This document shows, one piece after another, positions 1-37,599 of a DNA stretch of 37,599 nucleotides. The DNA is taken from NCBI GenBank assembly GCA_030728405.1, contig JANQZS010000002.1, positions 1 through 37,599 of the forward strand, given 5' to 3'. This DNA is from Candidatus Nanopelagicales bacterium. GTDB lineage: Bacteria; Actinomycetota; Actinomycetes; S36-B12. Positions within the stretch are counted from its first letter, which is position 1. Each line of letters opens with the position of its first letter. The notes beneath the pieces are model-generated. The model did not search any database, was not told the DNA's origin, and was given only the letters and a program-made list of their open reading frames with translations. The position numbers and the translations under genes are program-made.

Positions 1-1
1 G

Positions 2-379
2 TCTTTCGGCTTGGTGCCATCGGATAACACGGACTTCATTAAGCGAGTAATCGGGGTTGGCGGTGACCGAGTGATCTGTTGTGATGCCGACGGGCGCATT
101 ACGGTGAACGACGTTGTTCTTGATGAGTCGTCTTATTTGTTCCCAGGTGATGTTCCCAGCCTTTCGGCATTTGACGTGCAGGTTCCCGAAGGGAAACTGT
201 GGGTCATGGGCGACCACCGTTCCAACTCGGCAGACTCTCGATCACATTTGGGTGATCCTGGTGGCGGCTTCGTGCCGGAGTCGAAGGTCATTGGGCGAGC
301 GATGAATGTGCTGTGGCCCCTCGATCGCTTATCGATTCTGGAAACGCCATCAATATTTGAGGCAGTGGCGGTTCGGTAA
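2..379 (+). CDS. lepB: Signal peptidase I, C-terminal part (cut by window start)
   Basis: The reading frame is open from base 2 and ends with TAA at 377-379; the start and the membrane/serine part lie outside the window. The visible part holds the lysine-box (FIKRVIGVGGD), the paired-cysteine segment ICCDADGRI seen in actinobacterial type I signal peptidases, and the box-E region MGDHRSNSADSR. The family cleaves signal peptides from exported proteins at the outer face of the membrane using a Ser/Lys dyad. Its stop codon overlaps the ATG of a second signal peptidase by one base, so the two are co-translated paralogues. The TTG at 11 is not the real start. Identity is secure; whether the missing N-terminus is intact is unknown. 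Confidence 0.93.
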   Translation, partial: SFGLVPSDNTDFIKRVIGVGGDRVICCDADGRITVNDVVLDESSYLFPGDVPSLSAFDVQVPEGKLWVMGDHRSNSADSRSHLGDPGGGFVPESKVIGRAMNVLWPLDRLSILETPSIFEAVAVR

Positions 380-1149
380 TGGCAATCTCTGCCCGCGACG
401 ATGCGAATGAGCCCGAAGGTGGCACTCCCAGTGGGTCAGAAAATAGTGACGACGGCCGGGGGAGGCACGCACGTGAGCGCGCGGGTAACGGCACGTGGCG
501 CGGGATTCGTGAATTCGTTGTCATCATTGTTATCGCTCTCATCATCTCTGCGTTTGTCCGAGCTTTCCTCGTCCAAGCTTTTTATGTTCCTTCGTCATCC
601 ATGGAAATGACGTTGGTGCCCAATGATCGGATTGTTGCTTCACGCATCACCACCCGCATCGCCGGTGTCGACCGTGGCGAAGTTCTTGTCTTCCGTGACC
701 CTGGTGGTTGGTTGCCAGAACCAGCATCTGCCCCAGGTGGTGTGCGAGGGGCGGTAAATTCAGTTCTCACTTTTATCGGCTTGCTGCCAAGTGATAGCGG
801 GTCAGACTTGGTAAAGCGAGTTATCGGTATCGGTGGAGACACCATCGCGTGTTGCGATGTCGAGGGTCGCATTGTCCTTAATGGGGTTCCGTTGGATGAG
901 TCCTACGTGCAGGGACCAACCGATCAGGTCAGGTTCGATGTCGTAGTTCCACCGGATTCAATGTTCGTGATGGGGGATAACCGCGGCGATTCGCGAGATT
1001 CGCGCTATCACCTTGATGTGGCCGGTGGATCAGTACCAACAAGTTCTGCAGTGGGCCGGGCAGTGCTCGTGGTCTGGCCGTTTGAGAACTTCGGGGTACT
1101 TTCTATCCCGAATATTTTTGCGAATCGGGCAATCGACTCAGGATCTTGA
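379..1149 (+). CDS. lepB: Signal peptidase I, second tandem copy
   Basis: A complete 256-residue type I signal peptidase (S26 family). A charged, probably disordered cytoplasmic N-terminus of about 43 residues is followed by one membrane segment (about 46-66). The catalytic serine is S74 in PSSSMEMTL and the general-base lysine is K146 in LVKRVIGIGGD; box E reads MGDNRGDSRDSRYH. An insertion of roughly 30 residues between box C and the lysine box (about 108-140) is longer than in the E. coli-type minimal core. The start ATG at 379 overlaps the previous lepB stop (TAATG), which suggests translational coupling. rnhB follows within a few bases, as in other actinobacteria, where several signal peptidase genes cluster near rnhB. 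Confidence 0.95.
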   Translation: MAISARDDANEPEGGTPSGSENSDDGRGRHARERAGNGTWRGIREFVVIIVIALIISAFVRAFLVQAFYVPSSSMEMTLVPNDRIVASRITTRIAGVDRGEVLVFRDPGGWLPEPASAPGGVRGAVNSVLTFIGLLPSDSGSDLVKRVIGIGGDTIACCDVEGRIVLNGVPLDESYVQGPTDQVRFDVVVPPDSMFVMGDNRGDSRDSRYHLDVAGGSVPTSSAVGRAVLVVWPFENFGVLSIPNIFANRAIDSGS

Positions 1150-1154
1150 TCTCC

Positions 1155-1787
1155 ATGCCAGACCTAGCTTTAGAACACATGTTGATGAATTCAACACATC
1201 GCGCCCTCATCGCCATTGATGAAGTGGGTCGTGGCGCGCTTGCGGGGCCCGTCACCGTAGGCGGCGTTCGAATCAGTCAATCTTGTGGCGAGGTACCACG
1301 TGGAGTTGATGACTCAAAGCGCCTGAGTTCACGTCGAAGAATCGAACTCGTTCCACAGATCGGCGATTGGGTTGAGGCCTGGTCGATAGTGCACATACCA
1401 GCCGTTGTTATCGATCGCATCGGAATCATGAGTGCACTTGCCCTAGGAGCCCGCGAGGTGTCTCACAACCTTATGGGTGCTGAAGCAGGATGGATTCTTC
1501 TCGACGGAGATCGAGACTTCATCTCACCCAACCTCGATTTCACGAGGTCATCGCAATGGCACGTTGTAACTCAAGTGAAAGCGGATGCGTTGTGCGCTTC
1601 AGTGTCCGCAGCTTCGGTCCTAGCAAAAGTGGCACGGGATGACCTCATGATCAATGCGCACGATGAAGCGCCCATGTACGGGTGGAGAAGAAACAAAGGT
1701 TACGGAGCGGCCGCTCACCGCACGGCGATAGCGCAGCACGGCAGTACCCATTGGCACCGAAGAAGTTGGCGCCTTTTGCCTAGTTAG
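1155..1787 (+). CDS. rnhB: Ribonuclease HII
   Basis: RNase HII cleaves RNA in RNA/DNA hybrids and removes misincorporated ribonucleotides from DNA. The first two acidic residues of the DEDD active site are D22-E23 in AIDEVGRGALAGPV; the later ones lie in LLDGDRDF and in the VKADA segment, followed by the family motif SAASVLAKVARD and the C-terminal YGWRRNKGYGAAAH. Length from the ATG at 1155 is 210 residues, normal for the family. A TTG at 1146 would overlap the lepB stop and lacks a spaced ribosome site, so 1155 was preferred; ATGs at 1179 and 1185 are also possible because the fold starts only around residue 17. Confidence 0.95.
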   Translation: MPDLALEHMLMNSTHRALIAIDEVGRGALAGPVTVGGVRISQSCGEVPRGVDDSKRLSSRRRIELVPQIGDWVEAWSIVHIPAVVIDRIGIMSALALGAREVSHNLMGAEAGWILLDGDRDFISPNLDFTRSSQWHVVTQVKADALCASVSAASVLAKVARDDLMINAHDEAPMYGWRRNKGYGAAAHRTAIAQHGSTHWHRRSWRLLPS

Positions 1788-1903
1788 TCAAGGGTTGTCT
1801 CATCGTCCACAAGTCACGAACCGCCATCGACGATCCACATCGGTCTATCACTGTGTTGTGTGGATGACTTCAGTTGGCTGATGGTGGGTGCGGAGGTGCG
1901 CGC

Positions 1904-2257
1904 ATGAATCCCAAGGATGTCCTGGGTAAGTATGGCGAGGATTTAGCAGCTGAATATCTCGAGCGTTCGGGTTTAGTGATAATCGAACGGAATTGGCGGT
2001 GTGAACTTGGCGAGCTAGACATCATTGCTCGCGAGAATGCAGATCTTGTGGTGTGTGAGGTCAAGACGCGGAGGAGCCTTCGTTATGGCACGCCTTTAGA
2101 GGCGGTGTCGCCGAGAAAGATCAGGCGTATGCGCCGTCTTGCGATCAGATGGCTTGAGGAGCGCACGATTCACGCGGAGATCATTCGATTTGATGTCGTC
2201 GGCATCTTGGCACCGGTCACTGGCCAACCCACCATCGAACATGTGCGGGGTGCGTGA
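1904..2257 (+). CDS. yraN: YraN/UPF0102 family endonuclease-fold protein
   Basis: A 117-residue protein of the YraN family, which has a PD-(D/E)XK-type nuclease fold and is consistently found near rnhB and comM; its biochemical role is poorly known. The diagnostic segment is CELGELDIIAREN followed by VVCEVKTRRS, carrying the E-D-EVK acidic/lysine pattern. The N-terminus KYGEDLAAEYLERSG is also typical. The start at ATG 1904 is supported by GGAGG at 1892-1896 with a 7-base gap; an in-frame TTG at 1874 would add ten low-complexity residues. The 116 bases between rnhB and this gene hold only a weak inverted repeat (1833-1839 with 1859-1865). Confidence 0.92.
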   Translation: MNPKDVLGKYGEDLAAEYLERSGLVIIERNWRCELGELDIIARENADLVVCEVKTRRSLRYGTPLEAVSPRKIRRMRRLAIRWLEERTIHAEIIRFDVVGILAPVTGQPTIEHVRGA

Positions 2258-2258
2258 C

Positions 2259-3776
2259 GTGGCACTGGCTCAAGTCTGGGGTGCCACAACCGTGGGTGTT
2301 GAGGGTCAAATCGTGGTTGTTGAAGTGGATGTGACTGCAGGGCTACCTGGTATCGGAGTGGTGGGACTGCCGGATGCTTCGGTGCAGGAGGCGCGTTGGC
2401 GAACCCGAAGTGCGCTTACCAACTCGGGATTCGATTGGCCGGGGCAGCGAATCACGGTGAGTTTGGCACCGGCCGAGACCCGAAAGCACGGGTCAGGCCT
2501 CGACCTGCCCATCGCAGCCGGAATTCTGTGCGCCTCGGGACAACTCTCACAAGAGTCCGTCGTAGGCCTTGCCTTGTGTGCTGAATTGGGCCTTGATGGC
2601 TCCCTTCGACCGGTTCGCGGAGTGGTTCCAGCAGCCATAGCTGCTGCCCGGGCGGGTGCAACTGCGATTGCAGTAGCACCGGAAAATGCGCGGGAAGCAT
2701 CGCTGGTGCCTGGTCTCATGGTGCTGTCTGGGGTAAATTTGGCCTCGATCATCCGGCAACTACGCATGCCCAGAGAAGAGCGCTGTAGCGCCGAAATAGT
2801 GGGGCAATCCGTTCTCCCTTTGGAGAACCCGCGAGACCTAGCCGACGTTCACGGCCACGTCATGGCGCGGCAAGGTTTGGAGTTGGCCGCAGCCGGTGGG
2901 CACCACGTACTTATGGTCGGTCCACCCGGGATCGGCAAATCCATGCTGTCGGAGAGGCTGGTTGATCTACTTCCCGATCTGGATCCGCAGGAGCAACTCG
3001 CCGTTACCGCTATCGCATCAGTTGCCGGGGCACTTGATGCGGCAGGCGGTGTGATCACCAGACCGCCTTTTCAGGCACCGCATCATGCAGCGAGTGCGGC
3101 CTCGCTTTTGGGGCGAGTATCTGGTCAGCGGGTTTTGCCCGGTTCGGTGACCCTTGCCCATTTGGGGGTGCTCTTTCTCGATGAAGCGCCTGAGTTCAGT
3201 CGGCCGGCTCTAGAAGGGCTTCGCCAACCCCTTGAATCTGGCACGGTTCGAATAGATCGTGCCGATTGGGCCGGTCGATTGCCCGCCCAGTTCCAACTTG
3301 TCATCGCTGCGAACCCGTGCCCGTGCGGTTGGTTGGGAACGGGCAAGTGCACGTGCAATTCACTAGCGCGCCGGACCTACGGGGCCAAGATTTCAGGTCC
3401 CGTCCGAGATCGCATGGATGTGCGAATTCGCCTGGCCCCGCTTCTGGGAAATGATGCCGCCGGAGAAACCACTGCAGCAGTGCGGGCTCGGGTTGAGGCG
3501 GCCCGCAATCGGGCAGGTTTTCGCTGGCGGGAATGTTCTTGGAAAGTGAATGCTCGCGTTCCATCAGGAACATTGCGTCGTGACTGGCCACCCGACGATG
3601 ACGGTTTGCGATTGATTCACAACCTTGAGAATCGAACCGGAAGTATGCGGGGCGCGGACCGAGTTATCCGGATGGCGTGGACCCTTGCTGACTTAGCCGG
3701 TCATGTTCGGCCCAATCGAGAAGACGTCGCTGCCGCCTTGTGTTTTCGAGACGATGCGCAGGATTTGGCATCATGA
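2259..3776 (+). CDS. comM: ComM/YifB family Mg-chelatase-like AAA+ ATPase
   Basis: A 505-residue AAA+ protein of the ComM/YifB family. ComM homologues act as hexameric helicases that promote branch migration during integration of incoming DNA in natural transformation; in non-competent bacteria the role is less clear. An N-terminal Lon-protease-like domain (LPGIGVVGLPDASVQEAR and APAETRKHGSGLDLPIA) precedes the ATPase core with Walker A GPPGIGKSM and Walker B LFLDEAPEF. The cysteine-rich insertion NPCPCGWLGTGKCTC is characteristic. GTG 2259 directly after the yraN stop gives the family-like N-terminus MALAQVWGATTVGVEG; in-frame ATG 2241 and GTG 2250 are upstream alternatives. The stop overlaps the dprA start as ATGA. 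Confidence 0.94.
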   Translation: MALAQVWGATTVGVEGQIVVVEVDVTAGLPGIGVVGLPDASVQEARWRTRSALTNSGFDWPGQRITVSLAPAETRKHGSGLDLPIAAGILCASGQLSQESVVGLALCAELGLDGSLRPVRGVVPAAIAAARAGATAIAVAPENAREASLVPGLMVLSGVNLASIIRQLRMPREERCSAEIVGQSVLPLENPRDLADVHGHVMARQGLELAAAGGHHVLMVGPPGIGKSMLSERLVDLLPDLDPQEQLAVTAIASVAGALDAAGGVITRPPFQAPHHAASAASLLGRVSGQRVLPGSVTLAHLGVLFLDEAPEFSRPALEGLRQPLESGTVRIDRADWAGRLPAQFQLVIAANPCPCGWLGTGKCTCNSLARRTYGAKISGPVRDRMDVRIRLAPLLGNDAAGETTAAVRARVEAARNRAGFRWRECSWKVNARVPSGTLRRDWPPDDDGLRLIHNLENRTGSMRGADRVIRMAWTLADLAGHVRPNREDVAAALCFRDDAQDLAS

Positions 3777-4906
3777 GAACTTCGGATTGGCATGACGATG
3801 AGCGACTTGCCTCAATTGCTTTGGCATGTATCTCTGAACCACTTGACCCTTGGGTCGGGAAAATGTTCGTGAGCAGTGGAGCTGTGCACACCATCGAATT
3901 AATTCGTTCGGGAACCTCCCGGGTCTCTCATAGGCAGGGGATGCAGGCTCGACTTCACGCGCTTGACCTCGATGCTGAACTATCCCAGGTGGAAAAGCGC
4001 AATATGCGCATAGTTACGCGGGGTGATGCCGAGTGGCCAACACAGCTCGAGGACTTGGGTGAGCGAGTACCACGAGCCTTATGGATTGATGGAAGCGCGA
4101 ATGTGCGGTTGGCGGCGGCCACATCGGTAGCAATTGTGGGAGCTCGAGCTTGTACGCGATACGGCGCTGAAGCGGCCTATGAAATCGCAAGTCGATTGAC
4201 TACTGACGGTGTCCGGGTTATGTCTGGTGGCGCTTTCGGAATAGATGCTGCTGCGCACCGTGGTGCATTAGGAGCTGGCGGAATCACCTTGTGTGTACTC
4301 GCCTGTGGCGTCGATGTTCCCTATCCACGATCTCACGATGCACTCTTGTTGCAGATTGCGCAGCAGGGTGCTTTGGTGAGTGAATCACCGCTCGGCTCAG
4401 GCGTGCGTCGTCAACGATTCCTGTCGAGAAACCGAATCATCGCCGCACTGACGCGGGCCACAATCGTGATTGAGGCAGCCACCCGATCAGGATCGCTCTC
4501 CACTGCACACGAAGCTGAAGCGATCAATCGGGTGGTGGGCGCATTGCCCGGACCCATCACATCTGAGATGTCTCGAGGCACCCATCAACTCATTCGCGAA
4601 AGCCGGGCGGTCTTGGTCACTTCAGCAGCAGAGGTGGGTGAGTTGATCTCACCGACTGTCACGAGCGCTCCCACTGCCGTGCAAGGTGACCTCTGGTTTG
4701 AAGGCTTGGGGGACACGGAGCGAGCGGTTCTTGATGCTTTGCCTCACCGTGAGGCCATGAACCTCGATGAGTTGGTGTTAGCAACAGCACTGTCTCCACG
4801 GCACATTCTCGAAGCACTTGGATCACTTGAGGTTGCGGGTCGAGTACGCACAGATGGATCAGGCTGGCGCATTTCGGTCGCGCCTGCCAGCGGAGTGCGC
4901 AAGTAG
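3773..4906 (+). CDS. dprA: DNA-processing protein DprA
   Basis: DprA binds single-stranded DNA and loads RecA in transformation; it is broadly conserved, also in bacteria not known to be competent. The Rossmann-like core carries VAIVGARACTRYG, the MSGGAFGIDAAAHRGAL segment, the LACGVDVPYPRSH motif, and SRNRIIAALTRATIVIEA with ATRSGSLSTAHEA. A C-terminal winged-helix-like segment (about residues 315-370) follows. The ATG at 3773 overlaps the comM stop (ATGA), so the pair is coupled, and gives 377 residues, normal for the family. An upstream ATG at 3740 would lie deep inside comM and is not needed. Confidence 0.95.
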   Translation: MRTSDWHDDERLASIALACISEPLDPWVGKMFVSSGAVHTIELIRSGTSRVSHRQGMQARLHALDLDAELSQVEKRNMRIVTRGDAEWPTQLEDLGERVPRALWIDGSANVRLAAATSVAIVGARACTRYGAEAAYEIASRLTTDGVRVMSGGAFGIDAAAHRGALGAGGITLCVLACGVDVPYPRSHDALLLQIAQQGALVSESPLGSGVRRQRFLSRNRIIAALTRATIVIEAATRSGSLSTAHEAEAINRVVGALPGPITSEMSRGTHQLIRESRAVLVTSAAEVGELISPTVTSAPTAVQGDLWFEGLGDTERAVLDALPHREAMNLDELVLATALSPRHILEALGSLEVAGRVRTDGSGWRISVAPASGVRK

Positions 4907-4922
4907 TTGGAACTATGTGGCT

Positions 4923-5858
4923 ATGAAGGCGGCAGCGACAACCTCTGGAGAGCTATCTCCAGATCTCACTGCGGCACTAGATAGTTTCGTAGTTCACCTG
5001 CGCGATGAGAAGCGTCGATCCCCAAACACCGTGCGCGCTTATCGAGTTGATGTGTATGAACTGCTGTTTTTCGCCCGAGGAGCCGGCGCCGTTGAGCCCG
5101 CGGACATAACCCTGCCCATGATCCGTTCGTGGTTGGCCAATGCTGGGGAGCGTGGGGCAGCAAAGTCAACCCTCGCGCGGAAAGCCGCATCTATCCGCGC
5201 GTTCACACGGTGGTGTCGGCAACGAGGACTCATCACGAAAGATCCTGGTGAGCGACTCACGTCGCCCAAAATCCCTAAGCGACTGCCGACCATCCTCGAT
5301 CAGGACCAAGCGGGCACGGTCATGGCGAGTGCCGCAACCCGCAGTGCTGAAGGGGGTGCGGTTGAACTCCGCGATCTCGCCATCATCGAATTGCTCTACG
5401 CGACCGGTATGCGCGTAGCCGAGCTCTGCGCTATCGATCTCGCCGACCTTGATTTTGAACGCCGAACGGTTCGGGTTACAGGTAAGGGAAATAAAGAGCG
5501 CACGGTCCCGTTTGGAGTCCCGGCGGCTCGTGTGCTTGTGGAGTGGCTACAGGAACGTCCACATTTTGCGACAGTAATTGACCAGGCTGCACTTTTTGTG
5601 GGTGTGCGCGGACGCCGGATTGATGCTCGACTCGTTCGCACAATCGTCCACGACCTGACCGCGTCGGCAGGCGTACCTGAGATCGCGCCGCACGGCGTGC
5701 GCCACAGCGCGGCAACCCACGTGCTTGAAGGTGGCGCAGACCTACGTGCCGTCCAGGAATTGCTCGGCCACGCTGATCTTGCGACAACGCAGAGGTATAC
5801 CCACATCTCCGTAGAGCGCTTACGAAAAGCGTTCGACCAGGCTCACCCCAGGGCTTAG
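4923..5858 (+). CDS. xerC: Tyrosine recombinase XerC
   Basis: A 311-residue site-specific tyrosine recombinase. All catalytic residues are visible: R164 (ATGMRVAEL), K188 (TGKGNKER), H257 and R260 (HGVRHSAATH), H283 (LGHADLATTQ) and nucleophile Y292 (QRYTHIS). The N-terminal SAM-like core-binding domain contains RSPNTVRAYRVDV. The Xer recombinase resolves chromosome dimers at dif sites; its place in the comM-dprA block, and the length, favour the chromosomal Xer recombinase over a mobile-element integrase. ATG 4923 lies 16 bases after the dprA stop. The stop codon overlaps the stop of the convergent peptidase gene by two bases, leaving no room for a conventional terminator. Confidence 0.94.
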   Translation: MKAAATTSGELSPDLTAALDSFVVHLRDEKRRSPNTVRAYRVDVYELLFFARGAGAVEPADITLPMIRSWLANAGERGAAKSTLARKAASIRAFTRWCRQRGLITKDPGERLTSPKIPKRLPTILDQDQAGTVMASAATRSAEGGAVELRDLAIIELLYATGMRVAELCAIDLADLDFERRTVRVTGKGNKERTVPFGVPAARVLVEWLQERPHFATVIDQAALFVGVRGRRIDARLVRTIVHDLTASAGVPEIAPHGVRHSAATHVLEGGADLRAVQELLGHADLATTQRYTHISVERLRKAFDQAHPRA

Positions 5859-6385
5859 GAGGGTCGACGATGCAGGGAAGGTTGTGCCACTGCCGGCTTG
5901 AGAGTCGGGAAGCCTCGTAGGAGAGTTAGGGGATTGAGGTATCGCTCACCTTGGCGCATGCCCACGTGTAGGCAACTCACCGGGCAGTGATCTCCATCCA
6001 CGAGCAAGCCAATGGCTTGGCCTCGAATCACTCGTTCTCCGACCCGCACTATCGCTGTCACCGGCTCCATCGAGGAGGTGATGCCCAGGCGCTCATGGGA
6101 AAGAGAAATAACCGGGCGACCGGCCACCATGCCGGCAAAAGTGACGGTGCCATCGGCCATTGCCCGAATCACCCCACCAGAGGCTGCCGCCAGGTCAATG
6201 CCTCGGTGCCCTGGTCCATAGGTGGAATGTGGCTCGAAAACCTGAAGAATCACTCGAGTACCGCCGACGGGCCACGCCCAAGTCCCTCGGGAGCCCTCCG
6301 CTGGGGCACCAAGGACTGCCGCGAGAGCCACGATTGCCGGAACACCCGATGGGGCCAAAAATTCGAGCATGTGCGCAGGCTGCAT
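5855..6385 (-). CDS. M23 family metallopeptidase, exported
   Basis: A small (about 176 residues) peptidoglycan-peptidase-like protein with the LytM/M23 fold. Zinc ligands appear as H60 and D64 in GHRGIDLAA and H140 in SCLHVGMRQGERYLNPL; position 138, the first histidine of the usual HxH pair, is cysteine (CLH), which I recall as common in the actinobacterial subgroup encoded next to rpsB. A hydrophobic segment near residues 7-28 ending in APAEG looks like a signal peptide or anchor. ATG 6385 was chosen; ATG 6370 fits the signal peptide equally well, and neither has a good ribosome site. It is the only minus-strand gene in the housekeeping block, divergent from rpsB. Confidence 0.82.
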   Translation of the reverse strand: MQPAHMLEFLAPSGVPAIVALAAVLGAPAEGSRGTWAWPVGGTRVILQVFEPHSTYGPGHRGIDLAAASGGVIRAMADGTVTFAGMVAGRPVISLSHERLGITSSMEPVTAIVRVGERVIRGQAIGLLVDGDHCPVSCLHVGMRQGERYLNPLTLLRGFPTLKPAVAQPSLHRRPS

Positions 6386-6523
6386 GAACGGGCACACGTG
6401 GTGCGAATTGCCAGCATTCAGCTGAGGAGGGTTGCCCAGAGGCCCGCTGGGTTGTGGACACTGGGCTGCCCTAGACTCAAGGGGCTCGATAGGAGTTCGC
6501 CCTAGGGACATTCCTGAAAGCAG

Positions 6524-6715
6524 CATCTGGTTCACCAGATGACATCTCGCGTGACCTTTGCCGGCTAAGCCGGACCGGTCATCTGTCGGTCCCACCTCGG
6601 TGGGTGCAGATGACGGAGGTCACCAGGGGCACAGCCACCCGGCATGTGCCGACAACCGATGAGCGTTGCTCGATCGCTTGGCCGCGGTCTGCAGCGCGTG
6701 ATGGGCAGTGTGCCC
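6524..6715 (+). promoter_or_regulatory. Highly structured 5' leader of rpsB
   Basis: This is the only long gene-free stretch of the window (6386-6730). It contains nested perfect complementarities: hairpin CATCTGG/CCAGATG (6524-6530/6535-6541, TTCA loop); outer stem GTGACC/GGTCAC (6551-6556/6618-6623) enclosing hairpin CCGGC-TAA-GCCGG (6561-6573) and hairpin GTCATCTG/CAGATGAC (6578-6585/6607-6614) with inner stem CCCAC/GTGGG (6591-6595/6600-6604); then GGCACAGCC/GGC-A-TGTGCC (6628-6650); then GGGCA-GTG-TGCCC (6703-6715) next to the Shine-Dalgarno AAGGAG (6718-6723). CAGATGAC occurs twice (6536-6543, 6607-6614), so GTCATCTG has two possible partners. A possible -10 box TAGACT lies at 6472-6477. 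Autoregulation by S2 or processing of the rpsB-tsf mRNA is inference. Confidence 0.7.
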
Positions 6716-6730
6716 TCAAGGAGTACCACC

Positions 6731-7582
6731 ATGGCCGTCGTAACAATGCGTCAACTACTCGAGAGCGGTGTCCACTTCGGGCATCAGACCCGTCGCTGGA
6801 ACCCCAAGATGAAGCGCTTCATCATCACTGAGCGCAATGGCATTTACATCATTGACTTGCAGCAGTCGCTGTCATACATCGACCGCGCTTACGAGTTCGT
6901 GAAAGAAACCGTCGCTCGCGGCGGATCAGTGATGTTCATCGGCACCAAGAAGCAGGGCCAAGAGGCGATCGCTGAGCAGGCAAGACGTGTAGGCATGCCC
7001 TTCGTCAACGAGCGTTGGCTCGGTGGAATGCTCACCAACTTCAACACTGTCGCAAAGCGCATCCAGCGTCTGAAGGAGCTGGAGCAGATGGATCTCAACG
7101 TGGTTGCCGGGTCCGGCTTCACGAAGAAAGAGCTCTTAATGATGCGCCGTGAGAAGGAGAAGTTGGAACGCACGCTCGGCGGTATCCGCGAGATGACCAA
7201 GACCCCTAGCGCGGTCTGGATCGTTGACACTAAGAAAGAGCACATCGCTGTTGGGGAAGCCCGCAAACTCAATATCCCGGTTATCGCGGTGCTTGACACC
7301 AACTGTGATCCCGACGAGGTTGATTTCCCGATTCCAGGCAACGACGACGCTATCCGTTCGGTAGCCCTGCTGACCAGAGTGATTGCTGATGCAGTGGCAG
7401 AGGGACTCATGGCGCGTGCATCCGGTGCAGCCGGTGTAGTGGCCGAGCCATTGGCCGAGTGGGAGCGCGAACTGCTCACCGAGCAGGTCGAAGCAGATAA
7501 GGCTGTGGCAGAGGCCGTGGCCGCAGAAAGTGGCGTTGTTATCGAGACCGTTGAGGTTTCCACTCCAGAAGCCACTGCCTAA
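6731..7582 (+). CDS. rpsB: 30S ribosomal protein S2
   Basis: Ribosomal protein S2 of the small subunit. The N-terminus [28 protein letters not shown], the [14 protein letters not shown] segment and [29 protein letters not shown] are diagnostic. At 283 residues it has the acidic, alanine/valine-rich C-terminal extension common in actinobacteria. ATG 6731 has AAGGAG at 6718-6723 with a 7-base gap; in-frame start codons farther upstream lie inside the structured leader and are rejected. It heads the rpsB-tsf operon, as in most bacteria. Confidence 0.98.
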
Positions 7583-7597
7583 ATCCACACTTCCAAC

Positions 7598-7617
7598 GAG
7601 CGAACACGGGTTCGCTC
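7598..7617 (+). promoter_or_regulatory. Perfect hairpin in the rpsB-tsf spacer
   Basis: GAGCGAAC (7598-7605) and GTTCGCTC (7610-7617) form an 8-bp perfect stem with an ACGG loop. No T-run follows, so it does not look like a simple intrinsic terminator. It may partly attenuate transcription or set the relative stability of the rpsB and tsf messages. Confidence 0.55.
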
Positions 7618-7645
7618 AACCGACTATGCAAGGGAAACAGCACAC

Positions 7646-8464
7646 ATGGCAACGATCAGCGCAGCTGATGTAAAGCGTCTGCGGGACCTCACATCTGCAG
7701 GGATGATGGAATGCAAGAAGGCCCTCGAAGAGAGTGGCGGTGATATGGATGCCGCTGTCGAGATCCTGCGGATCTCGGGTGCGGCAAAGGCGGCTAAGCG
7801 TGGCGCCGAGCGCACCGCTTCAAACGGGCTGGTGGCCAATGAAGGCAACGCGCTCGTCGAGCTGCTGTGTGAGACCGACTTTGTAGCCAAGAGCGAAGAT
7901 TTCACCGCTCTTGCCGGCAAAGTTGCTGCGGCTGCTTTTGCGGCTCAGAGTGCAGATGCTGAAGTACTGCTCGGTGCCACGATCGCTGATGGATCGACCG
8001 TGGCGCAGGCCATTGCCGATTTGGCCGGAGTAATTGGTGAGAAGCTCGAGCTCGGCCGCGTTGCGGTCCTGCCCGAGCCCGTCGCTGTGTACATGCACCG
8101 TCGGGCATCGGATTTGCCCCCGCAGGTCGGCGTCATCTTGGCCTATGAGGGCAACGAAGAGACCGCTCGCGGAATCGCCATGCAGATCGCGGCCATGCGC
8201 CCCATGTATGTCACGCGCGATCAGGTAACCGCTGAAACCGTCGAAAACGAACAGCGCATCGCTGAGGCTGCCGCTCGCGAAGACGGCAAGCCGGAGGCAG
8301 CCCTGCCGAAGATTATTGAGGGTCGGGTGAACAGCTACTTCAAGGACACCGTCCTCGTCGAGCAGCCCAGCGTGCTTGACTCGAAGAAAACTGTGGCCGA
8401 CGTTTTGAAGGAGGCTGGGACTCAGGTCACAGCTTTCGCTAGATTCGAGCCCGGCCAGTCCTAA
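7646..8464 (+). CDS. tsf: Translation elongation factor Ts
   Basis: EF-Ts regenerates EF-Tu-GTP by nucleotide exchange. The N-terminal UBA-like domain ISAADVKRLRDLTSAGMMEC is followed by the EF-Tu contact motif ETDFVAKSEDF and the coiled-coil/core region with HRRASDLPPQVGV. The 272-residue length matches actinobacterial family members. ATG 7646 has AAGGGA at 7630-7635. It sits between rpsB and pyrH, the standard order. Confidence 0.98.
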   Translation: MATISAADVKRLRDLTSAGMMECKKALEESGGDMDAAVEILRISGAAKAAKRGAERTASNGLVANEGNALVELLCETDFVAKSEDFTALAGKVAAAAFAAQSADAEVLLGATIADGSTVAQAIADLAGVIGEKLELGRVAVLPEPVAVYMHRRASDLPPQVGVILAYEGNEETARGIAMQIAAMRPMYVTRDQVTAETVENEQRIAEAAAREDGKPEAALPKIIEGRVNSYFKDTVLVEQPSVLDSKKTVADVLKEAGTQVTAFARFEPGQS

Positions 8465-8470
8465 ACCCAC

Positions 8471-8511
8471 AAGGTGTAAAACCCTAAAGGTGTAATACCC
8501 ACTAGGTGTAA
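8471..8511 (+). repeat. Tandem 16-nt-period repeat between tsf and pyrH
   Basis: The core (A/T)AGGTGTAA occurs three times at 8471-8479, 8487-8495 and 8503-8511, exactly 16 bases apart, with ACCC in each spacer. Each copy contains a Shine-Dalgarno-like AGG and a GTG directly followed by TAA (a start-stop pair). The last copy runs into the real pyrH ribosome site GGAGG (8513-8517). Replication slippage or a translational control element are both possible. Confidence 0.75.
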
Positions 8512-8525
8512 TGGAGGCTCCGACC

Positions 8526-9311
8526 ATGGAATCCGCATCGGTACCTGCCTCTGTTCAACCAACCCTTGAGGGCACCCTTGACACCTGGCCTTCAGTTCCT
8601 GAGGGCGGCTGGAAGCGCGTTCTTTTGAAACTCAGCGGAGAAGCTTTTGCTGGCGGTGGCGGACTCGGTGTTGATCCTGACGTCGTGTCCTCCATCGCTC
8701 GGCAGATCGCCGACGTGGTGCGTTCGGGCACTGAGGTAGCCGTGGTTATCGGCGGCGGAAATTACTTTCGCGGGGCTCAGCTGTCGGAACGTGGCATGGA
8801 GCGGGCTCGAGCTGACTACATGGGAATGCTTGGCACAGTCATGAACTGTCTTGCGCTCCAGGATTTCTGTGAAAAAGCGGGTATCGAAACCAGAGTGCAA
8901 ACGGCGATCACGATGGGCCAGGTCGCTGAGCCCTACATCCCGCGCAAGGCAATGCGACACCTCGACAAAGGTCGCGTGGTCATTTTTGGAGCAGGGCTCG
9001 GTCAGCCTTACTTCTCCACAGACACCACCGCGGCCCAGCGTGCCCTCGAGGTCGGTGCAGAGGTTGTTCTCATGGCCAAGGGTGTAGACGGGGTCTATGA
9101 CAGCGACCCACGAACAAACCCGAACGCACAGAAGTTTGACGTTCTGACCCCAGCCGAGGTACTCAATCGGGGTCTGAAGGTTGCCGACGCGACCGCTATT
9201 TCCCTGTGCCAGGACAACAATCTGCCTATTGTCGTTTTCAACCTGCTCATCGAAGGCAACATCGCTCGAGCAGTGCGTGGTGAGACCATCGGAACGTTAG
9301 TGTCGGTATAG
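8526..9311 (+). CDS. pyrH: Uridylate (UMP) kinase
   Basis: Bacterial hexameric UMP kinase of the amino-acid-kinase fold, making UDP from UMP for pyrimidine nucleotide synthesis. Key segments are [41 protein letters not shown] and [14 protein letters not shown]. The ATG at 8526 is preferred because GGAGG lies 8 bases upstream (8513-8517); the in-frame ATG at 8511 overlaps that site. From 8526 the protein has 261 residues with an N-terminal extension of about 25 residues compared with the E. coli enzyme, seen in several actinobacteria. It is followed by frr as usual. Confidence 0.97.
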
Positions 9312-9343
9312 ACGACGTCAAATGCACGTGAATGGGAGCAGCG

Positions 9344-9910
9344 GTGAGTGAAGATATCGACATGATCCTCCTCGAAGCAGAGGAGAAGATGGATAAAGCG
9401 ATCGGGGTTACCCGTGATGACTTTGCCACGATTCGCACCGGACGTGCCACGACAGCCATGTTCAACAAAGTTAATGTTGAGTTTTATGACACCTACACGC
9501 CAATTCAGCAGATGGCATCTTTCCAGATTCCAGAAGCACGCTTGATCATCATCACCCCATATGACAAGAGCGCGATGAATGCAATCGAGAAAGCACTGCG
9601 TGAAAGTGATCTGGGCATCAATCCGACCAGCGATGGCAATGTGATCCGGGTTGGATTACCCCAGCTCACCGAAGAGCGCCGTCGCGAGTTCATCAAAGTA
9701 GCCAAGAGCAAAGCTGAAGATTCGCGCATCTCCATTCGGAGCATTCGTCGCAATGCCAAGGACCAACTCGACAAGTTGATGAAAGATGGCGACGCTGGCG
9801 AGGATGACGTGCGCCGTGGTGAGAAGCAGTTAGATGAACTCACCCACAAGCATGTTGAACATGTCGATGAGATTCTCAAGCACAAAGAGACAGAACTGCT
9901 TGAGGTCTGA
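9344..9910 (+). CDS. frr: Ribosome recycling factor
   Basis: RRF dissociates post-termination ribosomes together with EF-G. The sequence shows the family core FATIRTGRATTAMFNKVNVEFYDTYTPI, the TPYDKSAMNAIEKA segment and the helix-rich KVAKSKAEDSRISIRSIRR region. GTG 9344 with GGGAG at 9334-9338 gives 188 residues; an in-frame ATG at 9332 would add four residues and overlap that ribosome site. It lies in the usual pyrH-frr-cdsA order with a 4-base gap to cdsA. Confidence 0.97.
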   Translation: MSEDIDMILLEAEEKMDKAIGVTRDDFATIRTGRATTAMFNKVNVEFYDTYTPIQQMASFQIPEARLIIITPYDKSAMNAIEKALRESDLGINPTSDGNVIRVGLPQLTEERRREFIKVAKSKAEDSRISIRSIRRNAKDQLDKLMKDGDAGEDDVRRGEKQLDELTHKHVEHVDEILKHKETELLEV

Positions 9911-9914
9911 TCGC

Positions 9915-10763
9915 ATGGGTCAACCCGCAAACGAGTCACCTTCTAGGGCTGGCAGAAACTTACCTGCCGCAATCGCCTCTGCTGTGGTGCTTGCACTTAT
10001 CGTGATCGTGAGTTTGTTCACGGTCAAGTGGCTCTTTGCGATCGTTGTCATCATCGCATTGCTTATCGCTGTCCGCGAATTTGTAGATGCTTTGGCCGGT
10101 CGTGGTATCCGGATTGCTCGTACCCCGGTGTATGCCGCGGCTGTGATTTTGCCGGCGCTGGCCTACGTAGGCGGCTTGTCCTTATTAGCAACCGGTTTCG
10201 GTGTGATCATTTTGCTTGCCATGGTGTGGCGGGTTCGGCGGGGCACTAGTGGCTATGTAGCCGACGTCACTGCATCGGGCTTCATCATCGCTTATCTGCC
10301 TTTCATGGCCGGCTTCCTCATGATCACACTGGCTGCTGACAATGGACCCGCGAGAGTTGTCGTGTTCATTTTGCTCACCGTGTCTAACGACATCGGAGGG
10401 TATGCAGCCGGAGTGCTTTTTGGTAAGCACCCGATCGCAGCGGAAATTAGCCCCAAGAAATCCTGGGAGGGCTTTGCTGGATCGCTGATTCTTCAGTGCA
10501 CGGTTGGCGCTTTGTCCTTCGTGTACCTGCTCGACGCGCTCTGGTGGCAAGGGTTAATCGCTGGCGCGGTTCTCGCAGTGACCGCAACAGCTGGCGATTT
10601 CGCCGAAAGTGCGATCAAGCGCGATCTGGGTGTCAAAGACATGGGGTCACTACTCCCAGGGCATGGCGGCATGATGGATCGTCTTGACTCGCTAGTGCCG
10701 AATGCATTCGCTTCGTGGGCGCTTTTCACATTGTTTTTGGGTACGGGAATCGCGGCCACCTGA
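9915..10763 (+). CDS. cdsA: Phosphatidate cytidylyltransferase
   Basis: Integral membrane enzyme that makes CDP-diacylglycerol from phosphatidate and CTP, the branch point of phospholipid synthesis. The C-terminal CDS signature is visible as [20 protein letters not shown], preceded by [17 protein letters not shown] and SPKKSWEG. Several hydrophobic stretches span most of the 282 residues. ATG 9915 lies 4 bases after the frr stop; the longer frame reading back into frr is a shadow. Its stop overlaps the rlmN start by one base (TGATG). Confidence 0.96.
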
Positions 10764-11872
10764 TGCCAGCACCCGGAGAACTCATTTTTGAATCACCTCG
10801 TCGAGGCAAGCCACCTAAGCATCTACTTGATCTTGATCTAGCTGCGCGCAAACAAGCTGTGGCTGAGTTGGGTCTACCTGGGTTTCGGGCCGATCAGGTT
10901 TCTCGGCACTGGTTGGTCCGGTTGGAAGATGATCCATCTACGTGGTCTGATGTGTCGGCGGCACATGCTGATCTGATTTCACAGGCTTTGCTTCCGCAGC
11001 TGCTCATCCCGGTTCGCTCTATCGATTGCGATGAGGGAACCACGGTCAAAACTGTCTGGAAGCTTTTCGATGGGGCTTTAGTTGAAAGTGTTCTGATGCG
11101 TTACCCCGAACGCGTAACCATCTGTGTTTCCTCTCAGGCTGGCTGCGGAATGAATTGTCCGTTCTGCGCAACTGGTCAGGCTGGTCTTACCCGCAACCTT
11201 TCCACTGCTGAGATCGTTGAGCAGGTCATTGCTGGTGGCCGAGCACTGCAGCGCGGTGAAATCGCTGGTGGCCCAGGCCGGGTCTCAAACGTGGTGTTCA
11301 TGGGTATGGGGGAGCCGCTGGCCAACTACAACGCAGTGGTGGGTGCTGTTCACCGCCTCGTCGATGATCCGCCCGAGGGTCTTGGCATGAGCGCGAGAAG
11401 TGTCACGGTGTCAACTGTCGGGCTCGTTCCGCGAATTCGGCAACTCGCCGATGAGGGCATTTCCGTGACCCTCGCCATCTCGCTGCACACGCCAGATGAT
11501 GAATTGCGCGACACGTTGGTTCCGGTGAATACCCGCTGGCCAATTGCCGAAGTTCTCGATGCCGCTTGGTATTTCACCAAGAAAACAGGTCGTCGCGTGA
11601 GCATTGAATATGCCCTGATTAAAGACATTAATGATCAGGTCTGGCGGGCAAATCTGCTGGGAGAATTACTCTCCGGGCATCTTGTGCATGTCAACCTCAT
11701 CCCACTGAATCCGACTCCTGGCTCTCAGTGGACTGCCTCTCGTCCACAGGATGAAGCCGCATTTGTGCGCACGTTGCAGTCCCACGGGGTGGCGGTGACG
11801 GTACGAGATACCCGGGGCAGGGAAATTGATGGCGCCTGTGGGCAGCTCGCTGCAGTTACCGGGCTGGAATAG
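10763..11872 (+). CDS. rlmN: Dual-specificity RNA methyltransferase RlmN
   Basis: Radical-SAM methyltransferase that makes 2-methyladenosine at 23S rRNA A2503 and, in studied homologues, in tRNA position 37. The [4Fe-4S] cysteines are C128, C132 and C135 in [16 protein letters not shown]; the C-terminal DGACGQLA cysteine (C359) corresponds to the mechanistic methylated cysteine of the family. [15 protein letters not shown] and [10 protein letters not shown] are also typical. The 369-residue protein starts at ATG 10763, coupled to cdsA. It is the last gene of the conserved actinobacterial block in this window. Confidence 0.97.
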
Positions 11873-11916
11873 GCGGTCTTCTGCTTTGCCTGAACCAACT
11901 GGCAGACTTGACCGCT

Positions 11917-12537
11917 ATGAGCACCCAAGATCAGGTTTCTCCAGAACTCCTCGAATCCGCAAAGACGCTGTCTCGCAAAGAGAAGGTTCTACTCGTCGGT
12001 GGGGCTGCTGCACGTACGGTCCTTGGCGCGGTAATCATCTGGGTCGGGCTTTCTCTCATACCCTCTGACCCGGAGGCCGTTGATTGGGCACCGGTCCTTT
12101 TTATCATCGTAGCCGTTTTGGTTTTCACGTTCTTCTTCTCTTTTCAATTGAAGAAGATTAAGAAAGCGCGATATCCACAGATCCGTTCCATCGAGGCGCT
12201 CATTATGGTCTCGATTATGTTCATCGCGGTGTTCGCCGCAATTTACACTCAGATATCGATTCGATTCCCCGGTTCCTTCTCTGAACCACTCGACCATTTC
12301 AATGCCTATTACTATGCAATGACTGTTCTTGCAACGGTGGGTTTTGGGGATATCTCGCCTGTAACACCGCTCGCTCGCGTCATCTCGATGATTCAGATGG
12401 GTCTGGATCTGGCTTTCATCGGTGTCGCGGTCAGGGTCGTATCAAGCACGGCTAAATCGACAATAGAAAACCGTAGGACAGCAACTGAGAGTAAGCGCAA
12501 GGCACAAGAGGGAGTTTCCCCTTCAGCTTCAGAGTGA
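11917..12537 (+). CDS. Potassium-channel-like membrane protein (Ion_trans_2 type)
   Basis: A 206-residue membrane protein with hydrophobic segments at about 24-48, 57-77 and 93-111, a pore helix, the potassium selectivity filter TVGFGD at 140-145, and a last segment near 156-175. The tail is hydrophilic, with no obvious RCK/TrkA domain. The order of segments and the single filter suggest a channel that must tetramerise. ATG 11917 was preferred to TTG 11908; neither has a clear ribosome site. It lies at the junction of the housekeeping block and the catabolic island, convergent with the GntR gene and overlapping its 3' end by nine bases. Physiological role is unknown. Confidence 0.78.
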   Translation: MSTQDQVSPELLESAKTLSRKEKVLLVGGAAARTVLGAVIIWVGLSLIPSDPEAVDWAPVLFIIVAVLVFTFFFSFQLKKIKKARYPQIRSIEALIMVSIMFIAVFAAIYTQISIRFPGSFSEPLDHFNAYYYAMTVLATVGFGDISPVTPLARVISMIQMGLDLAFIGVAVRVVSSTAKSTIENRRTATESKRKAQEGVSPSASE

Positions 12538-13161
12538 TGAGCTGACGATCAGAACTGACCTTTCCCGGTGAAGGCGCTGGGTCTCTACCGCTCCTTCAGC
12601 ATCTCGGCGGGTCAGCGCTTCCATATGGGCCAGGTGTTCGGCGCAGATGTGCTCGTGTGTGCCAGAGTCCTGAAAGTAGAGACTGCGGTAAGCATCGGTT
12701 GCATCCCACAAGGTGCGCAACAAGCGGACTAACCTTGGTAATCCACATGCGTCAAAGATCGCAAAGTGAAATGCCCGATTCGCAGATGCGATGGTTTCCA
12801 GATCTGCATGTAAAAGGGCACCTTCAAATGCCCTACGAAGTTCATCAATATGTGCAAGATCTGCATCGCTGAGTCGCTTGCAGGCTCGTCGAATCGCATC
12901 AGCTTCTAGGAGCGCCCGAATGCTGTATACCTCGGCCATCTCGGCAGCATTCAATTCGGTGACAAAATAGCCACGGTGCGGCTCATGAATGACCAAGCCC
13001 TCGGCTTCTAGTTCTTTGAGCGCCTCGCGTAACGGCACTCGACTGACCCCATAACGCTCTGCAAGTGCCTCTTGGACGATTTGCTGGCCTGGAAGCAACG
13101 AACGGGTGAGTAGGTCCTCGCGGAGTCGCTCACTCACCTGCGTGGCGAGAGGCGTGTTCAT
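12529..13161 (-). CDS. GntR family regulator, FadR/FCD subfamily
   Basis: A 210-residue transcription factor with an N-terminal winged helix-turn-helix (QEALAERYGVSRVPLREALKELEAEGL, then the wing HRGYFV) and an all-helical FCD ligand domain with the metal-site histidines expected in AFHFAIF and EHLAHMEAL. Such proteins usually bind acids as effectors. It is the last gene of a three-gene operon with the CoA-transferase and glutaryl-CoA dehydrogenase; its ATG overlaps the CoA-transferase stop (ATGA). The likely operator is the twin palindrome at 15501-15531, so the operon is probably autoregulated, with glutarate or glutaryl-CoA a plausible effector (inference). Confidence 0.9.
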   Translation of the reverse strand: MNTPLATQVSERLREDLLTRSLLPGQQIVQEALAERYGVSRVPLREALKELEAEGLVIHEPHRGYFVTELNAAEMAEVYSIRALLEADAIRRACKRLSDADLAHIDELRRAFEGALLHADLETIASANRAFHFAIFDACGLPRLVRLLRTLWDATDAYRSLYFQDSGTHEHICAEHLAHMEALTRRDAEGAVETQRLHRERSVLIVSSSL

Positions 13162-14309
13162 GACCCTGCTCCGTCCAAATCAAATTCCTCGATGAGGGCA
13201 GCTGTGTGCTCACCGAGCGCTGGCGCTGGAAGCGGGTAGGAGACCTCGGTCTGTGAGTAGCGGACCGGGTTGGTGATGTGTTGTTGAGGATCGGCACTAG
13301 TGGGAATAGCGACCAGCGGATCCAGACCCAATTTGGCGGCAAGCGTTACTGCTCCGGCGATGTCATTGATGGGTCCGTTGGGAATTCCGCGTTCAAGTAG
13401 TAACGAATGCCATTCCTCAACAGAACGCTCAGCAAAAATTGGCACCAAGAGTGCGTTGAGGTCCTCACGGTGTACTACTCGCTGAGAGTTGGTTGCGAAC
13501 CTCTCATCGCTCGCGAGCTCCGGGTGTCCGATTGCCTCTGACAAAGATGCGAACTGCGCATCATTGCCGACCGCCAGCACAAACCCTCGATCATGAGCGT
13601 TGTAGACCTCGTAGGGAGCAATTGAGGGATGCGCGTTGCCCAAGTGAGCGGCCACCACCCCGCCTCCGGCAAACGCCGCTGATTGATTGACGAGGCCAGA
13701 GAGCAGTGCAGAGAGCAACGAAACGTCAATGTTCTGCCCCACTCCAGTCACGTCCCGGTGATGCAGAGCCGCCAGAATGGCCATCCCGGCGTGTAAACCG
13801 GTGATGACGTCAACAACTGCCACCCCGGCTTTGGTTGGCTCAGCGGTTCCGGTGATGCTCATCAAGCCACCCATGGCCTGCACCATTAAGTCATAGCCGG
13901 GCATTTGGGCTCCGGGGCCATTGCCGAACCCGCTGATGGAGCAGTAGATGACATCTGGGTTGGATGCGCAGACCTCTGCATAACCGAGACCGAAGTGCTC
14001 CATGGTTCCGGGTGCAAAATTGGAGATCACGATGTCTGCTTGCCGGGCTAGCGCTCGGGCTCGAGCGTTGTCTTGCGAAGTTGTGAGATCTAAAGCCAGT
14101 GATTTCTTGTTCCGATTGACCCCTGTGAAATATGTTGATTGCCCATCTGGTCCCCAGGGCGGTCCCCAGCCACGCGTGTCATCTCCACCTGATGGTCGCT
14201 CGACCTTCACCACTGTTGCGCCAAGATCCCCCAAGAGCATTGTGGCGTAAGGGCCAGCAAGAACCCGAGAGAAATCAGCGACCAGTATCCCGTCTAAAGC
14301 TCCACCCAT
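13158..14309 (-). CDS. Class III CoA-transferase (CaiB/BaiF), probably glutarate-directed
   Basis: A 383-residue family III CoA-transferase. The N-terminus ILVADFSRVLAGPYATMLLGDLGATVVKVE and the PGYDLMVQAMGGLMS segment are diagnostic; D167 in AVVDVITGLHA fits the catalytic aspartate that forms the aspartyl-CoA intermediate. The substrate cannot be read from sequence alone. Its position directly after glutaryl-CoA dehydrogenase, with a one-base TGATG overlap, suggests succinyl-CoA:glutarate CoA-transferase, supplying glutaryl-CoA from free glutarate. Other dicarboxylates remain possible. Confidence 0.88.
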   Translation of the reverse strand: MGGALDGILVADFSRVLAGPYATMLLGDLGATVVKVERPSGGDDTRGWGPPWGPDGQSTYFTGVNRNKKSLALDLTTSQDNARARALARQADIVISNFAPGTMEHFGLGYAEVCASNPDVIYCSISGFGNGPGAQMPGYDLMVQAMGGLMSITGTAEPTKAGVAVVDVITGLHAGMAILAALHHRDVTGVGQNIDVSLLSALLSGLVNQSAAFAGGGVVAAHLGNAHPSIAPYEVYNAHDRGFVLAVGNDAQFASLSEAIGHPELASDERFATNSQRVVHREDLNALLVPIFAERSVEEWHSLLLERGIPNGPINDIAGAVTLAAKLGLDPLVAIPTSADPQQHITNPVRYSQTEVSYPLPAPALGEHTAALIEEFDLDGAGS

Positions 14310-15484
14310 CAGCGGTAGGCCGCAATCCCTGTGAGAGCCTGCCCAATCACCAATGTGTGCATCTCATTTGTGCCTTCATAGGTGAAAACGGATTCAAGGT
14401 TGTTCATATGCCGGATGACGGGGTATTCAAGGGTGATTCCATTGCCGCCGAGGATGCTTCGGCATTCACGTGCAATGTCGAGAGCTTCTCGTGCGTTGTT
14501 GAGTTTTCCGAGGCTGATTTGTTCCGGAGACAAAGCGTGTTGATCTTTGAGCCGGCCCAGGTGGAGCGCAAGCAGCATCCCCTTCCCCAGCTCTAACTCC
14601 ATGTCGGCGAATTTCTTCTGCGTCAATTGGTAGGCGGCAATCGGCTTATCGAATTGTTCGCGATCAATCGCATAGGAGATTGCTGTTTCAAGGCAATCTC
14701 GCGCAGCCCCCATGGTGCCGAAAACGATGCCAAATCGTGCCTCATTGAGGCAGGAGAGTGGACCCTTAAGCCCACGCACCCCAGGCAACATTGCAGAGTG
14801 CGGCAGTCGCATGTCGGTGAAGACGAGTTCGCTAGTGACCGATGCGCGGAGTGACATTTTTCGTTTGATCTCATTTGCCTGGAATCCGGGAGTGTCTGTA
14901 GGAACCACGAAGCCTCGGATGCCATCCTCGGTTTGCGCCCACACAACTGCTACGTCAGCCACATTGCCGTTGGTGATCCACATCTTTGAACCATTGAGCA
15001 ACCAATCGGCACCGTCCTTGCTTGCAGTGGTTCGCATGCCTGACGGGTTCGAGCCGAAGTCGGCTTCGGTGAGTCCAAAGCAACCGATGGCCTCACCCTT
15101 CGCCATGCGGGGGAGCCACGCTTCCTTGTGCTCTTCGGATCCGAACGCATGAATTGCGTACATGGCGAGTGAGCCTTGAACACTCACAAGTGAGCGAATT
15201 CCTGAATCGCCTGCCTCTAACTCGGTGCAGGCAAGCCCATATGCCACCGCGGATGTACCCGCGCAGCCATAGCCTTCGAGGTGCATACCCAAGACGCCCA
15301 GGGCACCGAGCTCGAGAGCTAGTTCACGTGCCGGGATTGTCCCGGTCTCGAACCAATCTGCGATCGACGGGCGGATCTGGGTATCGACAAAGCCTCGGAC
15401 GACGTCACGGATTGCCCGCTCTTCTTCGCTGAGCAGGGAGTCAATCGCAAAGAGAGCTAAGGGAGCGATGGGCTGATTGGTCAC
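14309..15484 (-). CDS. gcdH: Glutaryl-CoA dehydrogenase
   Basis: FAD-dependent acyl-CoA dehydrogenase that oxidises and decarboxylates glutaryl-CoA to crotonyl-CoA. The sequence follows the glutaryl-CoA subgroup closely: YGCAGTSAVAYGLACTELE, SGIRSLVSVQGSLAMYAI (R97 matches the arginine that holds the distal carboxylate), CFGLTEADFGSNPSGM, KMSLRASVTSELVF, QLGRLKDQ-like HLGRLKDQ, and catalytic base E370 in TYEGTNEMHTLVIGQALTG. GTG 15484 has AGGAG (15492-15496) seven bases upstream and gives 391 residues; a TTG at 15511 lies inside the operator palindrome and is rejected. First gene of the glutarate operon. Confidence 0.92.
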   Translation of the reverse strand: MTNQPIAPLALFAIDSLLSEEERAIRDVVRGFVDTQIRPSIADWFETGTIPARELALELGALGVLGMHLEGYGCAGTSAVAYGLACTELEAGDSGIRSLVSVQGSLAMYAIHAFGSEEHKEAWLPRMAKGEAIGCFGLTEADFGSNPSGMRTTASKDGADWLLNGSKMWITNGNVADVAVVWAQTEDGIRGFVVPTDTPGFQANEIKRKMSLRASVTSELVFTDMRLPHSAMLPGVRGLKGPLSCLNEARFGIVFGTMGAARDCLETAISYAIDREQFDKPIAAYQLTQKKFADMELELGKGMLLALHLGRLKDQHALSPEQISLGKLNNAREALDIARECRSILGGNGITLEYPVIRHMNNLESVFTYEGTNEMHTLVIGQALTGIAAYR

Positions 15485-15500
15485 GGCAGAACTCCTACAG

Positions 15501-15531
15501 ATTGGATCCAAATGGAACGATTGGATCCAAT
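15501..15531. promoter_or_regulatory. Twin palindromic GntR-type operator at the glutarate operon promoter
   Basis: ATTGGATCCAAT (15520-15531) is a perfect 12-base palindrome. A second copy ATTGGATCCAA (15501-15511) starts 19 bases away, near two helical turns. On the minus strand a TATATT candidate -10 box (15529-15534) overlaps the promoter-side copy, so binding would block transcription. The FadR-type GntR gene in the same operon is the natural candidate ligand. Confidence 0.72.
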
Positions 15532-15576
15532 ATACACGATAGGGGACCTGTTCCGCAGGATTTCCTCATTGAACGG

Positions 15577-16953
15577 CTAGCCACCAATCTGGCGGGAGAA
15601 AATCGTGCCAAGCCTCGAAGGTCGACCGGTCCGGTCTTCCACTGCATCTGCCCTCGTCATGACCCTCAGGCCCACGTTGGTTCCCAACCAGCGCAGCGGC
15701 TCGGGCTCCCATTTTGGGGATTGGTGGTCCACCCAGGGCAGCTCTGTGATCGGGGAAGCGTGCTCGGTAATCAGATCGGCCAAGGTCTGACCACCTAGAT
15801 GCGAAGTTCCGACACCGTCACCGACGTAGCCACCTGACCACGCCAATCCAGTGTGCCTGTCCAACCCGCACGAAGCCCACCAATCCCGAGGAACTCCGAG
15901 TGGTCCGCCCCATGTGTGGGTCACTCGCGACGGGCCAAGGATTGGGAAAAGATCGATGAGAACGCGCCAGAGTTCGGCATGAACTGCGCGATTGCGATCC
16001 TGTCTTGCTGAAATCTTGGAACCAAAAAAGTACGGGGCACCTCGCCCTCCGAATGCAATCCGATCATCAACTGTGCGTTGACCATAGATGATCAGATGGC
16101 GGCCATCAGAAAATGTCTCGCGCCGGGAAAGTCCAATCTCATCCCATATTGAAGCGCTCAACGGCTCCGTTGCGAGCATGAGCGAGTAGACCGGTGCGAG
16201 CTCACGTTTCTGCCCGGCGAGATCTTTCGTGTAACCCTCGGTGGCACGAACCACAAATTGGGCGCTCACAGTTCCACCGGAGGTATGCACCTGCCCTGGA
16301 TCAATCGCGAGCGCACGGGTGCCTTCATAGATGTGCGCGCCGCGATCACGCACCGTGTAAGCGAGTGACCGTACTAACTTTGCGGGATTTATCGCTGCAC
16401 AGTGCGGGGTGAAAGTCGCTCCTAAAGTATCTGTCGCATTGACTCGCTGGCTGGTCTGCTCGGCATCAAGTAACACTAAGTCGGGCCCGAAACCCCAGGC
16501 TGCTGAATCGGCGACTTCACGTTGAGCGTTCTCCCATTGCAATGGCGTCCGGGCGGCCACAATTGTTCCGCCTTTGGCCCAATCGATATCCCACCCTTCG
16601 TGTGCGGCAACAGCACCGATGTCGTCGACGGTCTTGAACATCGCTCGCTTCATGGCAATCGCAGCCTCGCGGCCCTTGGACCTTGCCATGGCATCGAGGC
16701 CTACCGGAAATAGAGCCGACGCCCACCCGCCATTGCGGCCACTCGCTCCGAATCCAGCAACCTCGGATTCAATGATGGCGATGCGCAAAGTCGGATCGGC
16801 TTTGTGTAAGTAGTAGGCGGTCCACAGCCCGGTGTAACCGGCGCCCACAATCGCAACGTCAACTGTGATGTTTGATTGAAGAGGCACACCCAACGGGGCA
16901 GTCAGTTCTGCAGGAAGGGTGTCCCACCAGAGAGAAATCCGACCCGGGTTCAT
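15577..16953 (-). CDS. FAD-dependent amine oxidoreductase (DAO/PuuB-like)
   Basis: A 458-residue DAO-family flavoprotein. The dinucleotide-binding motif VDVAIVGAGYTGLWTAYYL is at about residues 31-49, followed by the ASGRNGGW segment typical of gamma-glutamylputrescine oxidase-like enzymes; a second FAD contact region lies in WSGGYVGDGVGTSHLGGQTLADL. The family oxidatively deaminates amines or amino acids. ATG 16953 overlaps the upstream stop (ATGA) and has GGAG six bases before it; ATGs at 16959 and 16965 are weaker choices. It ends a four-gene operon with lrp, an aminotransferase and a flavin-binding protein. No gamma-glutamyl-putrescine synthetase is in the window, so the true substrate may be a free polyamine or an N-substituted amine. 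Confidence 0.82.
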   Translation of the reverse strand: MNPGRISLWWDTLPAELTAPLGVPLQSNITVDVAIVGAGYTGLWTAYYLHKADPTLRIAIIESEVAGFGASGRNGGWASALFPVGLDAMARSKGREAAIAMKRAMFKTVDDIGAVAAHEGWDIDWAKGGTIVAARTPLQWENAQREVADSAAWGFGPDLVLLDAEQTSQRVNATDTLGATFTPHCAAINPAKLVRSLAYTVRDRGAHIYEGTRALAIDPGQVHTSGGTVSAQFVVRATEGYTKDLAGQKRELAPVYSLMLATEPLSASIWDEIGLSRRETFSDGRHLIIYGQRTVDDRIAFGGRGAPYFFGSKISARQDRNRAVHAELWRVLIDLFPILGPSRVTHTWGGPLGVPRDWWASCGLDRHTGLAWSGGYVGDGVGTSHLGGQTLADLITEHASPITELPWVDHQSPKWEPEPLRWLGTNVGLRVMTRADAVEDRTGRPSRLGTIFSRQIGG

Positions 16954-17636
16954 TCGCATCTCCATGTGGAAATGTAATCGGGAACGGGGGAGTCCTTGGG
17001 CGTGAACTGATCTGGAATCGGAGTGCCGAACTGGGTGAACATGGGAACAATGCCAGCCCAGATTTTCGAGTAGATCGGATCGATCAGGTCGGCCGGGTCA
17101 TCATCGGGGAATCCAGCACTCACTTTGACTGAGATTTCATCCAGAGGCAGGGCAAGGGTGAGGGTCGCTGCTAGTTCCTTCTTACTGGGAGGCCGAGCAT
17201 CGCGCGAACGGCCCGGCAACAGATGCTCAGTGAGTACCGTGAGCGCTTCTAATTCCTCGCTGCCACTCAAACGTCTCGCTGACCCGAGCGCCATCACACT
17301 GCGGTAGTGCATGCTCGATTCGAACGCACTACGAGCTAACACCATGCCGTCAAGAAGGGTCACCGTAAGACAGGTCGGTACACCTTCGGCGAGCGCTCGA
17401 AAAAGGCGCGAACCAGATGACCCATGGATGAGGACTTCATCGCCAAATCGCGCGTACCCCACTGGTAGCACAAAAGGTTGCCCCTCCTGGAGCACGGCCA
17501 TATGCGCAACGAGCCCTGCATCAAGAATCTCGTAGGCAGTAAGCCGCTCTGGCACTGCCTTATCTGGTATCCGACGAAGCCTGGTCCGATCACTCGACCC
17601 AGGAACTGGTAGGTCCGGGACTACAGAATCGACCAT
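16950..17636 (-). CDS. Pyridoxamine 5'-phosphate oxidase-like flavin-binding protein
   Basis: A 228-residue protein resembling the split-barrel, FMN-binding PNPOx-like/NimA family: VPERLTAYEILDAGLVAHMAVLQEGQPFVLPVGYARFGDEVLIHGSSGSRL matches the usual start of these proteins, and the central SSMHYRSVMALGSARRL strand region fits the barrel. No specific enzymatic function can be assigned. The ATG at 17636 lies inside the end of the aminotransferase gene (16-base overlap) and the stop overlaps the next start (ATGA), so it is firmly embedded in the amine-catabolism operon. A role in protecting from or recycling reactive amine/PLP products is only speculation. Confidence 0.75.
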   Translation of the reverse strand: MVDSVVPDLPVPGSSDRTRLRRIPDKAVPERLTAYEILDAGLVAHMAVLQEGQPFVLPVGYARFGDEVLIHGSSGSRLFRALAEGVPTCLTVTLLDGMVLARSAFESSMHYRSVMALGSARRLSGSEELEALTVLTEHLLPGRSRDARPPSKKELAATLTLALPLDEISVKVSAGFPDDDPADLIDPIYSKIWAGIVPMFTQFGTPIPDQFTPKDSPVPDYISTWRCE

Positions 17637-19021
17637 GCCTCGGTCAACACCCCTCGCAAAATCTGCTCAATTTCATCAAACTCCGGCTGCCCGATGATCA
17701 AAGGAGGCGCGAGTTGCACAACGGGATCGCCTCGATCATCAGCGCGACAGTACAAACCGTTGTCGAATAGCGCCTTGGAAAGGAAGCCTCGCAACAAACG
17801 TTCGGATTCCTCCTCGTTGAACGTCTCGCGAGTGACTTTGTCTTTGACCAATTCGATGCCGTAGAAGTACCCAGCACCGCGCACATCACCAACGATCGGC
17901 AAGTCTCTCAGCTTTTCCAAAGTACGACGAAAAGCGCCTTCGTTGTTTATGACATTTTGGTTGAGGCCTTCGCGCTCAAAAATGTCGAGGTTTGCCATAG
18001 CCACAGCAGCTGAGACCGGGTGGCCACCCCACGTATATCCATGCAGGAATGCGTTATTGCCATGCTTGAATGGCTCGAACAGGCGCTCACTGGCGATCAT
18101 GGCACCCAAAGGCGAGTAACCCGAGGTCATGCCCTTTGCGCAGGTGATGATGTCAGGTGTCACGCCATAGCGGTTCATGGCAAACATGTCGCCAATGCGG
18201 CCGAAAGATGTGATCGTCTCGTCGGCAACCATGAGTACGTCGTACTCGTCGCAAATTTCGCGCACGCGCTCGAGGTAACCGGGGGGTGGCGGGAAACAAC
18301 CTCCGGAGTTTTGCACGGGTTCGAGGAAGACGGCGGCGACGCTATCTGGCCCTTCGAACTCAATGGCCTCGGCGATGCGATTAGCAGCCCACAGGCCGAA
18401 AGCCTTTTCATCGGTTCGGTATTCCTCAGGCGCACGATAAAAATTCGTGTTGGGGACCTTCACACCGCCTGGTACCAGCGGTTCAAACGGAATCTTTGCT
18501 GGTGGGATGCCGGTGATGCTCAGCGCGCCCTGCGGGGTCCCGTGGTAGGCGATGGATCGGCTAATCACCTTGTATTTGGTGGGTTTGCCCGTCATCTTGA
18601 AGAACTGCTTGGCCAATTTCCAGGCGGTTTCAACGGCTTCGCCACCACCAGAGGTGAAGAAGACCCGATTGAGATCGCCGGGTGCATAGTGCGCCAAGCG
18701 CTCAGCCAGTTCGATGGCAGCAGGGTGGGCGTAAGACCAAATCGGGAAAAATGCCAACTTCTCGGCTTGCTTTGCGGCAGCCTCGGCAAGCTCTTTACGG
18801 CCGTGACCGGCCTGCACAACGAACAAACCCGATAACCCATCGAAATACCGTTTGCCCTGGTCATCCCAAATGTAGGCGCCTTCGCCCTTAACGATGATGG
18901 GAACATGTCCGCCGTCGTAATAGGTGGAGTGGCGGGTGAAATGCATCCACAGGTGATCACGTGCCTTGTCTGCCAAGGAGTCATTTCCTGGCTCGGATAC
19001 GAATTGCGGAGTGGTTGTCAT
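17621..19021 (-). CDS. Class III aminotransferase, putrescine/beta-alanine type
   Basis: A 466-residue PLP-dependent omega-aminotransferase. The PLP lysine is K296 in DIITCAKGMTSGYSPLGA and the pyridine-nitrogen aspartate is D267 in VADETITSFGR; FFTSGGGEAVETAWKLA and YHGTPQGALSITG are phosphate/PLP-region segments. Close relatives are annotated putrescine-pyruvate (SpuC-like) or beta-alanine-pyruvate aminotransferases, and both would make sense: aminobutyraldehyde for the dehydrogenases at 19672 and 28929, or malonate semialdehyde for the CoA-acylating dehydrogenase at 23557. ATG 19021 overlaps the lrp stop (ATGA) with GGGGA just upstream; ATG 19033 is the alternative. Confidence 0.88.
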   Translation of the reverse strand: MTTTPQFVSEPGNDSLADKARDHLWMHFTRHSTYYDGGHVPIIVKGEGAYIWDDQGKRYFDGLSGLFVVQAGHGRKELAEAAAKQAEKLAFFPIWSYAHPAAIELAERLAHYAPGDLNRVFFTSGGGEAVETAWKLAKQFFKMTGKPTKYKVISRSIAYHGTPQGALSITGIPPAKIPFEPLVPGGVKVPNTNFYRAPEEYRTDEKAFGLWAANRIAEAIEFEGPDSVAAVFLEPVQNSGGCFPPPPGYLERVREICDEYDVLMVADETITSFGRIGDMFAMNRYGVTPDIITCAKGMTSGYSPLGAMIASERLFEPFKHGNNAFLHGYTWGGHPVSAAVAMANLDIFEREGLNQNVINNEGAFRRTLEKLRDLPIVGDVRGAGYFYGIELVKDKVTRETFNEEESERLLRGFLSKALFDNGLYCRADDRGDPVVQLAPPLIIGQPEFDEIEQILRGVLTEAWSIL

Positions 19022-19506
19022 CGTGTTCCCCATGTGTAGGTTTGTTTGCGGAGTTTGAGATAAACGAAGGTTTCGGTTGAACGAACGCCCGGAATTGAAC
19101 GGATTCGACGGTTTACGAGCTCGAGTAGGTGTTCGTCATCCTCAGCCACGACCTCAGCCAAGATGTCAAAAGAGCCAGCGCAAATCACCAGATAGTCGAC
19201 CTCGGGAAGCTGCTCCATGTGCTCAGCAACCGCTTCAACGTCTCCATCGACGTGCACGGCGAGCATGGCCGATCTGGTGAAGCCAACCTGCAATGGATCA
19301 GTGACGGCGACTATTTGCATGACACCTGCATCTGTGAGTCGCTGAACGCGCTGACGAACGGCTGCCTCGGATAGGCCAACAGCCTTGCCGATCGATGCGT
19401 ACGGGCGCCGGCCGTCTTGTTGCAATTGCTCGATAATTGCTTTGGAGACGTCGTCAATGACGGGCGAAGCGGTGCCCGCTGAGCCGTTCTTCTCCTTGAC
19501 GGTCAT
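19018..19506 (-). CDS. Lrp/AsnC family transcriptional regulator
   Basis: A 162-residue Lrp-type regulator: N-terminal helix-turn-helix (IIEQLQQDGRRPYASIGKAVGLSEAAVRQRVQRLTDAGVMQIV) and a C-terminal RAM effector domain (MLAVHVDGDVEAVAEHM ... FDILAEVVAEDDEHLLELV). ATG 19506 gives a normal family length; the frame remains open far upstream but that extension is non-coding in style and overlaps the divergent promoter. It heads the aminotransferase operon through an ATGA overlap and is divergent from the aldehyde dehydrogenase at 19672. It probably controls both directions from the shared 165-base spacer, with an amine or amino acid as effector (inference). Confidence 0.92.
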   Translation of the reverse strand: MTVKEKNGSAGTASPVIDDVSKAIIEQLQQDGRRPYASIGKAVGLSEAAVRQRVQRLTDAGVMQIVAVTDPLQVGFTRSAMLAVHVDGDVEAVAEHMEQLPEVDYLVICAGSFDILAEVVAEDDEHLLELVNRRIRSIPGVRSTETFVYLKLRKQTYTWGTR

Positions 19507-19555
19507 ACCTACACTCTGTACTAGGGATACTGACAAAGCAAGCGAATCCGCAGCA

Positions 19556-19587
19556 AAATTCAAATTTATCTGCGAAATACGTACAAT
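19556..19587 (+). promoter_or_regulatory. Aldehyde dehydrogenase promoter with overlapping palindrome
   Basis: A -35-like TTCAAA (19559-19564) and a -10-like TACAAT (19582-19587) are separated by 17 bases. The -35 box sits inside the palindrome AAATT-CA-AATTT (19556-19567), an AT-rich arrangement suited to Lrp-type binding. The predicted transcript starts near 19594, leaving about 78 bases before the GTG at 19672. Confidence 0.5.
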
Positions 19588-19671
19588 CTTTGGGTAATTA
19601 CTATGGAAAGCATCGAATATGACTACGCTTGGCCACACCCATTCACCTTCAGGCACATTCGGGAGCACCCA

Positions 19672-21117
19672 GTGAGCGCACACAAGCAGATAAAGAACTT
19701 TGTTGGCGGAACCAGTGTGGAGACCCGTGATGGGGTGACCTCGGAACTCTTCAACCCCACAACCGGAGAAGTTTTTGCCACGGCGCCAGTTTCTTCCGCC
19801 GTTGATGTGGATCAGGCGTACCAAGTGGCTCAGGCGGCCTTTGCTGGATGGCGCGATTCCACCCCGGCTGAGCGGCAGTTGGCCATGCTCAAAATCGCTG
19901 ATGCTTTCGAGAGTCATGCGGAGGAATTGATTGCTCTGGAGAGTGAAAACACGGGCAAACCGATTGCCGTGACGGCGTCAGAGGAAATCCCGCCGATGAT
20001 CGATCAGATTCGATTCTTTGCTGGTGCAGCGCGCGTACTCGATGGCCGAGCAAGCGCTGAGTACATGCGTGGATTCACCTCCTCCATCAGGCGTGAACCG
20101 ATTGGCGTGATCGGGCAGGTAACCCCGTGGAACTACCCCATGATGATGGCGGTTTGGAAATTTGCTCCGGCCATCGCTGCCGGAAACACTGTGGTGCTCA
20201 AGCCAAGTGATACCACCCCCGCTTCAACGGTGCGCATGGCGGAAATCATTGCTGAATCCGAGGCGTTGCCACCGGGTGTATTCAATGTGGTGTGTGGAGA
20301 TCGTGATACCGGTCGAGCATTGGTGGAAAATGCGATTCCGCAGATGGTTGCAATTACCGGTTCGGTTCGAGCTGGTATGCAAGTTGCTGAGTCTGCAGCC
20401 AAAGACGTGAAGAGGGTGCACCTTGAATTGGGTGGCAAGGCGCCCGTCGTGATTTTTGACGACGCTGACGTTGCAGCTGCTGCAGAATGGCTTGCGATTG
20501 CTGGCTACTTCAATGCGGGACAAGACTGCACCGCTGCTACCCGAATGCTCGTTGCACCTCGAATTTACGATGATTTTGTTGCCGCTTTGAGTGAGCAGGC
20601 CAAGAACACTGGCACCACGTTTGCAGATGGCCCGGGTGGCGATGCGATGGTGCCGCCGGTCAACAATGCGAGCCAACTTGAGCGCGTGCTTGGATTCATT
20701 GAACGGGCGCCGAAGCATGCACGGGTAACAGCAGGAGGATCTCGTCAAGGTAACCGTGGCTACTTCATCGAGCCAACTGTTATTGCTGGGCTGAACCAAG
20801 ACGATGAAATGATCCAAAATGAGATGTTCGGGCCCGTCATCACCATCCAGAAGTTCAGTGATGAGGCAGAAGCTCTTCGCTGGGCAAACGGGGTCAATTA
20901 CGGATTGGCATCCTCTGTCTGGACCCGAGATATCGGTCGCGCGATGCGGATGGCCAAGAATCTTGATTTTGGCACTGTCTGGATCAACACCCACATCCCG
21001 CTCGTCGCCGAGATGCCTCACGGTGGTTTCAAGCATTCCGGATACGGCAAGGATCTTTCGATGTACGGATTTGAGGATTACACGCGCATTAAGCATGTGA
21101 TGACTTCACTCGATTAG
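19672..21117 (+). CDS. Aldehyde dehydrogenase, aminobutyraldehyde type
   Basis: NAD(P)-dependent aldehyde dehydrogenase of 481 residues. The catalytic residues are N154 (TPWNYP), E252 (HLELGGKAP) and C286 ([11 protein letters not shown]). The [11 protein letters not shown] box and the C-terminal [30 protein letters not shown] resemble gamma-aminobutyraldehyde dehydrogenases (PatD type). GTG 19672 with GGGAG six bases upstream gives the family-like start [16 protein letters not shown] 19603 would add 23 aromatic-rich residues with no counterpart in the family. Divergent from the lrp-aminotransferase operon, it would oxidise the aminoaldehyde produced there to an amino acid such as GABA or 5-aminovalerate. 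Confidence 0.88.
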
Positions 21118-21134
21118 CAATTGGCTGTCTATTT

Positions 21135-22061
21135 CTAGGGTTTGTCCAGTACCAGGCGGGCCGCCTTGGCTGCAGCATCGGTGAAGTGTGCAATAGACGG
21201 AATGTCTTTTTCTGAAGCTCGCACGGCCACATTCACCTGCCGTGGGCTCAATGCCGGGCTGAACTCAAATGTGACTGTTTCGGGGTCGTCGAGGTCGATC
21301 GCCAGCCGTGGCATGACGGCGGCACCAATTCCACTACGCACCATCGCCTGAACTGCACCGTTATCGACTGTGCGAAAAAGATACCTGGGAGAAATTCCGT
21401 GGGTTCGCAAAATCGCGTCGACGTCATCTTGATAGGTAAGTGCGGGCTGTCCAATGAGTGGGTGACCGGCAAGCGCACTCAGAGGGAAGCGGTTGGAAAC
21501 AGCGAGTTCACAGAGCGGGCTGGAGGGTGAGACGAGTAGTAGATACGGGTCACGACCAAGTTCAACTACGTGTACCCGACTGTCGTCGACGGGTCCTTCG
21601 ATGAAAGTAACGTCGATTTCGTGGGCCAGCAACTGGGAGATCAATTCCTCAGAACTTCTGCCTTCGAAGAGTCCGATGGAGAGTTGCGGAGAAGTGTGGC
21701 GGAGACGACTCACCGCTGCTGGTAGTAAATGAACCGAGACGCTCTGAAAGGTTCCGATGGTGATGGTGCCGGCCATGCCGGTGAGATGGTCACGGATATC
21801 GTCGTCTGCCTTGGTGACATGCCCCAATATGTGTTCGGCGTGTTGGACCAGAGCCCGGCCTACCGAAGTGAGCGTGACCGGTTTGGGACCTCCAGGGCGA
21901 TCAAAGAGAGTGGCTCCCATCATCTTTTCGAGGGCGGCGATCTGCTGACTGATAGTGGCTTGGCTAAAGCCAAGCTCGTCAGCTGCAGCGCCAAAAGATC
22001 CCTCATGGGCAACAGCCACCAGTGCTGCAAGGTGTCGAAAGGATGCTTGACTCAATGACAT
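21135..22061 (-). CDS. LysR family transcriptional regulator
   Basis: A 308-residue LysR-type regulator with the N-terminal winged helix (GSFGAAADELGFSQATISQQIAALEKMMGATLFDR) and a periplasmic-binding-like effector domain (GTITIGTFQSVSVHLLPAAVSRL; LLVSPSSPLCELAV; AMVRSGIGAAVMPRLAI). It is divergent from the unknown small gene at 22176 across a 114-base AT-rich spacer and convergent with the aldehyde dehydrogenase, only 17 bases away. LysR regulators commonly act on the divergent gene, so the small protein is its first candidate target. The effector is unknown. Confidence 0.92.
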   Translation of the reverse strand: MSLSQASFRHLAALVAVAHEGSFGAAADELGFSQATISQQIAALEKMMGATLFDRPGGPKPVTLTSVGRALVQHAEHILGHVTKADDDIRDHLTGMAGTITIGTFQSVSVHLLPAAVSRLRHTSPQLSIGLFEGRSSEELISQLLAHEIDVTFIEGPVDDSRVHVVELGRDPYLLLVSPSSPLCELAVSNRFPLSALAGHPLIGQPALTYQDDVDAILRTHGISPRYLFRTVDNGAVQAMVRSGIGAAVMPRLAIDLDDPETVTFEFSPALSPRQVNVAVRASEKDIPSIAHFTDAAAKAARLVLDKP

Positions 22062-22115
22062 ATATTGAATTATATGATCAAAAACATCGATTTCATTAGT
22101 TTTTAATTATATTAA
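22061..22115. promoter_or_regulatory. AT-rich divergent spacer with two inverted repeats (LysR site candidate)
   Basis: ATATA-TTGAAT-TATAT overlaps the lysR start (22060-22075), and TTAAT-TAT-ATTAA lies at 22103-22115. The stretch is far richer in A+T than the flanking genes. A LysR protein typically binds such sites between itself and a divergent target. Confidence 0.4.
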
Positions 22116-22175
22116 CTTCTCTTTACCCTTGAATCAGTTGCACAACCGCCAGGGTTGCGAGAAGAGGAAGGCACG

Positions 22176-22430
22176 ATGAAAAACATACTTTCGGCTGAAT
22201 ACGACGCCATTGCCGTTGCCATCACTGATCGCGGCTGGATCGCAAATGAAAGCGACATCGACGGTTACCTCGAGCGCGCTGTAGTTCAGGGCGCTCCGAG
22301 CGGCCTCGTTGCAATGTGCCGCGAGGAGCATCTGCCCACTGTGGTGAAAGAACGCGCACTCGCACTTGTTGCTCGAAATACCGTCGATATCACCCGTGTG
22401 ATTCAAAGGCAGCTTGCCCTCGCTGGTTAA
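22176..22430 (+). CDS. Small protein of unknown function (84 residues)
   Basis: No family is recognised. The gene has a good ribosome site (GAGGAAGG just upstream of ATG 22176) and codon use like its neighbours, so it is very probably real. The product is soluble and mixed-charge; residues 1-40 (EYDAIAVAITDRGWIANESDIDGYLERAV) and the tail TVVKERALALVARNTVDITRVIQRQLALAG look helical. There is a single cysteine (AMCREEH) and no signal peptide or membrane segment. It stands alone, divergent from lysR and convergent with the LLM oxidoreductase; an accessory, binding or regulatory role in the island is possible but unsupported. Confidence 0.7.
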   Translation: MKNILSAEYDAIAVAITDRGWIANESDIDGYLERAVVQGAPSGLVAMCREEHLPTVVKERALALVARNTVDITRVIQRQLALAG

Positions 22431-22516
22431 CTGAAAACGGTCGACCAGATGTAAAGAGTTGGGCCGGTGGCGCTCCAATCACCATGATGTATCGAGGACG
22501 TGTCGCGTTCAATTGA

Positions 22517-23536
22517 CTAATCGCGAGCCAGCACCGTCTCTTGAATGGCGGGAATGATTTTCTCGCCATACTGCGCCATGGTGTTGTCCTTGTCATCGTG
22601 CTGCAGGTAGAGCGCAAACTGATTCACGCCGAGGGCCTTGAGCTCCTCGAGACGCCGAATGTGCTCCTCGACCGGGCCAATAATGCAGAACCGATCAATG
22701 ATTTCGTCGGGCACAAAATCGGTGTGCGTGTTTCCTGCCTTGCCATGTTCGTTGTAGTCGTATCCCTGCCGGTTCTTGATGTACTCGGTCAAGGCAGCAG
22801 GTACGGCGGCCCCATCTTCACCGTAGCGCGCCACAATGTCTGCAACGTGGTTACCAACCATTCCGCCGAACCAGCGCAATTGATCGCGGCCGTGGGCGAT
22901 ATCGTCGGTGACATACGCGGGTGCTGCAACGCAGATGTACACATCATCAGGATTCCGGCCTGCCGCAGCGGCAGCATCTCTCACAGCCTTGATCGTCCAC
23001 TCGGCAATGGAGGGGTCAGCGAGTTGGAGAATGAAACCGTCGCCCACCTCGCCGGTCAGAGCTAGAACCTTCGGCCCGTAGGCGGCAACCCAGACATCTG
23101 TCCGACTCTTCGATGCCCAGGGCAAACGAATGTTGTTGCCGTTGTATTCGATCGACTCACCATTCACCAAGCCCTTGATGTCAAGAACTGACTGGCGTAG
23201 TTCGGCAACGGAGACCGGCTTACCGTTGGTCACGCGAACGGCCGAATCACCACGACCGATACCGATAACGGTGCGGTTTCCGTACATCTCATTGAGCGTT
23301 GCGAACACTGACGCGGTCACCGTGATATCCCGAGTCGCGGGGTTTGTGACCATCGGACCGACGATCACATTTCGGGTCTCATCGAGAATCTTGCTGTAAA
23401 TGACGTAGGGCTCCTCCCACAAAATGTGGGAATCGAAGGTCCAGACATATGAGAATCCAAGGGTCTCAGCCCGACGAGCAAGATCGACTACCCGGGAGGC
23501 CGGGGGAGTGCACTGAAGAACGACGCCAACATCCAT
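22517..23536 (-). CDS. Luciferase-like flavin/F420-dependent oxidoreductase
   Basis: A 339-residue TIM-barrel protein of the bacterial luciferase/LLM superfamily: GVVLQCTPPASRVVDLARRAETLGFSYVWTFDSHILWEEPY at the N-terminus, the GNRTVIGIGRGDS segment, and ALTGEVGDGFILQLADP are family-like. It most resembles the subgroup (CPS_4043-like, by recollection) often found beside dihydropyrimidinase and nitrilase genes. Whether it uses F420 or FMN cannot be told from the sequence. It is the last gene of the pyrimidine-type operon, 20 bases after the semialdehyde dehydrogenase, with AAAGG six bases before ATG 23536. Substrate unknown; a ring-oxidising or reducing step feeding the dihydropyrimidinase is a hypothesis. 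Confidence 0.83.
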   Translation of the reverse strand: MDVGVVLQCTPPASRVVDLARRAETLGFSYVWTFDSHILWEEPYVIYSKILDETRNVIVGPMVTNPATRDITVTASVFATLNEMYGNRTVIGIGRGDSAVRVTNGKPVSVAELRQSVLDIKGLVNGESIEYNGNNIRLPWASKSRTDVWVAAYGPKVLALTGEVGDGFILQLADPSIAEWTIKAVRDAAAAAGRNPDDVYICVAAPAYVTDDIAHGRDQLRWFGGMVGNHVADIVARYGEDGAAVPAALTEYIKNRQGYDYNEHGKAGNTHTDFVPDEIIDRFCIIGPVEEHIRRLEELKALGVNQFALYLQHDDKDNTMAQYGEKIIPAIQETVLARD

Positions 23537-23556
23537 GGGAAACCTTTCGAGGTGAC

Positions 23557-25044
23557 TTATCGGGTACGGGGGAATCCGAGGTCAACCGAAGAGGTTGACG
23601 GATCGGGCCAACGTGATGTGATGGTTTTGGTGCGAGTGAAAAACTCGATTCCGGCGGGTCCATACATGTTGGAATCACCGAAAATTGATGCCTTCCAGCC
23701 ACCAAAGCTGTAATAGGCAACAGGAACGGGGATCGGAACGTTGATTCCGACCATGCCCACCTGAATGTCGAATTGGAATTGCCGGGCGGCGCCACCATCG
23801 CGGGTAAAGATTGCTGTGCCGTTTCCGTATTGATGGTCATTGACGAGCTGGACGGCATCTTCGTATGTCGCTACTCGTGTGACGGTGAGCACCGGTCCGA
23901 AGATTTCTTCGTCGTATGCCTTCATGCCGGGCTTGACGTTGTCGATCAATGAGGGCGCAAGGAAGAAGCCTTCTTTAGGAAGATCATTCTCGCGGCCATC
24001 GACAACGATGGTTGCTCCCTCACCAGGTGCATTGGTGATGTACGAAGCGACTTTGTCACGATGCTCTCGGGTGATGAGCGGGCCCATCTCTGCAGTGGGA
24101 TCAGTGCCCGGTCCTACCTTGAGTTTGGGAAGCCGAGCCGCGATCGCCGGAACGAGTTTGTCAGCAACGTCACCTACCGCCACGACCACGGAGATGGCCA
24201 TGCACCGCTCACCTGCGGATCCGTACCCTGCGCTGACCGCTGCATCTGCAGCCATGTCTATGTCGGCGTCCGGGAGCACCACCATGTGGTTCTTGGCTCC
24301 ACCGAGGGCTTGAACGCGCTTGCCGTTTGCGGTGCCGGTGGAGTAGATGTACTTGGCGATTGGGGTCGAACCAACAAAGCTCACCGCAGCAATGTCCGGG
24401 TGGCTCAGAATTCGGTCGACTGACACTTTGTCGCCCTGGACAACGTTGAACACACCATCAGGTAGGCCGGCTTCTTTGAGCAGTTGAGCCATCAGCATGG
24501 ATACCGAGGGATCTTTCTCGCTGGGCTTGAGAATGAACGTGTTGCCAGTTGCGATTGCGTTGGCGAACATCCACATCGGCACCATCGCAGGGAAGTTGAA
24601 CGGCGTGATACCGGCAACAACGCCGAGTGGCTGCTTGATTGAATACACGTCGACGCCGGTCGAAACTTGCTCGCTGTACGAGCCCTTCATGAGTTGAGGA
24701 ATCCCGCAGGCGAACTCGATGTTCTCAATTCCTCGGGCGAGCTCGCCAGCTGCATCGCTGGGGACCTTGCCATGCTCAATCGAGACTAACTCAGCTATCT
24801 CATCACGGTGGGACAGAACGAGCTCATGGAACTTGAACATGACCTCGGCGCGCTTTGACAGCGACGATGAGCGCCAGGTCTTAAATGCTGTTTTTGCGAC
24901 AGCAACAGCGTTGTCCACTTCGGCAACAGAGGCAAGGCCGACCTGTGCCTGGACCTCCCCGGTCGCAGGGTTATAGACGGGGGATGTGTTACCAGATGTT
25001 GAGGGGACGGTTGTTCCGTTGATCCAGTGATCGATGCTGCGCAC
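23557..25044 (-). CDS. mmsA: CoA-acylating (methyl)malonate-semialdehyde dehydrogenase
   Basis: A 495-residue MmsA-type aldehyde dehydrogenase that converts malonate or methylmalonate semialdehyde to acetyl- or propionyl-CoA with CO2 release. C281 is the nucleophile (SAGERCMAIS) and N150 the oxyanion asparagine (TPFNFP). The usual general-base glutamate (LELGGK in hydrolytic family members) is replaced in VQALGGAKNHMVV, a hallmark of the CoA-acylating subgroup. Start GTG 25044 has GGAGA six bases before it. In this operon it would finish breakdown of beta-alanine or beta-aminoisobutyrate after transamination. Confidence 0.94.
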   Translation of the reverse strand: MRSIDHWINGTTVPSTSGNTSPVYNPATGEVQAQVGLASVAEVDNAVAVAKTAFKTWRSSSLSKRAEVMFKFHELVLSHRDEIAELVSIEHGKVPSDAAGELARGIENIEFACGIPQLMKGSYSEQVSTGVDVYSIKQPLGVVAGITPFNFPAMVPMWMFANAIATGNTFILKPSEKDPSVSMLMAQLLKEAGLPDGVFNVVQGDKVSVDRILSHPDIAAVSFVGSTPIAKYIYSTGTANGKRVQALGGAKNHMVVLPDADIDMAADAAVSAGYGSAGERCMAISVVVAVGDVADKLVPAIAARLPKLKVGPGTDPTAEMGPLITREHRDKVASYITNAPGEGATIVVDGRENDLPKEGFFLAPSLIDNVKPGMKAYDEEIFGPVLTVTRVATYEDAVQLVNDHQYGNGTAIFTRDGGAARQFQFDIQVGMVGINVPIPVPVAYYSFGGWKASIFGDSNMYGPAGIEFFTRTKTITSRWPDPSTSSVDLGFPRTR

Positions 25045-25070
25045 GATATTTCTCCGTTTTCGTAAGTGTT

Positions 25071-26489
25071 CTAAATGAGGTATTGGGATGGGCCGCGCTT
25101 GAGGTAGCGTCCGTGGCCCTTCTCGCCGAGGTAGGTGTTGTCATCAATCACGACTCTGCCTCGTGAGATAACAGTGTCGACGTGACCATCGATGACAAAG
25201 CCCTCCCACGCCGAGTGATCCATGTTCATGTGATGGGTTTTCTCATACCCGATCTCTGTCCGGCCGGCGGGATCGTAAATCACGATGTCGGCATCTGAGC
25301 CGGGGGCAATAACGCCTTTTTGCGGGTACAGCCCAAACATTCGGGCAGGAGTGGTGGAACAAATCTCAACCCAACGCTCAAGGGAAATCTTGCCATCGAC
25401 AACGCCTTGGTAAATCAGGTCCATTCGGTGCTCGACGGAGCCAATTCCATTGGGAATCTTGGAGAAGTTGCCAACTCCGAGTTCCTTTTGTTCCTTGAAG
25501 CAGAACGGGCAGTGATCGGTGCTCACAATCGAGAGATCATCAGTGCGGAGGTACTTCCACAATTCGTCGTGGTGCTCCTCGGCCTTTGATCGCAATGGTG
25601 TGGAACAGACCCATTTGGCACCCTCGAACCCAGGCTGGGAAAGGTGATCTTCAAGTGAGAGGTACAGGTACTGCGGGCAGGTCTCACCGAAGACATTCCA
25701 GCCCTCGTCCTTGGCTTCTTGAAGTACTTTCACGGCTTGCTTGGCTGACATGTGCACGATGTAGAGGGGTGCGCCTGTCATCCGAGCCAGCATGATCGAC
25801 CTGTTCGTGGCCTCTGCCTCTGTTTCCCAGGGTCGAGTCAGCGAGTGGTACTTGGGATCTGTCTTCCCTTCTGCGAGCGCCTGGGCGACGAGAACGTCGA
25901 TCGCCATACCATTTTCCGCATGCATCATGATCATTGAGCTGTTGTTAACGGCTGTTTGCATCGCGCGCAGGATTTGACCGTCGTCACTGTAAAAGACGCC
26001 GGGATAAGCCATGAAGAGCTTGAAGCTCGTGACACCCTCGTTAACGAGTTCATCCATGGCTTTGAGTGAGTCATCATCGACCCCGCCAATGATTTGGTGG
26101 AAGGCGTAATCGATATGGCAGTTCCCGCGCGCCTTTTCTTGCCACGCGTTGAACCCATCTTGCACTCGCTGTCCGAATGTCTGCACCGCGAAATCAATGA
26201 TGGTCGTGGTCCCACCCCATGCGGCTGCTCGCGTTCCCGTGTCGAAGGTGTCGGAGGCAAATGTTCCGCCGAAGGGCAACTCCATATGGGTATGGGCATC
26301 GATTCCACCCGGAATGACGTATTTGCCCGCTGCGTCGAAAACGCGATCGGCATTGGCTTCGATGTTTGAACCAAGAGTTGTGCTTCCGGGTGCAAAAACC
26401 GCAGCGATCTGCTCACCATCAAGGAGCACGTCGGCCGCATGTATGCCTTGCGGTGTCACGACCGAGCCGTTCTTAATCAAGATCGTCAT
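25071..26489 (-). CDS. hydA: Dihydropyrimidinase (D-hydantoinase family)
   Basis: A 472-residue cyclic amidohydrolase that opens dihydrouracil/dihydrothymine (or hydantoin) rings to N-carbamoyl amino acids. The binuclear zinc site is complete: H66 and H68 (DAHTHMELPFGG), carbamylated K157 (TSFKLFMAY), H190 (MMHAENG), H246 (YIVHMSA) and D325 (STDHCPF). Overall length and the NGIGSVEHRM segment fit dihydropyrimidinase rather than dihydroorotase or allantoinase. ATG 26489 has GAGGGG seven bases upstream. It lies between the amidase and mmsA genes, in the logical pathway order. Confidence 0.93.
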   Translation of the reverse strand: MTILIKNGSVVTPQGIHAADVLLDGEQIAAVFAPGSTTLGSNIEANADRVFDAAGKYVIPGGIDAHTHMELPFGGTFASDTFDTGTRAAAWGGTTTIIDFAVQTFGQRVQDGFNAWQEKARGNCHIDYAFHQIIGGVDDDSLKAMDELVNEGVTSFKLFMAYPGVFYSDDGQILRAMQTAVNNSSMIMMHAENGMAIDVLVAQALAEGKTDPKYHSLTRPWETEAEATNRSIMLARMTGAPLYIVHMSAKQAVKVLQEAKDEGWNVFGETCPQYLYLSLEDHLSQPGFEGAKWVCSTPLRSKAEEHHDELWKYLRTDDLSIVSTDHCPFCFKEQKELGVGNFSKIPNGIGSVEHRMDLIYQGVVDGKISLERWVEICSTTPARMFGLYPQKGVIAPGSDADIVIYDPAGRTEIGYEKTHHMNMDHSAWEGFVIDGHVDTVISRGRVVIDDNTYLGEKGHGRYLKRGPSQYLI

Positions 26490-26522
26490 GGAGTGTCCCC
26501 TCAGGTGAGTAGTGGCTGAAAA

Positions 26523-27359
26523 CTACGGACGAACGAGGTCGTCGTATGCATCTGGACGACGATCCCGGTAGAACTGCCAACGATTCCGAACCGCCGTGAT
26601 CAGGTCAAGATCAAGATCTCGAACAATGAGTTCGGGCTTGTAGGGGTCACCCTTTTCGCCAACGTAGCTACCTTCGGGATTGACGAAGTAGGACTGCCCG
26701 TAGAAATCGTCGTCACCGAGCTCCTCGATGCCCACTCGATTAATTGCGCCCACGTAATACTCGTTTGCCACGGCGGCAGCTGGCTGCTCAATGCTCCAGA
26801 GGTACTGGGAAAGCCCGCGAGAGGTGGCGGATGGATTGAACACTATTTGCGCTCCGTTGAGGCCAAGGGCGCGCCAGCCCTCGGGGAAGTGCCGGTCGTA
26901 ACAAATGTAAACGCCCACTCTGCCCACAGCCGTATCGAATACCGGGTAGCCACCGTTGCCCGGACGGAAGTAGAACTTCTCCCAGAAACCACCCACATGC
27001 GGAATGTGCTGCTTGCGGTACTTCCCGAGGTAACTGCCATCGGCATCAAGCACGGCCGCTGTGTTGTAGAGGAAGCCGGGCCCTGCGTCCTCGTACATCG
27101 GCAGCACCATGACCATCTCGAGCTCGCGCGCGAGGGCCTGAAAGCGCTCCACGATAGGTCCGGGGATTGCCTCGGCGTATTCGTAGAATTTGGCGTCTTG
27201 TACTTGGCAAAAGTAGGGACCGTAGAAGAGTTCCTGAAAGCAGATCACTTTCGCGCCTTGGGCCGCAGCCTCGCGCGCGTAGTTCTCATGCTTGACGATC
27301 ATGGATTCCTTGTCACCGGTCCAGTCGGTTTGGACTAGTGCAGCTCGCACCACGGACAT
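26523..27359 (-). CDS. Nitrilase-superfamily amidohydrolase, beta-ureidopropionase type
   Basis: A 278-residue carbon-nitrogen hydrolase with the catalytic triad E43 (CFQELFYGPYF), K116 (YRKQHIPHV) and C153 (VYICYDRHFPEG). The segments EKFYFRPGNGGYPVFDT and YDRHFPEGWRALGLNGAQIVFNPSATSRG resemble bacterial beta-ureidopropionases, which release beta-alanine, CO2 and ammonia from N-carbamoyl-beta-alanine. Adjacent hydA supports this. N-carbamoylputrescine amidase is a closely related alternative, relevant because an agmatine deiminase lies at 36159 and no other amidase is in view. ATG 27359 has a perfect AGGAGG (27365-27370) five bases upstream. First gene of the operon, divergent from the MocR gene. 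Confidence 0.88.
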   Translation of the reverse strand: MSVVRAALVQTDWTGDKESMIVKHENYAREAAAQGAKVICFQELFYGPYFCQVQDAKFYEYAEAIPGPIVERFQALARELEMVMVLPMYEDAGPGFLYNTAAVLDADGSYLGKYRKQHIPHVGGFWEKFYFRPGNGGYPVFDTAVGRVGVYICYDRHFPEGWRALGLNGAQIVFNPSATSRGLSQYLWSIEQPAAAVANEYYVGAINRVGIEELGDDDFYGQSYFVNPEGSYVGEKGDPYKPELIVRDLDLDLITAVRNRWQFYRDRRPDAYDDLVRP

Positions 27360-27390
27360 GGGTACCTCCTGCGGGGTAATTTCTTTTGTG

Positions 27391-27419
27391 ATTGTGCACC
27401 GTGGCCAGATTCTATTGTG
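27391..27419. promoter_or_regulatory. ATTGTG direct repeats between the amidase operon and the MocR gene
   Basis: ATTGTG occurs at 27391-27396 and 27414-27419, same orientation, 23 bases apart (about two helical turns); a TTTGTG lies just before the first copy. MocR/PdxR-type regulators are known to bind direct repeats in the divergent spacer next to their own gene. The spacer also contains the amidase ribosome site. Confidence 0.45.
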
Positions 27420-27470
27420 TTAAACATCCGAATAACGAAATTAATAGTCGTCTGAAAGGTGGGGGTGGCT

Positions 27471-28865
27471 GTGACTACATCGCCGAGCTCAGAGAGCCCC
27501 TCAAAATCGGTCATAGACCTGGTGGCAGGAGCTGTTGAAGACGCTAATCCACGAGGGATTGCCGCCGCTGTGCACCGCCTCATCCGGGCAGGGGAATTGA
27601 GTTCTGGGGAGCGGCTCCCGACAGTGCGTGAGCTCGCCGCTGCCCTGCACGTGAGCCCAGCAACTGTGAGCGAGGCGTGGCAGGCTCTCGGGGCCGTGGG
27701 GGCCATCGTGGCGCGGGGCCGTGCGGGCAGTTTTGTGAAAGACATCGTGGAACCGAGTCGTCCTGTTCGTTATCTGGGCATCGGAGGTGCTCCGAGTTCT
27801 GATGGCCTTGATTTATCTACCGGCACCCCGGATGCGCAGTTATTGCCATCTCTAAAAGAAGCGCTGGAGAGGGTGACAACGAGATCTTCGTCTTGGACTA
27901 CGAGTTACCTAGACGACCCCGTCATTCCCTCTCTTGAGGAGGTGCTTTTGCGCACCTGGCCATTTCAGCCGGCGCGCATCACGGTTGTTGATGGGGCCTT
28001 GGATGCGTTGTCCAGGATCGTCGACCAAGTAGTCAGGCTTGGCGATCGGGTAGTTATGGAATCTCCAGGATTCCCTCCCCTGATCGATCTTCTGGAGCGA
28101 AGTGGGGCTGAAATAGTCGCGGTAGAGCTAGATGAGCAGGGTGTGATCCCAGCCAGTCTGAGCGCGGCACTTGCACTAGCTCCGGTTGCATTTTTTTTAC
28201 AGACCCGGGCCCATAACCCAACAGGTACCAGTATGACCAAGTACCGAGCATCTGAATTGGCGCACGTTCTGGCTTCCAGTCGGGCTCTCATTATTGAAGA
28301 CGACCATTCCGGTGAAATCGCGATGGCCGACGATGTCAGCATCGGTCAATTTCTCCCGCTCAGAACTGTTCACATTAGGAGCTATTCAAAATCGCATGGC
28401 CCCGATCTGCGTATTGCTGCGATAGGTGGATCAGCCGACGTTATTGATCCGCTGACCGCTCGGCGCATGTTGGGACCAGGTTGGACAAGTCGTTTACTCC
28501 AAGCCGTCCTCGTTGAATTATTGAGTGATGCTGCGGCAATCGATCAGGTACAAACAGCTCGACGCACCTATTCAGAGCGCAGCGCTAAATTCCGTGAAGC
28601 GCTCAAGGACCTTGGCGTGAACTGCAGTCCTGGCGATGGCATCAATGTGTGGGTACCGGTGGAAGATGAGCGTTCTGCTTTGGTAAGTCTGGCTGCTGCT
28701 GGAGTACGCGTGGCACCTGGTGGACCATTTGTCATTGAAAGCGCCTCGCCGGGGGCAGTCCGGATTACGTGCGGGTTACTTCCTGACGATGACCTGCTAC
28801 TCGCACAAGCGGCTGAGTCTGTGGCCCGGGCAGTCGGTGCTCAGTCGGTGCTCCGTAGCGTCTGA
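27471..28865 (+). CDS. MocR-type regulator (GntR winged helix fused to aminotransferase domain)
   Basis: A protein of about 464 residues with a GntR-type winged helix (about 28-90: RLIRAGELSSGERLPTVRELAAALHVSPATVSEAW) and a class I aminotransferase-like domain. The PLP lysine is K307 in HIRSYSKSHGPDLR, with HNPTG (N249) and EDDHSGE also conserved. Such proteins sense PLP or amino-compound aldimines; known members control GABA, taurine or PLP metabolism. GTG codons at 27459, 27465 and 27471 are all possible; 27471 was chosen arbitrarily among them using the G-rich site upstream. It is divergent from the amidase-hydA operon and upstream of an aldehyde dehydrogenase, so both are probable targets. 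A T8 run at 28192-28199 sits inside the coding sequence. Confidence 0.9.
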   Translation: MTTSPSSESPSKSVIDLVAGAVEDANPRGIAAAVHRLIRAGELSSGERLPTVRELAAALHVSPATVSEAWQALGAVGAIVARGRAGSFVKDIVEPSRPVRYLGIGGAPSSDGLDLSTGTPDAQLLPSLKEALERVTTRSSSWTTSYLDDPVIPSLEEVLLRTWPFQPARITVVDGALDALSRIVDQVVRLGDRVVMESPGFPPLIDLLERSGAEIVAVELDEQGVIPASLSAALALAPVAFFLQTRAHNPTGTSMTKYRASELAHVLASSRALIIEDDHSGEIAMADDVSIGQFLPLRTVHIRSYSKSHGPDLRIAAIGGSADVIDPLTARRMLGPGWTSRLLQAVLVELLSDAAAIDQVQTARRTYSERSAKFREALKDLGVNCSPGDGINVWVPVEDERSALVSLAAAGVRVAPGGPFVIESASPGAVRITCGLLPDDDLLLAQAAESVARAVGAQSVLRSV

Positions 28866-28928
28866 TAATGACTATCAAGTATCCCGCGATAGGTTCGTTG
28901 CCACACCGATCAGGATTTGGAGACTCCC

Positions 28929-30416
28929 ATGTCAGATGGTTCTTTTGTTGGCGGTGCTTCTTACGCCGGTACATCTGGGGAAACCCTTGACATCATTGAC
29001 CCGGCAACTTCCACTGTCGTTGCAACCTGTGCACTCGCATCCGCATCGGATGTGGACCACGCAGTCCATGTTGCTAGGGCAGCATTCGCGGACTGGTCTC
29101 GTGCGGCTCCAGGTGAGCGAGCGAGTGCACTCAACGCGCTCGCGTCGAGGATGGCGGCCCGCTCGGAGGAGTACGTGGCCGTGGAAACTTCGCAGACCGG
29201 AAAACCTCTGCGGTTATCACGCGAGTTCGACGTGCCGGGTTCTATCGACAACGTCTCATTCTTTGCCGGTGCCTCCCGCAACCTTGACGGTAAAGCATCA
29301 GCTGAATGGGACGGTGTCCACACATCGCTCATTCGTCGTGAGCCGGTGGGAGTTGTCGGTTCGATTGCTCCGTGGAACTACCCCCTGCAAATGGCGATGT
29401 GGAAAATGCTGCCTGCGGTGGCTGCCGGAAACACGATTGTCCTTAAGCCTGCCGAAATAACCCCGCTCACCTCGATCATGGTCGCTGAAGACTGCATGGC
29501 TGCAGGGATTCCTCCCGGCGTTGTCAACGTTGTGTGCGGAACAGGTCCTGTTGCCGGCGAAGCGCTGGTGTCACATCCACAGGTGGATATGGTCTCGTTT
29601 ACCGGATCCACCCCAGTTGGTCGCCGAGTTATGGAACTGGCAACAGCGGGCATCAAGCGGGTTCATCTTGAACTCGGCGGTAAAGCGCCATTCGTTGTCT
29701 TTGATGATGCAGACCTCGAGGCGGCCATTCAAGGCGCTGCCGCTGGGGCCTTGATCAACTCCGGACAGGACTGCACCGCAGCAACGAGGGCATATGTGCA
29801 GCGTCCGTTTTATCAGGGGTTCTGCGACGGAGTGGCTGACCTTTTTGCGGCCATCACAGTGGGGAACCCGCTCGATGATTCCACTGATATCGGCCCGCTT
29901 ATTTCGAGGCGGCAGCAAGAGCGGGTGTCTGGGTTTGTGGAGCGGGCGAGAGCGCAGGGAGCCCAGATATTGACCGGTGGCTCGATCGGCACGGGTGACC
30001 TCGCAGGTGGTGCCTACTACCTACCAACCATCGTGACTGGAGTCGAGCAGGATTGGGAGATTGTTCAGCAGGAGCTCTTTGGGCCAGTTTTGGTAGTCCT
30101 GCCCTTTGATTCTGATGATGAAGGGATAGCGCTTGCCAATGACTCCGTTTTTGGTCTTGCCGCCTCAGCCTGGACCAGAGATATTTTTAGAGGGCTTCGG
30201 GCGCAGCGTGAGATCAAGGCCGGTTGCGTGTGGATCAACGACCACATCCCGATCGTGAGCGAAATGCCACATGGCGGCTTTGGCCAATCGGGATTTGGGA
30301 AGGACATGTCCACCTATTCATTTGATGAATACACCCAAATCAAGCATGTTTCGATGGATATAACGGGGGAATCACGGAAGCCGTGGCACCGGACAATTTT
30401 CTCAGAAAAACGATAG
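28929..30416 (+). CDS. Aldehyde dehydrogenase, aminobutyraldehyde type (second copy)
   Basis: A 495-residue aldehyde dehydrogenase with N150 (IAPWNYP), E248 (HLELGGKAP) and C282 ([11 protein letters not shown]). The C-terminal EMPHGGFGQSGFGKDMSTYSFDEYTQIKHV is strikingly similar to the paralogue at 19672, and the shared QDCTAATR box points to gamma-aminobutyraldehyde-type substrates. ATG 28929 has GGAG at 28919-28922, six bases upstream. It follows the MocR gene by 63 bases and precedes the polyamine importer, suggesting it oxidises aldehydes made from imported putrescine or cadaverine. Confidence 0.88.
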   Translation: MSDGSFVGGASYAGTSGETLDIIDPATSTVVATCALASASDVDHAVHVARAAFADWSRAAPGERASALNALASRMAARSEEYVAVETSQTGKPLRLSREFDVPGSIDNVSFFAGASRNLDGKASAEWDGVHTSLIRREPVGVVGSIAPWNYPLQMAMWKMLPAVAAGNTIVLKPAEITPLTSIMVAEDCMAAGIPPGVVNVVCGTGPVAGEALVSHPQVDMVSFTGSTPVGRRVMELATAGIKRVHLELGGKAPFVVFDDADLEAAIQGAAAGALINSGQDCTAATRAYVQRPFYQGFCDGVADLFAAITVGNPLDDSTDIGPLISRRQQERVSGFVERARAQGAQILTGGSIGTGDLAGGAYYLPTIVTGVEQDWEIVQQELFGPVLVVLPFDSDDEGIALANDSVFGLAASAWTRDIFRGLRAQREIKAGCVWINDHIPIVSEMPHGGFGQSGFGKDMSTYSFDEYTQIKHVSMDITGESRKPWHRTIFSEKR

Positions 30417-30497
30417 GCTGGAACTCCTGTTAATGACACCTTGCGGGCTAGGGTGTGGGGTAGAAAGAATTTCTTGAAGTCGAGGAGAGGACCGTTC

Positions 30498-31727
30498 ATG
30501 ATCTCGAACCAACCAGAGATGATTGCTGCGATTGCCGGAACAATGCGCTCGACGGTCTCGCGTCGCAGGCTTCTTCAGGCAGCCGGCATCGGCGGAGCTG
30601 CCATGGCGGTTGCAGCTTGCGGTGGCACGGGTGGCAGCGATGCATCAGGTGACGCATCCGGTGCACCTTCTGCGGCTGCGGCTGAGGACCTCTCAGACAC
30701 AGACAAAGCGTTGTTCTGGTCTAACTGGCCCTTGTACATCGACATCGATGATGACTCCGGAGAGCGTCCATCCCTGGATCGGTTCATGGCCGATACCGGC
30801 ATCACGGTCACCTATAACGAAGACGTCAACGACAATTCCGAGTTCTACGCGAAGGTCCGCACCCAGTTAGAGCAAGGCCAAGAGATCGGCCGCGACATTG
30901 TAACGCTGACCGACTGGATGGCCGGCCTGTGGATCCAAAACGGTTTCGTGCAGAAACTGGATAAGGCCAATATCCCGAATTTCTCCAACATGATCAGTAG
31001 CTACCTCGATGTTGCTTTTGATCCAGGCCGCGAATACTCCATGCCATGGCAGTCGGGCTTTGGCGCATTTGGCTGGAACAAGTCGCAATTATCCGATGCG
31101 ATCGGCACGGACGCACTCGTATCGGTCGATCAGCTTTTTGATCCCAAGCTCAAGGGAAAGATTTCGGTCCTCTCCGAAATGCGCGACACGATGGGAATCT
31201 TGTTGGCGTGGCTCGGCTATGACCCCTCGAACTTCACCGATGATCAATTCAGCGAGGCGATCGAGGCGCTCACCCTTCAAGTTGATAACGGCCAAATCCG
31301 CCAGGTCGCGGGCAATGATTACGTGGCAGCCATGGAGTCGGGCGACGTCACCGCAGTCATTGGCTGGTCTGGCGACATGTTCCAGCTCGGAGATGCTTTC
31401 GGGGTTGCACTGCCTGAATCCGGTGGCACCCTATGGACCGACAACATGATGATTCCGGCATTGGCTTCCCACAAGAAGAACGCTGAATTGATCATGAACT
31501 ATTACTACGACCCGGCGGTTGCAGCTGAAGTTGCCGCCTACGTTCAATACATTTCGCCGGTGCAAGGTGCCCAAGAGGCCATGGCAGACATCGATCCCGC
31601 ATTAGTGGACAACCAGTGGATTTTCCCCGATTCTGCAACTCTGGCAAATTCCTACGTTTTCATGCCGCTCACTGACGCACAAGACGTTGAATACCAACGG
31701 GCTTTCCAGAAAGCGATCGGCAACTAA
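30498..31727 (+). CDS. potD: Polyamine ABC transporter substrate-binding lipoprotein (PotD family)
   Basis: A 409-residue extracytoplasmic binding protein. The N-terminus carries a twin-arginine motif (VSRRRLLQAAG, residues 20-30) and a lipobox ending at C41 (MAVAACGG), so it is likely exported by the Tat system and lipid-anchored. A low-complexity Ser/Ala/Gly linker follows. The mature part (NWPLYIDIDDDSGERPSLDRFMADTGITVTYNEDVNDNSEFYAKV) matches PotD/PotF-type spermidine/putrescine binders, rich in acidic residues. ATG 30498 has GAGGAGAGG seven bases upstream; the longer open frame from 30441 is rejected. The 81-base spacer before it holds no certain promoter. First gene of a complete importer. 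Confidence 0.93.
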   Translation: MISNQPEMIAAIAGTMRSTVSRRRLLQAAGIGGAAMAVAACGGTGGSDASGDASGAPSAAAAEDLSDTDKALFWSNWPLYIDIDDDSGERPSLDRFMADTGITVTYNEDVNDNSEFYAKVRTQLEQGQEIGRDIVTLTDWMAGLWIQNGFVQKLDKANIPNFSNMISSYLDVAFDPGREYSMPWQSGFGAFGWNKSQLSDAIGTDALVSVDQLFDPKLKGKISVLSEMRDTMGILLAWLGYDPSNFTDDQFSEAIEALTLQVDNGQIRQVAGNDYVAAMESGDVTAVIGWSGDMFQLGDAFGVALPESGGTLWTDNMMIPALASHKKNAELIMNYYYDPAVAAEVAAYVQYISPVQGAQEAMADIDPALVDNQWIFPDSATLANSYVFMPLTDAQDVEYQRAFQKAIGN

Positions 31728-31771
31728 ACGCAGAAAAAAAAATAACCCGTACTTCCACTGGAAAGGTCGCG

Positions 31772-32878
31772 GTGTCCACGATAACAAGTTCGCGAAATAT
31801 CGAGGATCTGCGCCTCGAAAATCTGGTCAAGTCCTTCGGAGATTTTCTAGCCGTCGACGACATCACGTTGACGATACCGGCGGGATCCTTCTTCGCGTTG
31901 CTGGGTGCATCAGGATGCGGGAAAACAACCACGTTACGGATGATCGCGGGGTTAGAAGATCCAACCTCTGGGACGATCAAGGTGGGCAACACAGACATCA
32001 CGGGTTTGCGCGCCTTTCAGCGGCCAGTCAATACGGTCTTCCAGTCATACGCACTTTTTCCGCATCTGGATATTTTCGAAAATGTCGCATTTGGTCTTCG
32101 ACGACGCGGCATCAAGGATGTAACGCCAGCAGTTGAAGCCATGCTGGAGCTAGTAGAACTCGCTCCCATGGCGAGGCGCAAACCAGCGCAACTCTCTGGT
32201 GGCCAACAGCAGCGAGTTGCGGTTGCGCGCGCCCTGATCAATCAACCCGACGTACTTTTGCTAGATGAGCCGTTAGGCGCGCTTGACCTGAAATTGCGCA
32301 GGCAGATGCAGATTGAACTGAAGCGAATTCAAACCGAGGTGGGCACCACCTTCGTTCATGTCACGCATGATCAGGAAGAGGCCATGACCATGGCCGACAC
32401 GGTTGCCGTTATGAACGCGGGCCGGATCGAGCAAATGGGCCACCCAGCCGATGTCTACGAACTCCCCAAAACCGCTTTTGTGGCGAATTTTCTTGGCCAG
32501 GCGAATCTCTTCAGTGGATCGGTCACTGGCCGCGATGGGGAGGATCTGGTGGTAGCCACAAACGGTCTTTCGATGCGGCTCCCAGCGCAGCGCAACTCCG
32601 CTACGGGAACTGAATTGTTGGTGGGTGTTCGGCCTGAAAAAATGACAATTCTTGATGAGGTAGATGCAGGAAAAATCCCCACCGGAAGCAATCTGGTTAC
32701 TGGATTAGTCACAGACGTCTCATATACGGGTGTCTCGACCCAGTACCTCGTCGAAGCACCGTGGGGTCAGGTTCTGAACGTATTCGAGCAGAACGTGATC
32801 GTTGGTGATCGTTGCGAGGTTGGCGATCCCGTGCTGGTGCACTGGGCTCCTGAGCACACATTTGGTCTGGGATCCTGA
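31772..32878 (+). CDS. potA: Polyamine ABC transporter ATP-binding protein (PotA)
   Basis: A 368-residue ATPase of the spermidine/putrescine importer. Walker A is GASGCGKT (45-52), Q-loop VFQSYALFPHL, signature LSGGQQQRVAVARAL, Walker B VLLLDEPLGALD and switch histidine in FVHVTHDQEEAM; a C-terminal TOBE domain (from about residue 280, GVRPEKM) is the polyamine/Fe/sugar-type regulatory domain. GTG 31772 has AAAGG (31762-31766) five bases upstream. The 44-base gap after potD contains an A9 tract (31734-31742). Confidence 0.95.
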   Translation: MSTITSSRNIEDLRLENLVKSFGDFLAVDDITLTIPAGSFFALLGASGCGKTTTLRMIAGLEDPTSGTIKVGNTDITGLRAFQRPVNTVFQSYALFPHLDIFENVAFGLRRRGIKDVTPAVEAMLELVELAPMARRKPAQLSGGQQQRVAVARALINQPDVLLLDEPLGALDLKLRRQMQIELKRIQTEVGTTFVHVTHDQEEAMTMADTVAVMNAGRIEQMGHPADVYELPKTAFVANFLGQANLFSGSVTGRDGEDLVVATNGLSMRLPAQRNSATGTELLVGVRPEKMTILDEVDAGKIPTGSNLVTGLVTDVSYTGVSTQYLVEAPWGQVLNVFEQNVIVGDRCEVGDPVLVHWAPEHTFGLGS

Positions 32879-32879
32879 C

Positions 32880-33773
32880 ATGGTGGTAGGTGTCGCCGCC
32901 AAGGGTGGCACATCGATCGCGCCTGGGGCCCAACGACGCTCTCGCACCGGATACTTCCTGCTGTTGCCAGGCATGGCATGGCTCGGGATCTTCTTCGCAA
33001 TTCCCATTGCAACGCTGTTCATGACGAGTCTGCAAGCTCCGGTTGAAGGAGCTTCAGGGCAATACGCTCCTGCGTTTCAGGTGAGTAACTACGCGGATGC
33101 GATCATCGAATACTGGCCGCAATTTCTCAGGTCATTTCTCTATGCCGGTATCGCGACGCTTCTCGCACTGGTAATTGCTTATCCACTCGCGTACTTCATT
33201 GCCGTGAAGGCTGGTCGATGGCGAACGTTGATGCTGGTCTTGGTCATCGCACCATCGTTTGCATCATTCTTGCTCCGGACGTACGCATGGAGAACCATTC
33301 TGGCGGATGAAAGTCCCGTTACAACGTTTCTCAATGCCTTGCATGTTCTCCCCGATGATCGGATTCTGAACACCAGCATCGCGGTAATCGCGGGTTTGAC
33401 CTACAACTTTCTTCCGTTCATGGTGTTGCCGCTCTATGCAGCTCTAGAGAGGCTTGACCCTCGCCTCATCGAAGCATCCAACGATTTGTATGCCAATCCC
33501 ATCACAACCTTTCGCAAAGTAACGTGGCCTTTGTCTTTGCCCGGTGTGGTTGCGGGAACGCTGCTGACATTCATTCCGGCGGCAGGTGATTACATCAATG
33601 CCGAGTTGCTGGGGTCAACTCAAGATCGAATGATCGGTAATGCCATCCAAACTAATTTCATTGATTTCCGTGATTATCCGATCGCCAGCGCGCTGTCCTT
33701 CATGTTGATGGCAGCAATCTTGGTTCTGGTGTTCGCCTATATTCGTCGAGCTGGGACGGAGGATCTGGTCTAA
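32880..33773 (+). CDS. potB: Polyamine ABC transporter permease (PotB)
   Basis: A 297-residue inner-membrane permease with about six hydrophobic segments. The EAA-loop coupling motif is visible as ALERLDPRLIEASNDLYANPITTFRKVTWPLSLPG, typical of the PotB/PotC family. ATG 32880 follows the potA stop after one base; GTG codons just downstream are alternatives because no strong ribosome site is present, so translation probably depends on coupling. The stop overlaps the potC start by one base (TAATG). Confidence 0.94.
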   Translation: MVVGVAAKGGTSIAPGAQRRSRTGYFLLLPGMAWLGIFFAIPIATLFMTSLQAPVEGASGQYAPAFQVSNYADAIIEYWPQFLRSFLYAGIATLLALVIAYPLAYFIAVKAGRWRTLMLVLVIAPSFASFLLRTYAWRTILADESPVTTFLNALHVLPDDRILNTSIAVIAGLTYNFLPFMVLPLYAALERLDPRLIEASNDLYANPITTFRKVTWPLSLPGVVAGTLLTFIPAAGDYINAELLGSTQDRMIGNAIQTNFIDFRDYPIASALSFMLMAAILVLVFAYIRRAGTEDLV

Positions 33774-34609
33774 TGAAATGGCTTCGATCTCACCTCGTGG
33801 GAATGTTTGCAGTCCTTGCCCTCGTCTACTTGTTTATCCCAATTTCAGTCATCATTGTCTTGAGTTTCAATAAGCCAGCGGGAAAATTCAACATTAGGTG
33901 GAATGAATTTTCTCTGGATGGTTGGACGAATATCTGCGGAGTGCCAGGGGTCTGCGAATCTTTCCTGACCAGCATTCAAATTGGCCTCATTTCGGCATTA
34001 GCTGCAACGGTTCTGGGCACCCTGATCGCCTTTGCTCTTGTGCGCTATCGCTTTCGCGGTAGGAGCACCACAAACCTGTTGATCTTCCTTCCGATGGCAA
34101 CCCCAGAAGTTGTCATGGGAGCGAGCCTACTGGCGTTGTTCTTGAATCTGCAGTTTCCGCTGGGGCAGACGACAGTCATCATCGCGCACATCATGTTCAT
34201 CATCTCCTTCGTTGTTGTAACAGTGAAGGCTCGTTTGCAGGGTATGGATCCTAGGCTGGAAGAAGCCGCTCGCGATCTATATGCGAGTCCAGGTCAAACC
34301 TTCCGATACGTCACTTTTCCGCTAGTTCTTCCTGGAATTCTGGGTGCGGCACTGCTGGGCTTTGCCCTGTCATTCGATGATTTCATTATTAGCTTCTTTA
34401 ACGCTGGCACATTGGTGACTTTCCCCATTTACATCTGGGGCGCCGCTCAGCGAGGAATCCCAGTGCAGGTCAACGCGCTTGCCACGATTGTCTTCATCAG
34501 TGCCCTTGCCATTGTGCTCTTCGTGCAGATCCGGGGCCAAATGAAGCGTAAGTCCCTCACAGCGGCTCCGGCAAACCCTGCGACGATTGATGTTTTACCG
34601 AGGTCTTAG
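33773..34609 (+). CDS. potC: Polyamine ABC transporter permease (PotC)
   Basis: The second permease, 278 residues with about six membrane segments. The EAA motif is GMDPRLEEAARDLYASPGQTFRYVTFPLVLPG, and ALSFDDFIISFFNAG is a recognised PotC-family stretch. It completes the PotDABC importer, in the order binding protein, ATPase, permease, permease. The start overlaps the potB stop. A longer spacer (114 bases) separates it from the following FAD oxidoreductase. Confidence 0.95.
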   Translation: MKWLRSHLVGMFAVLALVYLFIPISVIIVLSFNKPAGKFNIRWNEFSLDGWTNICGVPGVCESFLTSIQIGLISALAATVLGTLIAFALVRYRFRGRSTTNLLIFLPMATPEVVMGASLLALFLNLQFPLGQTTVIIAHIMFIISFVVVTVKARLQGMDPRLEEAARDLYASPGQTFRYVTFPLVLPGILGAALLGFALSFDDFIISFFNAGTLVTFPIYIWGAAQRGIPVQVNALATIVFISALAIVLFVQIRGQMKRKSLTAAPANPATIDVLPRS

Positions 34610-34692
34610 GTAACGTTGAGGAGAGTTTGCCCACAAAACGACTTAGGCGCTCGGAGGGATTGGTGGGACGGCGAGGCACTCGGTCTCGTCCT

Positions 34693-34713
34693 ATACGTCG
34701 GCATTCAACGTAT
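34693..34713 (+). promoter_or_regulatory. Hairpin abutting the ribosome site of the second FAD oxidoreductase
   Basis: ATACGT (34693-34698) and ACGTAT (34708-34713) form a 6-bp perfect stem with a 9-base loop, ending directly at the GGAG (34714-34717) of the next gene. A bulged inverted repeat (GGAC...GAG with CTCGTCC, about 34667-34691) lies just upstream. These may control processing or translation inside the operon. Confidence 0.35.
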
Positions 34714-34723
34714 GGAGTTTCCC

Positions 34724-36139
34724 ATGCAATTTCGTAATGGCACCTCAGCAAGATCCCGAGAGTCGCTTAAGAACGTATCGCGATCGGTCTTTTGGCTTGA
34801 TCGCTCCGAGCGACCGACTGCTTCAGCGAAACTGATTGGTGAGCATCGTGCCGATCTACTCATCGTGGGAGGCGGTTTCACCGGCTTGTGGACGGCGATT
34901 CTGGCCCAGCAGGAGGATCCGGGGCGCTCAGTAATCCTCGTAGATGGTGGGCGGCTTGGAGATGGCGCATCTGGTCGAAACGGTGGATTTGTTTCGAGTT
35001 CACTGACTCACGGTTTCGCCAACGGTTATGAACGCTGGCCGCAGGAACTTCCACAGCTCTTGGCATTAGGTCATGCCAATCTCGACGCCATTGAGAAGAC
35101 CATTGCAGATCTTGGAATTGATTGCGATTTTGTTCGGTCTGGTGAGATGGACGTTGCTGTCACTGACCATCAGTTGCAGGCGTTGATCGAATCTGTTGGT
35201 CTGATCAATTCATTTGGTGAGGATGTTGAGTATCTCAATGCTGCACAAGCTCGCGGCCGAGTGAATTCACCGACCTACCTGGGTGCAGTTCTTGATCGGA
35301 AGGGTTCAGCACTCATTGATCCGGCTCGACTCGTTTGGGGATTGCGATCGGCCTGCGTTACCGCAGGTGTCCAGATATTTGAGCAGTCACCCGTGCTATC
35401 TCTGACGGAGTCTGGAAGTTTTATGGTGGCGACCACACGGGACGGGGTGGTGCATGCCCAGAATGTTGTCCTCGCCACAAATGCATACCCGTCATTGTTG
35501 CGTCGAGTGCGCAACTACGTCGTTCCAGTTTATGACTACGTACTCATGACTGAACCTCTCACATCGGAACAGCGATCCTTGATTGGCTGGGAGGGTAGGG
35601 AGGGGCTGAGTGATTCGGGTAATCAATTTCACTACTACCGAACAACAGAAGATGGCCGAATTTTGTGGGGAGGCTATGACGCGGTCTACCACAGAGGAAA
35701 TGGATTTGGTCCGCAGTATGACAACGATGAAGCCGCCTATGAGCGCCTAGCCGAGCATTTCTTCCAGACCTTCCCCCAGTTGGAGGGGTTGCAGTTCACC
35801 CACGCATGGGGTGGGGCCATTGATACATGCACTCGCTTCAGTGCCTATTGGGGGACGGCCTTCGGAGGGAAGACCGCGTATGTGGCCGGATTCACCGGCC
35901 TGGGTGTTGGGGCATCTCGGTTCGGTGCTCTCACGATGCTCGACCTCTTGGCGCACCGGGACACCGAGCGCACTCGACTTCAGATGGTTCGCACCAAACC
36001 TCTTCCCTTTCCACCCGAACCGCTGCGCAGTATAGGAATCGCGTTAACCACCCGCTCGTTACGTCGGGCGGACCGCACGGGGTCTCGGAATCTCTGGCTC
36101 AAAACCTTGGATAGATTCGGTCTTGGTTTTGACTCCTAA
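34724..36139 (+). CDS. FAD-dependent amine oxidoreductase (DAO/PuuB-like), second copy
   Basis: A 471-residue DAO-family flavoprotein with LLIVGGGFTGLWTAILAQ (about 45-62) as the dinucleotide-binding motif and GDGASGRNGGFVSSSL after it, like the enzyme at 15577. The C-terminal FAD contact is AYVAGFTGLGVGASRFGALTMLDLL. The two proteins share architecture but differ substantially between the motifs, so they are paralogues with probably different amine substrates. ATG 34724 has GGAG six bases upstream; ATG 34712 and TTG 34616 are less likely. It follows the polyamine importer and precedes agmatine deiminase, supporting polyamine oxidation. Confidence 0.85.
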   Translation: MQFRNGTSARSRESLKNVSRSVFWLDRSERPTASAKLIGEHRADLLIVGGGFTGLWTAILAQQEDPGRSVILVDGGRLGDGASGRNGGFVSSSLTHGFANGYERWPQELPQLLALGHANLDAIEKTIADLGIDCDFVRSGEMDVAVTDHQLQALIESVGLINSFGEDVEYLNAAQARGRVNSPTYLGAVLDRKGSALIDPARLVWGLRSACVTAGVQIFEQSPVLSLTESGSFMVATTRDGVVHAQNVVLATNAYPSLLRRVRNYVVPVYDYVLMTEPLTSEQRSLIGWEGREGLSDSGNQFHYYRTTEDGRILWGGYDAVYHRGNGFGPQYDNDEAAYERLAEHFFQTFPQLEGLQFTHAWGGAIDTCTRFSAYWGTAFGGKTAYVAGFTGLGVGASRFGALTMLDLLAHRDTERTRLQMVRTKPLPFPPEPLRSIGIALTTRSLRRADRTGSRNLWLKTLDRFGLGFDS

Positions 36140-36158
36140 TGTTGGAGATGATGCGGTT

Positions 36159-37187
36159 ATGGAACCTGCCGTCACGCCTTTGGGTAGCCACATGCGGATG
36201 CCAGCCGAGTGGGAATTACATGAGCGGACCTGGATGGCGTGGCCACCGGTTGGTTACCTGACCGAGGACGCAACCGATGCCGCGTACCGATCCTGGGCGG
36301 AGGTTGCGAATTCGATCGTCGAGTTCGAGCCCGTAACGATGGTGGCTGATGCCACCGACATCGGCATCGCTAAGAAGTGGCTAAACGATCAGGTCACGAT
36401 CGTGTCAGGGCCACTTGACGATGCATGGATGCGTGATATCGGCCCGACTTTTGTGCATGCAGGTAATGGATCGATTATGGGCGTCGACTGGGTTTTCAAC
36501 GGGTGGGGCGCACAAGAGTGGACCTCGTGGGAAAAAGATCAAAAGATTGCCTCCTTCGTCTGCGATCAAGCCGGCAGTGAAGCGCTCCGTTCGTCGCTGA
36601 TCAATGAAGGCGGCGGGATTCACGTCAATGGTTCGGGTGCCATTCTTCTGACAAAAACAGTGCAGTTGGGCGTTGGTCGAAACTCTTCGTGGGAGCAAGA
36701 TCAGGTCGAGGCCGAATTAACGCGTACATTAGGGGTGGATCAATTCATTTGGTTTGACCGTGGGCTCACGCGAGATTACGACGTCTATGGCACGCGGGGT
36801 CATGTCGACATCATGGCGACCTTCATCGATGAATCAACGATTCTCTTTCATGACCAGCAGAATCCCCGGCACCCTGATTTTGAGGTGAGCAAGGAAATCC
36901 AGCAAAAAATTAAAGCCTCGGGATTCCGCGCGGTTGGCGTTCTGGCCCCGGTAGCCCTGACAGACGATGAAGGTTTTGTTGATTACAGCTACATTAACCA
37001 TTACGTCATCAATGGTGCCGTGATTATGTGTTCATTCGATGATCACAACGACGCATTGGCCAAGACCATCCTGGAAGATGCTTATCCTGAACGCCAAGTG
37101 GTCATGGTCGATGCGCGTGAAATATTTGCGCGAGGCGGCGGGATCCACTGCATCACTCAACAGCAGCCTGCGAAGGGGAATACATGA
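36159..37187 (+). CDS. aguA: Agmatine deiminase
   Basis: A 342-residue member of the guanidino-modifying superfamily, peptidyl-arginine-deiminase type, converting agmatine to N-carbamoylputrescine and ammonia. Hallmarks are DAWMRDIGPTF (D93), INEGGGIHVNGSGA (E150), YGTRGHVDIMATF (H215, D217) and nucleophile C331 in RGGGIHCITQQQP. The N-terminus MPAEWELHERTWMAWPP is also typical. ATG 36159 was chosen; its nearest ribosome-like site GGAG (36144-36147) is 11 bases away, rather far. The stop overlaps the following gene (ATGA). The product needs an N-carbamoylputrescine amidase, not seen next to it. Confidence 0.93.
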   Translation: MEPAVTPLGSHMRMPAEWELHERTWMAWPPVGYLTEDATDAAYRSWAEVANSIVEFEPVTMVADATDIGIAKKWLNDQVTIVSGPLDDAWMRDIGPTFVHAGNGSIMGVDWVFNGWGAQEWTSWEKDQKIASFVCDQAGSEALRSSLINEGGGIHVNGSGAILLTKTVQLGVGRNSSWEQDQVEAELTRTLGVDQFIWFDRGLTRDYDVYGTRGHVDIMATFIDESTILFHDQQNPRHPDFEVSKEIQQKIKASGFRAVGVLAPVALTDDEGFVDYSYINHYVINGAVIMCSFDDHNDALAKTILEDAYPERQVVMVDAREIFARGGGIHCITQQQPAKGNT

Positions 37188-37599
37188 AAGTTCTTGCGCT
37201 TGGTGCAGGTGGAGTGGGCACTTCTGCCGCTCTGATCGCCTGTCGACGAGGATTTTTTGAGAGTTGGATATGCGCTGACTACAACGTAGACCGCGCGAAG
37301 AAACTCGCGCAGCGCACTGCTGATCCGCGATTCTCAGGTGCACAGATAGATGCTTCTCAGGCGAGTCAAGTAACCGAGATGTGTAGAGCGTTTGGAATTA
37401 CCCACGTAGTGAATCTCCTTGATCCACAGTATGTGATGCCGGTGTTCACCGGAGCGCTTGCGGCGGGTGCGAACTATCTCGACACTGCGATGAGTCTGAG
37501 CGCACCGCATCCAACCGACCCTCACCACCTCACCGGGGTAAAACTGGGCGATGAACAATTCGCTTTAGAGGATGCATGGCGTGACAAGGGCCTCTTGGC
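37184..37599 (+). CDS. Saccharopine-dehydrogenase-like protein, N-terminal part (runs off the window)
   Basis: An open frame from ATG 37184, overlapping the aguA stop (ATGA), continues to the end of the window (138 residues visible). MKVLALGAGGVGTSAALIACRRGFF is an NAD(P)-binding Rossmann start, and THVVNLLDPQYVMPVFTGALAAGANYLDTAM matches the saccharopine dehydrogenase/LYS9-like family, which includes carboxynorspermidine and carboxyspermidine dehydrogenases. Given the operon, a polyamine-related reductase or dehydrogenase is more plausible than lysine metabolism, but the substrate-binding part lies outside the window. Confidence 0.8.
   Translation, partial: MKVLALGAGGVGTSAALIACRRGFFESWICADYNVDRAKKLAQRTADPRFSGAQIDASQASQVTEMCRAFGITHVVNLLDPQYVMPVFTGALAAGANYLDTAMSLSAPHPTDPHHLTGVKLGDEQFALEDAWRDKGLL

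Follow-up and report, generated by a model that had tools for sequence, protein, structure and literature searches.

The rpsB 5′ UTR in the window, meaning the whole 37,599-nt stretch of DNA analyzed here, contains a conserved structured RNA at positions 6544–6663, as indicated by covariation among relatives. Very likely, this leader is an actinobacterial form of the S2 autoregulatory leader (t44, or rpsB motif), expanded by additional hairpins and acting by translational repression. What is new is the actinobacterial variant, the S2-leader kind being already known from Proteobacteria.

Architecture and transcription of the rpsB leader

From position 6731 onward the ORF list of the window, which belongs to a 2.1 Mb draft genome, gives the gene order rpsB-tsf-pyrH-frr-cdsA. 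The elements of the leader and its surroundings are as follows.

6472–6477, + strand: −10 box TAGACT of the rpsB promoter, conserved among relatives, 79 nt upstream of P1
6524–6541, + strand: P0, the 5′ terminal hairpin of 7 bp (CATCTGG-TTCA-CCAGATG), with the first CAGATGAC in its 3′ arm; read from the sequence
6544–6550, + strand: single strand AUCUCGC before P1, consensus AYUUCGC or ACRCAC; conserved among relatives
6551–6557, + strand: P1 5′ strand, paired with 6617–6623; covariation
6561–6573, + strand: P2, a side hairpin of 5 bp (CCGGC-TAA-GCCGG) in the three-way junction; sequence and MFE
6578–6585, + strand: P3 5′ strand GTCATCTG, upper part of the main stem; MFE, with a helix at the same place in most relatives
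6585–6590, + strand: J, the 5′ strand of the pseudoknot (GUCGGU), located 5′ of the apical hairpin and paired with 6655–6660
6591–6604, + strand: P4, the apical hairpin CCCAC-CUCG-GUGGG (arms 6591–6595 and 6600–6604)
6607–6614, + strand: P3 3′ strand, the second CAGATGAC, paired with 6578–6585; sequence and MFE
6617–6623, + strand: P1 3′ strand, paired with 6551–6557; covariation
6624–6627, + strand: CAGG directly 3′ of P1, conserved; GGAGG in basal Actinomycetota and E. coli
6628–6650, + strand: P5, the hairpin GGCACA...TGTGCC with a (C)ACCC loop, separating CAGG from the 3′ strand of the pseudoknot; covariation
6655–6660, + strand: pseudoknot 3′ strand ACCGAU, inside the conserved ACAACCGA, paired with 6585–6590
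6703–6715, + strand: hairpin GGGCA-GTG-TGCCC just 5′ of the Shine-Dalgarno sequence; read from the sequence
6718–6723, + strand: Shine-Dalgarno sequence AAGGAG of rpsB
6731–7582, + strand: rpsB, encoding ribosomal protein S2, first gene of rpsB-tsf; ORF with ATG at 6731, relatives in 58 of 59 genomes and in GTDB Actinomycetota

The leader structure is very probably transcribed together with rpsB, because a conserved −10 box sits upstream of P1; similar boxes (TAGACT or TACACT) lie at a median distance of 41 nt upstream of P1 among 104 non-redundant relatives. We infer a transcription start at about 6484. A generic promoter scan returned no sigma-70 site, and the promoter call is made from the conserved −10 box only. 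A start downstream of 6624, which the earlier note had regarded as fatal to its proposal, is not indicated, as the box precedes the entire structure. No intrinsic terminator was seen in the rpsB leader. On the minus strand, an M23-peptidase-like gene (window 5855–6595) is divergent from rpsB, the nominal start of this long ORF being position 6595, within the rpsB leader. A similar M23-type gene is found beside rpsB in another locus (L081), and the gene pairing looks conserved in the class.

All of the stems described in the earlier note exist at the coordinates it gave, and the MFE fold contains the same three-way junction, in which the core pairing of P1 is GTGACC (6551–6556) with GGTCAC (6618–6623). 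The segment 6515–6735 folds at −101.1 kcal/mol, compared to −87.0 ± 4.7 kcal/mol for shuffled sequences (z = −3.0, 0/200). Because folding energy alone is weak evidence in GC-rich DNA and covariation is far stronger, relatives were compared. The P1 5′ strand GUGACC (6551–6556) has an alternative partner in the GGUCA that opens P3 (6577–6582); according to the predicted folds, this pairing can form an alternative structure before the 3′ half has been transcribed.

Covariation and the pseudoknot

Leaders of rpsB were gathered from 58 genomes of the same family and order, from 80 named GTDB genomes and from other classes of the phylum. A covariance model built from 11 leaders of the window's family (R1) recovered 46 of the 57 first leaders, that of the window included, and these make up alignment A2. 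In this alignment, 22 of 26 tested pairs in P1, P4, P5 and the pseudoknot change on both sides and yet stay paired, with 264 double-change cells as against 77 in shuffles and 24–50 for slid structures, which bears out the earlier proposal of a real structured leader before rpsB. Double changes occur at all seven pairs of P1 (93–94% of cells paired), at all five of P4 (95% paired) and at seven of the eight pairs of P5. RNAalifold run on a raw MAFFT alignment of 53 leaders had recovered P1 only, because loop lengths differ, and this was remedied by the covariance-model alignment. A strict descriptor of the structure was satisfied by 165 of 198 leaders, in comparison with 52 of 990 Markov shuffles (5.3%) and 8 of 198 reverse complements (4%). 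Comparison of the two species of the genus shows 3 differences over 120 core positions (2.5%) and 50 over 173 upstream positions (29%); of the three in the core, one is in the P2 loop, one in the P4 loop and one in a P5 pair that has turned G-U. We count this low divergence of the core in favor of purifying selection on the leader.

The single strands that flank P1 are also conserved. UCGC before P1 is near-invariant in alignment A1, with ACRCACG in the basal actinobacterial forms, and the motif that follows P1 is invariant as CAGGGG in alignment A1 and as GGAGG in the basal alignment A4. Other parts of the leader vary. P2 differs in length among relatives and is bigger in Streptomyces; a hairpin is seen by eye at the place of P0, the sequence of which, together with its octamer match, is specific to the genus; and hairpins between the pseudoknot and the Shine-Dalgarno sequence were seen by eye within the order, not in Streptomyces.

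The pseudoknot formed by 6585–6590 and 6655–6660 was missing from the earlier note. In the window it consists of six pairs, the first of which is G-U. Among the aligned leaders, the GGU immediately preceding the apical hairpin and the AACC downstream of P1 are both near-invariant, and the flanking positions covary: of 119 non-redundant leaders, 79 carry CGGU with ACCG, 7 carry CAGU with ACUG and 6 carry UGGU with ACCA, and UAGU with ACUA is also found. We permuted these 119 leaders such that the consensus of each side was kept and the pairing by genome alone was broken; 2.87 pairs beyond the anchor were observed, as against 2.21 ± 0.06 (0/20,000), and the resulting z of 11.5 is inflated by residual shared ancestry in a set thinned to below ~72% similarity. 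Several of the substitutions recur in unrelated genera. Compensated forms include CUCGGU/ACCGAG in Streptomyces, CCUAGU/ACUAGG in a Nocardioidaceae MAG (L161), CCUGGU/ACCAGG in L191, CAGU/ACUG in Janibacter and relatives (L165, L184), UGGU/ACCA in L201, L220 and L038, and AGGU/ACCU in L024. Compensatory changes, the absence of which the earlier note had named as a refutation of its proposal, are thus abundant. The ACC in the P5 loop was considered as the partner of J and rejected, since in L184 and L185 J reads CAGU and the downstream strand ACUG while the P5 loop is still ACC. In leaders of one family of the order (f3; L038, L042, L045, L048 and L055), GGUCC and AACC are kept and the flanking pseudoknot pairs are partly broken, because of which the element may be decaying or altered in this family.

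Relation to the S2 leaders of other phyla

In E. coli, S2, helped by S1, represses rpsB-tsf (PMC10931766). The rpsB motif, which precedes rpsB, has been described as comprising P1, P2, P3 and a five-bp pseudoknot between J2-3 and the 3′ extension; its reported hosts are alpha-, gamma- and some other Proteobacteria, together with Cyanobacteria and some of the Firmicutes (Meyer et al. 2009, PMC2704228). Actinobacteria are absent from that host list (PMC2704228), and an earlier mention in other papers on S2 leaders is possible. The window leader lies adjacent to and upstream of rpsB, has a P1 that carries P2 and P3/P4, and has a pseudoknot between J and a 3′ extension; it shares the P1/P2/P3 topology, the pseudoknot and the place before rpsB with the published motif, and differs from it in the branch point of P2, which is lower on the stem, and in the insertion of P5 ahead of the pseudoknot strand.

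The E. coli rpsB leader is the Rfam t44 RNA (RF00127), with the core CACACACGUAUC ... CCGGGGUGCCC UUU GGGGUCGG ... GAUACGUGGAGGCAUAACCCC. In E. coli K-12 this leader (L060, 361–447) is annotated as the small RNA tff, and Rfam types t44 as an sRNA gene. The order of its core elements is that of the window, i.e. stem, GGU, apical hairpin, stem, GGAGG and AACC, with CAGG in place of GGAGG in the window. Both lie upstream of rpsB, and both have a two-part main stem, a GGU that pairs with an ACC beyond P1, and (G)AGG after P1, whereas the E. coli form lacks the P2 side hairpin, P5 and P0. Leaders from the basal actinobacterial classes have no P5 and read ACRCACGYC ... GGUGCC ... GGUC ... GGCGGAGGNNNAACC; one of the leaders (L218) carries GGAGGCAUAACC, as E. 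coli does.

The earlier note had not recognized the fold as that of a known family. As far as Rfam is concerned this stands: the window has no family match at gathering, t44 is absent from it even at E ≤ 10, and in 30 related loci there was no match to t44, with only chance matches at gathering or at E ≤ 10. By Rfam's rule (gathering threshold 44 bits) the window leader is not a member of RF00127. A blastn comparison of the window leader with E. coli also gave no match, as expected for a structured RNA. The topology, however, is that of t44 and the rpsB motif, and a covariance model built from 14 basal actinobacterial leaders with no proteobacterial sequence (R2) finds the E. coli rpsB leader at 32.8 bits and E = 4.4e-7 (132 kb searched; E = 1.6e-7 with filters off). 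The RF00127 model is too narrow to see its actinobacterial relatives. R2 also finds Actinomadura leaders (E = 2.7e-4 for L129, and 0.007) at the same place as does R1 (E = 2e-4 for L129), and on the window itself it gives a weak, partial match that covers P3, J and P4 only (11.5 bits, E = 0.25). Judging from these sequence comparisons, homology connects the window to E. coli in an unbroken chain, running from R1 through Actinomadura to R2, that is indirect because R2 matches the window only insignificantly.

Within the phylum, the association with rpsB is nearly complete. R1 has a single match in the window's own genome, at rpsB, and rpsB follows directly at all 29 of the best R1 loci of the class (28 recognized by pattern and L081 by translation); of the 61 R2 matches in the phylum for which an rpsB position was listed, a comparison by eye places 60 immediately upstream of that gene. 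An R1 match in genome G083 and an R2 match in G141, both far from rpsB, were taken as false positives. R1 alone finds the element in 40 of 247 class genomes, because Streptomyces-like forms differ in the lengths of P2 and P3, and the element is far commoner by direct reading of the leaders. Most of the actinobacterial phylum, Streptomyces included, has this leader.

Control of r-protein genes in Actinobacteria is little known (PMC8470358). The actinobacterial rpsO (S15) leader is likewise a pseudoknotted r-protein leader of this phylum, and autogenous control of rpsO was shown in mycobacteria, but gene, protein and fold are all different from those considered here (PMC4137082, PMC8470358). Elements of the same kind are the 20 r-leaders that Eckert and Weinberg (2020; PMC7247131) found by comparative genomics, some of them actinobacterial (L31, L17); none of these precedes rpsB in Actinobacteria, and rpsB figures among them only as a downstream gene of an L13 operon in Bacteroidia (PMC7247131).

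Proposed S2 feedback and its alternatives

By analogy with E. coli, and as the earlier note had suggested, the leader probably serves autoregulation of rpsB-tsf by S2, with binding of S2 itself a presumed step; this putative feedback function is well supported by homology and position. Transcription from the putative start at ~6484 would yield the rpsB-tsf leader. This RNA folds into the two-part stem P1/P3 with the side hairpin P2 and the apical hairpin P4, and GUCGGU on the 5′ side of P4 pairs with ACCGAU, which lies beyond P1 and P5, in the pseudoknot. Surplus S2, which in 16S rRNA contacts h26 and h35–h37 (PMC10931766), would bind and stabilize the pseudoknotted form, perhaps together with S1, and the clamped pseudoknot would block 30S loading at the nearby Shine-Dalgarno sequence. 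Repression of rpsB, and through coupling of tsf, would match the supply of S2 to ribosome assembly. Translational repression is favored because the pseudoknot is near the Shine-Dalgarno sequence in the basal classes and in Streptomyces and because no terminator was seen. The distance from the pseudoknot to the rpsB ATG is ~25 nt in Streptomyces and mostly 14–26 nt in the basal classes, but 76 nt in the window, because of which direct occlusion of the ribosome site appears less obvious in the latter. The hairpin at 6703–6715 could bring the pseudoknot and the Shine-Dalgarno sequence together in space.

The same fold might sense EF-Ts, S1 or a metabolite instead of S2, since it is the RNA alone that has been characterized, EF-Ts is encoded in the same operon and small molecules are conceivable ligands of a pseudoknotted RNA. 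We regard this as unlikely, given that the homolog of this leader in E. coli responds to S2 (PMC10931766) and that a metabolite riboswitch would be expected at several genes of one pathway, whereas this element occurs in a single genomic copy and at rpsB only. That the leader is a constitutive structure, which supports mRNA stability or provides a translation stand-by site in the absence of any feedback, would agree with the 5′ terminal hairpin after the start site and with the high expression of rpsB; a doubly compensated pseudoknot throughout the phylum, with conserved unpaired UUCGC, GGUC, CAGG and AACC, would nevertheless be costly for mere stability, and we consider this explanation quite improbable.

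The earlier note had proposed a switch in which GUCAUCUG (6578–6585) chooses between two copies of CAGAUGAC, one in the P0 arm and one in the P3 arm. Its sequence basis is correct, as CAGATGAC occurs at 6536–6543 and at 6607–6614 with one complement at 6578–6585, and both copies are kept in the two species of the genus. Each copy, however, lies within a stable local hairpin of its own, and beyond the genus the arrangement is unconserved: among 106 relatives, the 5′ arm of P3 is complementary to the 5′ hairpin region over 5.22 nt on average, as against 5.16 nt in shuffles. The duplication would seem to be a genus-level coincidence or a local peculiarity and not a mechanism of the family, and the switch is very improbable. 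Virtually no weight can be given to chance stems or to the coding constraint of the divergent gene, even though GC-rich sequence folds readily and a long minus-strand ORF nominally begins inside the leader, because the compensatory changes already refute this reading, the descriptor controls argue against it as well, and the divergence between species is high upstream and low in the core.

Leaders of r-protein genes are thought to be mostly lineage-specific. There is about an even chance that the GGU/ACC pseudoknot core of the S2 leader dates back to the common ancestor of Proteobacteria and Actinomycetota and was kept across nearly the whole phylum, that the Actinomycetes added P2, P5 and the hairpins that distance the Shine-Dalgarno sequence and perhaps changed the mechanism of repression, and that the S2 leader is among the oldest r-protein feedback RNAs. 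The phylum, Streptomyces included, gains a concrete and testable candidate for an S2 feedback leader, with intermediates that link it to E. coli, and a proper Rfam family becomes possible in place of t44, a family with a model that fails to detect any of the actinobacterial forms tested. The leaders form a natural series, with P5 present or absent and the pseudoknot near to or far from the Shine-Dalgarno sequence, through which the unexplained mechanism of S2 repression can be tested comparatively. P5 is optional, being absent in E. coli, some Streptomyces, Glycomyces and most of the basal-class leaders inspected (loci including L103, L112, L116, L120 and L170), and because it is missing in scattered lineages it has been gained or lost several times. 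In most relatives its loop (window 6637–6640) retains an ACC-type sequence closed by C-G, though not as the pseudoknot partner, and a tertiary or protein contact of this loop is possible.
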